Assembly: GCF_004323185.1 (NCBI RefSeq) | Contig: NZ_NAPS01000001.1 | Coordinates: 420,865 to 480,874 of the forward strand | Length of the DNA stretch: 60,010 nucleotides | Direction of reading: 5' to 3' | Source: Westiellopsis prolifica IICB1 | GTDB taxonomy: Bacteria > Cyanobacteriota > Cyanobacteriia > Cyanobacteriales > Nostocaceae | Shown here: positions 1-60,010 of the stretch, piece by piece | Numbering within the stretch: the stretch's first letter is position 1 | Layout: the number at the start of each line of letters is the position of its first letter | Notes under the pieces: generated by a model | What the model was told of the DNA's origin: nothing | Databases searched by the model: none | Seen by the model: the letters and a program-made list of their open reading frames with translations, nothing else | Program-made: the position numbers and the translations under genes

Positions 1-129
1 CACTTGTCCTGTTTTGATCCACCACAGAAGAAGCAATCGTTCTTTTTCCACAGATGTCCGAGCCTTGCTGAGACTTTTGGACAAATACTCAGCACTCTCT
101 GATATTTCTAGATTGAAACCGCGTGCCAT
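1..129 (-). mobile_element. IS630-family transposase, N-terminal part (runs off window)
   Basis: On the minus strand an ATG at 129 opens a frame that stays open to the window edge, giving 43 residues that begin MARGFNLEISES and include VEKERLLLLWWIKTGQV. This resembles the first helix-turn-helix of cyanobacterial IS630-type transposases, which bind the element ends. Only this piece is visible, so neither the DDE catalytic domain nor intactness can be judged. No terminal repeat is identified upstream. It lies directly downstream of the HetZ-like gene, where patU genes would sit in a canonical hetZ locus. Confidence 0.6.
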
Positions 130-422
130 TGTTTACTTCTGGTCTTGAATCTTTGGCACTCTCTATTCTACTATTCTATGCAGCCTCACATAGAATTGGT
201 ATTAAACCCTTTGCTTTGCGGTATTTTGAAAAAATTGGGATTTTCCCAAGAAGTCGGGGATCTTGTTATTCAACATTATTTGTTTTTGATAAAATTGTTC
301 CCCCATACATGGGGGAAAAATAGGAAATATATAAGCAATTTATTTAGAATAGGCATCTACAACCAAGATATTTAGAGAAATTAGTCAATATTAACTAATA
401 AGAAATAAAACTAATCAAGGCT
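130..422. other. Spacer with a small palindrome
   Basis: No convincing gene. It holds the upstream side of the transposase fragment and an 8-bp inverted repeat, TCCCCCAT/ATGGGGGA, at 299-316. Short open frames here have no family resemblance. Confidence 0.5.
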
Positions 423-1613
423 TCAGCCAGTCTGAACTTCTGTATTTGCATTGCGGATAGCCCATGCTTGTTCTAACAACTGAGTCCAGCGCTTTTGCAG
501 TTGTTTGGGAGTGCATTTGAGAGTTTTTGCGATCGCTTGATCTGTGTGTTTCGCAGCTTTGAGTTGCAATATCTGCCGTTGTTGTTCAGAAAGTTCATTC
601 AAAAAGCGTTCCCACTGTTGAGAAGACAAGCCTAGCTTTTGTTCTAAACCAACACCCAACCATTGATGGACTAATTGCCAATGATGGGTACGAGCAAACT
701 TTTCCACATGGTATTTAAAACGTTGTTGGAGATAATCTCGCTGGCGACTAGTTAAACCAAGAATTTGGTCAATTTCTGGTGCTGATAAATCTTGAAGTTT
801 TAATGTGAGATAATCTATACAATCGTGTTGACCTTGAGATTCAAAATATTTGGTCAATTCTGAAATGACGCGATCGCGTTCACTATCTTCAGCTAGATCA
901 ATACTTGGTTGAGAAATCATTTGCGATCGCAATTGTTGCACTGCGGAATTGCGCTGATAGGATTCTGCATCTTCAGTCCTCGCAGCTTCTGTAGCCATTT
1001 CAAAATCTACATTTGTTTCTTGAGGTAGACGGCGAGCAAAAGTTTGAGCGCGCAGGATAATCAACTGCTGATTAGCGCCGCCAGCTAGATTAATGCGACG
1101 TTTCGCATATTGTTCTGTAAAAGCCATGTATTCTGCTAGTTGTAGCAGAGTGTGGGGGGTGTAATCTTCGGGTAATTGATTTTCCCGGCGGAAAGCTTTG
1201 ATAGCCTCAATATAAAATGCTTGGAGGAAATCTTCAATTAAATTGTAGCGAGCTTGAAATCCTAACTCACCTCCAGCAATCCCTATATGGCGATATACCA
1301 TCGCACCTAAGCAGCTATGTAATTCGACCCGTCCCTGCTTGGAACCCAATTTATAATAATGCAAGCATTTTTGTAGACGATGGCGTCCTAGAGTCAATAA
1401 CCAAGTCTTGACCTGCCCTGATTTTTGGATACGATGGCTTTTATCACAGATACGCTCTACTTCTTTGGCTATACGCATTGCTACAGCTTGCATACAACCA
1501 GGTGCTGCTTTCGAGTATGCTTGTATTTCTTTATATAAAAATTGGATTAAAGCATCGCTGTAGCTATGAGAAATTGGTTTAACGGTTGGTAGATTAGCAG
1601 AATTAGCTTTCAT
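423..1613 (-). CDS. HetZ-family heterocyst differentiation protein (HetZ-related)
   Basis: A 396-residue protein with the strongly conserved HetZ-family block AVAMRIAKEVERICDKSHRI near residues 43-62, followed by IQKSGQVKTWLLTLGRHRLQ and, later, EIDQILGLTSRQRDYLQQRF. The C-terminus (SEQQRQILQLKAAKHTDQAI) looks like a sigma-like or LuxR-like helix-turn-helix. HetZ is an early regulator of heterocyst differentiation in Anabaena; paralogues (HetZ-related proteins) are common and less studied. The frame extends to a TTG at 1658, but I prefer the ATG at 1613 because HetZ-like similarity begins soon after it; neither start has a clear ribosome site. No patU gene is adjacent, so this is more likely a paralogue than hetZ itself. 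Confidence 0.78.
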   Translation of the reverse strand: MKANSANLPTVKPISHSYSDALIQFLYKEIQAYSKAAPGCMQAVAMRIAKEVERICDKSHRIQKSGQVKTWLLTLGRHRLQKCLHYYKLGSKQGRVELHSCLGAMVYRHIGIAGGELGFQARYNLIEDFLQAFYIEAIKAFRRENQLPEDYTPHTLLQLAEYMAFTEQYAKRRINLAGGANQQLIILRAQTFARRLPQETNVDFEMATEAARTEDAESYQRNSAVQQLRSQMISQPSIDLAEDSERDRVISELTKYFESQGQHDCIDYLTLKLQDLSAPEIDQILGLTSRQRDYLQQRFKYHVEKFARTHHWQLVHQWLGVGLEQKLGLSSQQWERFLNELSEQQRQILQLKAAKHTDQAIAKTLKCTPKQLQKRWTQLLEQAWAIRNANTEVQTG

Positions 1614-1970
1614 GATCTTGTTTGGGAGTGGTACTGCACCGTAACGACATGACAACAAACGCCACAGTAATTATTCATTAAGCTTTCATTGCTTAATAAT
1701 CACCGCAAGCGCTGCCTACATTTAAGAATGTAAGAAATATCCGCAAGTTCCAGGTAAGGCAATGTGTCGGTTTTTTGATAAGCAACTTAACAATAGCTAA
1801 TACACGAGTTTTATTGACCACTCCAAAATAGCTGAAACCCTTAATTTGCAAAGATTTATCCCTGTAATGCTCCTAAGAGCGCTTTGCTTTATCCGTATGA
1901 CAATCATGAAAGTGGTGTTTGTTTATTTACAATTTCCGAAATTAAATTCCTACTCAGTGAAGTTAATTTA
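1614..1970. other. Spacer upstream of the HetZ-like gene
   Basis: AT-rich sequence between the YciO-like gene, which ends at 1971, and the HetZ-like start. It should hold the HetZ-like promoter and leader. I see no convincing operator, terminator or small gene. Confidence 0.4.
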
Positions 1971-2630
1971 CTATACCCATGCTGTGGCTCTTTCCCAACC
2001 TAAACCTTGCCTGATCATCATTGGTTCTTCTCCCGTTAAATCCAAAATTGTAGACACTTCGTAGCTTGGTTCCTCACCAGTGTCTACAATAACATCAACC
2101 AATCCTTCCAAACGGTCAAATAATTCTACTCGCGATAATATTTGTTCTTCTTCCACTCCCAAAGTCCCATTATTTGTCTCATCTGGTGGTAAATGTGCTG
2201 AAGTCGAAATTATCGGATTTCCTAAGGCTGACAGCAGTTCCAAGCACATTTTATGATCTGGCACTCTAATTCCAGTAGTCTTCCGTTTCGGATTTTGCAC
2301 CAAACGCGGAACTAATTTTGTCGCAGGTAGCAAAAATGTATACGGTCCCGGAATCAGGTGCTTCATAATTCGGTAGGCAGTGTCGCTGACATTTGCATAA
2401 GTCGCTACATTAGAAAGTGATGGAGACAAAAACGTCAATGGTTTATCGTTTGCTAGTTGTTTGATTTTCCGTACTCGTTCTACCGCCGACTTAGCATTTA
2501 AATCACAACCGATCGCATAAACTGTATCAGTAGGATAAAGCATCACTGCACCATCAGACAGTGCCGTCTTTATCTCCTCTATTCGGCGGATCTGGGGATT
2601 ATCAGGATGAACTGAGAAAATTTTTGCCAT
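1971..2630 (-). CDS. Sua5/YciO/YrdC-family protein, YciO type
   Basis: A 219-residue single-domain protein of the YrdC fold, which binds double-stranded RNA or nucleotides. The N-terminal signature is MLYPTDTVYAIGCDL (about residues 30-44), followed by RKIKQLANDKPLTF, PGPYTFLLPATK, TTGIRVPDH and ISTSAH. The pattern RIMK...PGPYTF...KRKTTGIRVP follows YciO more closely than the TsaC/Sua5 enzymes that make threonylcarbamoyl-AMP for tRNA t6A37. The enzymatic role is therefore uncertain. The length is normal for the short family without the extra Sua5 domain. ATG start at 2630. It is divergent from larC across 95 bases carrying tandem heptamers. Confidence 0.85.
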   Translation of the reverse strand: MAKIFSVHPDNPQIRRIEEIKTALSDGAVMLYPTDTVYAIGCDLNAKSAVERVRKIKQLANDKPLTFLSPSLSNVATYANVSDTAYRIMKHLIPGPYTFLLPATKLVPRLVQNPKRKTTGIRVPDHKMCLELLSALGNPIISTSAHLPPDETNNGTLGVEEEQILSRVELFDRLEGLVDVIVDTGEEPSYEVSTILDLTGEEPMMIRQGLGWERATAWV

Positions 2631-2640
2631 AGATTGGGTA

Positions 2641-2715
2641 ATGGATAGTGGTTAGTGGTTAGTGGATAGTGGTAAAAGATGAACAAACAACTAACTACTA
2701 ACTACTAACTACTAA
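2641..2715. repeat. Heptamer tandem repeats in the divergent promoter region
   Basis: Degenerate TTAGTGG/ATAGTGG units at about 2646-2672 face ACTAACT units at about 2690-2715. The two blocks are mutually complementary and could fold as one hairpin. They fill most of the spacer between the YciO-like gene and larC. Such short tandem repeats are typical of heterocystous cyanobacteria. Confidence 0.75.
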
Positions 2716-2725
2716 CAAAATACAT

Positions 2726-4003
2726 ATGACTAAACTTGCTTATCTTCAATGTCCATCGGGAATTTCCGGTGATATGTGTCTGGGAGCATTGGTAAGTCTG
2801 GGTGTTCCCTTAGAATACTTAATAGACAAACTTAATCATTTAGGTATTGTACAGGAATATAAATTATGGGCTGAACTTGTCCAGCGCCATGGTCAGCAAG
2901 CGACGAAAGTTCATGTTGATTTATTATCCGACCATGATGATCACCATGATCATCGCCATTTACCAGAAATAGAACAAATCATTATCAACGCTAGCTTACC
3001 TGCAAGGGTAGAAGCTTGGAGTTTAGCAGTATTTCGACAGTTAGCAGTTGCAGAAGGTGCAGTGCATGGTATTGCTCCTCAAAAAGTTCACTTTCACGAA
3101 GTCGGTGCAGTTGATGCGATTGTAGATATTGTTGGTACTTGCTTGGGATTAGATTGGTTAGGCGTTGAGAGTGACGAAACAGGATTACCCCTGCTTTACT
3201 GTTCAGCATTTCCGACTGGCGGGGGAACGGTGCGTGCTGCTCATGGAGAAATGGCAGTACCAGTACCAGCAGTGTTAAAGTTATGGGAAATGCGGGGTTG
3301 TCTGGTTTACAGCAACGGGATTGAACGGGAACTGGTGACACCCACAGGTGCGGCGATCGCCACGACACTTGCGAAAGAATTTGGTGCGCCACCTGCGATG
3401 AAGATTCAACAAGTCGGACTAGGAGCAGGTAATCTTAACTTGTCAATTCCTAATATATTACGCCTATGGCTAGGGGAAGCTACAGATGTTGGAATGAGCG
3501 ATCGCTCATCTGTTGCCAATACTAGTCCAACTTTAGAAATTATATCAGTATTAGAAACCCAAATAGATGATTTAAATCCTCAAGCGATCGGTTATTTGTT
3601 TGAGGCTTTATTTGCAGCAGGTGCAGTGGATGTTTTTACTCAATCTATAGGGATGAAAAAGTCTCGTCCAGGGATCTTGCTGACAGTAATTTGTCTACCA
3701 GAAAATCTACTAAATTGTGAAACAGTTTTATTTCGTGAAACCACAACTTTAGGTATTCGTCGTTATGAGCAACAACGCGCTATTTTGCAGCGAGAATTTC
3801 AACAAGTAGAAACAAAATATGGTCTAGTGCGTGTCAAAGTTGCATGGACAGGAAACACAAATAATAGAGTTATCAATAACGTCCAGCCAGAATACGAAGA
3901 TTGTGCAGAATTAGCCCGGAAATACAATATTCCTTTGCGCGAAATTCAAAGATTAGCGCTACAAAATTGGCATTTAAAATTTATGTCTTCGGTTGTGTCT
4001 TAG
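2726..4003 (+). CDS. larC: Nickel pincer cofactor biosynthesis protein LarC
   Basis: A 425-residue DUF111/LarC protein. LarC is the CTP-dependent enzyme that inserts nickel into the pyridinium dithiocarboxylate precursor of the lactate racemase cofactor. Family motifs are the N-terminal CPSGISGDMCLGALVSLG, VHFHEVGAVDAIVDIVG (about residues 128-144), SAFPTGGGTVRAAHGEMAVP and, in the C-terminal half, ETQIDDLNPQAIGYL. A histidine/aspartate-rich patch (DHDDHHDHRH, about residues 69-78) probably binds metal. It is one uninterrupted frame; in some bacteria larC is split by a programmed frameshift. No larB, larE or larA lies nearby. A strong terminator follows at 4075-4103. Confidence 0.93.
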   Translation: MTKLAYLQCPSGISGDMCLGALVSLGVPLEYLIDKLNHLGIVQEYKLWAELVQRHGQQATKVHVDLLSDHDDHHDHRHLPEIEQIIINASLPARVEAWSLAVFRQLAVAEGAVHGIAPQKVHFHEVGAVDAIVDIVGTCLGLDWLGVESDETGLPLLYCSAFPTGGGTVRAAHGEMAVPVPAVLKLWEMRGCLVYSNGIERELVTPTGAAIATTLAKEFGAPPAMKIQQVGLGAGNLNLSIPNILRLWLGEATDVGMSDRSSVANTSPTLEIISVLETQIDDLNPQAIGYLFEALFAAGAVDVFTQSIGMKKSRPGILLTVICLPENLLNCETVLFRETTTLGIRRYEQQRAILQREFQQVETKYGLVRVKVAWTGNTNNRVINNVQPEYEDCAELARKYNIPLREIQRLALQNWHLKFMSSVVS

Positions 4004-4074
4004 CTTTTGAACCAATTATCTATTCTTTTGCCACATATTCTTCGCTGCAAAGTTTATAGAGTTTGGTAGTTTAC

Positions 4075-4103
4075 TAAAAAAGCCTGCCTACGCAGGCTTT
4101 TTT
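4075..4103. terminator. Bidirectional rho-independent terminator
   Basis: Perfect stem AGCCTGC-CTAC-GCAGGCT (4081-4098), flanked by an A-run on the left and a T-run on the right. It can stop larC (plus) and the converging lipoprotein gene (minus). Confidence 0.9.
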
Positions 4104-4161
4104 GATGTCATCTCACTCTAAGAATAGTGAGATAAATTTTAATTTACTTCAACTAAGCAAT

Positions 4162-4689
4162 CTAGTCTCTGAGGGTGTCTCTAACTGTGTGCTTAGTTAC
4201 GTCTTTGGCATAATCACCAGCATCCTGAGTGTTGTCCTTGATATTTTCAAGTCCTTGCTTGGCTCCTCTGGCAAAATCTTCAGCAGTATTTTGAGTTTTG
4301 TTTCCTACATCTCCAGCTTTTTGCTGAATATTTTTACCCAAGTTTCCTGCGTCTGAACCTACACGACGGATGGCTTCGAGGGGATTATTGGTAGATTTTT
4401 CAGCTTGATTTTGAGCAGCGTTTTCTTTTAAGTATTCACCTCTAGCTTTTGCATCAGTTTTTGCTCTTGGATCTCTATCGCTAAAGTTATTCATTCCACC
4501 TTCGTAAGGGTTGATGACATTATCACCCTTGGGAACATATACTTCAGCATTACCTTTGGGAGATTGTGTTGGTTGAGCAGCTGTAGAAGGGGAACAAGCC
4601 TGAGTGAAGAATACTAAAACACCTACTACAAAAAGTGTGAAAATTTGATGTAACCTAACTTTTTTTACCCAAGAAATTACTTGATTCAT
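4162..4689 (-). CDS. Small lipoprotein with amphipathic-helix C-terminus
   Basis: A 175-residue predicted lipoprotein. The leader VKKVRLHQIFTLFVVGVLVF runs into a lipobox-like FFTQAC (Cys32). A Pro/Asn/Gly-rich stretch follows, including VINPYEGGMNNF. The C-terminal 65 residues are charged and alanine-rich, in an 11-residue rhythm like apolipoprotein, YtxH or LEA-type helices (DAGNLGKNIQQKAGDVGN, ENIKDNTQDAGDYAKDV). The ATG at 4689 has AGGAGT seven bases upstream. The leader closely matches that of the next minus-strand gene (4777-5199), so the two are tandem paralogues. I recall similar cyanobacterial proteins of unknown function (DUF6658-like), but the assignment is tentative. The role may be envelope or stress related. 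Confidence 0.85.
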   Translation of the reverse strand: MNQVISWVKKVRLHQIFTLFVVGVLVFFTQACSPSTAAQPTQSPKGNAEVYVPKGDNVINPYEGGMNNFSDRDPRAKTDAKARGEYLKENAAQNQAEKSTNNPLEAIRRVGSDAGNLGKNIQQKAGDVGNKTQNTAEDFARGAKQGLENIKDNTQDAGDYAKDVTKHTVRDTLRD

Positions 4690-4730
4690 TCTGAACTCCT
4701 GATCATGTTTAAGTTAACGAAAAACTCAGC

Positions 4731-4764
4731 AATTCTCAATCTAAAATCGTGATTATTGAGAATT
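4731..4764 (-). terminator. Probable terminator between tandem paralogues
   Basis: Inverted repeat AATTCTCAAT (4731-4740)/ATTGAGAATT (4755-4764). On the minus strand a T-run follows shortly after, so it would end the transcript of the gene at 4777-5199. Confidence 0.55.
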
Positions 4765-4776
4765 TGTAATTAACCT

Positions 4777-5199
4777 TTATTTATTAACTGCTGGATTAGG
4801 TTGCAGTTCTGGTCTTTTGGTAGCTTCATTTCCTTTATCTTTCAAAAAGCCTGAAGCTTCTTCTACTGCTTCTTTAACAGTTTCAATTCTGTCCTTTGCT
4901 CTTTGAGTTACACTTGGTTCGTTCTGAATCAAATTACCAGCATTTGGACGGAAATCTTTTTCAGATTTAATTGGTAATTCTCCCTCTTTATAGGCTCTAC
5001 CTACTGGGGTTTCCGCACCAGGATAAAGCAATTCAGATTGTTGACCTGCATCAGCCAAAAATACTTGTGATTTCAGTTGTGCTGCTTGAGCATACCCACT
5101 AGTATAAATACTACCTGTTAGAAACAATAATCCTGCCAAAAATACAGTTAAAACTTGCCGCAGACGTAGTTTTTTTACAAATGCAATTAAAGTGTTCAC
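4777..5199 (-). CDS. Small exported protein, paralogue of the neighbouring lipoprotein
   Basis: A 140-residue exported protein. The start is a GTG at 5199, chosen because GGAGGAA lies five bases upstream; the frame continues further 5' but without a signal. The N-terminus TLIAFVKKLRLRQVLTVFLA matches the leader of the adjacent lipoprotein (KKxRLxQxxTxF), but there is no lipobox cysteine. A signal-peptidase-I-like site follows YAQAAQ. The mature part has YPGAETPVGRAYKEGELP, then charged helical sequence (RIETVKEAVEEASGFLKDKG). Function unknown; secreted or periplasmic location inferred. Confidence 0.85.
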   Translation of the reverse strand: MNTLIAFVKKLRLRQVLTVFLAGLLFLTGSIYTSGYAQAAQLKSQVFLADAGQQSELLYPGAETPVGRAYKEGELPIKSEKDFRPNAGNLIQNEPSVTQRAKDRIETVKEAVEEASGFLKDKGNEATKRPELQPNPAVNK

Positions 5200-5569
5200 T
5201 AATTCCTCCTTCCAACACCAAACAAATATAATCACATTGTCTGAGTAATCATGAAACTCAGTTAGCTATATTGCTGGAGTTGATTTTTGTTTAATACAAC
5301 AATCAACTTCTTAGAATACGGATTTAAAACGAGGTTTTTCCTCTAGCGTAGGTCACATTTTTGTTATTAATTTATTGTTAATTTTATCTAACTTAAGATG
5401 GATATAAGTAGAAGAAATCATCAGTCATGAAAACTTTAATCAACAAAGAGATAAGATATTAAGTTTAATTATTTGCACCAGTTTCAATAATTGTTACCCA
5501 AAGACTCTGCCTCTACTGTATGATTTGAGGTGTTTAATCAAAGGCTAGCCGAACAGTTAAATCTCTGCA
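5200..5569. other. Divergent promoter region
   Basis: AT-rich spacer between two divergent genes. It should hold both promoters. No repeat, RNA gene or terminator is recognised. Confidence 0.4.
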
Positions 5570-6487
5570 ATGATTAAAAAATTTTTACGCTGGTTAATTT
5601 TGGGTGGAACGCTGTTCTTTTTAGCGAAAGCTTTAAAAGATAACTGGCAAGGAATTACTGCTATTCGCATTGATGCAGTAGGATGGGCAATAATAGCGAT
5701 CGCAACTGGTGTAACTTTATTAGGACATACTTGGGCTGGCTGGGTTTGGACTTGGATTCTCAAAAATTTAAATCAACCTGTATCATCTGTGCAGTTTATC
5801 CAAGTTTATCTGCAAACCAACCTTGCTAAATATTTGCCGGGTAATGTTTTGCATTATTATGGGCGAATTATGGCGGCAAAAAACGCCAATGTTTCTACTG
5901 CTGTAGCCACTCTTAGTGTATTACTAGAACCTTTACTTATGGCCGCAGCAGCTTTAATTGTTGTCTTATCAACCAGTTTATTTGTTCAAACAAATACTAA
6001 TTTAACTGTACATATAGGGCAAATACTAGGTTTAGTTATAGTGCTTTGTGTGCTTCATCCCCGGTTTTTAAATCTATTAATTCGCTTGATGCATCGCTTG
6101 AAGGTAAAGAAGTCTGATCCCACAAATACTTCAGATGCTAGTTTTACTATGCAAAACTACCCTTTATTACCTTTATTAGGAGAAATCGGATTTTTGGGAT
6201 TGCGCGGTACCGGATTTATTTTAACTTTTTATGCTTTAAGTTCTTTAAATTTAAGTCAAATTCCCTTATTGTTCACAGCTTTTAGTTTTGCTTGGTTGCT
6301 TGGGCTTGTTGTTCCGGGTGCGCCTGGTGGATTAGGTGTGTTTGAAGCAACTGCGATCGCCCTTCTACAAAACTATTTTCCTGCTGCAATAGTCATCAGT
6401 GCAATAGCTCTCTATCGTGTGGTCAGCATTCTTGCAGAAATCACAGGTGCTAGCTTGGCTTGGCTTGACGAATACCTGTTTAAATAA
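5570..6487 (+). CDS. UPF0104 / lysylphosphatidylglycerol synthase-TM-like membrane protein
   Basis: A 305-residue integral membrane protein with about eight hydrophobic segments. Family signatures are YLQTNLAKYLPGNVLHYYGR (about residues 83-102), with the LPG-TM-like K-LPG motif, and WLLGLVVPGAPGGLGVFE (about residues 246-263), ending with ALYRVVSILAEI. The family is related to the flippase/synthase membrane half of MprF and to bacterial glycolipid-transport proteins; no catalytic aminoacyl domain is attached. The substrate is unknown, with lipid or isoprenoid-linked transfer the usual guess. ATG start; no strong ribosome site. Confidence 0.85.
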   Translation: MIKKFLRWLILGGTLFFLAKALKDNWQGITAIRIDAVGWAIIAIATGVTLLGHTWAGWVWTWILKNLNQPVSSVQFIQVYLQTNLAKYLPGNVLHYYGRIMAAKNANVSTAVATLSVLLEPLLMAAAALIVVLSTSLFVQTNTNLTVHIGQILGLVIVLCVLHPRFLNLLIRLMHRLKVKKSDPTNTSDASFTMQNYPLLPLLGEIGFLGLRGTGFILTFYALSSLNLSQIPLLFTAFSFAWLLGLVVPGAPGGLGVFEATAIALLQNYFPAAIVISAIALYRVVSILAEITGASLAWLDEYLFK

Positions 6488-6522
6488 ATTATCGGGCATT
6501 GGGCATCGGAAATAACCAACCA

Positions 6523-7830
6523 TTAACCTTTTAATTGAGAAAATACATGATAAGCATTTGGGTAAAATTCGACTTCATAAAAATTCTCATTGTCTTCTAT
6601 CTTTATCAAATTATATTCGACATTCTCAGCATAAATTGCAAATGTAATATTAAAAATTTCGACAAAGTTGATAAAGCTTTGGCATTCTGCTTCTGAATAC
6701 TGTTCGTAATAGCGAATTAAATTAGCGATCCGAGATTCTAAATGACTATGAGAGTATTTGCTAATCAGAATTATTTTCAATAGTACAATTACCAGCGTCA
6801 GAGGATGGCCATGAGAGAGTAATAAAACAAATAGAGGTGAAGGTAAAGCACCATTTTCTGTTGTTAAAAGATCAATTACACGATTACATGTTCTCAGCAA
6901 TAAAGCCTTATTGATAATGATATCATCATATTCTGGTTTCCAAACAGCAAGTTTTCCTGATAGCTGTTGCTGCAATGTGTCTACAAATGTCGGTTGCTGT
7001 ACAGAGAAAATCAGATATTTTACCAGACTTGCTTGAAAATTTTTAAAAGATTGATCTTGAGTTTGCTGGATAAAAATATTCGCAATATTGCTATAGCTAA
7101 ATACACCCTTTTTAACAAGAATTGCTTTGATTAAACGTAAGACCTCATCTCCTAAAACACTAGGATTTTTATAACGTGTTCTACTAGAAGTGTGAGACTG
7201 AGAACGAGCAATATACATTGCGAGTTCAAATTTAAACTTATCTTTTAGTTGTTTATAAGCTTTGATTGCTGCTTGTTTTTGTTCTGCTGGATTATTCTCA
7301 TCAATAGCTTGGGCAGCTAAAAGATAGGAAGTATAGCGATTTACCCAATGACCATCGACTCTATTTTCATTTTTATATGCAAATAACTTAAGCTCTTGAA
7401 AGTCTTGACTATTAATAAAGTTATCTAACCAGGTTTGGGAAGTATTTATGAGTTTATATTTTTGATAAATTGAACTTGATTTATAAGTGGCGATTAGCTC
7501 AACTAATGCTTGGATATATTTGTATTTTCTATTAATTTCCCAGTTATTGACTAGAATATAACAGCAACGTTTAAAAGTATTATGTAAATATTGTTCATTT
7601 TTAATTAGAACTTCATATATTCCTGGCATAGAATCTAAATTTGGCAAACATAGACAGTCTATAAATAAACTCTTAAATTCTATTAAAATATCTTCTGGGT
7701 CAGACTTTTTGACTATTTCTACAAAAAAGCTGTAAATAATTTCCTGTACATCTTCTATATCTGAGTGTTGAACATGAACTTTAAAAATAGATGAATTAGT
7801 ATGAATATCTCGTAAACTATGAGTAGTCAT
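6523..7830 (-). CDS. Hypothetical protein, helical, 435 residues
   Basis: A 435-residue protein I do not recognise. It has no signal peptide. It is rich in Lys, Ile, Asn and aromatic residues and looks mostly alpha-helical, with ALIxxYK-type helices across residues 90-240. A hydrophobic stretch (SPLFVLLLSHGHPLTLVIVL, about residues 330-349) could be a buried helix or one membrane pass. Part of the centre (SSRTRYKNPSVLGDEVLRLI) is more polar. Base composition is more AT-rich than in the flanking housekeeping genes. ATG start at 7830. It is convergent with the UPF0104 gene and bordered upstream by nested miniature elements. Function unknown. Confidence 0.8.
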   Translation of the reverse strand: MTTHSLRDIHTNSSIFKVHVQHSDIEDVQEIIYSFFVEIVKKSDPEDILIEFKSLFIDCLCLPNLDSMPGIYEVLIKNEQYLHNTFKRCCYILVNNWEINRKYKYIQALVELIATYKSSSIYQKYKLINTSQTWLDNFINSQDFQELKLFAYKNENRVDGHWVNRYTSYLLAAQAIDENNPAEQKQAAIKAYKQLKDKFKFELAMYIARSQSHTSSRTRYKNPSVLGDEVLRLIKAILVKKGVFSYSNIANIFIQQTQDQSFKNFQASLVKYLIFSVQQPTFVDTLQQQLSGKLAVWKPEYDDIIINKALLLRTCNRVIDLLTTENGALPSPLFVLLLSHGHPLTLVIVLLKIILISKYSHSHLESRIANLIRYYEQYSEAECQSFINFVEIFNITFAIYAENVEYNLIKIEDNENFYEVEFYPNAYHVFSQLKG

Positions 7831-8183
7831 TTATAGTTCTCAAAACAAAAGAATACCTTATTTATATTCTGATATGCTTCACTCTTTGAGACAAGAGTAT
7901 AAATCTACTCTTTAATATTTAAAATTTTTCCTTTATAGAAAATTTATAAATTCACTGAAAGTAAAATTATCGACTTCTCTAAGCTCGACTTTATCCAAAA
8001 TTAAGAACTCAGCTTTCTTTATTCGGCAAAAACCCTAGCTTGTTGGCAAATACTTTTTCCATGTCACTGATTCTCAATAAATTCCAAAAGCTAAAACTAC
8101 CTTTCCACAATGGTTTTAGGTTTCGTAAACATGGATAAAATCGAGCTAAGAAGATGTTTGAAAATTTTGTGGGCAAGTAGAAT
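7831..8183. other. Spacer upstream of the 435-residue protein gene
   Basis: AT-rich; should contain its promoter. A longer open frame that crosses into the miniature element is not considered a gene. Nothing else is recognised. Confidence 0.4.
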
Positions 8184-8412
8184 AGACCTCTTGCAAAAGT
8201 CGAATGAACTCCCCTCAATCCCCTCGTGAATAAGGGGAAGATTTTGTTTCTTCCCCGTTTATACCATTTCACTAAAACCCTGATACAAATACAAATGGTG
8301 TAGAGACGCGATATATCGCGTCTGGGACAAAATTTATGTGTATCGTGATTAACGTGAAATGGTATTAGGGGGAGGGTTAGGGTGGAGTAAAAATATTTTT
8401 GCAAGAGGTCTA
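8184..8412. mobile_element. Miniature inverted-repeat element (outer), interrupted
   Basis: TAGACCTCTTGCAAAA at 8184-8199 is repeated in inverse orientation at 8396-8412. The interior includes a CCCC/GGGG-rich segment. It encodes no protein. A second miniature element (8261-8365) sits inside it; without that insert the outer unit would be about 120 bp. Confidence 0.75.
8261..8365. mobile_element. Miniature inverted-repeat element (inner, nested)
   Basis: ATACCATTTCAC at 8261-8272 and GTGAAATGGTAT at 8354-8365 form 12-bp terminal inverted repeats. If the ends are read as TACCATTTCAC, a TTA flanks both sides, which could be a target duplication. The centre carries the 20-base palindrome AGACGCGATATATCGCGTCT (8304-8323), found again inside a different element at 48336-48355. 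Confidence 0.75.
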
Positions 8413-8457
8413 ATGTCTTGAAAATAGACGCGCTTATTTGACACTTCCTACGCTAAA

Positions 8458-8483
8458 AGCCAGCCTTTATATAAAGACTGGCT
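8458..8483 (-). terminator. Terminator of the tRNA-Leu transcript
   Basis: Inverted repeat AGCCAG...CTGGCT with a paired TTTATATAAA core, 18 bases past the tRNA 3' end, followed by a short T-run on the minus strand. Confidence 0.7.
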
Positions 8484-8500
8484 CAATTCTAGTTTGTTAG

Positions 8501-8882
8501 TGGGGGTGGAGGGACTTGAACCCTCACGACCTTTTACGGTCAACGGATTTTCATTCTCCCGCAGTTTTCACTACTGCCTAGTAGACTAGCTACTTGTGGC
8601 TTTGAGAATTGGACTCTCCCTTTACCCTCGACTTAACGTTAGGGTAGCTCCCGTCGGGTCTCTGCACCTTCCGAATAAGTTCTTTGTTATTTATCACTTG
8701 TCTTTTGTTATTCAACAATTGACCAATGACAAATGACAAATGACTGATTTGGCTTGGCTCAGGATTGCCTTGTCTGTTGCCAGATTTAGGTTTCCCTGAA
8801 TTTGAGAGCATTCACTTAAAGAGTTTCTTCTTTAAGGCTCAATTACTTAAGTCCGTAGCGTCTACCATTCCGCCACACCCCC
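8501..8882 (-). tRNA. trnL-UAA: tRNA-Leu(UAA), interrupted by a group I intron
   Basis: The 5' exon is 8882-8849 (34 nt; acceptor GGGGGTG, D-arm GGCGGAATGGTAGACGC, anticodon stem ACGGA, ending with U34). The 3' exon is 8551-8501 (51 nt; AAAATCCGT, variable arm, T-arm GGTTCAAGTCC, acceptor CACCCCC and discriminator A). The anticodon stem pairs ACGGA/TCCGT perfectly only after the intron is removed, which restores UAA. The spliced tRNA is 85 nt, normal for the long-variable-arm leucine class. CCA is not encoded. The intron position between U34 and A35 is the one conserved in cyanobacteria and chloroplasts. Confidence 0.97.
8552..8848 (-). ncRNA. Group I intron of tRNA-Leu(UAA)
   Basis: A 297-nt self-splicing-type intron. 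On the minus strand it starts AAGTAATTGAGCC and ends in the omega-G of GGGAGAATG. Core elements match the Anabaena intron: CAGGGAAACCTAAATCTGG (P3/P4 side), GGCAATCCTGAGCCAAGCC (P4-P6) and GGAAGGTGCAGAGACCCGAC (P7). A large part of the region between P6 and the conserved GGAAGGTGCAG is a P6b-like extension made of degenerate GTCATTT/GTTATTT heptamers (about 8694-8746), which is why it is longer than the 249-nt Anabaena intron. There is no homing endonuclease ORF. Confidence 0.95.
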
Positions 8883-9215
8883 AAGTAAGTTTGGGATTTG
8901 CTTTTGTTGATTATACAGTATTAAATTGTTACTCGATCTATTTGAGCATTAAATTCGTAATTTGCCAACTAGTAAGCGTAAAAAATTTTGTAATTGCTCT
9001 ACAGGGCTTTATATTTAGAACAAGAGAATTTTAATCCTGGGGTGAAATTAAGGGTAGTGGAGTGCTTGCGATCGCCACAGAATCAGCAAACCATGTATCT
9101 GGCAAACACGCCTTGGGTGAGGATAGCCAAAAAAAGGAGGGATTATCCCCAGCTATAGCTTACCAAGGCTGCGGTACAATGCAAAGAAATGTGTAAATTA
9201 TGAGTGTTCGTTCCT
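8883..9215. other. Divergent promoter region of tRNA-Leu and ftrC
   Basis: Should hold the tRNA promoter on the minus strand and the ftrC promoter and leader on the plus strand. A HIP1-like GCGATCGC occurs near 9067. No repeat element or other RNA gene is recognised. Confidence 0.4.
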
Positions 9216-9581
9216 ATGATCTCCCCAGAAGTAAACACAAAATCCAGCGATAAAAACTTAGAAGCAATGCGCCATTTTTCTGAACAATACGCCAAGCGCA
9301 CTGGAACTTACTTCTGTTCTGAACCTTCTGTAACCGCAGTGGTAATTGAAGGACTTGCTAAACATAAAGATGAACTTGGAGCACCCCTATGTCCCTGTCG
9401 CCACTACGAAGACAAACAAGCCGAGGTCAGCGCTACTTTTTGGAACTGTCCTTGTGTACCAATGCGAGAACGTAAAGAGTGCCACTGTATGCTGTTTCTT
9501 ACCCCAGATAATGAGTTTGCTGGCGACAAGCAAGAAATCTCTTTGGAAACAATCAAACAAGTACGCGACGGTATGGGCTAA
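9216..9581 (+). CDS. ftrC: Ferredoxin-thioredoxin reductase, catalytic beta chain
   Basis: A 121-residue 4Fe-4S protein that passes electrons from photosystem-I-reduced ferredoxin to thioredoxin. The cysteine pattern CPC (59, 61), CPC (78, 80), CHC (89, 91) is exactly that of the catalytic chain: four cysteines hold the cluster and two form the redox disulfide; Cys34 is additional. The ATG at 9216 is chosen; an in-frame GTG at 9204 would add four residues. Neither has a strong ribosome site. The variable chain gene is not in this window. Confidence 0.95.
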   Translation: MISPEVNTKSSDKNLEAMRHFSEQYAKRTGTYFCSEPSVTAVVIEGLAKHKDELGAPLCPCRHYEDKQAEVSATFWNCPCVPMRERKECHCMLFLTPDNEFAGDKQEISLETIKQVRDGMG

Positions 9582-9686
9582 CCAAATCACTATGACAGAT
9601 ACAACAGAAACAGATACATCCCGACTTGCCGCAAGCTACATTTACCACTAAAAAAGTGACAACTGATGAGCGATAATTCCAAGCAA

Positions 9687-9757
9687 GGTACAAGAAAGCG
9701 GATAAATCCTGGGAATCAATCCCAAATCCACGCATCCAAAATCCTGTTAGCGGATGA
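9687..9757. repeat. Dispersed repeat, copy A
   Basis: GGTACAAGAAAGCGGATAAA at 9687 recurs at 54449-54486, with CTGGGA-TCAATCC following in both. Its right part, ATCCAAAATCCTGTTAG-GGATGA (about 9731-9756), recurs at about 18221-18244. Non-coding; it overlaps the first codons of the DUF309 gene. Confidence 0.65.
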
Positions 9758-10149
9758 CTAATGACCAGCCCCAGCAATTTTGGCAAGGCATAGAACAATT
9801 TAATGCTGGGGAATTCTATGCCTGTCATGATACTTTAGAGGCTTTGTGGATGGAAGCAACAGAGCCAGAAAAAACTTTTTATCAGGGAATTTTACAAATA
9901 GCTGTAGCCCTGTATCATTTGGGTAATAGTAATTGGCGAGGTGCGGCGATTTTGTTAGGAGAAGGTAGCAACCGCCTGCGACGTTATCCATCAGTTTATG
10001 GTGGCATAGATGTAGATGAGTTATTAGAACATAGCGCTGCGTTATTGAGAACATTACAACATACAGAACCAGAGAAACTAGCCACAATGAAATTGGGTGA
10101 TGAGTCAGCATTGCCTTTACCCAAGATAGTACTAGGGACTGAAGATTAA
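9754..10149 (+). CDS. DUF309 domain protein
   Basis: A 131-residue all-helical protein of the DUF309 family. The signature is FNAGEFYACHDTLEALWMEA (about residues 15-34), followed by FYQGILQIAVALYHLGNSNW and GGIDVDELLEH. The conserved His-Asp and Glu residues in the first helix pair suggest a metal or ligand site, but the family has no established function. The start is the ATG at 9754, just after a dispersed repeat that may have replaced the original leader. Confidence 0.9.
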   Translation: MTNDQPQQFWQGIEQFNAGEFYACHDTLEALWMEATEPEKTFYQGILQIAVALYHLGNSNWRGAAILLGEGSNRLRRYPSVYGGIDVDELLEHSAALLRTLQHTEPEKLATMKLGDESALPLPKIVLGTED

Positions 10150-10170
10150 CTTAGGTTTGATGGATTTGAT

Positions 10171-10443
10171 TAGCCCAAGATGTCGCCCTCAAATAAATAG
10201 CTGGCTCATAGCCAAAACCCGCTGAAAGTCGGGTCAACTACCTACACTGACGTGTAGGCTTGAAAGAACCAGATTTCAACGCAAGAGATGACTAGCCCAT
10301 GAGACTTGTTTTGCTACGGACTTCCGAATGTTTCCCTAGTTCGGATTATTTCCAAGCCTACTGGTTGTAGGCGCTTGTAGAAAGGACATGCTGAACAAAT
10401 TGGGCTAAGGGACTTATTACTTTTTCTCGTGAGGATTATCTCC
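10171..10443 (+). ncRNA. HEARO / omega-RNA-like structured RNA
   Basis: About 270 nt of non-coding sequence immediately before an IscB-type start codon, the position of HEARO (omega) RNA. Visible helices are CCCG/CGGG (10218-10233), CCTACAC-TGAC-GTGTAGG (10241-10258), TCCGAA/TTCGGA (10323-10345), GCCTAC-TGGTT-GTAGGC (10356-10372) and a long-range TAGCCCA (10293-10299)/TGGGCTA (10401-10407) that encloses the last two. Such RNAs guide IscB to DNA with a guide at their 5' end. Here the protein is broken, so the RNA would need another partner. No covariance test was possible. Confidence 0.7.
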
Positions 10444-10632
10444 ATGCAACGAGTACCAGTATTAGACAAGAACGGCACACCACTCATGCCAACCAAACCT
10501 AGTCGGGCTAGGCGTTGGCTAAAAGAAGGTAAAGCCAAAGTTGTACACAACGACCTTAATGTTTTTTGTATTCAGCTATTAGTGGAACCATCTGAAAGAT
10601 TATGGTGTGGGACTCCTTGCGGATCTAGTTGA
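10444..10632 (+). pseudogene. IscB/RRXRR-family protein, N-terminal PLMP fragment
   Basis: A 62-residue reading frame, MQRVPVLDKNGTPLMP then TKPSRARRWLKEGKAKVVH, matching the N-terminal PLMP domain of IscB and IsrB-type RNA-guided proteins (annotated RRXRR in cyanobacteria). Family members are several hundred residues long and continue into a RuvC motif of the type GIDPGK; here the match stops after LLVEPS and the frame ends with LWCGTPCGSS. RuvC, the bridge helix and HNH are missing downstream in all frames I read, so this is an internal-deletion relic. Confidence 0.75.
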
Positions 10633-10740
10633 ACCAGTTAAGCCCCTTTGGGGCAGAACAAATATTGCGTAGTGCAGCTTTAGCTCACGTAGCAATATCA
10701 GTTCGCAATCCTGGTTTTTTCAAAGCCAGGAGAGTTCAAC
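10628..10740 (+). repeat. Multi-hairpin right end (IS200/IS605-like)
   Basis: GTTGAAC (10628-10634) pairs with GTTCAAC (10734-10740) and encloses three hairpins: GCCCC-TTT-GGGGC (10642-10654), an imperfect ATTGC...GCAAT stem (10664-10696) and CCTGG...CCAGG (10710-10730). The end, an AATC-hairpin-GAG-GTTCAA arrangement, resembles the right ends of TnpB elements where the guide RNA scaffold stops. No IS605 subterminal match could be tested. Confidence 0.6.
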
Positions 10741-10904
10741 GAATAAACTTGACCCCTAATCAAAGCTGGAGGTGGAAAAGGCTAAAGTGACGAAACCTTG
10801 AGTTTGTGGCGAACGTCAATATATTACAGCTAGTAGTGATCCTGACATACTCTAGTAGTAGAGATAATTGGAATACAAGCTGAAATCTCAAATCCTAAAT
10901 TGCT

Positions 10905-11399
10905 ATGATCTCTTGGTATCAATTACTTCTATTGCCAATGCGCCGCTTTGGATTAGCCTTCATGCTGCCAGCTGCACTTTTTGGTGCGATCGCATTTCCC
11001 AGTCAACTACAAACAGCCACCGCCCAAACAGCAGGAGGAAATCGCCCCCTGACTATCAACTCTGATGTACAAGAATACGACGCCAAAACACAAGTAGCAA
11101 CTGCTCGCGGTAACGTACAAATGGTGTATGAAGCCAGAGGAATTCAGGCTACAGCAGCACAAGCCCAGTATTTTAGCAAAGAACGTCGCATAGTTCTAAG
11201 TGGTAATGTTTACGTTTTGCAACAGGGCGGCAACAGTATTCGAGGTGAGACAGTAACATACCTGATTGATGAAGGGCGATTTGTTGCCCAACCAAAAACA
11301 GGTCGTCAAGTAGAATCTATCTACATAGTCAACGATAGTCAAGTAAATCAAGCAACCACACCCGCCCCCAACACACCTCCTCTTCAACGTTCTAAGTAA
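10905..11399 (+). CDS. lptA: LptA/OstA-family periplasmic protein
   Basis: A 164-residue secreted protein of the OstA/LptA N-terminal family, which forms the periplasmic bridge carrying lipopolysaccharide to the outer membrane. The signal peptide runs to about residue 41 (hydrophobic LAFMLPAALFGAIAF, then TATAQ). The LptA-like beta-jellyroll repeats are INSDVQEYDAKTQVATARGN, AAQAQYFSKERRIVLSGNV and RGETVTYLIDEGRFV. The ATG at 10905 is used; Met12 is an alternative. It is the first gene of lptA-lptB-lptF. Confidence 0.9.
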   Translation: MISWYQLLLLPMRRFGLAFMLPAALFGAIAFPSQLQTATAQTAGGNRPLTINSDVQEYDAKTQVATARGNVQMVYEARGIQATAAQAQYFSKERRIVLSGNVYVLQQGGNSIRGETVTYLIDEGRFVAQPKTGRQVESIYIVNDSQVNQATTPAPNTPPLQRSK

Positions 11400-11516
11400 A
11401 TTAGAATTTAGTGGTTAGTAGGGGCGTAAAATCATGCGCCCATACAGTTAATTTATGTAGTTAGTTTTAACAAACACTACTTATCAATTATTAACAAGCA
11501 ACAAAGCACACAGAGC

Positions 11517-12245
11517 GTGAAAATTGTCCTAGAAAATATTCGCAAATCTTATGGCAAGCGAGTTGTTGTCAATCGCGTCAACGTTTCTGTTGCCCAAGGC
11601 GAAGTAGTTGGGTTACTAGGTCCAAATGGTGCTGGTAAAACCACGACATTCTACATTGCCACAGGTTTAGAAAAACCAGACCAAGGAACTGTATGGTTGG
11701 ATCATCAGGACATCACTGCATTACCTATGCACAAAAGGGCGCGATTGGGTATTGGTTATCTAGCACAGGAAGCGAGCGTTTTTCGCCAATTGTCAGTACG
11801 AGATAACATACTGTTGGTTCTGGAGCAAACAAATGTACCTCGCTGGCAATGGCAACGGCGATTAGAAACATTATTACAAGAGTTTCGTTTAGAAAAAGTA
11901 GTTAACAACAAAGGAATTCAACTTTCTGGAGGCGAACGACGGCGGACAGAATTAGCAAGAGCATTAGCAGCGGGTACGGAAGGACCAAAATTTTTACTTT
12001 TAGATGAACCTTTTGCAGGAGTTGACCCAATAGCAGTTTCAGAAATTCAATATCTCATTTCACAGCTGCGGGAGCGGGATATGGGAATCTTAATTACAGA
12101 TCACAACGTTCGTGAGACTTTGGCCATTACAGATCGTGCCTACATCATGCGCGAAGGTCAAATTCTTGCTTCTGGCAACGCCGACGAACTCTACAATAAT
12201 TCTTTAGTACGCCAATATTACTTAGGTGATAATTTTCAGGTTTAG
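11517..12245 (+). CDS. lptB: LPS export ABC transporter ATP-binding protein LptB
   Basis: A 242-residue ABC ATPase that powers extraction of lipopolysaccharide from the inner membrane. Walker A is GPNGAGKTT (about residues 35-43), the Q-loop is in LAQEASVFRQLSV, the signature is LSGGERRR, Walker B is FLLLDEPFAGVD and the switch histidine is in ITDHNVRE. GIGYLAQEASVFR is diagnostic of LptB within the ABC family. GTG start at 11517. It is separated from lptA by 117 bases and from lptF by a spacer that carries a miniature element. Confidence 0.95.
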   Translation: MKIVLENIRKSYGKRVVVNRVNVSVAQGEVVGLLGPNGAGKTTTFYIATGLEKPDQGTVWLDHQDITALPMHKRARLGIGYLAQEASVFRQLSVRDNILLVLEQTNVPRWQWQRRLETLLQEFRLEKVVNNKGIQLSGGERRRTELARALAAGTEGPKFLLLDEPFAGVDPIAVSEIQYLISQLRERDMGILITDHNVRETLAITDRAYIMREGQILASGNADELYNNSLVRQYYLGDNFQV

Positions 12246-12294
12246 TCAATAGTTGGTTATTAGTGGTTAGTACTTAGTAGTTAGTGGTTATGAA

Positions 12295-12449
12295 CTAGGC
12301 TGTTGACTCTGTGCCTTTTTTGGGGGATGCTTCATGCAGTTTTTGTGTTGGTCTCCACTATGCCTGAAACCTTGTACTGGCTGGGCTTTTAACCAAAACA
12401 AAGAGTCATAGTACATTTTTACTAAAAACCAACAAAGTCAACAGCCTAG
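12295..12449. mobile_element. 155-bp miniature inverted-repeat element between lptB and lptF
   Basis: CTAGGCTGTTGACT at 12295 is matched in inverse orientation by AGTCAACAGCCTAG ending at 12449. TTATGAA flanks both sides (12288-12294 and 12450-12456), which may be a 7-8 bp target duplication; alternatively the TA inside the repeat is the duplicated target. There is no coding capacity. Confidence 0.75.
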
Positions 12450-12465
12450 TTATGAACCATTCTTA

Positions 12466-12519
12466 ATGACCAATGACAAACGACAAATGACAAATGACAA
12501 ATGACTAATAACCAATGAC
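12466..12519. repeat. Heptamer tandem repeat before lptF
   Basis: Degenerate AATGACA/AATGACC/AATGACT units, eight or so, end at the lptF start codon. The same heptamer occurs inside the tRNA-Leu intron. Confidence 0.8.
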
Positions 12520-12521
12520 TC

Positions 12522-13691
12522 ATGGCTAGATCTAAATCTTTCCAAAAACTCAATTCACTGTTGTCCATTTCCATAATGGATCGCTACCTTGCTAGTGAAT
12601 TGATACCACCGTTTTTATTTAGTTTTGGTATTTTTGCTTCCCTTGTGTTTACGGCGGATAGTTTATATGAATTGTTACGAAAAGTAGTTCAAGCAGGATT
12701 ACCACTAGAAATAGGCTTAAAGGTTTTTTTGTTAAAGTTGCCACGTGTAATTGTTTATGTTTTTCCGATGTCAACACTGCTCGCAACTTTGATGACCTAT
12801 AGTCGGATGTCCGGCGAAAGTGAATTGATAGCCCTACGTAGTTGTGGCGTGAGTGTGTATCGCATGGTGCTAACTGCCGTAGTGATGAGTTTTTTAGTCG
12901 CAGGAATCACATTTGTTGTCAGTGAACAAATTGCACCAGCAGCGAACTACGAAGCTACTGTTACTTTAGATCGAGCTCTCAAATCTGACAAGCCTACATT
13001 TAAGCAAGAAAATATTTTCTATCCCGAATATCAAAATGTGAAACAAGCAGATGGCAGTAAAGAAAGAATACTGACACGTCTGTTTTATGCTGACAAATTT
13101 GATGGCAAGCGCATGAAAGGTTTGACACTCATAGACCGTTCTCAAGAAGGTCTCAATCAAATTGTTGTCGCAGAATTTGGTGAATGGAATGGTTCACAAA
13201 GCGTTTGGGATTTTTATAACGGTACCATCTATTTAGTTGCACCCGATCGCTCTTATCGCAACATCGCCCGGTTCAAACATCAACAATTACAACTTCCCCG
13301 CACACCATTAGATGTAGCAAACAGAAGCCGTGACTTTGAAGAGATGAACATTGCTCAATCACTAGAACAACTAGAAATAGAAAACATTAGTGGTAATGAG
13401 CAAAAAGTTCGTCAATTGCGAGTCCGAATTCAACAAAAAATCGCCTTTCCTTTTGCCTGTGTTGTCTGTGGTCTAGTCGGTGCTACTGTGGGAACAATAC
13501 CCCAACGTACAGGTCGAGCAGCTAGTTTTGGGGTTAGTCTAGCTGTTATCTTTACTTACTACACAACATTACAGGTTGCTCGTACATTAGGAGACACAGG
13601 TTTTCTTTCTCCCTTTGTCGCAGCTTGGCTACCCAATTTTTTGGGTTTGGGACTAGGTTTATTCTTATTAGTACGGACAGCACGGCGATGA
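12522..13691 (+). CDS. lptF: LptF/LptG-family permease
   Basis: A 389-residue YjgP/YjgQ permease, the membrane part of the LptB2FG lipopolysaccharide extractor. Three hydrophobic helices lie in the N-terminal third (including LIPPFLFSFGIFASLVFTADS and a helix near VVMSFLVAGITFVVSE), a periplasmic beta-jellyroll in the middle, and three more helices at the end (FACVVCGLVGATVGT, FVAAWLPNFLGLGLGLFLLV). Cyanobacteria generally have one such permease rather than separate LptF and LptG, so it may act as a homodimer. The start at 12522 directly abuts heptamer repeats and a miniature element, so the expected tight operon spacing is lost. Confidence 0.9.
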   Translation: MARSKSFQKLNSLLSISIMDRYLASELIPPFLFSFGIFASLVFTADSLYELLRKVVQAGLPLEIGLKVFLLKLPRVIVYVFPMSTLLATLMTYSRMSGESELIALRSCGVSVYRMVLTAVVMSFLVAGITFVVSEQIAPAANYEATVTLDRALKSDKPTFKQENIFYPEYQNVKQADGSKERILTRLFYADKFDGKRMKGLTLIDRSQEGLNQIVVAEFGEWNGSQSVWDFYNGTIYLVAPDRSYRNIARFKHQQLQLPRTPLDVANRSRDFEEMNIAQSLEQLEIENISGNEQKVRQLRVRIQQKIAFPFACVVCGLVGATVGTIPQRTGRAASFGVSLAVIFTYYTTLQVARTLGDTGFLSPFVAAWLPNFLGLGLGLFLLVRTARR

Positions 13692-13695
13692 GATT

Positions 13696-13850
13696 GGGGA
13701 TCGGGGATCGGGGATCGGGGATCGGGGATCGGGGATCGGGGACAAGGGATCTCTTAGCAGGGAGTGTGGGAAGTGTGGGGTGTGTGGGGAGACAAGGAGG
13801 ACAAGGAAGAATTTATTCCAATGCCCAATGCCCAATGCCCCATGCCCAAG
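13696..13850. repeat. Two blocks of heptamer repeats after lptF
   Basis: Six perfect GGGGATC units (13696-13737) begin five bases after the lptF stop, and CCAATGC units occur at about 13820-13848. GGGGATC recurs in reverse complement at the right edge of the window. The second block ends at the stop of the converging CBS-CP12 gene. Confidence 0.9.
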
Positions 13851-13852
13851 AT

Positions 13853-14473
13853 TCAATCTTCATAATAAATCCGGCATTCTGGTGCATCTGGGTTGGCTGC
13901 ACAATATTGCTCAAATGATGTTTTAGTAAATGCTATGTGTCCAGCTTTTTGATGGGCTGCTTCTGCTTGAATTTCTTCCACTGTCACCCAGGCTGCGGCA
14001 CATTCTGAAGATAATGTACCGTATAGAGAGCAAATCGCACGAGCATCTGCGATCGCTTGTTGAATTTTGTCTTCTAACAAAACTGATTGTGGCTTTTCTA
14101 CAAAATCACTTTTGGTGAGAATATCAGTGACAGAAATTATTCCCAACAGCTTACCTTTAATTACAGGCGCTCTGCGGATACCTGTGTTGGCAAATAACCG
14201 CGCGACATATTCTACAGCCAATTCGGGATTGACGATAATGCAAGGCTTACTCATAATTTCGTAGATACGTACTTGTTTGGGATCTTTGGCATAGGCCGTT
14301 ACTTTATAAACAATATCAGTCTCCGTAACAATACCATAAGCATCATTCTCATGATTGCGCTCCACAACCAAAGCTCGCAATCGTTTTTCCTTCATCAGAC
14401 CTACTGCTTCAGCAACTGTTGCTGAACTGCGGATACTAACAACCTCTTTGGTCATGATATCTTCTGCTTTCAT
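13853..14473 (-). CDS. CBS-CP12 fusion protein
   Basis: A 206-residue protein with two CBS domains (about 1-120), which usually bind adenosine ligands, fused to a C-terminal CP12 domain (about 140-206). CP12 redox-dependently clamps phosphoribulokinase and GAPDH of the Calvin cycle. CBS motifs are EDIMTKEVVSIRSSATVAEA and IMSKPCIIVNPELAV. The CP12 part keeps both cysteine pairs (AICSLYGTLSSECAAAW; YCAANPDAPECRIY), but the core AWD-VEEL motif reads AWVTVEEIQAE, with Asp replaced by Val. The ATG at 14473 is chosen because AGGAG lies nine bases upstream; a GTG at 14524 extends the frame without support. CBS-CP12 fusions are known from cyanobacteria and may link energy charge to carbon fixation. 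Confidence 0.93.
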   Translation of the reverse strand: MKAEDIMTKEVVSIRSSATVAEAVGLMKEKRLRALVVERNHENDAYGIVTETDIVYKVTAYAKDPKQVRIYEIMSKPCIIVNPELAVEYVARLFANTGIRRAPVIKGKLLGIISVTDILTKSDFVEKPQSVLLEDKIQQAIADARAICSLYGTLSSECAAAWVTVEEIQAEAAHQKAGHIAFTKTSFEQYCAANPDAPECRIYYED

Positions 14474-14713
14474 GCTTTCTGCTCCTGTTGAAGTAGAGTC
14501 CAACTTTTGCCCAGCCACAAGCACTAAGTTAGAGCAGATTTAATTTTGAGATGATATCAAAACTGACAGAAGAAGGGAAAGGAAGAAAAACTCATCTGAT
14601 GCAATTAAATGTAAATTTAATACTAAGAGTTGTCTTTCAATAATGACTAAATAACTATTGAGAGTCTAAGATGATATTCCTACTTTTTTTTCCTTAATTT
14701 CATCAGATTTATC

Positions 14714-15802
14714 ATGTCAGGTCGTCGCTACCCTATCACCTACTTACGCTATCTCAAAGCCAGTTTATGGAATTTGGCTCGACCGAGTTTTTGGGGAACA
14801 GCAATTTTTTTAGCCGTGGTGGGATTGGCGGTTAAAGAATACTGGAAACAGCCAGATTTGTTTATATTTAAGCAAGTTGAACAACCTAAAGCAAAAAAAG
14901 CTGTAAATTCTTCTCTTTCGGAAGAAGATAAAGCCATTGCAGCCGATATTGATAACTTACCAGTTCTATTTTATGACTTTGCTCATGGAACCCTACCTTT
15001 CACACCAACTAATGTAGAGCAAAATACTAAGCTAGACAATAACAATACTATTTTAGAAAGCTTAAGCAAACAAAAGACAACAGCCACCGATGCTAACTTA
15101 AACTCTGGGTTGAAGCAAGTAAATTCTGCATCTACGTCAAAGCTAGAAAATCCATTTGTATCACAAACAGAAAATTTATTGCAATTCAAAACTTCTCAGA
15201 ATAATACTCAGTCTTTAGGACTAAACAGTTTAACGGCGTCGTCTATTCAAACAGATACAACACAAACTTCTACTAACGTGCAGATGGGATTAGCCAATTC
15301 TATCAACTATAAACCAAATAATGCTGTAGTTAGTCCCTTACAAATTGCTCTCAATCAATCAACCTATCAAAGTTTGTTCTTGGGAAATCGTGCAACTTCA
15401 AATCAGACAAATTCATTATTGTTACCCAATGAAAATTTAGCATCAACGACGATTCTAAATAGTAATGCGATCGCTCCCGTCAATCACACTACAAACTACC
15501 CTAGTCAAAATTTCGCTCTCTCTGGTGCTAACATTCCCAACCAATATCCAAACCCTTCTACACCCATTATCCAAACATCTACATCTGCGGTAACATCTAT
15601 TACACCTATAACATCCTCTAATGTAACGCCATACTATACGCAAACATCAAGTCAAAGCATTGTTAATTCCAGCAACTCTAGTAATGTTTCTAGTTTGCAG
15701 CAGCCCAGTCAATTATCGCAGTATAATTATTCATCATCTTCTCAATTTTCTGGGCTGTATACAGGTGATCGTCAGATTAATGGTATTTCTTATCCGAGAT
15801 AG
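14714..15802 (+). CDS. Hypothetical membrane-anchored Ser/Thr/Asn-rich protein
   Basis: A 362-residue protein with a short cytoplasmic N-terminus (MSGRRYPITYLRYLKAS), one transmembrane helix (about residues 25-43, FWGTAIFLAVVGLAVKEYW) and a long low-complexity exterior rich in Ser, Thr, Asn and Gln. The outer part has one less-disordered section (EEDKAIAADIDNLPVLFYDF, about residues 75-94) and ends SGLYTGDRQINGISYPR. It looks like an extended surface or periplasmic linker. I recognise no family. Flanked by CBS-CP12 (divergent) and ilvD (convergent). Confidence 0.82.
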   Translation: MSGRRYPITYLRYLKASLWNLARPSFWGTAIFLAVVGLAVKEYWKQPDLFIFKQVEQPKAKKAVNSSLSEEDKAIAADIDNLPVLFYDFAHGTLPFTPTNVEQNTKLDNNNTILESLSKQKTTATDANLNSGLKQVNSASTSKLENPFVSQTENLLQFKTSQNNTQSLGLNSLTASSIQTDTTQTSTNVQMGLANSINYKPNNAVVSPLQIALNQSTYQSLFLGNRATSNQTNSLLLPNENLASTTILNSNAIAPVNHTTNYPSQNFALSGANIPNQYPNPSTPIIQTSTSAVTSITPITSSNVTPYYTQTSSQSIVNSSNSSNVSSLQQPSQLSQYNYSSSSQFSGLYTGDRQINGISYPR

Positions 15803-15935
15803 CACCAGCTTAACTCAATAATTTTTGAAAGCTTACCTTCAAGCCATCTTGAGGATGCGGAGTTGGAATCATGATCATTTCTAAAATAAACACAGATGCT
15901 TATCTGTGTGCATCCGTGTTTATCTCTAATTTATT

Positions 15936-17621
15936 CTAAAACAAATCCAAATCTGTCACCGCACCAAGACTGCTAGAAGATACTAACTTGGCATACTTGG
16001 CGAGTACACCCTGAGTATAACGGGGTGGACGAGGTTGCCAATTTTCACGACGACGAGCTAATTCTTCATCAGATAGGTGCAGTTGTAATGAACGGGCATG
16101 AGCATCAATAGTAATACTATCGCCTTCTTCTACCAGTGCGATCGCACCACCTACAGCTGCTTCTGGTGCAACGTGTCCGACTACCATCCCGTAAGTACCA
16201 CCAGAGAATCTACCATCAGTAATTAATCCGACAGAATCGCCCAAACCAGCCCCGATAATTGCTGAGGTGGGAGCAAGCATTTCCCGCATTCCAGGGCCGC
16301 CTTTGGGGCCTTCGTAGCGAATCACAATCACATCCCCAGCATTGATTTTTTTGGCGAGAATAGCATCTAAGCAAGATTCTTCAGATTCAAAAACTCGTGC
16401 TGGACCAGTAATTTTCGGAACTTTGACACCAGTAATTTTTGCTACTGCTCCTTCTGTAGCTAAATTACCTTTCAGAACAGATAAGTGTCCTTGATTATAC
16501 ATAGGTTTATCCCAAGGACGAATCACATCTTGGTTTGGTGAAGGTTCATTTGGTACTTCTGCTAAGACTTCTGCAATAGTTTGACCACTAATTGTTAAGC
16601 AATCACCGTGGAGTAAATCATGCACAAGTAGCATTTTCATGACCTGGGGAATACCACCAGCTTTGTGTAAATCCGTAGCTACATATCTACCGCTGGGTTT
16701 CAAATCACACAAAACCGGAACACGAGCGCGGATAGTTTCAAAATCATCAAGACAAAGTTCAACGCCAGCAGCACGAGCGATCGCCAAAAAATGCAGCACG
16801 GCATTTGTAGAACCACCTACTGCCATAATCACAGAAATCGCATTCTCAATTGATTTACGAGTGATCACCTGACGGGGTAAAATTTGCTTACGAATCGCTT
16901 CTACTAGGACAAATGCCGATTTTTCCGTACTGTCGGCTTTTTCTTCGTCTTCAGCTGCCATTGTGGAAGAGTACGGCAAACTCATCCCCATTGCTTCAAA
17001 GGCAGAGGACATGGTGTTAGCTGTGTACATTCCCCCGCAGGAACCAGCACCAGGACAAGCACTGCGTTCAACTGCTAAAAGCTCATCTTCGCTTATTTTC
17101 CCAGCGCTATATTCACCTACCGCCTCAAAAGAACTGACGACGGTTAAGTCGCGTCCGTTGTAGTGTCCAGGTTTAATTGTACCGCCATAAACGAAAATCG
17201 CAGGAATATTCATGCGAGCGATCGCGATCATTGCTCCTGGCATATTTTTATCACAACCGCCAATCGCCAGCACTCCATCCATTGTTTGCCCATTACAGGC
17301 AGTTTCGATCGAATCAGCAATTACTTCTCGCGATACCAAGGAGTATTTCATCCCCTCGGTTCCCATGGAGATACCATCGCTAATGGTAATTGTGCCAAAC
17401 ATTTGTGGCATTGCTGCGGCATTCTTAATACCAATTTCTGCCCTTTGCGCCAGTTTGTTAATCCCCATATTGCAAGGGGTAATGGTACTATATCCATTTG
17501 CAATGCCAACAATGGCTTTCGTAAAATCCTGATCTTGAAAACCCACAGCCCGCAGCATAGCACGGTTAGGCGATCGCTGTACTCCTTGGGTGACAACTTT
17601 GCTTCTCAAATTTTCTGACAT
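15936..17621 (-). CDS. ilvD: Dihydroxy-acid dehydratase
   Basis: A 561-residue IlvD that dehydrates dihydroxy-acids to the 2-oxo acid precursors of valine, leucine and isoleucine. The iron-sulfur ligands are in [24 protein letters not shown] and [18 protein letters not shown]. The C-terminal swivel domain contains [15 protein letters not shown] and [20 protein letters not shown]. Length is normal. The ATG at 17621 has AAGGAAA eight bases upstream. No other ilv gene is adjacent and no leader attenuator is visible. Confidence 0.97.
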
Positions 17622-18245
17622 TTTGATATTTCCTTAGGACTCCTGAATTATTAGATAGCAGAAATCGGGAAAGGTATAAAAATTTTCCTTTCCCTTTACC
17701 TATCTCTTATGGGAGTATCCTACGCAGATATTTTTCAGATGTCCAATATATATTTGTTGATTATTGAAACTTTTAGAATATTAAAACCATGGAATGGGAC
17801 ACCTGTACCATTTTATCATCCAGGCGGGAAGACCCCATAGGGAACGAAGTACAGCAGGGTGGTTTCATACAGATAAAGAAAAATTAATTAGTCCCTCCCC
17901 ACCCACTAATATTTATGTTAACGTAGGCGCTCTAGCGACTTGCCGCAGGCTACCACGTAGATGCGTCAGCGGTTCAAGATAGAGTAGGACACATAGACGC
18001 CTTAGCGACTTCTGCAAGTAGCCACTCGGTGTATACCCGTAAGGGTAGGACGCAAAGATTTTAAGAAGTTGGTAGGGATTGCTGATTTTTATTCTGTCGT
18101 ATAAAACCACCCTGCATAGGGAACGAAGTGCAGGGGGATGAGAGCTATTAACGAATTGACACATTTGTGGTGGTAATTAGATAATTAATTCCATGCCCCA
18201 AGATTCCATCAGTGGAACCAATCCAAAATCCTGTTAGAGGATGAG
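17622..18245. other. Spacer between ilvD and the pentapeptide gene
   Basis: Contains the ilvD promoter side (17622-17830), the repeat-bounded unit listed separately, and near 18221-18244 a copy of the ATCCAAAATCCTGTTAG repeat also seen at about 9731. No gene is supported. Confidence 0.5.
17836..18135. mobile_element. Repeat-bounded unit (about 300 bp), probable degenerate mobile element
   Basis: CATAGGGAACGAAGTRCAG occurs in the same orientation at both ends (17836-17854 and 18115-18133). Inside these, GCAGGGTGGTTTCATACAG (17854-17872) is inverted at 18099-18115 as GTATAAAACCACCCTGC. Between them are two copies of a TAGCGACTT-type module (about 17934 and 18003). The right end also forms CCCTGCA/TGCAGGG. 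No protein is encoded. A remnant or a compound of several dispersed repeats is equally possible. Confidence 0.55.
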
Positions 18246-18665
18246 TCACTGATAAATTGTGCCATCTGGCATGATTGCACCCTGCAACAAAGTTCCAGTT
18301 AAATATGCACCATACAAATTAGCTTTTTCTAGATTGGCAGCAGTAAAGTCTGCATCTATCAAGTCTGCCATTTTCAGATGTGCTTCCTGCAAGGTAGCTC
18401 CTGTGAGCTTGGCTTCAAACAGATTTGCTCCATTGAGATTGGCTTGTGTCAGGTTGGCTCCTGTGAGGTTTGCTCTGACTAGAGATGCTTCTCTGAGGTT
18501 TACTCCTGTGAGGTTTGCTTCACTCAAATCAACTTCACTCAAAGATGCTCCTTGGAGGTTTGCTCCACTCAGATTTACACCATACAAGTAACCACCAATC
18601 AGGTTTGCACCTTTGAAATTTCTTTCTCCCGACTGATAACGTCTGAGAAGTTCGTCTATATGCAT
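18246..18665 (-). CDS. Pentapeptide repeat protein
   Basis: A 139-residue protein made almost entirely of pentapeptide repeats A(N/D)LXX from about residue 18 to 132, with runs such as ANLTGVNLREASLVRANLTG. Such repeats form a right-handed quadrilateral beta-helix. Cyanobacteria have many, mostly without known function. The N-terminus MHIDELLRRYQSGERNF is the usual cap of this cyanobacterial group, so I use the ATG at 18665 rather than the in-frame TTG at 18680. No signal peptide, so probably cytosolic. Confidence 0.92.
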   Translation of the reverse strand: MHIDELLRRYQSGERNFKGANLIGGYLYGVNLSGANLQGASLSEVDLSEANLTGVNLREASLVRANLTGANLTQANLNGANLFEAKLTGATLQEAHLKMADLIDADFTAANLEKANLYGAYLTGTLLQGAIMPDGTIYQ

Positions 18666-19489
18666 TGCGATCGCTTTCAAACTCCTTTACATCTTTAATA
18701 TATAGTGTGGCTCGCATCACAAAATGTATCAGTTATTTGTGTTACTTAATATTTTTATTAAACAAAATATGATCATTTATCATCTCACCTCAGAAAACTT
18801 CTCAATCTTATATCGGCTGGATAGGTGATTATACCAACACCGACAAGACTAAAAATGTTTCAGTTTATGGCCATAATTGGCATAGGATGGGGCAGTTCAG
18901 CCCTCAGTCATACTTGGTCTGTTAGATATCGCTGGTGTTTTCGTCACACAACAGAAGCTAAAAAAAGCACAATCATAGTCAAAGCTGCTGCTCTAATAAT
19001 ACAGACAGACAACAGAATTAGTTAGCTCCTTTTTTTGTTGCTAACCTGACTCACAGAAAGCTTTAGCCGATTAGATTCTTATCTTCTTCAACCTCTACTG
19101 CCATTTGTAATTTTATAGAGTATGCTAGTTGAATCTGCTTAGTAATAGAGTGTAAAAACATTTAGTTCTCAAATTTTTAGACGCTGATAATCTTAACTAT
19201 TCTCATTCTCATGGCTTATTCCTGTGATGATGATGAATTTTAAAAGAAACGATATTTTACAACATACTTCTAAAAAAATTATTAATTTTTTTTAATTCAA
19301 ACTTAAATTTATGTTTTGAGTTAATATTTTAGTAACCATCAAATAGCTATGCACCAAAAGATAATTTGTTGAGTATCTGTAACTTATTTTTAATTAGTAA
19401 ATTTTTAAGCACATATTGTACTTCAATATAAAAAACTTTGTAACTACGGTAAATTTTATCTACTTTTCATCTACCATCACTAGATAAAA
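18666..19489. other. Long AT-rich spacer
   Basis: About 820 bp between a minus-strand and a plus-strand gene; it should hold both promoters. A 66-residue frame at 18825-19025 lacks a family match and is not called. I see no terminator, repeat element or RNA gene that I can support. Confidence 0.4.
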
Positions 19490-19915
19490 ATGGCATCTCA
19501 ATTACTTACTTTTAAACAAAAGTTCCCATCCTATAGACTAAAAAAAAGAATATTACTTATAGAAGACAATGACATTAACAGAATGCTACTAAGTGACTAT
19601 CTTAATTATTGTAGATATGAAGTCAAAAGTTTTTCAGAAGGTTATAATTTTTTCGAGACAATAGAATATTTTAAACCGGACTTAATCTTATTAGATCTTA
19701 AACTACCAGATATTGATGGTTATGAACTGTTAGAGGAAAAACAAAAAAGAGCAGATTTAAAATCGATACCTATATTTGTAGTTTCAGCATTTGCTTTTAA
19801 AGCAGATCAGGAAAAAGCTATGAAATTAGGAGCGCGGCGCTACTTCGTCAAACCGATAAAATTAACTGAATTAATTATGGCAATCGAAGAAGAATTGGCT
19901 TACCAATGTCTATAG
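19490..19915 (+). CDS. Single-domain response regulator (CheY-like)
   Basis: A 141-residue receiver domain without an output domain. KRILLIEDNDINRMLLSDYL carries the acidic pocket, LILLDLKLPDIDGYELL the phosphorylated Asp, and FVVSAFAFKADQEKAMKLGA then RYFVKPIKL the switch Ser and conserved Lys. Such regulators act by protein contact in phosphorelays. No sensor kinase is adjacent, so the partner is unknown. ATG start; the upstream region is long and AT-rich. Confidence 0.93.
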   Translation: MASQLLTFKQKFPSYRLKKRILLIEDNDINRMLLSDYLNYCRYEVKSFSEGYNFFETIEYFKPDLILLDLKLPDIDGYELLEEKQKRADLKSIPIFVVSAFAFKADQEKAMKLGARRYFVKPIKLTELIMAIEEELAYQCL

Positions 19916-20100
19916 AATTTTATTTAAATTTGTTCTTGATAATTTTTTGCGCTCGGCTAGAAACTCTTCAAGATTAGAACTAAGTCACCGAAATTGAAAA
20001 TCGAACTTCTATGAGCAGGAAAGCATGAGAATCACAGCTAAAAACAGTGAGATTACTTAAAATAGATATAGGTAAAATGTAAAGTTACCAAGCTCTGGTT

Positions 20101-22017
20101 GTGACAACATCTGCTCAAACACTACCGCTACTTAAAGATCCGCAACGCCTAGAAAGTCGTCTAGCCGAAATTCCGCCAGAACCGGGAGTTTATTTGATGC
20201 GAGACGGTAGCGATCGCATTATATATATAGGTAAATCACGAAAGCTGCGATCGCGTGTTCGTTCATATTTTCGGGAATCACAGAAACTGACTGAACGTAT
20301 TGCCACAATGGTAAGGCAAGTGACAGAAATTGAATTTATTGTCACTGATACTGAAGCTGAAGCCTTGGCACTAGAAGCAAATCTGATCAAGCAACACCTA
20401 CCATACTTCAACGTACTACTCAAAGATGATAAGAAGTATCCTTACCTTTGCATTACTTGGTCAGAAGACTACCCACGGATTTATATCACCCGCAAACGTC
20501 TGCTGAGTAACCAAAAAGATAAATATTATGGGCCTTATACAGATTCTCACACACTGCGGGAGATTTTGCGCCTATGTAAACGAATATTTCCTCTACGTCA
20601 ACGTCCCCAACCATTATTTAAGGATCGTCCTTGCTTAAATTTTGATTTAGGACGCTGTCCGGGTGTGTGTCAGTCCTTGATTTCTCCTGAAGAATACCGA
20701 AAAATTGTGCAAAAAGTGGCGATGGTGTTCCAAGGAAGAAGCAGTGAACTGATCGATATCCTCACAGAACAAATGCACAAGCAAGCAGAATTGTTGAATT
20801 TTGAAGCTGCGGCGAGATTTCGCGATCAAATTAACGGTTTAAGGTCTCTGACTGCCGATCAAAAAGTATCCTTACCAGATGATACAGTTTCCCGCGATGC
20901 GATCGCACTAGCAGCCGACGCTCAACACGCTTGCATTCAATTATTCCAAATTCGGGCTGGAAAATTAGTCGGACGTTTGGCGTTTGTTGCAGAAGTACCC
21001 CCCCTTTCGTCTCCCGCACAAGCGGGGGGAAACGAGGGAGGGTTCATGGGAGCAATTTTACAACGTGTTTTGGAAGAACACTACCAAACTGCCGAAGCGG
21101 TGGAAATTCCCACAGAAATTTTAGTGCAACACGAATTGCCAGAACCCGATATTTTGGCAGATGTGCTAACACAGCGCAAGGGTAGAAAAGTCACGATTGT
21201 AGCTCCCCAACGCCAAACGAAGGCAGAATTAATTGAGATGGTAGAGCGAAATGCTCAGTACGAATTGCAAAGAATGCAAAAATTGAGCGATCGCAATCAA
21301 CAAGCAATGGAAGATTTAGCTGCTATCCTCGACTTACCCGAATTACCCCACCGCATCGAAGGTTATGATATTTCTCATATCCAAGGTTCTAACGCAGTAG
21401 CTTCTCAAGTTGTATTTATTGACGGTTTACCTGCAAAACAGTACTATCGTCATTACAAAATTAAAAATCCCACAGTTACAGTCGGACACTCAGATGATTT
21501 TGCAAGTTTAGCCGAAGTGATCGGGCGCCGCTTTCGCAAGTATGCTGAAGATCCACAACTACAACGCCTGGGGAATCCAGACTGGCCGGATTTAGTTATG
21601 ATCGATGGTGGTAAAGGTCAACTATCGTCGGTTGTCGCAGTCTTACAAGAAATGAATTTATTGGAAGACTTGCGCGTGATTAGTTTGGCGAAAAAGCGAG
21701 AAGAAATCTTTCTACCGGGAGAATCTGAACCACTTTTTACCGACGCAGAACAGTCAGGAGTTCAACTATTGCGACGCTTACGAGACGAAGCGCATCGTTT
21801 TGCAGTGAGTTTTCATCGTCAACAACGTAGTGATAAATTGAAGCGATCGCGTTTAGATGAAATTCCTGGTTTAGGACATCATCGCCAAAAGCAACTTTTA
21901 GGACATTTTCGTTCTGTTGATTATATTCGACAGGCTACACCTGCACAACTGGCTGAAGTTTCTGGGATTGGTCCACGCTTGGCTCAAGAAATTTATGATT
22001 ATTTTCATCCTTCTTGA
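20101..22017 (+). CDS. uvrC: Excinuclease ABC subunit C
   Basis: A 638-residue UvrC, which makes both incisions in nucleotide excision repair. The N-terminal GIY-YIG nuclease is visible ([20 protein letters not shown], about residues 22-41), then the UVR/UvrB-binding helix ([14 protein letters not shown]), the RNase H-like endonuclease ([26 protein letters not shown]) and C-terminal helix-hairpin-helix repeats ([34 protein letters not shown]). GTG start at 20101. Around residues 299-316 the sequence contains [16 protein letters not shown], encoded by a palindromic repeat inserted in frame. Confidence 0.96.
20999..21042. repeat. GC-rich palindromic repeat inside uvrC
   Basis: CCCTTTCGT-CTCCCGC followed by GCGGGGG-GAAACGAGGG forms an imperfect hairpin, much richer in G+C than the surrounding gene. 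It is translated in frame and adds roughly 15 residues in a loop between the UVR and endonuclease regions. Confidence 0.65.
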
Positions 22018-22068
22018 AGTGGACACATAAAATAATAAGAAATTATGGGTAATTGATAACTGGGAAAA

Positions 22069-22104
22069 CCCATTATCCATTACCCATTACCCATTACCCA
22101 TTAC
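22069..22104. repeat. CCATTAC heptamer tandem repeat
   Basis: Five near-perfect units of CCATTAC about 50 bases after the uvrC stop. Confidence 0.85.
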
Positions 22105-22224
22105 TAATTATTAGATTAGCAAATGCTGCTAATGGTATTCATCTATTAATCGAAATATTTCCTTAAATTTTCTCACAAGAGTTTAATCATAACTCCCATA
22201 GCAACAAAAAATTGAGATCACCTC

Positions 22225-22268
22225 AAAATTAACACTTTGTTACTGGAAATAATAAAAGTGTTAATTTT
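22225..22268 (+). terminator. Terminator-like hairpin downstream of uvrC
   Basis: AAAATTAACACTTT (22225-22238) pairs with AAAGTGTTAATTTT (22255-22268), followed by more T. The stem is AT-rich and some 200 bases past the gene, so the assignment is moderate. Confidence 0.5.
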
Positions 22269-22799
22269 TTATCTATTTGTGACTCACGCTACTGTTTGTC
22301 AAAGCATTTCATGGTGAATCTATAATCTATAGGCTATTTTTTGTTCCAGTATAAAAGTCTAAATAAACTTCACATATCTGAGATATCACGACTACTATCA
22401 TTTAACACTAGGGTTGACAAGTAATAATCAGCCTGAGGGTACATTGCTTCTCAAAGGTTTTATTTTTTGGCAAAACATCCAAATTTTCACTGAGAAACAA
22501 GAATGAAAACGGCTGTAAAGCTATAATTATCAAAGCATTATATTCAGGGATCAGTATTTTTATAAGAGTCATGCAAATAAAAAATAAATTTTATATCTCA
22601 AGTAGGATGGTGATAGACTATAAATATTAAGATAATAAAAAATATATCGACTATTAATCTTTTATAGATTAGCTTGATATTAAGCAAGAAAATAAAAAAA
22701 TGATTTTTGTTCAAAATGTAAAACTAAAAATTTAGTGACGTTGATATATTCACAGATTTTACAAACAACCAAATTATCATGATGGCCAGAGGTTATCAA

Positions 22800-22979
22800 A
22801 TGCAGACAGTACAAAAAATTCACTGTCCGAACTGTGGTAGTGAAGGTGAAAGATATTATATTTCGGATAGACAATTAACTCGGACGCAATGCCAAAACTG
22901 TGATTACTTAATGGTTTGTTGCACGCTTACAGGGAAAGTAATCGAAGCTTATGCCCCTGGAATTTATGCACGGCGATAA
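22800..22979 (+). CDS. Small zinc-ribbon protein
   Basis: A 59-residue protein with two cysteine knuckles, CPNCGS and CQNCDYLMVC, the spacing of a zinc ribbon. It ends KVIEAYAPGIYARR, a tail conserved in cyanobacterial proteins often mislabelled as PriA fragments because of the ribbon. The ATG at 22800 is preferred because AGAGG sits seven bases upstream; in-frame ATGs at 22779 and 22782 lack a ribosome site. Function unknown; nucleic acid or protein binding is possible. Confidence 0.85.
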   Translation: MQTVQKIHCPNCGSEGERYYISDRQLTRTQCQNCDYLMVCCTLTGKVIEAYAPGIYARR

Positions 22980-23115
22980 TTAAGTTAAGCCATAAAATAA
23001 ATTTTCAGCTTAAAGCTTAAACCCATTAAAATGGCTTAAAACCGCAGTTGGCTAAAAACCGACTTTAGCTTTAAGGGCAAATTTTAATTTTGGGCTAGGT
23101 GCAAGTTAAAAAATT

Positions 23116-23205
23116 AGGACTTACGCACACTCTACGAATTCTTGGCTTCTTGGCGTCTTGGCGGTTAGATAAATGAACCTTTTTGGCAATTTTTGCGTAA
23201 GTCCT
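23116..23205. mobile_element. AGGACTTACGCA miniature element, copy 1
   Basis: A 90-bp unit with perfect 12-bp terminal repeats AGGACTTACGCA (23116-23127) and TGCGTAAGTCCT (23194-23205). Two further copies lie at 40896-40989 and 59829-59921. It ends 13 bases from the rlmN stop codon. Confidence 0.85.
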
Positions 23206-23218
23206 GAAAATCACAAAT

Positions 23219-24283
23219 CTACTGCTGGTTCGCCCGTAATTGTCCACAAGCAGCATCTGCTTCTAAACCACGAGAGTAGCGTACGCTGACGGCAATGTGA
23301 TACTGTTTGAGGAGTTTGACAAAAGCTTGAACTTGGTCACGGTTGGGGCGTTTGTAGTCAACTTCGGAAATGGGATTGTAAGGAATTAAGTTAACATGAC
23401 TTTGAAATCCCCGCAGTCTTTTTGCTAGTTCAATGGCGTGTTCTGGCAAATCGTTAACACCAGCCAGGAGAATATACTCAAAAGATACTCGCCGACCTGT
23501 GATTTCAACATATTCCCGACATTCGGTGAGTAAATGTTCTATTTTGTAGGGACGGGCGCTGGGAATAAGTTTTTCCCGCAGTGCTTGATTAGATGCATGT
23601 AAACTCACCGCAAGGGTAACTTGTAATTTATGTTGAGCAAACTGACGAATGCGATCGCGTATTCCTACAGTAGAAACAGTCATGTTACGCTGTCCAATCC
23701 CCACATCTTGATTTAGAGATTGGATCGCAGCTAGGACATTATCTGTATTGAGTAAGGGTTCGCCCATACCCATAAATACAATATGGCTCACCCGTTGCTG
23801 AAAATCTTCTTGGACTGTCAGTACTTGATCAACAATTTCATGACGTGCCAAATTACGCTTGTAACCACCTTTACCAGTAGCGCAGAAATCACACGCCATC
23901 GGACAACCGACTTGTGTAGAAACGCAAACCGTCAGACGCTTTTCTGTAGGAATACCGACAGCTTCAATAATAAATCCATCTGACAGTTTTAAAAGATACT
24001 TGACAGTACCATCAGGAGCAACTGAGCGGTAATGTATAGTAGAACGCCCAATCGCAATTTTTGCAACTTCTGCACGCCATTGTTTAGGAAAAACAGAGAT
24101 ATCAGCAAGCGATCGCACTCCCTTATTATAAATCCAATCATGCAGCTGCTTACCTCGATAACCTGGTTGTCCGTGCTGTTGCACCCAAGCAGTTAACTCT
24201 GTCACAGAAGCACCTAGTAACGGAGGAATTGTTATTTTTTGATTGGGTGAATCAACCTCAGACAAAACAGACGTAACAGACAT
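23219..24283 (-). CDS. rlmN: 23S rRNA (adenine-2503-C2)-methyltransferase RlmN
   Basis: A 354-residue radical-SAM enzyme that methylates C2 of A2503 in 23S rRNA (and A37 of some tRNAs). The radical-SAM cluster motif is [11 protein letters not shown] (about residue 127), followed by [15 protein letters not shown] and [20 protein letters not shown]. The second catalytic cysteine, which carries the methyl group, is in [10 protein letters not shown] near the C-terminus. Length and ATG start are normal. Its end is next to a miniature element that may supply or disturb the terminator. Confidence 0.97.
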
Positions 24284-24464
24284 AATTAATCACAATTTGA
24301 TGCTGGCATATCTATGTTATCTCAAGGTCATTCGATGGAAAAAGAGGAAGGGTTTTCAGCCAGCTATCCTTAGAAAATATCTCGTAAAAATAAAAATTAC
24401 CTCTGTTGCTCATAATTTGTGATTAGATATAATCACCTAAACAACTGTGAGGCATCGTTAAATT

Positions 24465-24980
24465 GTGATTGCCATCTATCCAGGAAGTTTCGACCCCATT
24501 ACCTTGGGACACCTAGATATCATTCAGCGTGGTAGTCGGCTATTTACGAAGGTGATTGTTGCTGTACTGCGAAATCCTAATAAAACGCCACTATTTAGCG
24601 TACAAAAAAGGCTGGAACTGATTCGTGATTCTGTCAAGCATTTACCCAATGTGGAAGCTGATGCTTTTGATGGTTTGACAGTCAATTATGCTCACATGCG
24701 GGAAGCTGCTGTTTTACTGCGGGGGCTAAGAGCAATTTCAGACTTTGAAATTGAGTTACAGATGGCTCATATCAATAAAACTATTTCCATAGATATAGAA
24801 ACCGTTTTTTTGGCAACCTCAAATGAATATAGTTTTTTAAGTAGTAGTGTGGTAAAAGAGATTGCAAGATTTGGTGGCTCTGTTGATCATCTTGTTCCCC
24901 CGCACGTTGCTCTGGATATTTACCAATGCTACGCCCAAAACCATCCCGTATCGAACCAAGTCAAGACGGAAGCAATTTAG
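24465..24980 (+). CDS. coaD: Phosphopantetheine adenylyltransferase
   Basis: A 171-residue nucleotidyltransferase that makes dephospho-CoA from 4'-phosphopantetheine and ATP. The HxGH-type motif is [16 protein letters not shown] (about residues 5-20); [18 protein letters not shown] and [18 protein letters not shown] are diagnostic. GTG start at 24465. The last 55 bases overlap the start of the next gene in another frame, giving a slightly longer tail ([13 protein letters not shown]) than most CoaD. Confidence 0.96.
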
Positions 24981-25615
24981 CCCGGACAGAATTCAGCGAT
25001 GGAGTACCTGAAGAAGCTATGCGAACGGGAAGCATAGATATTCAAATGGAACTCAATCGTCTGGAAGAAATGATTCTCGCTAGCTTTCACATTCCACTGA
25101 CGCGACGGACGTTAGTGGATGAGGAAAAGCTGCTTGACCAGCTTGATTTTATCCGAGTGTGCTTGCCAACTGCTTTTTCGGAAGCAACAGATATGTTGCA
25201 ACACAAAGAAGAAATTTTGTTGCAAGCAGAAGAGTACGGACAGCAAATAGTAGAAGCTGCACAAGCAAAAAGAGCGCAAATATTAGATGACAGCGATATT
25301 CTCAGACAAGCAGAACGGGAAGCCGCAGAACTACGGCAAAAAGTGCAACAACAATGTGATGCGATGTTACAGGATACTCTCGAAGAAATTGACCGTAAAC
25401 GCCGCCAATGTCAGCAAGAATTGGAGGAAATGCGACGAGCTGCCATTGCAGAAGCTGAAGCCATCGAACAGGGAGCAGATGACTATGCTGATAGCGTTTT
25501 AGAGAATATCGAAGATCAACTTCACGAAATGTTACAAATTGTTCACAAAGGCAGAAAACAATTGCAACCAAACTTACCACCAGCACGAAATCCTCAATTT
25601 CCGAAGAATGGATGA
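24926..25615 (+). CDS. DivIVA-like coiled-coil protein (Cdv3-like)
   Basis: A 229-residue protein with a disordered start, a middle segment [20 protein letters not shown] and [20 protein letters not shown] (about residues 50-95), then a long coiled coil rich in Glu, Gln, Arg and Ala (about residues 96-210). The arrangement resembles cyanobacterial DivIVA-like (Cdv3) proteins involved in cell shape and septum placement. It also superficially resembles the b-subunit of ATP synthase, but without a membrane anchor. It overlaps coaD by 55 bases. A later start, for example near [15 protein letters not shown], would remove the overlap, so the true N-terminus is uncertain. Confidence 0.75.
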
Positions 25616-25763
25616 TAAATAAATAACATTCTTCACAATGGGTATAGGGGTGTAAGAGGAACTAACAAGTGTAGGTTTTTAATCAAGCAATGAGTGATGA
25701 CTGTAAAACTAACGGAATAATCATCGTTTTATAAACTCTTACGCCCTTACCCCTGAAACTGTC

Positions 25764-26576
25764 TTAGAATATTCGATGTTGCAAACTGGGCATTTGGCGG
25801 CGGACTTGTTCTAGCCGTGATGGTCTAATTTCGGCGATCGCAACTCCTGGTTTTTCTCCTGCATCAGCTAAAATCACTCCCCATGGGTCGATAATCATTG
25901 CATGACCATGGGTTTGACGGCGATCGTAGTTGAGTCCAGTTTGCGCTGGGGCGATAATATAACTGGTATTTTCAATAGCACGGGCTTGCAATAGCACCTG
26001 CCAATGATCCTTACCTGTAAAAGCAGTAAAAGCCGCAGGCACAAATATTACATCTACTCCCTTGGATGACATGTGGCGATAAAGTTCCGGAAAACGAACG
26101 TCATAACAAACAGAAAGTCCGATATTACCTAGTACTTCATCAGAATAAACCGAAGGTAGTTCTGTACCAGCCATGACCGTGCTGGATTCTCTATAGGTAT
26201 TACCATCAGGAACATTGACATCGAATAGATGCACCTTTTGGTAACGTAATAACTCGTGGGCGTTGCGGTCAACAAGTAAAGCTGTGTTGTAAACTTTGCC
26301 TGTGCCTTCCACAGGAATGGGAAAGCCACCACCTAAAATGGTAATTTGATAGCGCTGCGCCATCGTTTTGAGAAATGCTTCTGTTTTTTGTGCGATCGCC
26401 AGAGCTTGAGCGAGTTTATCTTTCTCCTCTCCCATATAGGGAAAATTTTCAGGTAAACCAACTAATTCAGCACCCTGACGCACTGCTAAATCAATTAATT
26501 CCTCTGCTTGTGCCAAGTTTTTTTCTAGATCAGACACACTGGTCATTTGAATAGCAGCAGCTAAATAAGATTTCAT
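25764..26576 (-). CDS. Carbon-nitrogen hydrolase (nitrilase superfamily, Nit1-like)
   Basis: A 270-residue amidase of the nitrilase superfamily with the Glu43-Lys114-Cys157 triad in LPENFPY, YQKVHLFDVN and GLSVCYDVRFPELYR. The sequence is close to Nit1/omega-amidase-type enzymes such as deaminated-glutathione amidase, which hydrolyse alpha-ketoglutaramate-like amides; the exact substrate is inferred. Length is normal for a single-domain member. ATG start at 26576. Its stop faces coaD-cdv3, with an inverted repeat in the gap. Confidence 0.92.
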   Translation of the reverse strand: MKSYLAAAIQMTSVSDLEKNLAQAEELIDLAVRQGAELVGLPENFPYMGEEKDKLAQALAIAQKTEAFLKTMAQRYQITILGGGFPIPVEGTGKVYNTALLVDRNAHELLRYQKVHLFDVNVPDGNTYRESSTVMAGTELPSVYSDEVLGNIGLSVCYDVRFPELYRHMSSKGVDVIFVPAAFTAFTGKDHWQVLLQARAIENTSYIIAPAQTGLNYDRRQTHGHAMIIDPWGVILADAGEKPGVAIAEIRPSRLEQVRRQMPSLQHRIF

Positions 26577-26800
26577 AGATTTAATAAAAACTAATAGTCA
26601 AGGATCAAGGGTCAAACAATTTTGGATTTTAGATTTTGGAGCCACTGCGCCCTTTGGGGTTCCCCCCGTTGTAGCACGTGGGGTGATTTTGGATTGATCC
26701 CAGCCGCTAACCCCGAATTTGGGGGAATGGGTGCTGGGGGAGGGGCTTGTACCCTACTCGGAATTATTGGTCAATGATCAAGGGGACTGATAAATAAATA

Positions 26801-26831
26801 TCCCCATGTTCTTGATTTATAAACATGGGGA
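26801..26831. terminator. Hairpin downstream of ftsH
   Basis: TCCCCATGTT (26801-26810) pairs with AACATGGGGA (26822-26831), 35 bases past the ftsH stop on the minus strand. AT-rich sequence follows on both strands. Confidence 0.6.
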
Positions 26832-26865
26832 ATAAAAAATTATAAACTTAAAAGCCTAAACAAAC

Positions 26866-28752
26866 CTAGAGAATAGGTGTGAATTGAGGTTTTTCGGGGA
26901 CAACAGTGTACTCAGCTACAATCCGACGGAATTGTTCGCCGTCGATGGTTTCTTTCTCGATCAGCAAATCGACTAAACGATCCATGAGAGTGCGATTTTC
27001 ACGCATAATCCCCTTGGCGTTGTCATAACACTCTTCGACAATGGTGCGGACTTGAGAATCGATGCGAGATGCGATCGCTTCCGAATATTCAGAACGAGTC
27101 ATCCAGTCTCGACCCAAGAATACTTCTCCTGTCTGGCTTTCTAAGGAAAGGGGACCTAAATCAGACATTCCGAAACGAGTTACCATTTGCCGTGCCATGT
27201 TGCTCACTTGTTGCAGGTCATTTCCGGCACCAGTGGTAATTTCATCTCGACCAAAAATCACATCTTCGGCAGCACGACCACCCAAAGCACCCGTAATTCT
27301 GGCTTTGATTTGAGAGCGAGTAATCAAACCCATTTCCTCAGAGGGAGTAAACCAGGTCAAACCCTGTGCTTGTCCTCGTGGAACCAAAGTAACTTTTTGT
27401 ACTGGGTCATGATCTTTGAGGACAGTACCCACCAAGGCGTGACCAATTTCATGGTAGGCAATTAAACGCTTGCTCTTGCTATCTACCAGCGGTGTACCTT
27501 CCATACCAGCAACCACCCGATCCACGGCGTCATCAATCTCTGTGAGGGTGATACCTTCTTTACGACGTCTGGCGGTGAGAATAGCAGCCTCGTTGAGGAG
27601 GTTGGCTAAATCGGCTCCGGTGAATCCAGGAGTACGACGAGCGATCGCATCTAAAGAGACACTGGGGTCTAGTTTCTTGTTGCGGGCGTGAACTTTTAAA
27701 ATTTCCAAACGCCCTTTGATATCCGGTGCATCGACAGTGACTTGTCTGTCAAAACGTCCAGGACGTAACAACGCCGCGTCTAATACATCAGGACGGTTGG
27801 TTGCAGCAATAATAATGATCCCAGTATTACCTTCAAAACCGTCCATTTCGGTCAGTAGTTGGTTGAGGGTTTGTTCCCGTTCGTCGTTACCACCGCCAAT
27901 ACCAGCACCCCGTTGTCTACCTACTGCATCAATTTCATCGATAAATATGATACATGGGGCATTGTCTTTAGCTTTTTTGAACAGGTCACGGACACGAGAC
28001 GCACCCACACCTACAAACATCTCGACAAATTCTGAACCAGAGATACTAAAGAAGGGAACCCCTGCTTCTCCAGCAATGGCTTTTGCCAATAAAGTCTTAC
28101 CAGTTCCTGGAGGGCCGACCAGCAGCACTCCTTTAGGGATGCGAGCGCCAACAGCTGTAAACTTTTCTGGCTGTTTGAGGAAAGTAACTACTTCTTGGAG
28201 TTCTTCTTTTGCTTCTTCAATTCCTGCAACATCGTCGAATTTGACTCCTGTTTTGGCCTCCATTTGAAAACGAGCTTTAGATTTGCCAAAGCTCATTGCT
28301 TGACCGGGACCACCAGGCAAGTTGCTGGAGCGACGGAACAAAAAGAACAATCCAGTAATCAACAATATAGGAAAAATCAGATTTCCTAAAAGTCCCCAGA
28401 TAGCACCGTCATTACGCATCGGGTGGGCATCAAAACTCACTCCTTTATCTTTGAGCTTGGTAATTAGCTCAGGAGCGTTAATAGGCAGGTCAACCCGTAC
28501 CCGTTGAACACGGTTATCGAGATCCGGATCTACAGCTTCCACAATTGCTGTTCTGCCGCCTTCATAAAAATCTACATTAGTGACGCGATTGGCGTCTAAA
28601 TATTCTAGAAAGCGACCGTAGGTCATACGTGTACTGGCTGTATTTCTACCCATATCCGCAGGAGCACCAGCAAATGCACCCTGCCAGAAGAAAAAGCCAA
28701 TTACCAAAGCTGGCAATGTCCAGAGAACTAGGACTCTCCAGGAGAATTTCAT
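26866..28752 (-). CDS. ftsH: ATP-dependent zinc metalloprotease FtsH (FtsH2-like)
   Basis: A 628-residue thylakoid/inner-membrane AAA+ protease. Two transmembrane helices (about residues 7-25 and 118-137) flank a lumenal domain. Walker A is [13 protein letters not shown], Walker [16 protein letters not shown], the pore loop MFVGVG, and the zinc site [12 protein letters not shown], with Ile in place of the usual Ala or Val of HExGH. From MKFSWR through [13 protein letters not shown] it follows Synechocystis FtsH2, which acts with FtsH3 to remove damaged D1 from photosystem II. AGAGG lies upstream of the ATG. Paralogues elsewhere in the genome are expected. Confidence 0.96.
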
Positions 28753-29475
28753 CTTGTTTTGCCTCTAGATGCCGATATACAACTAAATTAGCGATGTGAT
28801 TTCCACAATCTCGCGATGAAACGGATATTTATAAATCCATTTTGTTTTATCAGTTAGCAGTTAGTCAGTGAGCAGTTACCAATTATCGACTTTCTGAGTT
28901 TGGGTTCTGTGTACCCATCAAGGAATTGGATAATTGTTTACTGTCCACAGTGGACTGATTCAAGCGCGATGGTACAGCCATGACGCCAAAAAGAATCTTA
29001 ATTAAATTTAACTTAATTTTAATACAAAGCATTAAAAAAGGAAGTCACAAAACACCAAACAAGGTACTGAAAATCAGGAATTGACATTGCTACCCATGCT
29101 TTGTATCCTTTTATTCATGACTTCAGTCATCATGAAAATTCTCACTCCAATCAGGTTAGAGTAGTTACCTTTGTCACTATTGCATGGTGATTTTATTTTT
29201 TATGATTCTCAGAGATGAGAGATAAAACTTGTATCAAGTTTTGATCGACTCAATCGAGAATAGTTTGCTCAACGTGTTTTGAACTACCACGCTCAGGCAA
29301 TTCAGTTTAATTAGCTAGACACAAGTTTTAACTTGATTTGGAGAGCGGTAATTTCCCCTCTTGCAAGCCCAGTGGCTTGAGCCGCTGGGTTAGTGACTAG
29401 TGACTATAAATACATATAGCAATGCTTAGAACCGTAAACTGGACTATAGTTTCAGGATTTATAGCACCTTGTTTT
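28753..29475. other. Long spacer upstream of ftsH
   Basis: About 720 bp. Near 29081 TTGACA and TATCCT are separated by 17 bases, a possible sigma-70 promoter reading rightwards with no gene behind it. Palindromes GTCCAC-A-GTGGAC (28944-28956) and ATGACT-TC-AGTCAT (29117-29130) are present. No coding frame is convincing. Confidence 0.4.
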
Positions 29476-29979
29476 TTATTTTGCTTCCGTAATTTTCAGA
29501 GTGTAAGGAAAATACTCATCTCTTTTATAGGAACCAACCCAAATTTGATAGGTTCCAGGTAGCCATTCACCAACGATACCAGGATTTTTCCCATCAAAAT
29601 CGTCATTACACCAAGTACCACCTGGACCACTGACAATCAAGGTTGTGTCTTCCGGACTATCCACTTGCAGCTTTAGGTAATCAAATTTTTTTCCTAACTC
29701 AAGCTGATGGTCTGGTTTTTGATCAATAAATCCTGTACATGCTCCTGTAGACGTTTCTTTTTTAGTGACAACCTGATTTCCTGGTAATGAACCCCCACTC
29801 ATTCCACGCACTTCAAAAGGATCTGGGAAAAATTTCGGGCTAATACTAACATCACCAAATATAGGTGGTGGTGTTTCGTCAGCAAATGCTACAGTTTTTA
29901 CTACCGATGCGATCGCAATACTGGCAATGATAAATGACATTTTTATTCCCAATTTTATTAATATCCTTGGCATTTTCAT
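29476..29979 (-). CDS. Exported protein of unknown function
   Basis: A 167-residue protein with a signal peptide (IIASIAIASVVKTVAFA, then cleavage near ADE). The mature part has SPKFFPDPFEVRGMSGGS, then TGACTGFIDQKPDHQLEL and VSGPGGTWCNDDFDGKNPGI, two regions likely to form a beta-sandwich like the bacterial pre-peptidase C-terminal fold; a disulfide between the two cysteines is plausible. The ATG at 29979 is used; the frame continues upstream without a ribosome site, and ATGs at 29973 and 29940 are alternatives. I recognise similar secreted cyanobacterial proteins but no characterised member. Confidence 0.82.
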   Translation of the reverse strand: MKMPRILIKLGIKMSFIIASIAIASVVKTVAFADETPPPIFGDVSISPKFFPDPFEVRGMSGGSLPGNQVVTKKETSTGACTGFIDQKPDHQLELGKKFDYLKLQVDSPEDTTLIVSGPGGTWCNDDFDGKNPGIVGEWLPGTYQIWVGSYKRDEYFPYTLKITEAK

Positions 29980-30398
29980 TAGATGATTGTCTAAAATTTT
30001 CTCAGTGTTATTAATGACACTAATTTTACATACCAAGTTCCTAAAATGAGGGAAATTGCTCAGAAATCCAAAATATAGACGACGAATAGCATCTTGATGT
30101 TCTGGTTTGTCATAAAAAGTTTTTTGACAAAATAAGCGTAGAGACGTACAACTGTGCGCCCCTAATACATATATTCCCTTACTAATAAATATTATTCACC
30201 CCCAAAAAATAGCCTTTTTGGGCAGTCAAAAGTCGATCCTGTGCAGGATTTGGGATTGTAGATTCCGAATTCTGAATTCCCAATTTCTTATAGACTCTTA
30301 ACTTTGGGCTCCAATGACTACCGTTTTACCCGAAAGTGTGCTGCAACAAAACTTTCACCAAAAAAGGTATTGTTTAATTATTAGTCAGGAGCCACAAA
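29980..30398. other. Spacer upstream of the DUF1838 gene
   Basis: Holds dispersed repeat fragments: a GTAGAGACGTACAACTGTGC-type piece near 30140, CCCAAAAA/TTTTTGGG near 30200 and a GATTGTAGATTCCGAATTC-type piece near 30255. No gene is seen. Confidence 0.45.
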
Positions 30399-31214
30399 AT
30401 GGTTGCCCAAATTCAAGAATTAGAAGCCTCGCATTGGGTGAAAACTCGTTCGTCCCTTGATCCTGCCGAATCAAGCTTTTTAAGCTGGACAGGTAAAATA
30501 TACGCTTTTGTTCCAGGTGAAAAACGGACACTCTTATTTAAAATGGTCGGTATGAGTGTGAGCCGATGCATTCCAACAGAAGCAGGTTGCTGGGATTTTA
30601 CCTCTAGAGAATTGACTTATTATCTCAACCCTGAAACAGAAGAGATTTTGCATAAATGGGATAATCCTTGGACGGAGAAAACAGTCCCAGTTATGCACGT
30701 TGCTAATAACCCAGTACAAGGTCATTTTAAAGGCAAGTTTCCAGCGCAGGTAGATGGTGAAAGCACAACTTTTGTATTCGATATATTTCCTACTTATCCC
30801 AACCCCTTAATAGAAGATCCTAAATTAGCTGAATATACCCCTCAACCCATTTATCAAGCAGCAGAGTTATTTAAAATTACAGTTCCCAGCACAGATTTAT
30901 TCAATTTGGAACTAACTTCAGTTTCTCAACTGAGATTAAGCTGGGATAGGATTGGTCAATGGCTACCCTGGATGAACATGGGCGATTGCTCCGGTTATCT
31001 GATCTACAGTGCTTATGGGAGCAAAGTCCAAGGCTTGGATGCATTACCCCAATTGCTCAAAGATGAAATTAATACCCGCGTCCCTTTATACAAAAATGCT
31101 CCGAAATCCTTTTTGGATGTCGAAGACATGACTTCTTGGCTTTACTTTCAACAAAATTTTGCTGCTTACATAGCTGGTGAAAGATTTCCCCTACCAGCTC
31201 CAGAAGAAAACTAA
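30399..31214 (+). CDS. DUF1838 domain protein
   Basis: A 271-residue soluble protein of the DUF1838 family. Features are WTGKIYAFVPGEKRTLLFKM (about residues 30-49), the tract SRELTYYLNPETEEILHKWD and NPWTEKTVPVMHVANNPVQG, and a C-terminal SWLYFQQNFAAYIAGERFPL. No signal peptide. The family is found in bacteria and some fungi; its biochemical activity is unknown. The start is the ATG at 30399, preceded by AGGAG eight bases away. Not in an obvious operon. Confidence 0.85.
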   Translation: MVAQIQELEASHWVKTRSSLDPAESSFLSWTGKIYAFVPGEKRTLLFKMVGMSVSRCIPTEAGCWDFTSRELTYYLNPETEEILHKWDNPWTEKTVPVMHVANNPVQGHFKGKFPAQVDGESTTFVFDIFPTYPNPLIEDPKLAEYTPQPIYQAAELFKITVPSTDLFNLELTSVSQLRLSWDRIGQWLPWMNMGDCSGYLIYSAYGSKVQGLDALPQLLKDEINTRVPLYKNAPKSFLDVEDMTSWLYFQQNFAAYIAGERFPLPAPEEN

Positions 31215-31281
31215 CAACAATTTACACAATGTAGTAAGGGCGCACAGTCATGCGCCCCTACTTTAAGCAGTAATTTCTAGA

Positions 31282-31698
31282 TTACTGTCTTTTTCCATTG
31301 GTGAGAACATTAATGGCTCCACCCGCAGCTGCACCATCAACTGCATCACCAAGAACATGTCTGGTATTACCACGTAGGATTGTACCAGTTACAGCGCCTG
31401 CCGCTGCACCGACTCCCACATCTTGAACCACGTTACGCTTCTGACGGTTTTGGTACTGCCGTCGTGTACCATGAACAGCGTTGACAGCTGCACCAGCGGC
31501 GGCACCCTTGACAGCGTTGTTGACTACAGAACCACGTCCTCTAGCAGCACCAGTAACTACACCAGCACCGGCTCCAATACCGAGATCTTGCAGTATGTAT
31601 TCATCAGCAGAAGCAGGTTTAGCGGAAACAAAGCTAGCACCAACTAAACTTGTAGCTAGTAAGCCGGGTAAAAATGCGCGTTTAAAAATCTTGTTCAT
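31282..31698 (-). CDS. Exported glycine-zipper protein
   Basis: A 138-residue exported protein. A signal peptide (LPGLLATSLVGASFVSAKPA, cleavage near SADE) is followed by two matching halves, each beginning QDLGIGAGAGVVTGAARG or QDVGVGAAAGAVTGTILR and continuing into a second Gly/Ala-rich helix (VKGAAAGAAVNAV; VDGAAAGGAINVL). Glycine-zipper repeats of this kind occur in outer-membrane or envelope-associated proteins (YMGG, 17-kDa antigen types). The ATG at 31698 has AGGA six bases upstream. Function unknown; the repeated halves suggest duplication. Confidence 0.87.
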   Translation of the reverse strand: MNKIFKRAFLPGLLATSLVGASFVSAKPASADEYILQDLGIGAGAGVVTGAARGRGSVVNNAVKGAAAGAAVNAVHGTRRQYQNRQKRNVVQDVGVGAAAGAVTGTILRGNTRHVLGDAVDGAAAGGAINVLTNGKRQ

Positions 31699-31905
31699 CG
31701 ACTTTCCTTCTCAACTAAACATCAGTGATTAAAAAACAGTCAAAGTTGAGATAGTTGTTTTTGACCATACTTTTAGTGTAAGCAATTGCCAGTTTTTTTG
31801 CATGAGAAATCTTTCATGATAACCGTACAAGAAAGTGAGGAAATGAAAGATATTAAAATATTACTCCCTCTCTAATACTTGTAACTTCTGTCATTTGCAT
31901 GAAAT

Positions 31906-32175
31906 TTAAAATGCCTGAATCCACTCTTTGATAGAATATTCAGTCCAAACTCCGTTTTGCCAGTAGGGATCATTTTCTACTAGTTGGCGCACAGTATCTT
32001 CGTTCTCAGCTTCGTAAATAGCAAAAACCTTTGTTAAATCTTTGGTAGGACCAATGGTAATTAGGACACCAGATTCTTTTTGTTTTGCTAATCCATCTAA
32101 ATGGGCTTGACGGTAAGGAGCGCGTTTTTCGAGGACATTTTCACAGTAAGTCCCCCACATGATGTATTTTGTCAT
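31906..32175 (-). CDS. YciI family protein
   Basis: An 89-residue small alpha/beta protein of the YciI (dimeric ferredoxin-like) family. It has the conserved RAPYRQAHLDGLAKQ with the His-Asp-like catalytic pair, GVLITIGPTKDL and FAIYEAENEDTVRQLVENDP, and ends WTEYSIKEWIQAF. Family members are suspected lyases or dehydrochlorinases, but most have no known reaction. ATG start at 32175, about 90 bases before pheT's stop on the same strand. Confidence 0.92.
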   Translation of the reverse strand: MTKYIMWGTYCENVLEKRAPYRQAHLDGLAKQKESGVLITIGPTKDLTKVFAIYEAENEDTVRQLVENDPYWQNGVWTEYSIKEWIQAF

Positions 32176-32261
32176 GTTTTGTCTATTTCTAAATATTGTT
32201 TAATAGCTAGTGCTTAGTGGAAAGTGGGGACGAACAGCTGTTTGTCCCTACTAACCAATTA

Positions 32262-34697
32262 TTAACTTCTCAAAGCAACACCAAATTTTTCGACCAATGC
32301 ATCACGAACTTTTTGATGCACGGGTTCAACTTCACCATCAGTGAGGGTGCGATCGCTTGCTCGATAAATTAAGCGAAATGCCAAACTCCGTTGTCCTGGT
32401 GGTACGTGTTCACCACGATACTGGTCAAACAGTTCTACTGATTCGAGTAAATCTTTACCTGCTTTGGTAATTGCTTTTTCAATTTCGGCAACTGTCACCT
32501 TTACAGGTGCAAAGAAGGCAATATCTCTGTCTGTCGCTGGATAGGTAGAATAAGGTTTAAATGTGGGTATGGCAATCTCATCTTGGTCTAATGCATCCAA
32601 TAGCACATCTAAATCTAGTTGAAACACGTAAATTGCTTCTGGTAAGCTTCTTTCGTGTCGCAGTTGGGGATGTAACTGCCCAAAGATACCAAGTCTATTA
32701 CCTCTAGTCCATAAAGAGGCAGTTCTACCTGGGTGTAAACGCTGATCACGACAATCTGGTTGATATTCCACCTCCAAACTCAGACGCTGAAAAACACTAT
32801 CTAAGATACCTTTGGCTTCATACCAAGTCATAGGTTGCTCGCGTCCACTGCTTGTCCACTTGCTAGATCTGCGATCGCCTCCTAAAATCCCTGCTATGGC
32901 GTCTGCTTCTTGCAATCCGCTTTCTTCTTGCCAGAAAATACGTCCAATTTCAAAACCGTTCAGCGTCCCATTGCCTTGTTCCAAGTTATACACAAAAGCA
33001 TCTATTAACCCAGCTATTAAATCTGTGCGTAGGGCTGAATACTCTACAAATAAAGGATTTGCCAGCGCTATTTGTCTATCTTCTCCTGACTTGACTAAGG
33101 AGTAATGCATTAATTCTGTCAAGCCTTCTGCTCGCAAACATGCGCGTAATTGACGCAGAATTTCCACATCAAAAGGCAGATAACCAGCTTCTGACTTTTC
33201 TGGTAAGGTATCACAGAAACGATCATAGCCGTAGAGACGGGCAATTTCTTCAACTAAATCTATTTCCCGTTCTAAGTCGCGGTAACGGTAGGGCGGTACT
33301 GTCACTGTCCATTTGCGTTCACCAACAGGAGTCAATTGACATCCTAATGCAGTCAGGGTGCGTTCTATATCTTCAGGTTGTAATTCTGTTGGTTGCTTAC
33401 CAGAATCAACAGGCCCCAATACTTGATTCACCCGCTCTAATCGTAGTTCTATCGAACGTGTCCAAGTCGATGGATCGGGGCGAGTATCGGAAATTTCCTG
33501 AGTCACAAGATTTCCTTGAGCAAGTTCGGTGATCAGACTCAGGGCGCGGCGTGTAGCTATTTCCAAGCCAGCACTATTTATACCCCGTTCGTACCGAGTT
33601 GAAGATTCACTTCTTAAACCGACGCTCCGAGAAGAGCGACGAATCGCTACGGAATCAAATAAGGCTGCTTCTAATACTAGGTTTTGTGTAGCTGCGTGGA
33701 CTTCGCTGTCTTCACCACCCATGACACCAGCCAAAGCAACGGGTTTATCGTTGGCGGTAATTAGTAAATTTTGGGTGGTGAGGGTACGATTTTGTCCGTC
33801 TAGGGTTTTGAGGGTTTCTCCAGCGTTAGCAAAGCGAACACCAACGGCTAACTTTTCAGTTCCGGCGATGGAAATCAGGCGATCGCGATCAAATGCGTGC
33901 AGTGGCTGTCCCCATTCTAACAATACATAGTTAGTAATATCTACTACATTATTAATTGGTCTGACTCCCGCAGCCCGTAAACGCTGTTGTAACCAATCAG
34001 GAGAGTAATCTATTTTTACCTGTTCAATTACTGTACCAATATAGGCGGGGCAAGCTTGCGTATCAGCTACTTTAATAGCCAAATTTCCTGCACCTTGAGA
34101 AACTGAAACTTCACCAGGCTCAGGAATAGTTATTTTTGCACCTGTCAGAGCTGCAACTTCCCGCGCTATACCCACCATACTTAAGGCGTCAGCACGGTTA
34201 GCAGTAGCAGTCACATCGAGAATGACATCATCTAAACCCAACAAAGGACGCACATCGCTACCCAATTGCAGATTCTCTTGGGTAAAAATATGAATTCCGT
34301 CTACATCACTTGGTAAACCTAGTTCCTTTAAAGAACAAATCATACCATTAGATGGGACACCACGCAGTTTTGCAGGTTTAATTTTTAAATCGATATTTGG
34401 TAGATAAGTACCTACTGTTGCAATTGGTACATAAATCTCTGCCCGGACATTAGGAGCGCCGCAGACAATATTGAGAGTTTCTCCTGTACCGATATCAACT
34501 TGACAGACACTTAATTTATCAGCGTTGGGATGGGGTTGGCGCTCAAGCACTTTCCCAATCACAACACCATTTGCCCAACTGCGGCGATCTTCAATATCTT
34601 CTACCTCAAACCCTGCCATTGTCAGAGTTTGAGCTAATTCTTCCGGGTTAAGTTTTATCTCGACTAGTTCCCGTAGCCATTTAAGAGAAATACGCAT
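32262..34697 (-). CDS. pheT: Phenylalanine-tRNA ligase beta subunit
   Basis: An 811-residue PheT, the larger subunit of the alpha2-beta2 synthetase that charges tRNA-Phe. Domains in order: N-terminal helix [18 protein letters not shown]/tRNA-binding domain (about 39-150), B3/B4 editing domain (about 200-400; [14 protein letters not shown]), B5 (about 410-490), core (about 490-690) and C-terminal anticodon-binding FDX-ACB domain (about 715-810; [11 protein letters not shown]). Length is normal. The alpha subunit gene is not here, as is usual in cyanobacteria. Confidence 0.97.
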
Positions 34698-34874
34698 GGA
34701 ATGTGTGCTTGTGCGAAATCAGATCTGAAATTCAGAATGCAAAGACTATTTTAGAGTCAATTGTCTAAGTTCCTCATCCATATTATATTTTTAATCGTAT
34801 AAAATAAAATTAAATCAATTAAGTATGCGAATTCACAACTATAAAATTTTGGACTTTGGGTTCTTGATAAATTA

Positions 34875-36269
34875 TTATGTTAAATGCATAAACACTATTT
34901 TGAGCAAATCTGCACGGGTAAATGGTTTTGTTAAATATCCCGATGCTCCGACAAATTTGGCTCTAACTTTATCTATAATTCCCTTGCTACCAGTAACCAT
35001 CACAATAGGAATGTCTTTAAACATTGAATTATTCCGAATTATCCGACATAATTCATAACCATCAATTCCTTCCATATTGATATCCAATAAAATCAAGTCT
35101 GGTTTATGTCTAATTACTGCCATGACGGCTTTCAGTGGGTCACTTATTGTGACTACATAAAAATTTTCTTCTTCTAAAAAACGGCTAATTTCTCTTAGAA
35201 ATGTTGGGCTATCATCTATAGAAACGATTTTATATTTTTTGCGGATGCTGTTAGGAGCAGGATGAGATTGTTGCAGATTTGGGTTGATATTAATGGGATT
35301 TGTAAATTCTTGTAGTTTTTTTCTTCGCTCCTGAGTAACCTGCGAAACTTCTTCAGAATTTATTTGAGTTTGTTGATTACTATTTTCTACAGAATATTTA
35401 TCTACAAATTCTTGATTTTTTAATAAATTTATCTGATTGTTTTCTATTACTTGTTCAAATGTTTTAGGTAATTTATCAAAAGGTGGATCTGGTTCATGCA
35501 ATAAAATTGCACCATTTAATATGTATGGATACAGCGTTTTCAGTACATGGATTTCATCTTGATTCATAATCACTGCTAGATGACGCAGGCTAAAACCTTT
35601 CATCCATTCACTGATATTTTGCTGTATTTCTGGTAAATCTGTTTGTGAACTTAAGGTTTTTACACGCAAATATGGACGCTGATATGGAGATGAAATATGC
35701 GGTGCGAAAGATTTCCAATCTTGTAACCTACCTTGACAACGTTCTAGGAGTTTTCCAACATCAAGTCTACAAATAATTGGCATCCGCTCTGAATTTTCTT
35801 TTAATTCATAATTACCTTGTTTGATTAATATAAACGATTCAATTACTTCTTTTGCCAATTCTTGAATTAGTACGGCTGCTTGGGTAGGGTTGAGATGTTT
35901 TTGACTTACTAACCAGCAAATAGCCTGGTATTCAGAAGGTTGTTGATCACTAATAGATTCTTCGGCGGAAATCGAACTATGCAGTTCTGTTGACTGAGTA
36001 GAAGAATCTGGTTCAAACAGTAGGCGTAATTGAATACGAATTTCACTACTAAGGGTGGGAATTCGATGACTAAGGCGACGCAAATGACGTTCTAGTCTAT
36101 CGAAGGGTTCGATGGAATGGGTAGCAAATGTAATTTTGCCTTGATCAAGAAAAATAGACCAGGTAACTGAGTTACTCAGCCCTTGTAAATGAGTACTATC
36201 ACAACAGTTGGATAATTGCCTTAACAAACTTAGGGGGCGTAGATTTGTGAATGTGCCGTAATTATTCAT
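34875..36269 (-). CDS. PatA-like response regulator (PATAN plus receiver domain)
   Basis: A 464-residue protein with an N-terminal PATAN/DUF4388-like domain (about 1-70; LRPLSLLRQLSNCCDSTHLQ, WSIFLDQGKITFA), a helical middle (SQKHLNPTQAAVLIQELAKE) and a C-terminal receiver (about 340-464; YKIVSIDDSPTFLREIS, DLILLDINMEGIDGYELCRI, VTGSKGIIDKVRAKFVGASG). The Asp pocket, phosphorylated Asp and Lys are all present. PatA controls heterocyst pattern in Anabaena; paralogues act in motility and other outputs. AAGGAA precedes the ATG. No kinase is adjacent. Confidence 0.92.
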   Translation of the reverse strand: MNNYGTFTNLRPLSLLRQLSNCCDSTHLQGLSNSVTWSIFLDQGKITFATHSIEPFDRLERHLRRLSHRIPTLSSEIRIQLRLLFEPDSSTQSTELHSSISAEESISDQQPSEYQAICWLVSQKHLNPTQAAVLIQELAKEVIESFILIKQGNYELKENSERMPIICRLDVGKLLERCQGRLQDWKSFAPHISSPYQRPYLRVKTLSSQTDLPEIQQNISEWMKGFSLRHLAVIMNQDEIHVLKTLYPYILNGAILLHEPDPPFDKLPKTFEQVIENNQINLLKNQEFVDKYSVENSNQQTQINSEEVSQVTQERRKKLQEFTNPININPNLQQSHPAPNSIRKKYKIVSIDDSPTFLREISRFLEEENFYVVTISDPLKAVMAVIRHKPDLILLDINMEGIDGYELCRIIRNNSMFKDIPIVMVTGSKGIIDKVRAKFVGASGYLTKPFTRADLLKIVFMHLT

Positions 36270-36870
36270 TTCCTTGGAGAATTTACGGAAAAATAGCAGT
36301 TTTTTTCGACATTTGCATTCTGCGGCAAGTTTTGCATTTTGTTATTTCTAATTTCTTTGCAAAAATCTTTTTCGACTTGTCATGTATATCTTACAAGCTA
36401 GAAAACCTACTCTCAGGATATTTGTTAAATTTTGTATAGGTATTGCAACAAATTTTTGAAGTTTTTGCTTAGATTTGTTCTGTCTTTTGATCAAGTTTCC
36501 ATCAACAATGATGAGAATGCTAATAATGTTTAATTACTTTTACGCAAAAAACGAATCTTCTACATGAAATCTTTAAAATATCCTACCGGCTTCAGTTACG
36601 CAGTTATTGTATTCTATAAATTATATGTATAAGTTATTTTAAATAAGCTTCTACAATCAATGCAAAGCCTTAGTAACTTCTCTTTTACAGCACTAACTCT
36701 TAAGGAATACTTTTGACAACTTTTATGTAATTTGGGTATTGCTAATTGTTTAATAACTAGTAAACTATCTAGAATCCAAAAGTATCTAGGTAGTCTTGCA
36801 AACCTAGAAACTATATACTTTTGAAGGCAAGGAAAATAGTAGTTTTAAGTTTAGTATAACACAAAAAGTT
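36270..36870. other. AT-rich spacer before the VWA gene
   Basis: About 600 bp between divergent genes, containing both promoters. No RNA gene, repeat element or terminator is supported. Small open frames here have no family resemblance. Confidence 0.4.
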
Positions 36871-37545
36871 ATGACCGATACATTAAGACTTGATGAAGTC
36901 GTTGAGTTTGCTGAGAATCCAGAACCACGTTGTCCTTGCGTGTTACTACTTGATACATCTGGCTCAATGCAAGGAATGGCAATTAATGCATTAAATGAAG
37001 GATTACTGAGTTTCAGAGATGAATTAATCAAAAATTCCTTGGCTTCTAGAAGAGTAGAGGTAGCAATAGTTACTTTTGATAGTCATATCAACATTGTACA
37101 AGACTTCGTGACTGCTGATCAGTTCAATCCGCCCATACTCACAGCGCAGGGACTAACGAATATGGGTTCTGGTATCCATAAAGCTTTGGACTTAATTCAA
37201 GAACGCAAAGCTCAGTATCGCGCCAATGGAATTGCTTATTATCGTCCTTGGGTATTCATGATTACTGATGGAGAACCACAAGGTGAAGCAGATAATCTGG
37301 TAGATCAAGCCGCAAAACGACTGCAAGCAGATGAAGTTAATAAACGTGTTGCTTTTTTTACGGTAGGTGTGGAAAATGCTAATATGGCACGCTTAAGTCA
37401 AATAGCTGTACGTACCCCCTTAAAGCTAACGGGATTAAATTTTGTCGAGCTGTTTGTCTGGTTATCTGCCAGTATGTCAGCGGTTTCTCATTCTAAAGTG
37501 GATGAGCAGGTGGCACTACCTCCGATTGGTTGGGGTTCTGTTTGA
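36871..37545 (+). CDS. TerY-type VWA domain protein
   Basis: A 224-residue von Willebrand A domain with a complete metal-ion-dependent adhesion site: DTSGSMQGMA (about residues 28-37), the Thr in GLTNMGSGIHKAL and ITDGEP. It matches TerY of tellurite-resistance-related operons. It is the first of three adjacent genes (51 bases to the PP2C gene, about 60 more to the kinase), the arrangement defined as a TerY-phosphorylation triad. It probably works as the sensor or scaffold partner of the kinase-phosphatase pair. Confidence 0.93.
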   Translation: MTDTLRLDEVVEFAENPEPRCPCVLLLDTSGSMQGMAINALNEGLLSFRDELIKNSLASRRVEVAIVTFDSHINIVQDFVTADQFNPPILTAQGLTNMGSGIHKALDLIQERKAQYRANGIAYYRPWVFMITDGEPQGEADNLVDQAAKRLQADEVNKRVAFFTVGVENANMARLSQIAVRTPLKLTGLNFVELFVWLSASMSAVSHSKVDEQVALPPIGWGSV

Positions 37546-37596
37546 TGTAAGATTGCATATTTTGTACTTACACAGCTGTTGGAATATTTAGAGTTT

Positions 37597-38379
37597 ATGA
37601 AAACTTCAACAAAGACACCTCAATGGCGGGTAGTAGCTGCATCAGTATGTGGCACAAGCCATGTTAAAAATAAGCAGCTGTGTCAGGACGCTCACCACTT
37701 TGTAATCTTGCCTGAGAATGTCTTGGTGGTGTCAGCAGCTGATGGCGCAGGTTCAGCGATTTTAGGGAAAGTTGGAGCAATGGTTGCAGCAGAAACAGCA
37801 GTAGCTACTATTTCTGCTCATCAGGAAGTTTCCCGGCGTACTTTAATTGATGATAGTTTTGTGCGATCGCTCCTAACTGACGCCATACTAGCCGCAAAAA
37901 AAGCAGTAGAAGCAGAAGCTGCTGCTTGTAATAAACAACCACAAGATTTAGCAAGCACCTTAATCGTTTTAGTCGCCACACCCGAAAATGTAGCAGTAGC
38001 TCAGATCGGCGATGGTGTAGCAGTTGCCAAAGATAGTCTGGGAAACCTGATTGCTTTAACTATGCCTGACAATGGTGAATACATGAATGAAACCACTTTT
38101 TTGGTTTCTCCCACTGCAATGGAAAAAGTACAGGTAAAACTGTGGCGTCAGTCGGTTGTCAACATTGGTGTTCTCACTGATGGATTGCAACTGCTGGCTA
38201 TGAATATGGCTGTAAGCGCACCTCACAAACCTTTCTTTCTTCCCTTATTCGATTTTGTCGCGAGTGCTGAGGACAAAATCATCGCCAAAGAGCAGCTAGT
38301 AAAGTTTTTACGTTCAGACAGGATTACCCAACGTACAGATGATGACTTAACGCTGGTTATAGCAGCATTAAGTAACTAA
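37597..38379 (+). CDS. PP2C-type serine/threonine phosphatase (triad member)
   Basis: A 260-residue PPM-family phosphatase. Metal-binding aspartates are in SAADGAGSAILG, AVAQIGDGVAV and IGVLTDGLQLLAM, with a further Asp in TQRTDDDLTLV at the end. The N-terminal GTSHVKNKQLCQDAHHF is typical of the family. It likely dephosphorylates the target or the kinase encoded next door. The ATG at 37597 is chosen; an in-frame start at 37579 would add six residues. Confidence 0.92.
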   Translation: MKTSTKTPQWRVVAASVCGTSHVKNKQLCQDAHHFVILPENVLVVSAADGAGSAILGKVGAMVAAETAVATISAHQEVSRRTLIDDSFVRSLLTDAILAAKKAVEAEAAACNKQPQDLASTLIVLVATPENVAVAQIGDGVAVAKDSLGNLIALTMPDNGEYMNETTFLVSPTAMEKVQVKLWRQSVVNIGVLTDGLQLLAMNMAVSAPHKPFFLPLFDFVASAEDKIIAKEQLVKFLRSDRITQRTDDDLTLVIAALSN

Positions 38380-38441
38380 CAAAATTAGCGATATTATTGC
38401 TATTTAAAATTACATACACCTTCCCTAACATTAAATATATC

Positions 38442-40622
38442 ATGCAGGTACTACGTTGTCTTCCCAACCAACAAATTTCTCACCTTAACCTCACTGTCAG
38501 TTTAGGACGTGGCGGTGAAGCTTGTATTTACACAGTGCCAACTGATGCAAGTGCAGTCGCCAAGGTTTATCACAAACCATCTGAGGTCCAGGCACGAAAG
38601 CTGGAAGTGATGCTCACTCACCCACCAGAAAACCCAACAGCCAGTCTGGGACACATTTCCATTGCTTGGCCAACAGAACTTTTGCGAGCAGCGGATGGTA
38701 GCGATCGCGTCGTTGGTTTTTTAATGCCTCGGATTCGGGGAATGCGTCCGATTATCGACTTTTACAACCCCAGAACCCGACGACAACACTGTCCGTTATT
38801 TAGCTATCAATATCTCCTCCGCACCGCTCGCAACTTAGCAGCAGCCTTTGCAGCTTTACACGCTAGTGGCTATTGTGTGGGTGACGTGAATGAGTCCAAT
38901 ATTCTGGTGAGCGACACCGCCTTAGTTACAGTCGTAGACACCGACTCATTCCAAGTACGTGATCCAGACAATAATTTTGTTTATCGTTGTCCGGTTGGAA
39001 AACCAGAATTTACCCCACCAGAACTACAGAACAAAACCTTTGCTAAGTGCGATCGCGCTGTACCTCACGACTTATTCGGTTTAGCAGTACTCATCTTCCA
39101 ACTTTTGATGGAAGGGACTCACCCCTTTTCTGGTATCTTCCAAGGTGCAGGTGAACCACCACCTTACGAAGCACGGATTGCAGCTGGTCATTTTACATAT
39201 AGCCAAAACCGCAGTGTACCTTATGTTCCTACTCCAATCGCTCCTCCTTGGAAAATTCTTCACCCCAGCTTGCAGGAACTATTTTTACGTTGTTTTGAAG
39301 ATGGTCATAGCAACCCTCTGTTGCGTCCTAGCGCTCAAAGTTGGGTATTAGCCTTAGCAGAAGCTGAAGATGCTTTAGTAAGTTGTAGCACTAACCCACA
39401 ACACCGTTACAGTAGCCATTTAGAAACTTGTCCCTGGTGCGAACGTAGTCTTCGATTAGGAGGACGCGATCCTTTCCCATCTCCACAGGTAATCGCGACT
39501 AGAGAACACCTCAAACCTCGTATCTCTACAAAAAGGCGTTCTACCCAAACTCGCCGTTTTCCACAACCCGCAACTGTTTCGTTCCAGCAAAATGGTTATT
39601 ACACTCCCATATCCCCACGCAAGGTAAGTACTTATAGACGTTCTAATCGAACTGGATTGTATTCTGTGATTTTTGCCTTGTTTGGTGTTGGTACATTCTT
39701 CTATTTAGACTTAACTAAAGACCTAACCAGTGGCTATTTACGCAAAGATTCTTTAGCTCAACAAAGTTTAATTGAATCTCGTGACCATAATCTGAAACTG
39801 AGTTTTGCAGATTACTACAAACAAGGTCATGCTGCTTACAAAGTCAAAAATTATGATCAAGCAATTGAGAACTTTACCTTTGCAATTAAGCAACAACCTG
39901 AAAACGCTAAAGCCTATGTAAATAGAGGCAATTCTCACTATAATCTCAAAGATTACGACGCTGCGATCGCTGACTATAATCAAGCAATAAAAATCAATCC
40001 CAAAGAAGTAAAAGCATTTGTCAATCGTGGCAACGTCTATTACATGCAAGCTGAATATAGCACTGACCAAGATAAAAACTATAATTTAGCTCTTGCTGAT
40101 TTCAATAACGCCCTGCGTTTAAACCCCAACGAAGTAGAAGCTTATATCAGAAGGGGTATTGTCCGTACTCAAATGGCTAAATATAGCGGAGATTCTCAGG
40201 TAGATTACCAACACGCGATCGCCGATTTCAATCAAGCCATCAATCTTAGTCCATCCAGAGCAGAAGCTCACTACCAATTAGGTCTAGTCCGCTATCAAAT
40301 TGCCCAATATAGCAGCAATTTTGACCAAGAATATACCAAAGCAATTGGTGATTTTAGCAGAGCATTGAACATTAATCCACGATTGTCAAAAGTCTACCTG
40401 AAGCGAGGAATTGTTTATCATGAACTTGCTCAGTATGGTGGTAACCAATCTCGCACCAATCAGAGTAAAGCAGTCAAAGATTTGCAAATGGCTGCTAAAA
40501 TTTCTCTTGAGCAAGATGACGAGGAAAGTTATCAACAAGCACTCAGCAGTATTTGCATAGTTGTGGAAAATAAATGTGACACTATGTTCCAAAATGCTAG
40601 CTTTTCGCAACAATCTCATTAA
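38442..40622 (+). CDS. Membrane-anchored Ser/Thr kinase with TPR repeats (triad member)
   Basis: A 726-residue protein. The N-terminal kinase (about 15-310) has the Gly-rich loop SLGRGGEACIY, the ATP lysine in AVAKVYHKP, a catalytic loop GDVNESNILV and the metal-binding DTDSF in place of DFG. A linker contains ETCPWCERSLRL, then a membrane helix (about 410-430; YSVIFALFGVGTFFYLDL), and the C-terminal half is TPR repeats (AIENFTFAIKQQPENAKAYV and similar, five or so). This is the kinase of the TerY-P triad. ATG at 38442 chosen; the frame continues to 38397. Confidence 0.9.
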   Translation: MQVLRCLPNQQISHLNLTVSLGRGGEACIYTVPTDASAVAKVYHKPSEVQARKLEVMLTHPPENPTASLGHISIAWPTELLRAADGSDRVVGFLMPRIRGMRPIIDFYNPRTRRQHCPLFSYQYLLRTARNLAAAFAALHASGYCVGDVNESNILVSDTALVTVVDTDSFQVRDPDNNFVYRCPVGKPEFTPPELQNKTFAKCDRAVPHDLFGLAVLIFQLLMEGTHPFSGIFQGAGEPPPYEARIAAGHFTYSQNRSVPYVPTPIAPPWKILHPSLQELFLRCFEDGHSNPLLRPSAQSWVLALAEAEDALVSCSTNPQHRYSSHLETCPWCERSLRLGGRDPFPSPQVIATREHLKPRISTKRRSTQTRRFPQPATVSFQQNGYYTPISPRKVSTYRRSNRTGLYSVIFALFGVGTFFYLDLTKDLTSGYLRKDSLAQQSLIESRDHNLKLSFADYYKQGHAAYKVKNYDQAIENFTFAIKQQPENAKAYVNRGNSHYNLKDYDAAIADYNQAIKINPKEVKAFVNRGNVYYMQAEYSTDQDKNYNLALADFNNALRLNPNEVEAYIRRGIVRTQMAKYSGDSQVDYQHAIADFNQAINLSPSRAEAHYQLGLVRYQIAQYSSNFDQEYTKAIGDFSRALNINPRLSKVYLKRGIVYHELAQYGGNQSRTNQSKAVKDLQMAAKISLEQDDEESYQQALSSICIVVENKCDTMFQNASFSQQSH

Positions 40623-41271
40623 GAACAACTTAAAATTTACGATCAAATAGCTGCCGATTTAATTTGGAAAGAGCAAACACTTTTCAACACAAACGGCAGC
40701 TATGATGTAAGCTAATAAGCTAATAAACTGTTCCACATATAACAGAGCATTTTCAACTACAAAAAACGCAACAGAGCGCAGAGTAAGACTCAAAAGAGTT
40801 TGATAGTTTTTATTAAAATTTTAAAATATGCAGGTTAGATGTGTCTTAGCTTATTAGTTAATACCCTAATTACCCATTACCGACTTTTATTGATCAGGAC
40901 TTACCCATGGGTAACGGAAAAACAAACCACAGAGAACGCACCAGGACACAGAGAAATAAGAGTTTGGGCGGTTTTTTTGCGTAAGTCCTATTGATAATAA
41001 TAGATATTTATTTTCACCGTTTTATGCTATGTATTTTTTGCTTTGATTGTTATTTGATTTAAAAAATTTATTCCTCTGATTGTTGCACTCTTTTCCATTT
41101 TTTTACACATATAAGCAGTTAATTTACCTGGTCTTTACACTGTTATAGAAAAATACGGTTAGATTGTATACTGAGAAAAATAGCAATAAACAGTGTTTTA
41201 TCATAGTGTCAAACGTTTGAATCTGCGTATCTATATAAATTCATCTACCTAAAACTTTTAGAGGCTATTGC
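40623..41271. other. Spacer before the HEP cluster
   Basis: About 650 bp. It holds inverted TAAGCTAATAAGCTAATAA (about 40709) and TTAGCTTATTAGTTAAT (about 40847), which may bound a degenerate element, and then copy 2 of the AGGACTTACGCA unit. The rest to 41271 is the rfbF promoter side. No gene or known regulatory box is recognised. Confidence 0.45.
40896..40989. mobile_element. AGGACTTACGCA miniature element, copy 2
   Basis: Left end AGGACTTAC at 40896-40904 and right end TGCGTAAGTCCT at 40978-40989. ATTGAT lies on both sides (one base from the left end), a possible target duplication. The interior differs from copies 1 and 3. Confidence 0.8.
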
Positions 41272-42045
41272 ATGAAAGCAGTGATTTTGGCTGGAGGACT
41301 AGGTACACGTATTAGCGAAGAAACCAGTGTCAAACCAAAGCCCATGGTGGAGATTGGTGGTAAGCCAATATTGTGGCACATTATGAAAACTTATTCCGCC
41401 CATGGAATTGATGATTTTATTATTTGTTGTGGTTATAAGGGATACGTAATCAAAGAATATTTTGCTAATTATTTTCTGCACATGTCAGACGTGACATTTG
41501 ATATGCGCTTTAACCAAATGAATGTACATTTAGGTAATGCTGAACCTTGGCGCGTCACTCTGGTTAACACAGGTGACAACACCATGACTGGTGGTAGATT
41601 AAAGCGAGTCAGAGAACATATCGGAAATGAAACTTTTTGCTTCACCTACGGTGATGGTGTCAGTAACGTAAATATCACCGAACTCATTAAATTTCACAAA
41701 GAGCAAAAGACTTTAGGTACACTCACTGCTGTGCAACCACCCGGACGATTTGGTGCAATTATTTTGGGAGGTGAACAAACCAAAATCAGCAGTTTTCATG
41801 AAAAACCTGAAGGAGATGGTGCTTGGATTAATGGCGGGTTTTTTGTCCTAGAACCAGAAGTCATCAACTTTATTACTGATGATTCTACTGTCTGGGAAAA
41901 AGAACCATTAGAAAAACTGGCTGGGATGGAACAGCTATCTGCTTTTAAACATGACGGTTTTTGGCAACCAATGGATACTCTCAGAGATAAAAATTATTTA
42001 GAAGATTTATGGAATAAGAACAAAGCGCCTTGGAAAGTATGGTAG
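41272..42045 (+). CDS. rfbF: Glucose-1-phosphate cytidylyltransferase
   Basis: A 257-residue nucleotidyltransferase that makes CDP-glucose from CTP and glucose-1-phosphate. The signature is [20 protein letters not shown] (about residues 7-26), with [14 protein letters not shown] following; [12 protein letters not shown] is the catalytic metal region, and ends [19 protein letters not shown]. It corresponds to the first gene of the HEP island of Anabaena. AGAGG is seven bases before the ATG. It presumably opens an operon of sugar-activation genes. Confidence 0.94.
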
Positions 42046-42115
42046 GGAATCTCAAAACTACATTTATGAGAACCAATTCATAATTACTTAACTGGTGACA
42101 GGGGCAATAAAACCG

Positions 42116-43327
42116 ATGTACGATTTTGCAATTATAGGTGGAGGTATTGTTGGTCTTTCCACCGGTATGGCCTTAGGTAAAACCTATCCCAATGCGAAGA
42201 TTTTAGTTTTGGAGAAGGAAAGTCAATGGGCTTTTCATCAAACTGGCAATAATAGTGGTGTGATTCACTCTGGTATCTACTATAAGCCAGGGAGTTTCAA
42301 AGCTAAATTCTGCCGTGATGGTTGCCAATCAATGGTAGAATTTTGCCAAGAGCATGGGATTGATTACGAAGTTTGTGGTAAAGTAATAGTCGCTACCGAT
42401 GAAAGTGAATTACCACGCTTAGAAAGTCTGTATCAGCGTGGTTTGGACAACGGGATCAAAGTCAAGAGAATTACTTCAGAGGAAGTCAAAGAATTTGAAC
42501 CTCACGTTGCCAGTGTAGGTGGAATTTATGTATACTCGACAGGTATAGCTAATTATAAGCAAGTTTGTCTCAAGTATGCGGAGATAATTACCCAACAAGG
42601 CGGAGAATTACGACTCAACACAAAAGTTGAAAATATAGTTCCCAGTGGTAATCGTCAGGTATTAGAGACAAATAACGGGACTTTTGAAACTCGGTATGTA
42701 ATTAACTGTGCTGGTTTACATAGCGATCGCATTGCCAAATTAGGTAAAGTAGATCCCAAAGCAAAAATTGTACCTTTCCGGGGAGAGTATTACGAGCTAG
42801 TTCCAGAAAAACGTTCCCTCGTCAAAGGTCTGATTTATCCTGTTCCCAATCCCGATTTTCCTTTCTTAGGCGTTCATTTCACCCGGATGATTGATGGTAG
42901 TGTCCACGCTGGACCGAACGCTGTTTTAAGTCTGAAACGGGAAGGTTATAAAAAGACAGACTTTGACTTACGTGATTTTGCTGAAGTCATGACCTATCCT
43001 GGTTTTTGGAAGCTAGCAGCTAAACACGCAGACGAAGGAATCAAAGAAATAATTCGTTCCTTTAGTAAAGCAGCTTTTACCAAAAGCTTGCAAAAACTAA
43101 TTCCAGAAGTACAATCAGAAGATTTAATTCCTACCCATGCTGGGGTTCGCGCTCAAGCATTGATGAATGACGGTAAATTGGTGGATGACTTTTTAATTAT
43201 TCATGGTCAAAATACCGCTCATGTATGCAATGCACCTTCTCCAGCAGCAACTTCTTCGATTGAAATTGGTAAAGCAATAGTTGCTCAAATTCCCCAACCA
43301 CAGCATTTGCAAACCACAGTCGCCTAA
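42116..43327 (+). CDS. lhgO: L-2-hydroxyglutarate oxidase-like FAD enzyme
   Basis: A 403-residue FAD oxidoreductase of the LhgO/DAO family. The FAD-binding start is IIGGGIVGLSTGMALGKTYP; the family motif QTGNNSGVIHSGIYYKPGS (about residues 44-62) and a C-terminal PSPAATSSIEIGKAIV follow. LhgO oxidises L-2-hydroxyglutarate, but in this cluster it may act on a hydroxylated sugar acid or an intermediate of polysaccharide synthesis. The ATG at 42116 is chosen over an in-frame GTG at 42095. Homologues lie at this position in known HEP islands. Confidence 0.88.
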   Translation: MYDFAIIGGGIVGLSTGMALGKTYPNAKILVLEKESQWAFHQTGNNSGVIHSGIYYKPGSFKAKFCRDGCQSMVEFCQEHGIDYEVCGKVIVATDESELPRLESLYQRGLDNGIKVKRITSEEVKEFEPHVASVGGIYVYSTGIANYKQVCLKYAEIITQQGGELRLNTKVENIVPSGNRQVLETNNGTFETRYVINCAGLHSDRIAKLGKVDPKAKIVPFRGEYYELVPEKRSLVKGLIYPVPNPDFPFLGVHFTRMIDGSVHAGPNAVLSLKREGYKKTDFDLRDFAEVMTYPGFWKLAAKHADEGIKEIIRSFSKAAFTKSLQKLIPEVQSEDLIPTHAGVRAQALMNDGKLVDDFLIIHGQNTAHVCNAPSPAATSSIEIGKAIVAQIPQPQHLQTTVA

Positions 43328-43388
43328 TCACAAAATGATTGTTGGACTGAGTCGGGAATCAGAGTTCTAGATGTTCTGTTGCTTGAAA

Positions 43389-43458
43389 TGTCAAGCTAGT
43401 TTTGAAAGTTTGTAGTCAGCACCAACTGTGCTGAGATTTACTACAAACTTTCTTGACA
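43389..43458. promoter_or_regulatory. Long complex hairpin between lhgO and the epimerase gene
   Basis: TGTCAAG (43389-43395)/CTTGACA (43452-43458) encloses the 13-bp stem GAAAGTTTGTAGT (43404-43416)/ACTACAAACTTTC (43440-43452), which encloses CAGCAC/GTGCTG. It may be an attenuator, processing site or relic of a repeat. No T-run follows, so it is not a simple terminator. Confidence 0.6.
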
Positions 43459-43570
43459 AGCTGTGAACGAACATATTCGCTACTTCCAAAGCAGCGGTAA
43501 TAGTGTAATTTCTTCAATTTATTTGTAAACGAAATCAGAATTAATCTATCAACACAAAGGACTTTTAAAA

Positions 43571-44599
43571 ATGAAGATTCTGATCACAGGAACAGAAGGT
43601 TATCTTGGCTCGCTACTACCTCCTTTGTTGATTCAAAGAGGTCATGAAGTGATTGGTGTCGATACTGGGTTTTATAAAGTAGGTTGGTTATATAACGGTA
43701 CCGAATTCACAGCTAAAACCCTTAACAAAGACATTCGTCACATTACCCCAGAAGACTTGCAAGGTGTTGAAGCAGTAGTCCATATGGCGGAACTCTCTAA
43801 CGATCCTACTGGACAACTAGCACCTAATATTACATATGATATTAACCATAAAGGTTCAGTCCGTCTTGCCAAGCTAGCAAAAGAAGCAGGTGTACGTCGA
43901 TTTGTCTACATGTCTTCCTGTAGCGTTTACGGTATAGCAACTGAAGGAGACGTCACCGAAGAATCTCCTGTTAATCCTCAGACAGCTTACGCAGAATGTA
44001 AAACATTAGTAGAGCGAGATGTCAAACCACTTGCTGATGATGACTTCTCTCCTACCTTTATGCGAAATGCTACTGCTTTTGGCGCTTCTCCAAGAATGCG
44101 CTTTGATATTGTTTTAAATAACTTAGCAGGTTTAGCATGGACTACCAAAGAAATCAAAATGACTAGCGACGGTACACCTTGGCGTCCGTTAGTTCATGCA
44201 TTAGATATTTGTAAAGCAATTGTCTGCACTCTTGAAGCTCCTCGCGATATTGTACACAATCAAATTTTTAATGTCGGTGACACCGCCAATAATTATCGCG
44301 TGAAAGAAATTGCTGAAATCATTGCGGATACCTTCCCTGGGTGTCAATTAAGTTTTGGTCAACAAGGAGCAGATAACCGTAGTTATCGAGTCTCTTTTGA
44401 GAAAATTAATAGCATCTTACCCGGTTTTAAGTGTGATTGGAATGCACAACTAGGTGCTAAACAATTGTTTGATTTGTTTACCAAAATTGATATGACTGAG
44501 GAAGTCTTCTTATCTAGAGGTTTTACTCGCTTGAAGCAATTAGAATATTTGCTTCATACACATCAAATTGACAAAGACTTCTTCTGGGCTAAATATTAA
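43571..44599 (+). CDS. NAD-dependent epimerase/dehydratase
   Basis: A 342-residue extended short-chain dehydrogenase. NAD-binding GTEGYLGSLLPPLL (about residues 7-20), catalytic SSCSVYG with YAECK (Tyr-x-x-x-Lys), and substrate-side GASPRMRFDIVLNNL. It belongs to the sugar-nucleotide epimerase/4,6-dehydratase superfamily, probably acting on the CDP-sugar made by RfbF. Whether it is a 4,6-dehydratase or an epimerase cannot be decided. AAAGGA precedes the ATG. The gap to lhgO (243 bases) carries the hairpin. Confidence 0.9.
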   Translation: MKILITGTEGYLGSLLPPLLIQRGHEVIGVDTGFYKVGWLYNGTEFTAKTLNKDIRHITPEDLQGVEAVVHMAELSNDPTGQLAPNITYDINHKGSVRLAKLAKEAGVRRFVYMSSCSVYGIATEGDVTEESPVNPQTAYAECKTLVERDVKPLADDDFSPTFMRNATAFGASPRMRFDIVLNNLAGLAWTTKEIKMTSDGTPWRPLVHALDICKAIVCTLEAPRDIVHNQIFNVGDTANNYRVKEIAEIIADTFPGCQLSFGQQGADNRSYRVSFEKINSILPGFKCDWNAQLGAKQLFDLFTKIDMTEEVFLSRGFTRLKQLEYLLHTHQIDKDFFWAKY

Positions 44600-44762
44600 C
44601 TACATAATTTGGTTGGTAAAATAAACTTATTGCAGATTCAGAATTAATCAGCTTTCATGAATCTGCAATTTTGCCAATCCTTTTTTTGTAAAAATTTCCA
44701 ACTCGGTGTGTCTCTCAAGCATTAGATGGTAAATTATAAACTCATCGAAACAACAAGAAAAT

Positions 44763-45737
44763 ATGGATACACTACTGACAATTGCAATTCCTACTTATAA
44801 TCGTGGACATTTACTTGATAAACAACTGGCTTGGTTAGCCAAAGCAATTAATGGTTTTGAATCTGAATGTGAAATCATTGTTTCAGATAACTGTTCCACA
44901 GACAATACCCAAGAAATTATTCAGAAATGGTTGCCGAGTTTTCCAAAAACTAAGTTTCATGCTAATCGAAATCATGAAAATCTTGGTGTGATGAGGAACA
45001 TTGCTTATTGTATCAACACAGCAACAAGTAAATATATCTGGACAATAGGAGATGACGATCCTATACAGGAAAGAACACTAGGTTACGTAGTCCAAAACAT
45101 TAAAGAACATCCAGAATTATCATTATTAATTCTTAATTTTTCTTGTCGTCATGAACCGACTGGTAATTTAATTTATCCACGTTGCTATCAAGTTGAAAAT
45201 GAACAAGTCTGTTCTAACGGTAAGACTGTGTTTGAGCGCTGTATCCAAGAAAATCACTCTGGTGTTGGGTTTATGACTGCACAAGTCTATAAAACAGATT
45301 TGGTACAGCACGCTGTTAAAAAATGGTCAACGGGTGTGAAAAATATGGAGGCTCAAGTATTTTGGACTGCATACTGTGCTGCTAATGGAAGTGTAAAAAT
45401 TACCAAAGATACCTATGTTGAAAGTGCTTTTGGTAGTAGTTACTGGATGCGCGAACCAAAAACTCTTCTGAAAATGCAATATATTGATTTACCTTTGCTT
45501 TATGTAAAATTAATGGAAGCAGGATACTCGAATTTGTTCTGTCGAAAATTGGTTTTAAAGCATTTTATCAAAAATAATTGGAGAGTTTTTTTAGGAGCTT
45601 TAAGAAGATGGCCTGTTCTAGCAATGACTACAATTATTCCCTATTTAAGTTTAGTTAGCATCTCTGTTATAGAAGTTGTTATACCTGGTAGAGAAAAAGA
45701 AGTAGCGGTCATTAATGGCAATGAAGTTGAATCCTAA
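44763..45737 (+). CDS. Glycosyltransferase family 2 (HEP cluster)
   Basis: A 324-residue GT-A fold glycosyltransferase. AIPTYNRGHLLDKQL (about residues 7-21), IIVSDNCSTDNTQEII and the metal-binding GDDDP (about residues 97-101) identify family 2; FMTAQVYKTDL lies in the acceptor-side region. A weakly hydrophobic C-terminus may bind the membrane. It should add one sugar to the lipid-linked polysaccharide; donor and acceptor are unknown. Confidence 0.92.
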   Translation: MDTLLTIAIPTYNRGHLLDKQLAWLAKAINGFESECEIIVSDNCSTDNTQEIIQKWLPSFPKTKFHANRNHENLGVMRNIAYCINTATSKYIWTIGDDDPIQERTLGYVVQNIKEHPELSLLILNFSCRHEPTGNLIYPRCYQVENEQVCSNGKTVFERCIQENHSGVGFMTAQVYKTDLVQHAVKKWSTGVKNMEAQVFWTAYCAANGSVKITKDTYVESAFGSSYWMREPKTLLKMQYIDLPLLYVKLMEAGYSNLFCRKLVLKHFIKNNWRVFLGALRRWPVLAMTTIIPYLSLVSISVIEVVIPGREKEVAVINGNEVES

Positions 45738-46171
45738 ATCAAATGTATTACTCTTCCAATTAGCATATATAAGCTGAATCTAGTTATGTATTAACAATAA
45801 GTACGTGTATCTCACGCTATTAAAGAATTTCATATTTTGCTAATTTGCAAATTTATTTTCTTAAGCCTGATATTTCTAACTAAAAATATCAGGTATCCAC
45901 AAGAGATTATTTTAACTGAAAAGAACGAACAAGACTTTTAAAATATCATGACGGAAAAAAAATTAAATTTTAGAATCAAATCAGTATTTGAGTATGGAGT
46001 AATATGATTTAGACTAATTATGCTCAACAATTAACAAATTTATATAATCAGGTGCTGGAAACAGATATGATTATTTTTGAAAAACAAAATTGTATGTCAG
46101 TTAATAATAACTAATTTCCTGACGCCAAAAATTATTTCTCGCCCTAAAATATTGATTTCACGAGGTTAATC
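45738..46171. other. AT-rich gap inside the HEP cluster
   Basis: 434 bp without a convincing gene. It could hold an internal promoter for the rfbC-oxidoreductase pair. No repeat element is seen. Confidence 0.4.
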
Positions 46172-46723
46172 ATGATTTTCACAAAAACAGAACTAAAAGA
46201 CGCATACATTATTGATTTAGAAGAAAAGCACGATCATCGTGGTTTTTTTGCTCGTACTTTCTGCGCTAAAGAATTTGAAGCACATGGTTTAAAGCCAACT
46301 GTTGCTCAATGCAATCTTTCTTTTAATCATAAAAAAGGAACTTTGCGAGGAATGCATTATCAAGTTCCCCCAGCCGCAGAAACAAAATTAATTCGTTGTA
46401 CTCAAGGCGCTATCTATGACGTCATCATTGATATGCGTCCTGAATCTCCCACATTTTTACAACATTTTGGTGTAGAACTAAGCGCCGAAAATCATCGGGC
46501 TTTATATGTACCAGAAATGTTTGCTCATGGATATCAAGCACTCACTGATGGAGCAGAAGTTACATATCAAGTTGGTGAATTCTATACACCAGGTTATGAA
46601 AGAGGTCTGCGCTATGACGATCCTTTCTTTAACATCAAATGGCCTTTAGAAGTGACAGAAATTTCGGAAAAAGATTTGAATTGGCCTTTAATGTCAATGA
46701 TGAGTGTTGGTGGTTCTAAATAA
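46172..46723 (+). CDS. rfbC: dTDP-4-dehydrorhamnose 3,5-epimerase-like protein
   Basis: A 183-residue RmlC/RfbC-type cupin that inverts C3 and C5 of a 4-keto sugar nucleotide. It keeps the catalytic GTLRGMHYQVPP (His), TKLIRCTQGAIYDVIIDMRP, FAHGYQALTDGA and the Tyr-Glu of TPGYERGLRYDDP. It could act on a CDP- or dTDP-4-keto hexose made by neighbours. GAGG is six bases before the ATG. Corresponds in position to the RfbC homologue of the Anabaena HEP island. Confidence 0.93.
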   Translation: MIFTKTELKDAYIIDLEEKHDHRGFFARTFCAKEFEAHGLKPTVAQCNLSFNHKKGTLRGMHYQVPPAAETKLIRCTQGAIYDVIIDMRPESPTFLQHFGVELSAENHRALYVPEMFAHGYQALTDGAEVTYQVGEFYTPGYERGLRYDDPFFNIKWPLEVTEISEKDLNWPLMSMMSVGGSK

Positions 46724-46851
46724 CGAAAATTTAGATTTTGGTGTGGATTAAAGGTGGGAGAAAAATAAATTTTTATCTATCGACCACCGATACACACAGC
46801 ATAGAATTCCCGTATGTATTTATAAAGATAAAAAACAGGAGTTGTAGGTAA

Positions 46852-48165
46852 ATGATTATTGTCGATCGCGCTTTAGCTGCTCGTGCAGAAGCAGGGAACC
46901 CGGTAAAAGTCGGTATGATTGGTGCAGGCTTTATGGGTCGGGGAATTGCCAATCAAATTGCTAACTCTGTTCCTGGTATGGAATTAGTAGCGATCTCTAA
47001 CCGCAATGTTGATGCAGCAAAACGAGCTTATTCTGAAGCAGGTATTGAAAATTTTCAAGTCGCTAACAGTGTGGGTGAATTGGAAGCTGCGATCGCCACT
47101 GGGGGTTATGCTGTCACCGAAGATGCGATGTTACTTTGCCGTACGGAAGGAATTGATGCCTTAATAGAAGTTACCGGTGCTGTGGAGTTTGGCGCTCATG
47201 TGATTATGGAAGCGATCGCTCATCGTAAGCACGTGATTATGATGAATGCTGAACTTGATGGTACTATCGGTTCTATTTTGAAAGTTTACGCTGACAAAGC
47301 TGGTGTGATTCTCTCTGCTTGCGATGGTGATCAGCCAGGAGTACAAATGAATCTTTACCGCTTTGTGAAAAGTATTGGTTTAACTCCTCTATTATGTGGT
47401 AATATCAAGGGTTTACAAGACCCGTATCGCAACCCCACTACCCAAGAAGCATTTGCCAAGCGTTGGGGACAAAAAGCGCATATGGTGACTAGCTTTGCTG
47501 ATGGTACAAAAATTTCCTTCGAGCAAGCGATCGTTGCCAATGGTACAGGTATGAAGGTTGCCAAGCGGGGAATGCTGGGATATGACTTTAATGGTCACGT
47601 TGATGAAATGACCAAAATGTATGACGTTGACCAACTTAAAGAACTCGGTGGTATTGTTGATTATGTAGTTGGTGCCAAACCAGGACCAGGAGTATTTGTT
47701 TTTGGTACTCACGATGATCCCAAGCAACAGCATTACCTCAACTTGTACAAATTAGGTGAAGGTCCACTGTATAGCTTCTACACCCCTTATCACCTTTGCC
47801 ATTTTGAAGTACCGTTGTCAGTTGCTCGTGCTGTTCTCTTCCAAGATTATGTGTTGAGTCCCTTGGGCGCTCCTATTGTTGATGTTGTCACCACCGCCAA
47901 AATTGACTTGAAAGCAGGAGAAACTTTGGATGGCATTGGCTACTATATGACCTACGGACAATGTGAAAACTCTAACATAGTCCAAGAGCAAAATCTCTTG
48001 CCAATGGGTTTAGCTGAAGGATGTCGTCTGAAACGGGATATTTCCAAGGATCAAGTTCTTACCTACGATGATGTTGAACTACCAGAGGGTAGACTTTGTG
48101 ATCAACTTAGAGCAGAACAAAACGCCTATTTCGCTTCTTCTAAAATCTTGACAGCTGTTGGGTAA
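46852..48165 (+). CDS. NAD(P)-dependent oxidoreductase with SAF domain
   Basis: A 437-residue protein with an N-terminal Rossmann fold (VGMIGAGFMGRGIANQIANS, about residues 20-39), a homoserine-dehydrogenase-like middle (TGAVEFGAHVIMEAIAHRKH; GDQPGVQMNLYRF) and a C-terminal SAF/AFP-like domain (about 350-437; AEGCRLKRDISKDQVLTYDD). Proteins of this architecture sit in sugar-modification gene clusters and are thought to act on branched or deoxy sugars; the substrate here is unknown. AGGAG precedes the ATG at a ten-base spacing. A terminator-like hairpin follows. Confidence 0.88.
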   Translation: MIIVDRALAARAEAGNPVKVGMIGAGFMGRGIANQIANSVPGMELVAISNRNVDAAKRAYSEAGIENFQVANSVGELEAAIATGGYAVTEDAMLLCRTEGIDALIEVTGAVEFGAHVIMEAIAHRKHVIMMNAELDGTIGSILKVYADKAGVILSACDGDQPGVQMNLYRFVKSIGLTPLLCGNIKGLQDPYRNPTTQEAFAKRWGQKAHMVTSFADGTKISFEQAIVANGTGMKVAKRGMLGYDFNGHVDEMTKMYDVDQLKELGGIVDYVVGAKPGPGVFVFGTHDDPKQQHYLNLYKLGEGPLYSFYTPYHLCHFEVPLSVARAVLFQDYVLSPLGAPIVDVVTTAKIDLKAGETLDGIGYYMTYGQCENSNIVQEQNLLPMGLAEGCRLKRDISKDQVLTYDDVELPEGRLCDQLRAEQNAYFASSKILTAVG

Positions 48166-48207
48166 GTAGGTTAAAGCCCGATAGAGGTAGCAGCAATACT
48201 TCTTAAT

Positions 48208-48260
48208 TCAGGGGGAAAGGGAAAATGATGGATGTTTATCCTTTTCCCCTTTGTTTTTTG
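48208..48260 (+). terminator. Probable terminator after the SAF oxidoreductase
   Basis: GGGGGAAAGGG pairs imperfectly with CCTTTTCCCC and is followed by TTTGTTTTTTG. It would close the rfbF-to-oxidoreductase block. Confidence 0.6.
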
Positions 48261-48273
48261 CATTTTCAAAAAA

Positions 48274-48395
48274 TTAATTGGCGTTGCTGATTTCATGTAT
48301 AAAATGATTTTAGGTAATGCCAAAACCTTTGTACTAGACGCGATATATCGCGTCTCTACACTAGATTCATCCCGCGATTCAGCAACGCCAGTTAA
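48274..48395. mobile_element. TGGCGTTGCTGA miniature element
   Basis: A 122-bp unit with terminal repeats TTAATTGGCGTTGCTGA (48274-48290) and TCAGCAACGCCAGTTAA (48379-48395), one mismatch. The interior carries the palindrome AGACGCGATATATCGCGTCT at 48336-48355. No coding capacity. Confidence 0.8.
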
Positions 48396-49382
48396 TTTCA
48401 TACGACAGAATTGGTCAGAATCGCGATAACTAGTTTTTTTATATACTCGTATTTCCAATTAAAAAAGTAATATACTGAAACTCCTTACACAGTTCGTAGT
48501 TAAGCATAAATTAGACACTGCTGGACTAAAAACACTATCTAAATTATAGATACTAAAACCACTGAATTAGCCAATTTCGCCCATTGTGGCTATTTTTACT
48601 CAAAATAATGGATATGTCTCAATAAATGCAGCGGTTCGGTTCAAAAGAAAAAACTGATGTGATGAATCGGTTTGCGATCGCAGCATTTATACTCGGTTAC
48701 GAATTTTACCAGTTCTTAAATACCCGATGAGATTAATTAAATTTACAGTTTAATGAAATATCTGCAAAAATAATAAAAATTTATCATAAACGCATGTATC
48801 CTTAGTGAATACGCTATTCAAGATAGTGTAAATTGGGGTATCTCGTAATTACTTACTTGCAAAAATTAAAATTTCCGTAAACGAGATCATATACTACTAA
48901 ACATTTTCTCTAATTTCAAGGAAAATTTTGATATGACGGCTTTAAAAAGGCTAAAAGCGTTAATTACTTTATCACGTATGTCAAGTTTTCACAAATTACC
49001 ACTCTGGTCACTTGACAAATTAGCAATAGACTTATCGCAAAATTTCTCTAATTGCTCAATAGGTAACAATACAGGTAAAAACCATCATATATCTTTATCT
49101 AGTAAACAAGTACGATGGATAGATTTTTGAGATTCAGTGATTAAGCCATACAAAGCCATTAACAAACCCATAGCCTCTTGTTTGTTAATTCTGCAACACT
49201 TCATCATAATTTTACAAAAACTGGAATTTACAGAGAAGTTTTTTAAAAATTAAAAAATATTTCAGGATTTTCCTGTCTACAGATTGTATTTACGACGTGT
49301 CTATAAATAATAAAGCGTGAGTATGGTGTTAATAATTAATTTTTTGATTACTGCCGTTGTATAGAGTTAATTTACAAAAAAT
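48396..49382. other. Long spacer before the GT4 gene
   Basis: Nearly 1 kb, AT-rich, and likely to contain the promoter of the GT4-wzc unit. A 65-residue frame at 48933-49130 with AAGGA before its ATG is the only possible small gene and is not called. No recognised regulator site. Confidence 0.4.
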
Positions 49383-50483
49383 ATGAAAGTAGCTTTAGTA
49401 CATGATTACTTAACCCAGCGAGGCGGCGCCGAAAGAGTCTTTGAATTGCTTTGTAAACGCTACCCCCAAGCAGATATATACACCTCTTTGTATGATCCTC
49501 AGCAAACCATCGACTTGGGTGAACGGATTGTCAACACAACTTTTTTGCAAAATGTTCCTGGCGCTGCAAAATATTTTCGCCTTATGGCCCCTTTTTATTT
49601 TCCAGCCTTTCGCGCTTTAGATTTACAGGAATATGATTTGATTATCAGCAGTAGCACCAGCTTCGCTAAAGCAGTACGTAAAAACCCTTCAGCCAAGCAT
49701 ATTTGCTTTTGTCATAACATTACTCGTTTTTTATGGGATACAGAAACATACTTACGGGAGTACGGAGATTATAGATATTTTGCTCCTTTAATCGAGCAAG
49801 TTTTTCAAGTAATGAGAAAGGTAGATCTTGCATATGCACAAGAACCAGACCTTTACATAGCAAATTCGAGCGTTGTAGCTCGCCGTATTCAAACAACTTA
49901 CGGGAAAAAAGCTATTGTTATTAATTATCCTATTGATACTAGTAAGTTTGTTTTCGCAAAATCTAAAGAAGATTATTATCTAGCTTCGGCTCGGATGATT
50001 AGCTACAAACGTCTTGATATAATAGTGGAAGCTTTTAATTGGCTGGGATGGCGGTTATTAATATCAGGGAATGGTCCAGAGCGAGAACGATTACAATCAA
50101 AAGCTCTTAGCAATATAGAGTTTTTAGGACACGTCACAGATAGCCAACGTACGCAATTATTCGCTAAAGCTAAGTCTATCATAGTAGCCGCTCTAGAAGA
50201 CTATGGATTAGTTCCAGTAGAGGCTAATGCTAGTGGAACACCAGTCATCGCCTATGGAGCAGGTGGAGTCTTGGATACTCAAATACCCGGTAAAACAGGA
50301 GTATTTTTTAAGAGGCAAACACCTGAATCACTTCAAACCGCTCTACTAGAAGCCAAGGAAATTCATTGGGATTACGAAGATATTCGTAATCATGCAGTGG
50401 CAAACTTTTCAGAGGAAGCTTTCTTTAGTAAAGTTGAGCAAGTTGTTGATCAAGCTTGTAATTTAAACAGTTCACTAGTTTGA
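49383..50483 (+). CDS. Glycosyltransferase family 4 (HEP cluster)
   Basis: A 366-residue GT-B fold glycosyltransferase. HDYLTQRGGAERVFELL (about residues 7-23) opens the acceptor half, with CHNITRFLWDTETY; the donor-sugar site is ASARMISYKRLDIIVEAF, ISGNGPERERL and EDYGLVPVEANASGTPV with the retaining-enzyme E-x7-E pattern. It is 24 bases before the wzc-like gene and should be in one transcript. Corresponds to the glycosyltransferase in front of the Wzc-like gene in the Anabaena HEP island. Confidence 0.94.
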   Translation: MKVALVHDYLTQRGGAERVFELLCKRYPQADIYTSLYDPQQTIDLGERIVNTTFLQNVPGAAKYFRLMAPFYFPAFRALDLQEYDLIISSSTSFAKAVRKNPSAKHICFCHNITRFLWDTETYLREYGDYRYFAPLIEQVFQVMRKVDLAYAQEPDLYIANSSVVARRIQTTYGKKAIVINYPIDTSKFVFAKSKEDYYLASARMISYKRLDIIVEAFNWLGWRLLISGNGPERERLQSKALSNIEFLGHVTDSQRTQLFAKAKSIIVAALEDYGLVPVEANASGTPVIAYGAGGVLDTQIPGKTGVFFKRQTPESLQTALLEAKEIHWDYEDIRNHAVANFSEEAFFSKVEQVVDQACNLNSSLV

Positions 50484-50507
50484 CTTGTTAGCTGAGGAAT
50501 AGTAAAC

Positions 50508-52736
50508 GTGATTCAATCCAGTCTGAGTCCCCATGTAAATCCAGTTAATGAAACAGAACCGGGTTATGGGCAAATTTTTGCGGTTCTTATCCGCAGACTT
50601 CCTTGGTTTTTAGTAGTATTTGTTACTTGTATTGCTGGTGCAGCTTTGATCACGAAAAGAACACCACCAACATACAAAAGCTCAATGCAGCTGTTAGTAG
50701 AACCTAACTACAAACAAAATACGCAAGGAGCAACAACTAGTAGTAATTTTACTGATTCTAATGTCGTTGTTGATACTGCTACTCAGCTTAATATTATGCA
50801 GAGTTCGGCGCTGATTCAAAAAGCAGTCGATAAACTCAAGCCTGAGTATCCAGATATAACAACTGATCAGATTCAGGGAGCTTTGGTATTAAATCAATTA
50901 AGAACAAGAGAAGACAATCTTGCTACCAATATTTTTCAAGCCGATTATACCGATATAGATCCAGATAAAACAGAAAGAGTTCTAAATGCAATTAGACAAG
51001 TATATTTGGAATATAACAGACAACAACAAGCCGAGCGTTTAAGAAAAGGTCTAAGAGTTGTTCAGCAACAGTTAAGAGATACAGTAGAAGAAGTAAATAA
51101 AGCAGAAGCAAACTTGCAGCGCTTCCGCAGAAATCAAAATTTAATTGACCCAGAAGCACAAGCAGAATCTCTGGAAGAAAATTTAAACGCTATTCTTCAA
51201 GACCGACGCACAACTCGCGCTCAGTATGAAGAGGCTAGAGCTCGTTACGCATCTTTGCAACAACAGTTGCAGAGTACTCCACAGAATGCTCTTGTAGAAG
51301 CGCGTTTGAGTCAGTCTACACGTTACCAAGCACTACTCAACGAAATTCAAAGAACGCAATTGGCTTTAGCGCAGGAACGCTTGCGCTTCACCGATCAAGC
51401 CCCCAGTGTGATTAAGTTAGTAGAACAACTCCAAAAACAGAAAGAGTTATTACAACAAGAAGCAGGAAACACTCTGGGAGGACAACAGGGTAACACCAAC
51501 GCATCAGGAGGTAATCTCCTCAACCAAGGACAGAAAAGCGAAATAGATTTAACTCTTGCTGGTCAGTTAGTAGAGACACAAACAAATTTACTAGCTTTGG
51601 CAGCTCGTGACCAAAGTTTAGCTAAGAAGGAACAACAAGTACGCGATGAGCTTAAAAGCTTCCCTGCTAAGTTAGCAGAGTATAGTCGTCTACAACCGCA
51701 AATCCTACTTGGTCGTGAAAGATTGCAAGAACTGTTAAAAGCACAACAACAGTTACAGCAGGAACTTGACAAAGGAGGATTTAACTGGGAAGTTGTGGAA
51801 CCACCTCGTAAGGGTATTTTTATGGGTCCCAACCTCAATCAAAATTTGATGCTGGGTGCAGTTGTTGGGCTGATGTTAGGAGGTGTAGCTGCTTTTATTC
51901 GTGACGCGTCTGATGATTCTGTTCATACGACTGCTGAACTAGAAAGACAGACTTCTTTACCTGTATTGGGAAGTACTCCCAAGTTACCACCTGCTAAAAC
52001 TAGAGAATCAGTCTTCAAATTACCCTTTGGTAAGCCTGAGGTGCTTGCACCTTGGACAATTCAAGTTCTGCAATCTCCTCCACGTTGGGAATCACTGGAT
52101 CTGATTTATAAGAATATTGAACTTTTAAATTCAGTTTCCACCTTCAAATCTTTGATGGTCACTTCAGCATTACCTGATGAAGGTAAATCAGGTTTAGCTT
52201 TAGGTCTAGCGATGAGTGCTGCTCGTTTACATAAACGAGTGTTACTCATTGATGCTAACTTACGCTCTCCCAACCTGCACAAACAACTCAATCTTCCCAA
52301 CGAACAAGGACTTTCTACTTTATTGGTGAGTGAGTCTACTCTACCAAATCAGATTAGTATTCCTTCGGCAGGCTCATCCTACATAGATATTTTGACTGCG
52401 GGTCCCGCACCAGCTGATCCAGCTAATTTGTTGAGTTCTCCTCGTATGGAAGAATTGATGGCTGCCTTTGAAGAGAATTATGATTTGGTAATAGTAGATG
52501 CTCCTCCAGTTCTTGGTTTAGTTGATGCTCTACTCACAGCTTCAGCTTGTCGCAGTGTGATCATGGTAGCTAGCATTGGTAGAGTCACCAGGACTCAACT
52601 GGCACAAGCTACAGCTATGCTCAGTAGATTAAATCTCATTGGTGTTGTGGCAAATGGAGTCTCAGATTCTGGCAGTACTTATGTACCTTATGCAAAACAA
52701 CACTCACTAGCATTGCAAAGAGCAATGGAAGAATAA
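50508..52736 (+). CDS. Wzc-like polysaccharide co-polymerase with BY-kinase domain
   Basis: A 742-residue inner-membrane protein. Wzz domain with two transmembrane helices (about 28-47 and 445-463) flanking a periplasmic coiled coil rich in Gln and Arg (about 170-430). The cytoplasmic BY-kinase domain has Walker A SALPDEGKSG, Walker A' LLIDANLRSP and Walker B LVIVDAPPVLG. It should control chain length and export of the polysaccharide. The C-terminus (YVPYAKQHSLALQRAMEE) has only two tyrosines, so the usual phosphorylated tyrosine cluster is missing. GTG start at 50508. Confidence 0.93.
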   Translation: MIQSSLSPHVNPVNETEPGYGQIFAVLIRRLPWFLVVFVTCIAGAALITKRTPPTYKSSMQLLVEPNYKQNTQGATTSSNFTDSNVVVDTATQLNIMQSSALIQKAVDKLKPEYPDITTDQIQGALVLNQLRTREDNLATNIFQADYTDIDPDKTERVLNAIRQVYLEYNRQQQAERLRKGLRVVQQQLRDTVEEVNKAEANLQRFRRNQNLIDPEAQAESLEENLNAILQDRRTTRAQYEEARARYASLQQQLQSTPQNALVEARLSQSTRYQALLNEIQRTQLALAQERLRFTDQAPSVIKLVEQLQKQKELLQQEAGNTLGGQQGNTNASGGNLLNQGQKSEIDLTLAGQLVETQTNLLALAARDQSLAKKEQQVRDELKSFPAKLAEYSRLQPQILLGRERLQELLKAQQQLQQELDKGGFNWEVVEPPRKGIFMGPNLNQNLMLGAVVGLMLGGVAAFIRDASDDSVHTTAELERQTSLPVLGSTPKLPPAKTRESVFKLPFGKPEVLAPWTIQVLQSPPRWESLDLIYKNIELLNSVSTFKSLMVTSALPDEGKSGLALGLAMSAARLHKRVLLIDANLRSPNLHKQLNLPNEQGLSTLLVSESTLPNQISIPSAGSSYIDILTAGPAPADPANLLSSPRMEELMAAFEENYDLVIVDAPPVLGLVDALLTASACRSVIMVASIGRVTRTQLAQATAMLSRLNLIGVVANGVSDSGSTYVPYAKQHSLALQRAMEE

Positions 52737-52763
52737 GCCAGCTAGATCAAAAATGGAAAATTC

Positions 52764-52796
52764 AGCGCTACTCCCATGGGGGTAGCGCTAGCTTTT
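52764..52796 (+). terminator. Rho-independent terminator after the wzc-like gene (first)
   Basis: AGCGCTACTCCC pairs with GGGGGTAGCGCT (52764-52789), followed by TTTTTG. Confidence 0.85.
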
Positions 52797-52820
52797 TGTT
52801 TATTAGCGTGGTTTTCCGTG

Positions 52821-52858
52821 TGTACAGACTAGCAGGTGCTAGTCTGTACAAATTTTTT
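52821..52858 (+). terminator. Rho-independent terminator after the wzc-like gene (second)
   Basis: A perfect 14-bp stem TGTACAGACTAGCA/TGCTAGTCTGTACA with a GG loop (52821-52850), then AATTTTTT. Confidence 0.85.
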
Positions 52859-53544
52859 CGCTAGATCAATTATCTGATCTGAACTGTATTGTACTTTAAG
52901 TAGACTTGGATTATTAGTCCAGACTTTACTAGCGGGCGAATAAATTTTTTACCTACACCCCTATACCCCTTTTCCGAAGTCAAAAATTTAAACGAGTTTT
53001 TGGTTCATGCTAAATAAATCCTACTTTCTTTGGCTGAAATTAGAGTTACTCGTAATAATTAAATTTTTGTAAATTTCCCAATATATGTAAACCAAAAATG
53101 ATTTTTAGGTGTGACAGCAGAGGAAATTCATAGGAACTTAATATTTTTTTGCGTAAAACCCAAGCTCCTTAAAGACTGAATAAAGAATTTGCTTTGACGA
53201 CCGCTATTTTTACTGAGTCTTATATCCTAGATATTGAAGCACATTAACTCAAAAACTCAAAGTACAAAATGGAAAAAATACTAAAATAAAAATCTAAATT
53301 TTTAGATCCGCTCTAAAAAATAACAAATATCTCGAAGTTATTATAAATATCATTCTCCTCAATCGGGAATTTAGGAAACAAGATGTGTAGATACTTAATA
53401 CGATAATTTATCAATTTATCTTGTTGACTAAAATCACCTTCAGACTTGGTTCCAAACAAATAAAGTAAATAAGATTCAGATTCTTTGGTGTAAAAGCCTT
53501 TGATATCAGACTAGGAATCTACCATAATTATAAGTATAAAACAT
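52859..53544. other. Promoter region of hepC
   Basis: About 690 bp between the tandem terminators and hepC. In Anabaena the hepC-hepA region has complex developmental promoters, so control sites are expected, but I cannot identify an individual NtcA, DevH or DevR box with confidence. No gene is seen. Confidence 0.45.
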
Positions 53545-54294
53545 ATGACTACTTCAATAATCTCACCACTAGATAACAGCTACACTGCAACTCAACAACA
53601 CAAAGGCGATCGCCACCCATACTGTACACTTGTATGGCGACGGGATCAGTTGTTAGTCAAGCCTCTAGGAAAAGTAAAGCAACCTTATCTGCCTGTATTA
53701 GATAATGAACAATCATTAGCAGATTGCTTGAAACGTTCTTCAGTGAAGTTAGTTCGTATAGATCCACAATTAGGTGAAGCGAAGTTAAATTTTTGGGCTA
53801 ATGCCTGTGAACAAGCATCAAAGCCTATATACTTACGTGTAGATTCCAGCAAAAAGTACCGTACATCAGAAAGTGCTTTATTGAAAGTCTTAAGAGGAAT
53901 GATTGATTGGATTGTAGCCTTACTGTTGTTGGTAGTCACAAGTCCACTTGCATTTATATTAGCATTCTCAATGCACTTATCTTCCTCTGAACCTGTTTTA
54001 CAAAGGGAATGGCATGTTGGCGAACGGGGTAAGTTATTTCGGGGATTTAAGTTCCGTGCCACGCCAGTGAGTAGAAAAACAGGATTGCACAATCTGCCAT
54101 TGTTACTAAATGTAGTGCGGGGTGAAATGAGTTTATCAGGACCCCGTTGCTGGACATTGGCAGAAGCACTGGAGTTAAGTGCTAAAGAACAACAACAGCT
54201 AAATCAGCTACCTGGAGTTGTGGGTTCATGGCAGGTAGAAGGAGCAGAGTCTAATCAGTTGATTCTGGATTCGGCAAATAGCTTCGAGATGTAA
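53545..54294 (+). CDS. hepC: HepC, heterocyst envelope polysaccharide sugar transferase
   Basis: A 249-residue protein. The C-terminal half has a bacterial sugar-transferase (undecaprenyl-phosphate glycosylphosphotransferase) domain: one hydrophobic helix (about 117-138), FRGFKFRATPVSR, NLPLLLNVVRGEMSLSGPRC and NQLPGVVGSWQVEGAESN. The first 100 residues (YCTLVWRRDQLLVKPLGKV) are specific to HepC. In Anabaena HepC is needed for the polysaccharide layer of heterocysts, probably loading the first sugar on a lipid. The domain is shorter than in WbaP-type enzymes. Expected to be developmentally induced. Confidence 0.92.
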   Translation: MTTSIISPLDNSYTATQQHKGDRHPYCTLVWRRDQLLVKPLGKVKQPYLPVLDNEQSLADCLKRSSVKLVRIDPQLGEAKLNFWANACEQASKPIYLRVDSSKKYRTSESALLKVLRGMIDWIVALLLLVVTSPLAFILAFSMHLSSSEPVLQREWHVGERGKLFRGFKFRATPVSRKTGLHNLPLLLNVVRGEMSLSGPRCWTLAEALELSAKEQQQLNQLPGVVGSWQVEGAESNQLILDSANSFEM

Positions 54295-54598
54295 CATTTA
54301 CATATTTGCTGGTCTATGTAGAGTAGGATGTTTACATCCTACTCATTACTCACATCTAAAGCAGGGTCAAAGACTCAGGACTATAGTCACTGATGTTCTC
54401 TAGCCTAATGTTTTATGAAAACTATCATATGGCCAGTAATTTCTTGATGGTACAAGAAAGCGGATAAATTCTGGGACTCAATCCGCAATCTAAAATCCAA
54501 AATCCAAAATTGTTTGACTCTGCTTTGTATTTTTGACTTGCTTGATACTTGCTTTATGATATTTTGCTCATACTCCAGAAGTTGTATAGAAAATAACT
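54295..54598. other. Spacer between hepC and hepA
   Basis: 304 bp. It contains the second copy of the GGTACAAGAAAGCGGATAAA repeat (54449-54486) followed by AAATCCAAAATCC units, and the hepA leader. No terminator is obvious. Confidence 0.5.
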
Positions 54599-56446
54599 AT
54601 GCCCCGAAAAATATCTCTACTTACCCGTAGATTACTGCAAGCTACTAGTTTTTGGAAAAACAACAGCTTCGTTTTAAGAGAGTTTAAAAACTTTCGACGG
54701 CTAATAATTGCTGCTTTGGTGTTCTCGTTTTTGGCGGCAACTTTTGAGGGTTTCGGTTTAGGTTTTTTACTTGCTTTTTTACAAAGCTTAACAACTCCCA
54801 ATGCCGAGCCTGTAAGAACAGGGATTCAATGGTTTGATGTGTCTATTTTAGGGGTTAACACCCTTCGTAATGAACGATTATACAGAATATCTGCTCTTAT
54901 TATCTTTACTACTTTTCTACGTATATCTCTGGGCTATACCGCTCAAATTTTCAATCAGTTTTGTGAAGTTCATTTAGCAGATAGTCTGTCTAAACGTATT
55001 TTTGAGCAGTTACAAGCTCAAAGTTTAGTCTATTTTGCCAAAAAGCGATCTGGTGAATTAATTGATGTTCTCACTACTGAAATTTTAAGAGTAAGACAGA
55101 TATTTGGAGGTTTAGCTTTTCTAACCACCAGAGCTTTAACTTTATTTATTTATTCTATATCACTGTTTGTCTTATCATGGCAGCTCACAGTTTTTTCATT
55201 TCTATTATTTAGTCTTGTAGCTGTTGGTATTTCCACACTAAATAAACGAATTAGAGAAATTAGTTTTGGCATTTCTATCGCTAACGGGAAATTTACTTCC
55301 ATAGCTTTAGAATTTCTCAACGGTATCCGCACAGTCCAGGCATCTTCTACTCAAGACTTTGAGCGGAAAAGATTTTATAATGCCAGCGAAAATGTCGTCC
55401 AAGCATGGAAAAAGAACTTTTTAATTTCTAATATTCCTAAACCTGCTGCGGAAGCTTCCTTGACAATGATCATGATTGGCATGATTATTTTTGTCACCAC
55501 TAGTAATTTCATGGAGATCGGCGAATTATTGACTTTCTTCTTTGTGCTGCTTCGGATTATGCCAATGATTCAAGATCTCAATGGCACAACAGCATTTATT
55601 AGTAGTCAAGGAGGAGCAATAGATAATATTCAAAATTTACTGAAGCCTGATGATAAAGTTTACTTTCAAAATGGCAAAATTGAATTTCGGGAGTTACAAA
55701 GAGCAATTGATGTAGTCTCTGTAGATTTTGGCTACGATCGCGAAAGTTTAGTTTTGCATAACGTCACCCTTTCTATAGAGAAAGGCAAAATGACAGCACT
55801 GGTTGGATCTACGGGTGCTGGAAAATCAACCCTAGCTGATTTGATCCCTCGCTTCCACGATCCCACAGAAGGAAAGGTTTTGGTAGACGGAGTCGATGTC
55901 CGAGAATTTGAGATTGATTCTTGGCGGCGAAAAATGGCTGTAGTCAGTCAAGATACATTTATTTTTAACACCTCTATTCGTAACAATATTGCCTACGGAA
56001 CAACGGGGGTAACTCAAGCAGAAATTCGAGAAGCTGCACGTTTAGCAAATGCACTTGAATTTATTGAAGAAATGCCCGAAGGTTTTGATACAGTATTAGG
56101 CGATCGCGGTGTACGCTTATCTGGTGGACAAAGACAGCGAATTGCCATTGCTAGAGCCTTATTACGCAATCCCCAAATTCTCATTTTAGATGAAGCCACA
56201 AGTGCTTTAGATTCCGTCACAGAAAAGTTAATTCAGGAATCTCTGGAAAAACTTGCTGTTGGTCGAACCGTGATTGCGATCGCTCACCGTCTTTCTACGA
56301 TCGCCAAAGCAGATAAAGTCGTTGTACTAGAACACGGTCGTGTTGTAGAACAAGGCAATTACCAAGATTTGCTAGAACAACGTGGCAAACTCTGGAAATA
56401 TCATCAGGCGCAATACGAATCTAATCAGGGTACTTCCACCACTTAG
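54599..56446 (+). CDS. hepA: HepA, ABC exporter of heterocyst envelope polysaccharide
   Basis: A 615-residue type-I ABC half-transporter: six transmembrane segments (about 30-330; first FRRLIIAALVFSFLAATFEG) and a C-terminal ATPase with Walker A GSTGAGKST (about 403), signature LSGGQRQRIAIARALL, Walker B ILILDEATSALDS and H-loop AIAHRLSTIAKAD. HepA of Anabaena is an MsbA-type transporter required for the envelope polysaccharide layer and for aerobic nitrogen fixation. Placement next to hepC and before GT2 genes matches. ATG start; no strong ribosome site. Confidence 0.94.
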   Translation: MPRKISLLTRRLLQATSFWKNNSFVLREFKNFRRLIIAALVFSFLAATFEGFGLGFLLAFLQSLTTPNAEPVRTGIQWFDVSILGVNTLRNERLYRISALIIFTTFLRISLGYTAQIFNQFCEVHLADSLSKRIFEQLQAQSLVYFAKKRSGELIDVLTTEILRVRQIFGGLAFLTTRALTLFIYSISLFVLSWQLTVFSFLLFSLVAVGISTLNKRIREISFGISIANGKFTSIALEFLNGIRTVQASSTQDFERKRFYNASENVVQAWKKNFLISNIPKPAAEASLTMIMIGMIIFVTTSNFMEIGELLTFFFVLLRIMPMIQDLNGTTAFISSQGGAIDNIQNLLKPDDKVYFQNGKIEFRELQRAIDVVSVDFGYDRESLVLHNVTLSIEKGKMTALVGSTGAGKSTLADLIPRFHDPTEGKVLVDGVDVREFEIDSWRRKMAVVSQDTFIFNTSIRNNIAYGTTGVTQAEIREAARLANALEFIEEMPEGFDTVLGDRGVRLSGGQRQRIAIARALLRNPQILILDEATSALDSVTEKLIQESLEKLAVGRTVIAIAHRLSTIAKADKVVVLEHGRVVEQGNYQDLLEQRGKLWKYHQAQYESNQGTSTT

Positions 56447-56588
56447 CTATTGACCTGCCTCATTATATATGAGGCTTGAAATTTAAACTAAGTGTTTATT
56501 CTGTAAAATCAGCCTCAATCTTCCTCAAAAGGTTGCGGAAAATTTGCTCAATTTATCAACCTTCTAATCTCAAGTTAATAAAACTCAA

Positions 56589-57563
56589 ATGCTAGTTTCC
56601 GTGATTATTTCTAACTATAACTATGCTCGCTATCTACCTGCGGCAATAGAATCAGTTTTGGCACAGACTTATAAAAACTTTGAAATTATTGTTGTCGATG
56701 ACGGCTCTAAAGACAACAGTCGTGATGTAATCAACCAATACCAAGAGCGATCGCCAGATCGAGTCAAAGGTATTTTTCAAGTCAACCAAGGACAAGGTGC
56801 TGCATTTAACACTGGATTTGCCGCAGCCAGTGGTGACATTATAGCCTTTTTGGATGCTGATGATGTTTGGAAACCCAATAAATTACAACGCCTTGTTGAG
56901 GTATTTCAAGACTCAAATATAGTCGGTGTCATGCATTTATTAGAAAGTATTGATGCCGAAGATAAATTATTAGATAAAAATTATACACGTGGGCGAGTTC
57001 CCAACATAGAATTAGCCAAATTAATTCTCGATACAGGAAATTCCTGGTGTTATCCTCCCACTTCTGCTTTAGCTTACCGCCGCAGTGCCTTAACAAAAGT
57101 TCTGCCAATTGATACAAAAACTTGGCGGTTATGGGCTGATGGCTGTTTGATCTACTGCACTGCCTTTTTAGGTAATATTAAATACCTGAAAGAGGTATTA
57201 GGTAGTTATCGCTTACATGGTAAAAACTATCACGCTAGTCAGCAAGGTCAGACATTCACCAACGAAGATCACGCAAGTTGGCAAGCTGCTATGGAGACAA
57301 CTAACCAAGGAGTAAATGCTTTTTTAGAGCGTATAAATTATCCTGCTAGAGTAAATTTGATGCGAAACCTTGACTACCGACGTACTATTTATTACTGGCA
57401 AGGTAAATGGAATGCATCAGAAATGTTCGCCATATGTGGTATAATTTTACGCTATCCTTTTTACAGCATTCAAGAGCGGATGTACTTTCTGTTTAGATTA
57501 ATAGTCAAGAGCATAAGCTTTCTAATTCGTCCAAAGTCACCGCTAGAAAAAGCTTCAGTTTAG
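56589..57563 (+). CDS. Glycosyltransferase family 2, first of three
   Basis: A 324-residue GT-A enzyme: SVIISNYNYARYLPAAIESV (about residues 3-22), VDDGSKDNSRDVI and DADDVWKPNKLQRL. A C-terminal basic, hydrophobic tail may touch the membrane. It directly follows hepA and likely adds a sugar to the repeat unit. Donor unknown. Confidence 0.92.
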   Translation: MLVSVIISNYNYARYLPAAIESVLAQTYKNFEIIVVDDGSKDNSRDVINQYQERSPDRVKGIFQVNQGQGAAFNTGFAAASGDIIAFLDADDVWKPNKLQRLVEVFQDSNIVGVMHLLESIDAEDKLLDKNYTRGRVPNIELAKLILDTGNSWCYPPTSALAYRRSALTKVLPIDTKTWRLWADGCLIYCTAFLGNIKYLKEVLGSYRLHGKNYHASQQGQTFTNEDHASWQAAMETTNQGVNAFLERINYPARVNLMRNLDYRRTIYYWQGKWNASEMFAICGIILRYPFYSIQERMYFLFRLIVKSISFLIRPKSPLEKASV

Positions 57564-57708
57564 TATTAAAAAATACATCTTTAGGACACAGGTGTAACTA
57601 CTATCTCAATTATTCACTAAGACATACTTGAATCTCAGACTTATCAGGGACACTCAAAGTTCGTAGTTGGCTCGCACACAAAATCCTTCATTAAATTCTC
57701 ATAATTTT

Positions 57709-58719
57709 ATGACCAACGAACCAAATCCCCATCTTCCCGTAGTTCCACCTGTTTCCAAAGATATACCACGTCCTCTGTGGTCAGTAATGATCCCAACATA
57801 TAATAGTGGGAACTATCTGCGGGAAACACTAGCTAGCGTACTAGCAGAAGACCCAGGTAGAGAAGTCATGCAGATCACTGTTGTTGATAATTGCTCTACT
57901 AAAGATGATCCAGGAAAAATAATTGGCGAATTAGGAAGCGATCGCATTGAACTTCATCGCCAGCCCACAAATGTGGGTATGGTGAAAAACTTTCAGACAT
58001 GTATAGAATTATCTCGCGGTCATTTAGTTCACATTCTCCATGCTGATGATCTTGTCAGAACTGGATTTTACGAACGCCTTGGACGTGCTTTCCACAAACA
58101 CCCAGAAATTGGTGCAGCTTTCTGTCGTACCATTTTCATGAATGAGTATGGTCATTGGATTAAAATTACTGACCTCGAACAACCTGAAAGTGGAATTTTA
58201 CCAAGTGAGTGGTTAGAGCAGATTGCTGATGTTTGTCGAATTTCACCACCATCCATAGCAGTACGTCGGGAAGTCTACGAAAAACTAGGCGCCTTTGATA
58301 GTCGCTGTGGTTTGTGTATTGACTGGGAGATGTGGGTGAGAATCTTTGCTAATTACCCAGTTTGGTTTGAAGCTGAACCTTTGGCGACATGGCGAATGCA
58401 CTTAGCTTCTAGCACCTCTACCAATCTTGCGGATGGTCATTATGCTCAATCTTTGTATCAGGTGATCAAAAGTTTTGAATCATATCTAGGTGATAGAGTA
58501 CCCAAAAAAGTTTATCAAAACGCTAAACAAAACTGTGCATTCTTTGCCCTGGAAACCGCCACGGATTTACTAAAAATAGGTGATACATCCAGAGCATTCG
58601 CTCAAATTCAAGCCGCCCTTACCTACAGTCAATCTTTTCGAGTTGTGCGATCGGCTTCTCGCTTATTCTTATTGAATAGCGCATTATTTTTATTACGAAA
58701 AAGCACAACTACTAGTTAA
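57709..58719 (+). CDS. Glycosyltransferase family 2, second of three
   Basis: A 336-residue GT-A enzyme: WSVMIPTYNSGNYLRETLAS (about residues 25-44), TVVDNCSTKDDP, HADDLVRTGFYERL and a later DWEMWVRIFANYPVWFEAEP. I use the ATG at 57709 because the part upstream of it (to a TTG at 57667) is not like the family; neither has a clear ribosome site. Probable role: elongation of the HEP chain. Confidence 0.9.
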   Translation: MTNEPNPHLPVVPPVSKDIPRPLWSVMIPTYNSGNYLRETLASVLAEDPGREVMQITVVDNCSTKDDPGKIIGELGSDRIELHRQPTNVGMVKNFQTCIELSRGHLVHILHADDLVRTGFYERLGRAFHKHPEIGAAFCRTIFMNEYGHWIKITDLEQPESGILPSEWLEQIADVCRISPPSIAVRREVYEKLGAFDSRCGLCIDWEMWVRIFANYPVWFEAEPLATWRMHLASSTSTNLADGHYAQSLYQVIKSFESYLGDRVPKKVYQNAKQNCAFFALETATDLLKIGDTSRAFAQIQAALTYSQSFRVVRSASRLFLLNSALFLLRKSTTTS

Positions 58720-58741
58720 TTTATATACATATTTTCAAGCC

Positions 58742-59716
58742 ATGAATATAAATTCTCAATCAGAAACACCATTAGTCAGCATTATTACGCCCACTTACAA
58801 TCGTCCAGATTACTTAAAACAAGCTTTAACAAGTGCTACTCGCCAAACCTATCAAAATATAGAAATTATTGTTTCTGACAATTGCAGTCCGGAAAACCCC
58901 CAAGCGATTGTGGAATCTTTTAATGACCCACGTATTCGTTTCTCACGCAACGAAACCAACTTAGGTATGCTCCCTAACACCATCAAAGCTTTTAAAATGG
59001 CACAGGGAAAGTACGTTGCGGCTTTGCTTGATGATGATTTATGGGAAGAAAACTTTTTAGAAAAGCTTATTCCCCCATTAGAAGCAAATCCGAATTTAGT
59101 ACTTGCTTTTTGTGATCATTCCGTCATTAATGCTGATGGCACAATTGACGATTATCTAACAGAATACTGTTCTCAATTATTTAAACGGGCAGATTTACCT
59201 GAAGGTATTTATCAACCTTTCTACAAAATTGGCTTGGTAGATCAAGCTATAGCTTCTGCAATGGCTGCTGTGATTCGTAATGATGCCATAGATTGGGATA
59301 GTATTCCTCCAGAAGTTGGTGGTTCATGGGATGTTTATTTAACTTATTTGTGTTGTCGCACTGGGATGGGAGCCTATTATTGTCCTGAAAAATTAACTCG
59401 ATATCGTAGGCATGACCAAACAGAAACAGTACAAAGTGGTAGGCTTAATTATCAAGCAAAAATTCGTAAATCTCAAGCAGATATGTTTTGCTTAGAGAGA
59501 TTTATGGAAGATGAAAATCTCCAAGAATTTAAAACCTATTTTCGACAGCAATGGGTAAAAGTCAGCACAAGTTTAGGAATTGGCTTAATGCGAGCTGAAC
59601 AAACTAAACAAGCACGCCCCTATCTTTGGCGTTCCTTACGTCAACAGTTTAATTTACGGACTATAGCTGCATTAATGGTGAGTTTTACTCCTCCAAAAAT
59701 AGCCGCTAAATTTTAA
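58742..59716 (+). CDS. Glycosyltransferase family 2, third of three
   Basis: A 324-residue GT-A enzyme: SIITPTYNRPDYLKQALTSA (about residues 13-32), VSDNCSPENPQAIV and LDDDLWEENFLEKL. It is 22 bases after the preceding gene and probably in the same transcript. It shares its general plan with the two GT2 genes before it, although the sequences differ enough to suggest different acceptors. Confidence 0.92.
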   Translation: MNINSQSETPLVSIITPTYNRPDYLKQALTSATRQTYQNIEIIVSDNCSPENPQAIVESFNDPRIRFSRNETNLGMLPNTIKAFKMAQGKYVAALLDDDLWEENFLEKLIPPLEANPNLVLAFCDHSVINADGTIDDYLTEYCSQLFKRADLPEGIYQPFYKIGLVDQAIASAMAAVIRNDAIDWDSIPPEVGGSWDVYLTYLCCRTGMGAYYCPEKLTRYRRHDQTETVQSGRLNYQAKIRKSQADMFCLERFMEDENLQEFKTYFRQQWVKVSTSLGIGLMRAEQTKQARPYLWRSLRQQFNLRTIAALMVSFTPPKIAAKF

Positions 59717-59828
59717 AAGACTATAAAAATATTTAAAGTTATACCCCACGGGCTTTTTGCCCACAACGATGGAATGAAATATCAACCACAAATGAACGCA
59801 GATAAACACAGATAAACACAGATAGGTC

Positions 59829-59921
59829 AGGACTTACGGAAAACATAACGCGCATTTGCGGTAATTCATGAATTACCGCTACGCAAGAATAAGGTTTTCG
59901 ATCACATCTTGCGTAAGTCCT
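59829..59921. mobile_element. AGGACTTACGCA miniature element, copy 3
   Basis: A 93-bp unit: AGGACTTACG (59829-59838) and TGCGTAAGTCCT (59910-59921). The interior has a perfect 22-base palindrome at 59858-59879 (GCGGTAATTC followed by ATGAATTACCGC). No coding capacity. It lies 112 bases after the last GT2 stop. Confidence 0.82.
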
Positions 59922-59944
59922 GTAGGTTATAAATTTGTTGCCAA

Positions 59945-60010
59945 GTTTATCCCCGATCCCCAATCCTCGATCCCCTTCCCCCGATCCCCGATCCCCGATC
60001 CCCGATCCCC
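59945..60010. repeat. GATCCCC heptamer tandem repeat at the window edge
   Basis: Repeated CCCCGAT units with a few variants run to the end of the window. They are the reverse complement of the GGGGATC block after lptF. Confidence 0.88.

What the first reader, a model, noticed from the sequence alone, without database searches (positions are those of the whole stretch)
10171..10632. IscB-family relic with an apparently well-kept omega-RNA/HEARO leader
The sequence shows a PLMP-domain start (MQRVPVLDKNGTPLMP) that stops after about 50 recognisable residues, directly preceded by about 270 nt with five helices, including a long-range one. The protein is broken while the RNA part keeps its stems. 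An RNA that outlives its nuclease could be maintained for another IscB copy acting in trans, or could have been co-opted.
Basis: partly seen in the sequence, partly recalled or inferred. Interest (0 to 1): 0.75.

Follow-up and report, generated by a model that had tools for sequence, protein, structure and literature searches.

The report
Gutted IsrB transposon keeping its guide RNA
A cyanobacterial jumping gene has lost almost all of its RNA-guided nickase but still carries an intact guide RNA, most likely because the loss is recent, while a related element elsewhere in the same genome belongs to a lineage that lives on as guide RNA alone.

Summary
Window 10233-10632 is an internally deleted transposon with both outer ends: omega-RNA (10233-10443), about 50 codons of nuclease (10444-10594), a deletion of about 1,050 bp, then the right end abutting TTGA. 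The lost protein was IsrB (RuvC, no HNH), not IscB. A covariance model from 15 intact IsrB loci scores the relic 219 bits (training members 193-238); 43 of 45 pairs stand. Rfam HEARO gives 37 bits (cut-off 83).

That state does not show that the RNA is maintained. The protein stump is equally well kept (dN/dS 0.04-0.23 against nine relatives), and six genomes examined, two of the same genus, lack the insert there. A recent deletion explains both. Broken copies arose repeatedly (at least 5 changes forced on the tree).

The same genome carries a 330-bp protein-free omega-RNA element of a clade sampled in 16 Nostocaceae genomes. Its RNA covaries (33 of 92 pairs, 12 copies), near-identical copies sit at unrelated sites, and 13 of 16 hosts hold an intact IsrB; three do not. 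Stand-alone omega-RNAs are, by recall, already known.

The parts
10147..10232 (+). Copy of dispersed intergenic repeat A forming the 5' flank; its 3' end is a small hairpin
   Evidence: 36 matches in own genome, this one included (40 of 52 candidates scored); other copies end AAACCCACTTNAAGTGGGTT(G/A)A or close to it
10213..10232 (+). Inferred 20-nt guide segment of the omega-RNA (sequence just upstream of the left end)
   Evidence: Inference from DtIsrB, whose omega-RNA is a 20-nt guide plus a scaffold (PMC9581776, passages); no transcript data
10233..10443 (+). Left end plus omega-RNA scaffold as modelled, 211 nt, starts GTCAACTACC
   Evidence: R1 model 219.2 bits, positions 1-223 of 223; 43 of 45 pairs; Rfam HEARO 37.4 bits at 10233-10420
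10426..10453 (+). Terminal hairpin of the omega-RNA, CTCGT paired with ACGAG, reaching into the first codons of the stump
   Evidence: RNA folding; intact loci carry CTCGT/ACGAG (L096) or the compensated CACGA/TCGTG (L023, L072, L073, L076)
10444..10594 (+). IsrB N-terminal stump (PLMP domain, about 50 codons)
   Evidence: PF14239 3.3e-13; up to 93% aa identity to IsrB loci; the open frame runs on to TGA at 10630-10632
10594..10595 (+). Deletion junction; about 1,051 bp missing relative to full-length elements
   Evidence: Start codon to right end is 182 bp here, 1,188-1,279 bp in ten intact relatives and 1,233 bp in five of them: L069, L072, L073, L076, L077; alignment
10595..10628 (+). Remnant of the element's right end (right arm of the terminal hairpin, ...GGGACTCCTTGCGGATCTAG)
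   Evidence: 18 relatives align here; similarity stops at 10632-10634 in 17 of them and at 10637 in L058, with unrelated sequence beyond
10629..10632 (+). TTGA abutting the right end: target/TAM-like motif
   Evidence: Present in those 18 right ends, which were picked because their alignment reaches this far; DtIsrB TAM is NTGA/TTGA (PMC9581776, passages)
10629..10739 (+). Copy of dispersed repeat B forming the 3' flank, lacking the first part of B
   Evidence: 4 matches in own genome, this one included; the three copies read begin GGTCGAGGCG..., absent here

Best explanation
This is a non-autonomous deletion derivative of an IsrB-type (OMEGA) transposon. A full-length element of about 1.46 kb (GTCAACTA left end, omega-RNA, IsrB gene, hairpin right end) stood 5' of a TTGA site between a DUF309 gene and an lptA-like gene, and lost about 1.05 kb between codon 50 and the right-end hairpin. 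Both outer ends and the omega-RNA remain. It makes no nickase. The omega-RNA could in principle still be transcribed and bound by an IsrB in trans, but its good state is most simply a sign that the deletion is recent. Shown: ends, deletion, IsrB identity, RNA structure, absence in the relatives examined, undecayed stump. Inferred: guide position, past mobility by a Y1 (IS200/605-type) transposase, recency of the deletion, present inactivity.
For: Ends: GTCAACTA left end in 23 of 34 oriented loci, the relic included, with differing flanks; 18 relatives share the right end and lose similarity just after TTGA. Full-length relatives have the right end 1,188-1,279 bp after the start codon, the relic 182 bp. 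IsrB: intact relatives are about 365 aa; the three IsrB proteins scanned match RRXRR and no HNH, own IscB L009 matches both; best solved structure for the L096 protein is DtIsrB 8dmb, E 3.7e-54 over residues 2-360. RNA: 219 bits, 43 of 45 pairs. Recency: DUF309 and lptA-like genes sit together without the element in 6 of 6 genomes examined, two of the same genus at 90-96% identity; stump dN/dS 0.04-0.23 against nine relatives over 44 codons, and 1 of 46 codons unique among 27 other loci. Repeated origin: broken loci need 10 changes on the omega-RNA tree, at least 5 forced; G004 and G010 carry derivatives with other breakpoints. Four Y1 transposase matches in own genome.
Against: The deletion cannot be dated: 44-46 codons give little power, and codons 2-4 also form the RNA's last hairpin, so they are not free of RNA constraint. 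Relic and the G010 derivative share the closest RNA (94% of 210 aligned bases) and nearby breakpoints, so a shared deleted ancestor with later small deletions is not excluded; against that, their stumps differ by 18 synonymous and 6 non-synonymous changes. The stump is closest to L077 by synonymous distance while the RNA is closest to L058 and L096, so the element may be a recombinant, which weakens pairwise dating. The flanks are not one clean target: repeat A on one side, truncated repeat B on the other. The third same-genus relative seen, G109, was not examined at this place.
Confidence: 0.8

Rival explanations
1. The relic's omega-RNA is maintained by selection because an IsrB encoded elsewhere (own L013, 367 aa) uses it in trans.
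For: RNA intact; an intact IsrB exists in the genome; a protein-free clade shows RNA-only selection is possible.
Against: Stump equally conserved; insert absent from the 6 genomes examined; no second copy found in own genome (3 of 27 candidates scored, 150 of 1,217 scored); L013's own omega-RNA is distant (110.9 bits against 219.2 with the same model).
Confidence: 0.12
2. The 62-aa open frame, a near-complete PLMP domain, is itself a functional peptide that binds the 3' hairpins of omega-RNA.
For: The PLMP domain contacts SL7/SL8 of the omega-RNA (PMC9581776, passages); two other derivatives keep 51-aa and 85-aa frames with the same N-terminus.
Against: Further derivatives keep only 19-24 residues or none (L079, L078; L028); the last 12 residues here are junction and right-end sequence; conservation predates the deletion.
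Confidence: 0.05
3. Pure genomic debris: neither movable nor functional. This overlaps with the best explanation and differs only in denying any remaining mobility.
For: Left arm of the right-end hairpin is lost; no second copy found in own genome.
Against: Both outermost ends and the omega-RNA are intact; a protein-free relative was inserted cleanly in this same genome.
Confidence: 0.35

Closest known systems
IsrB/omega-RNA (OMEGA) elements, e.g. DtIsrB (PDB 8dmb; PMC9581776, passages seen)
   Same: PLMP N-terminus, omega-RNA immediately 5' of the gene, TTGA/NTGA motif at the element edge; full-length relatives are about 365 aa without HNH
   Different: The relic lacks RuvC, bridge helix and TAM-interacting domain; its modelled scaffold is 211 nt against 262 nt in DtIsrB
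HEARO RNA, Rfam RF02033
   Same: Match over the whole model, positions 1-211
   Different: 37.4 bits, below the gathering score of 83; an intact own-genome locus (L014/L110) scores as low, 36.1 bits
MITE-like deletion derivatives of insertion sequences
   Same: Internal deletion with both ends kept, needs a transposase in trans
   Different: Carries an omega-RNA; no copy amplification seen for this relic
Stand-alone omega-RNAs acting with IscB in trans (Ktedonobacter racemifer, Altae-Tran et al. 2021: recalled, paper not held)
   Same: omega-RNA without an adjacent nuclease
   Different: Here IsrB type, in Nostocaceae; the relic still has a protein stump

Membership tests
IsrB | PLMP/RRXRR N-terminal domain | tested here: met
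   PF14239 E 3.3e-13 on the stump; up to 93% identity to IsrB loci
IsrB | RuvC without HNH, about 350 aa | tested here: not met
   Absent in the relic (deleted). Met in intact relatives, so the relic is a remnant of an IsrB gene, not a working IsrB
omega-RNA / HEARO RF02033 | Covariance-model match | tested here: inconclusive
   Rfam 37.4 bits under the gathering score of 83; subfamily model 219.2 bits
omega-RNA / HEARO RF02033 | Conserved, covarying helices shared with omega-RNAs of intact nucleases | tested here: met
   26 of 45 pairs covary in 15 intact loci; relic 43 of 45 paired
IsrB-type transposon (IS200/605-like ends) | Defined left and right ends next to a TTGA/NTGA site | tested here: met
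IsrB-type transposon (IS200/605-like ends) | Movement by a Y1 transposase | not testable with these tools
   Four Y1_Tnp matches in own genome; no assay possible
Protein-free omega-RNA clade (as L109) | Falls in the protein-free clade on the omega-RNA tree | tested here: not met
   The relic lies among 31 rows (100/100), all 19 protein-free rows among the other 33 (100/100)
Protein-free omega-RNA clade (as L109) | Several near-identical dispersed copies | tested here: not met
   One copy of the relic found in own genome; this feature is itself seen only in G073

The most novel reading that the evidence does not exclude
Nostocaceae host a lineage of transposons that gave up their nuclease once and now consist only of a covarying omega-RNA plus ends (about 330 bp; the start codon reads ATT in 11 of 12 aligned copies, yet the terminal hairpin is kept). 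They spread in copies and borrow IsrB made by other elements, so that the IsrB nickase is a public good parasitised by RNA-only elements. Relics such as the one in this window are fresh, independent first steps on that road, here with a guide taken from a dispersed repeat.
Probability: 0.35. Interest if true: 0.7.

Novelty: new member of a known kind. Interest (0 to 1): 0.42.

Why it matters
On its own the relic is an ordinary deletion derivative, and it warns against reading an intact guide RNA as evidence of co-option: the stump test shows the coding remnant is just as fresh. The follow-up matters more. A protein-free omega-RNA clade with strong covariation, near-identical dispersed copies and clean empty sites makes a question testable: can guide RNAs of OMEGA systems live as transposons of their own, using another element's nickase?

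Tried and rejected
IscB identity: rejected, since full-length relatives lack HNH and the one tested matches DtIsrB.

A single nuclease-less clade containing the relic: rejected, since broken loci are scattered on the tree and an intact locus, L096, is a near relative (90% over 342 bases).

TnpB 3' end for 10629-10739: considered, rejected, because the three copies read (two in own genome, one in G039) lie between other genes; no TnpB frame was recognised by eye.

Repeats A and B as halves of one element split by the relic: not borne out in the copies read, where A and B do not adjoin.

IsrB-type omega-RNAs in G073 without an ORF within 1.5 kb were first counted as orphans. Four of them (L144, L147, L150, L152) proved to have a group II intron and IsrB coding sequence beyond it and were withdrawn. 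L160 shows the same junction and L157 another one; neither was followed.

The 3' stem of the protein-free elements was at first taken for new; one search shows a counterpart in elements with a nuclease, so that claim is withdrawn.

Guide target in own genome: the 22-letter pattern has 3 matches: the locus itself (1 mismatch) and two repeat-A copies (3 mismatches each); none is perfect; reversed control 0.

Limits: the 19 protein-free rows came from searches with the own copy L109 and with R1, so clade unity is partly an effect of sampling; its branch (93/97) falls just short of the tool's star (95/80). The relic sits in an unresolved fork; the smallest starred set holding it has 29 rows (17 intact, 12 broken). 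'Broken' also includes frameshifted frames (L024, L059), and four intact rows on a long branch (L061, L062, L064, L065) fall among the broken ones, which affects the count of changes. The 13-of-16 IsrB count against 64 of 217 in the family (Fisher p 1.3e-5) is not corrected for relatedness. G117 (one contig), G154 and G136 carry the element without an intact IsrB.

Full report
What was checked. The window lies at G000:C1:420865-480874 of a 7.3-Mb, 29-contig genome. It is a Nostocaceae-like cyanobacterium, judged from named relatives (Scytonema, Calothrix, Nostoc and others). The frame from 10444 begins MQRVPVLDKNGTPLMP and ends at TGA 10630-10632. Pfam RRXRR matches residues 4-51 at 3.3e-13. 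Rfam HEARO matches 10233-10420 at 37.4 bits, E 4.6e-6 in 751 bases, below the gathering score of 83; the other three hits of that search have E 3.6-9.8. The whole-genome HEARO search listed 11 matches and missed this one.

Anatomy. Alignment with relatives shows an element with both outer ends. The left end GTCAACTACC at 10233 recurs in 23 of 34 oriented loci, the relic included, each with a different upstream flank. Of the other 11, L041 starts TTCAACTA, five start GTCAATAAC or GTCAACAAC, L079's left end lies further upstream and the rest were not resolved. At the right end 18 relatives align through ...GGGACTCC..TAG|TTGA, and similarity stops at 10632-10634 in 17 of them and at 10637 in L058 (these rows were picked because their alignment reaches that far). 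TAGTTGA lies within 1.7 kb of the start codon in 22 of the 34 loci, once (L037) inside the gene, and in 12 it does not. From start codon to right end is 1,188-1,279 bp in ten intact relatives and 182 bp in the relic. The junction is at 10594/10595. The TTGA at the edge agrees with the TTGA/NTGA TAM of DtIsrB (PMC9581776, passages seen).

Which nuclease. Intact relatives encode about 365 aa. L096, L069 and own L013 match RRXRR and no HNH at E 0.01, whereas own IscB L009 matches both. The closest solved structure to the L096 protein is DtIsrB, 8dmb, E 3.7e-54 over residues 2-360. The relic is therefore an IsrB remnant.

Is the RNA well kept? A covariance model (R1) was built from 15 omega-RNAs of loci with an open IsrB frame, the relic not among them but its near relative L096 included; 26 of its 45 pairs are kept through changes on both sides in at least one sequence. 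The relic scores 219.2 bits against 192.7-238.1 for training members and keeps 43 of 45 pairs, training members 43-45. Intact loci outside the training set score lower: L074 196.0, L077 185.1, L073 180.4, L075 176.3, L036 164.4, L013 110.9, and four of another subgroup 57.8-61.7, some with long inserts. In the relic only the apical part of the first stem-loop is shortened. PMC9581776 reports that SL1 is not needed for nicking (passage); that the shortened stem is SL1 is my inference. The last hairpin runs into the gene: CTCGT 10426-10430 faces ACGAG 10449-10453, and intact loci show this pair or the compensated CACGA/TCGTG.

Is it kept because the RNA is needed? Three results say there is no need to assume so. 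First, the stump shows no relaxation: over 44 codons dN/dS is 0.04-0.23 against nine relatives (three of them broken themselves; the highest value is against L077, the nearest by synonymous distance), like nine pairs without the relic (0.04-0.19). Only 1 of 46 codons is unique to the relic among 27 other loci; 8 loci were dropped from that count as divergent or rearranged. Second, the DUF309-lptA intergenic region lacks the element in 6 of 6 genomes examined, two of the same genus; the third same-genus genome, G109, was not examined there. Third, no second copy was found in own genome, and among 217 family genomes the closest copies are 90% (L096, intact, 342 bases) and 87% (L058, broken, 371 bases) identical (three candidates scored per genome). 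A recent deletion explains an intact RNA and an intact stump alike. Against this reading: 44 codons cannot date the deletion, codons 2-4 are also part of the RNA hairpin, and RNA and stump have different nearest relatives (L058/L096 against L077), so recombination is likely.

Derivatives are common. G010 (420 bp) and G004 (553 bp) carry derivatives with both ends and other breakpoints; L078 (796 bp) and L031/L079 are longer rearranged copies; four genomes of genus g6 share a remnant of about 173 bp at one place. On a tree of 64 omega-RNAs the broken loci (16 rows) need 10 changes, at least 5 forced by well-supported branches.

The protein-free clade. Own genome also holds G000:C8:1244317-1244646 (L109), an IsrB-type omega-RNA with 45 of 45 pairs (as L008) and no nuclease match within 1.5 kb (as L120 and L145). 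Sister genomes G004 and G109 have the clean empty site: flanks up to L109:1315 and from L109:1649 lie 9 and 7 bases apart there. I collected 19 rows from 16 genomes: 16 of the 20 loci (own copy included; L132, L136, L138 and L139 carry IsrB sequence and were left out) and three G073 loci. In 17 of 19 there is no IsrB match within 1.5 kb; L129 has a broken IsrB neighbour and L123 is cut off by its contig end. The rows form one group (93/97; united in 95% of 200 bootstrap trees). In 12 of the 19 that I aligned whole, 33 of 92 pairs changed on both sides and 96.3% of cells pair; 0 of 500 shuffles reach the observed value on four of five measures and 2 of 500 on the fifth; slid controls give 2-7 such pairs (the structure was predicted from the same alignment, which favours it over the slid versions). 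In the core helices G-U cells outnumber A-C cells 55 to 6, so the + strand is the one under constraint; single-stranded DNA of that strand is not excluded. The start codon reads ATT in 11 of 12. In G073, 8 matches score alike; the 4 that I read are 99.4-100% identical over 352 bp at four unrelated sites. A full-length, open IsrB (E at most 1e-80) is present in 13 of the 16 hosts; 64 of 217 family genomes have a match at that level, a few with stops; Fisher p 1.3e-5, uncorrected for relatedness and for the way the 16 were found. Three hosts lack one, G117 being a single-contig genome, so present use in trans is not universal.

Other nuclease-less omega-RNAs in own genome: L106 (154.3 bits), L107 (140.1 bits) and L108 (45.2 bits) have no IscB/IsrB match in the stretches read, and L104 (31.8 bits) has only a 27-residue IscB fragment. 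L105 (30.1 bits) did not reach E 0.01.

Guide. The 20 bases before the left end are the 3' hairpin of repeat A, which has 36 matches in own genome, this one included. A search for the last 18 of these bases followed by NTGA, with up to 3 mismatches, finds the locus itself and two repeat-A copies with 3 mismatches.

Literature. Seen as passages: PMC9581776, PMC8730458, PMC8987985, PMC9755519; the rest as search listings. In some searches no listed title or abstract start describes protein-free IsrB omega-RNA elements, but the lists are capped and the library is partial. Altae-Tran 2021, Kapitonov 2016, Weinberg 2009 and Meers 2023 are not held. From recall, stand-alone omega-RNAs were reported in Ktedonobacter, so I file the finding as a new member of a known kind.

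Noticed in passing
L109:1318-1647 (G000:C8:1244317-1244646): Protein-free 330-bp omega-RNA element of the IsrB type, clean insertion relative to two sister genomes, member of a clade sampled in 16 genomes.
   Followed up: yes
L162, L164, L166, L168 (G073:C1): Protein-free omega-RNA elements, 352 bp, 99.4-100% identical at unrelated sites; an ATGGCTTACGCCACGCTACGCTATC insert sits inside one stem-loop.
   Followed up: partly
L170, L171, L172, L173 (G073): Group II introns (Rfam RF00029 in each of the four; reverse-transcriptase/HNH-like frames recognised by eye in L170 and L171) sit in the leader or N-terminus of IsrB genes, at the same spot ...AAGGATTA|GTGCG in three and within the coding start in L173; an apparent homing preference for omega-RNA/IsrB junctions.
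   Followed up: partly
L106, L107 (G000:C8:857883, 1235575): Two HEARO RNAs above the Rfam gathering score with no IscB match in the stretches read; L106 is followed by a right-end-like tail ending TCTTATGAC.
   Followed up: partly
window 10147-10232: Repeat A, a dispersed intergenic repeat with hairpins, 36 matches in own genome (this one included); also in G057, G060 and others.
   Followed up: partly
window 10629-10739: Repeat B, about 111 bp here, four matches in own genome (this one included) and copies in relatives; this copy lacks its first part, and why A and B meet exactly at the IsrB element is unexplained.
   Followed up: partly
window 8590-8858 (- strand): Group I intron, Rfam RF00028, 84.7 bits; host gene not examined.
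   Followed up: no
L032, L098, L099, L100: A remnant of about 173 bp holding the 5' part of the omega-RNA at the same place in four genomes of one genus, with 37-38 of 45 pairs left when aligned to the model.
   Followed up: no
window 10426-10453 and start regions of intact IsrB loci: The terminal omega-RNA hairpin overlaps the first codons of IsrB, with compensated versions CTCGT/ACGAG and CACGA/TCGTG.
   Followed up: partly
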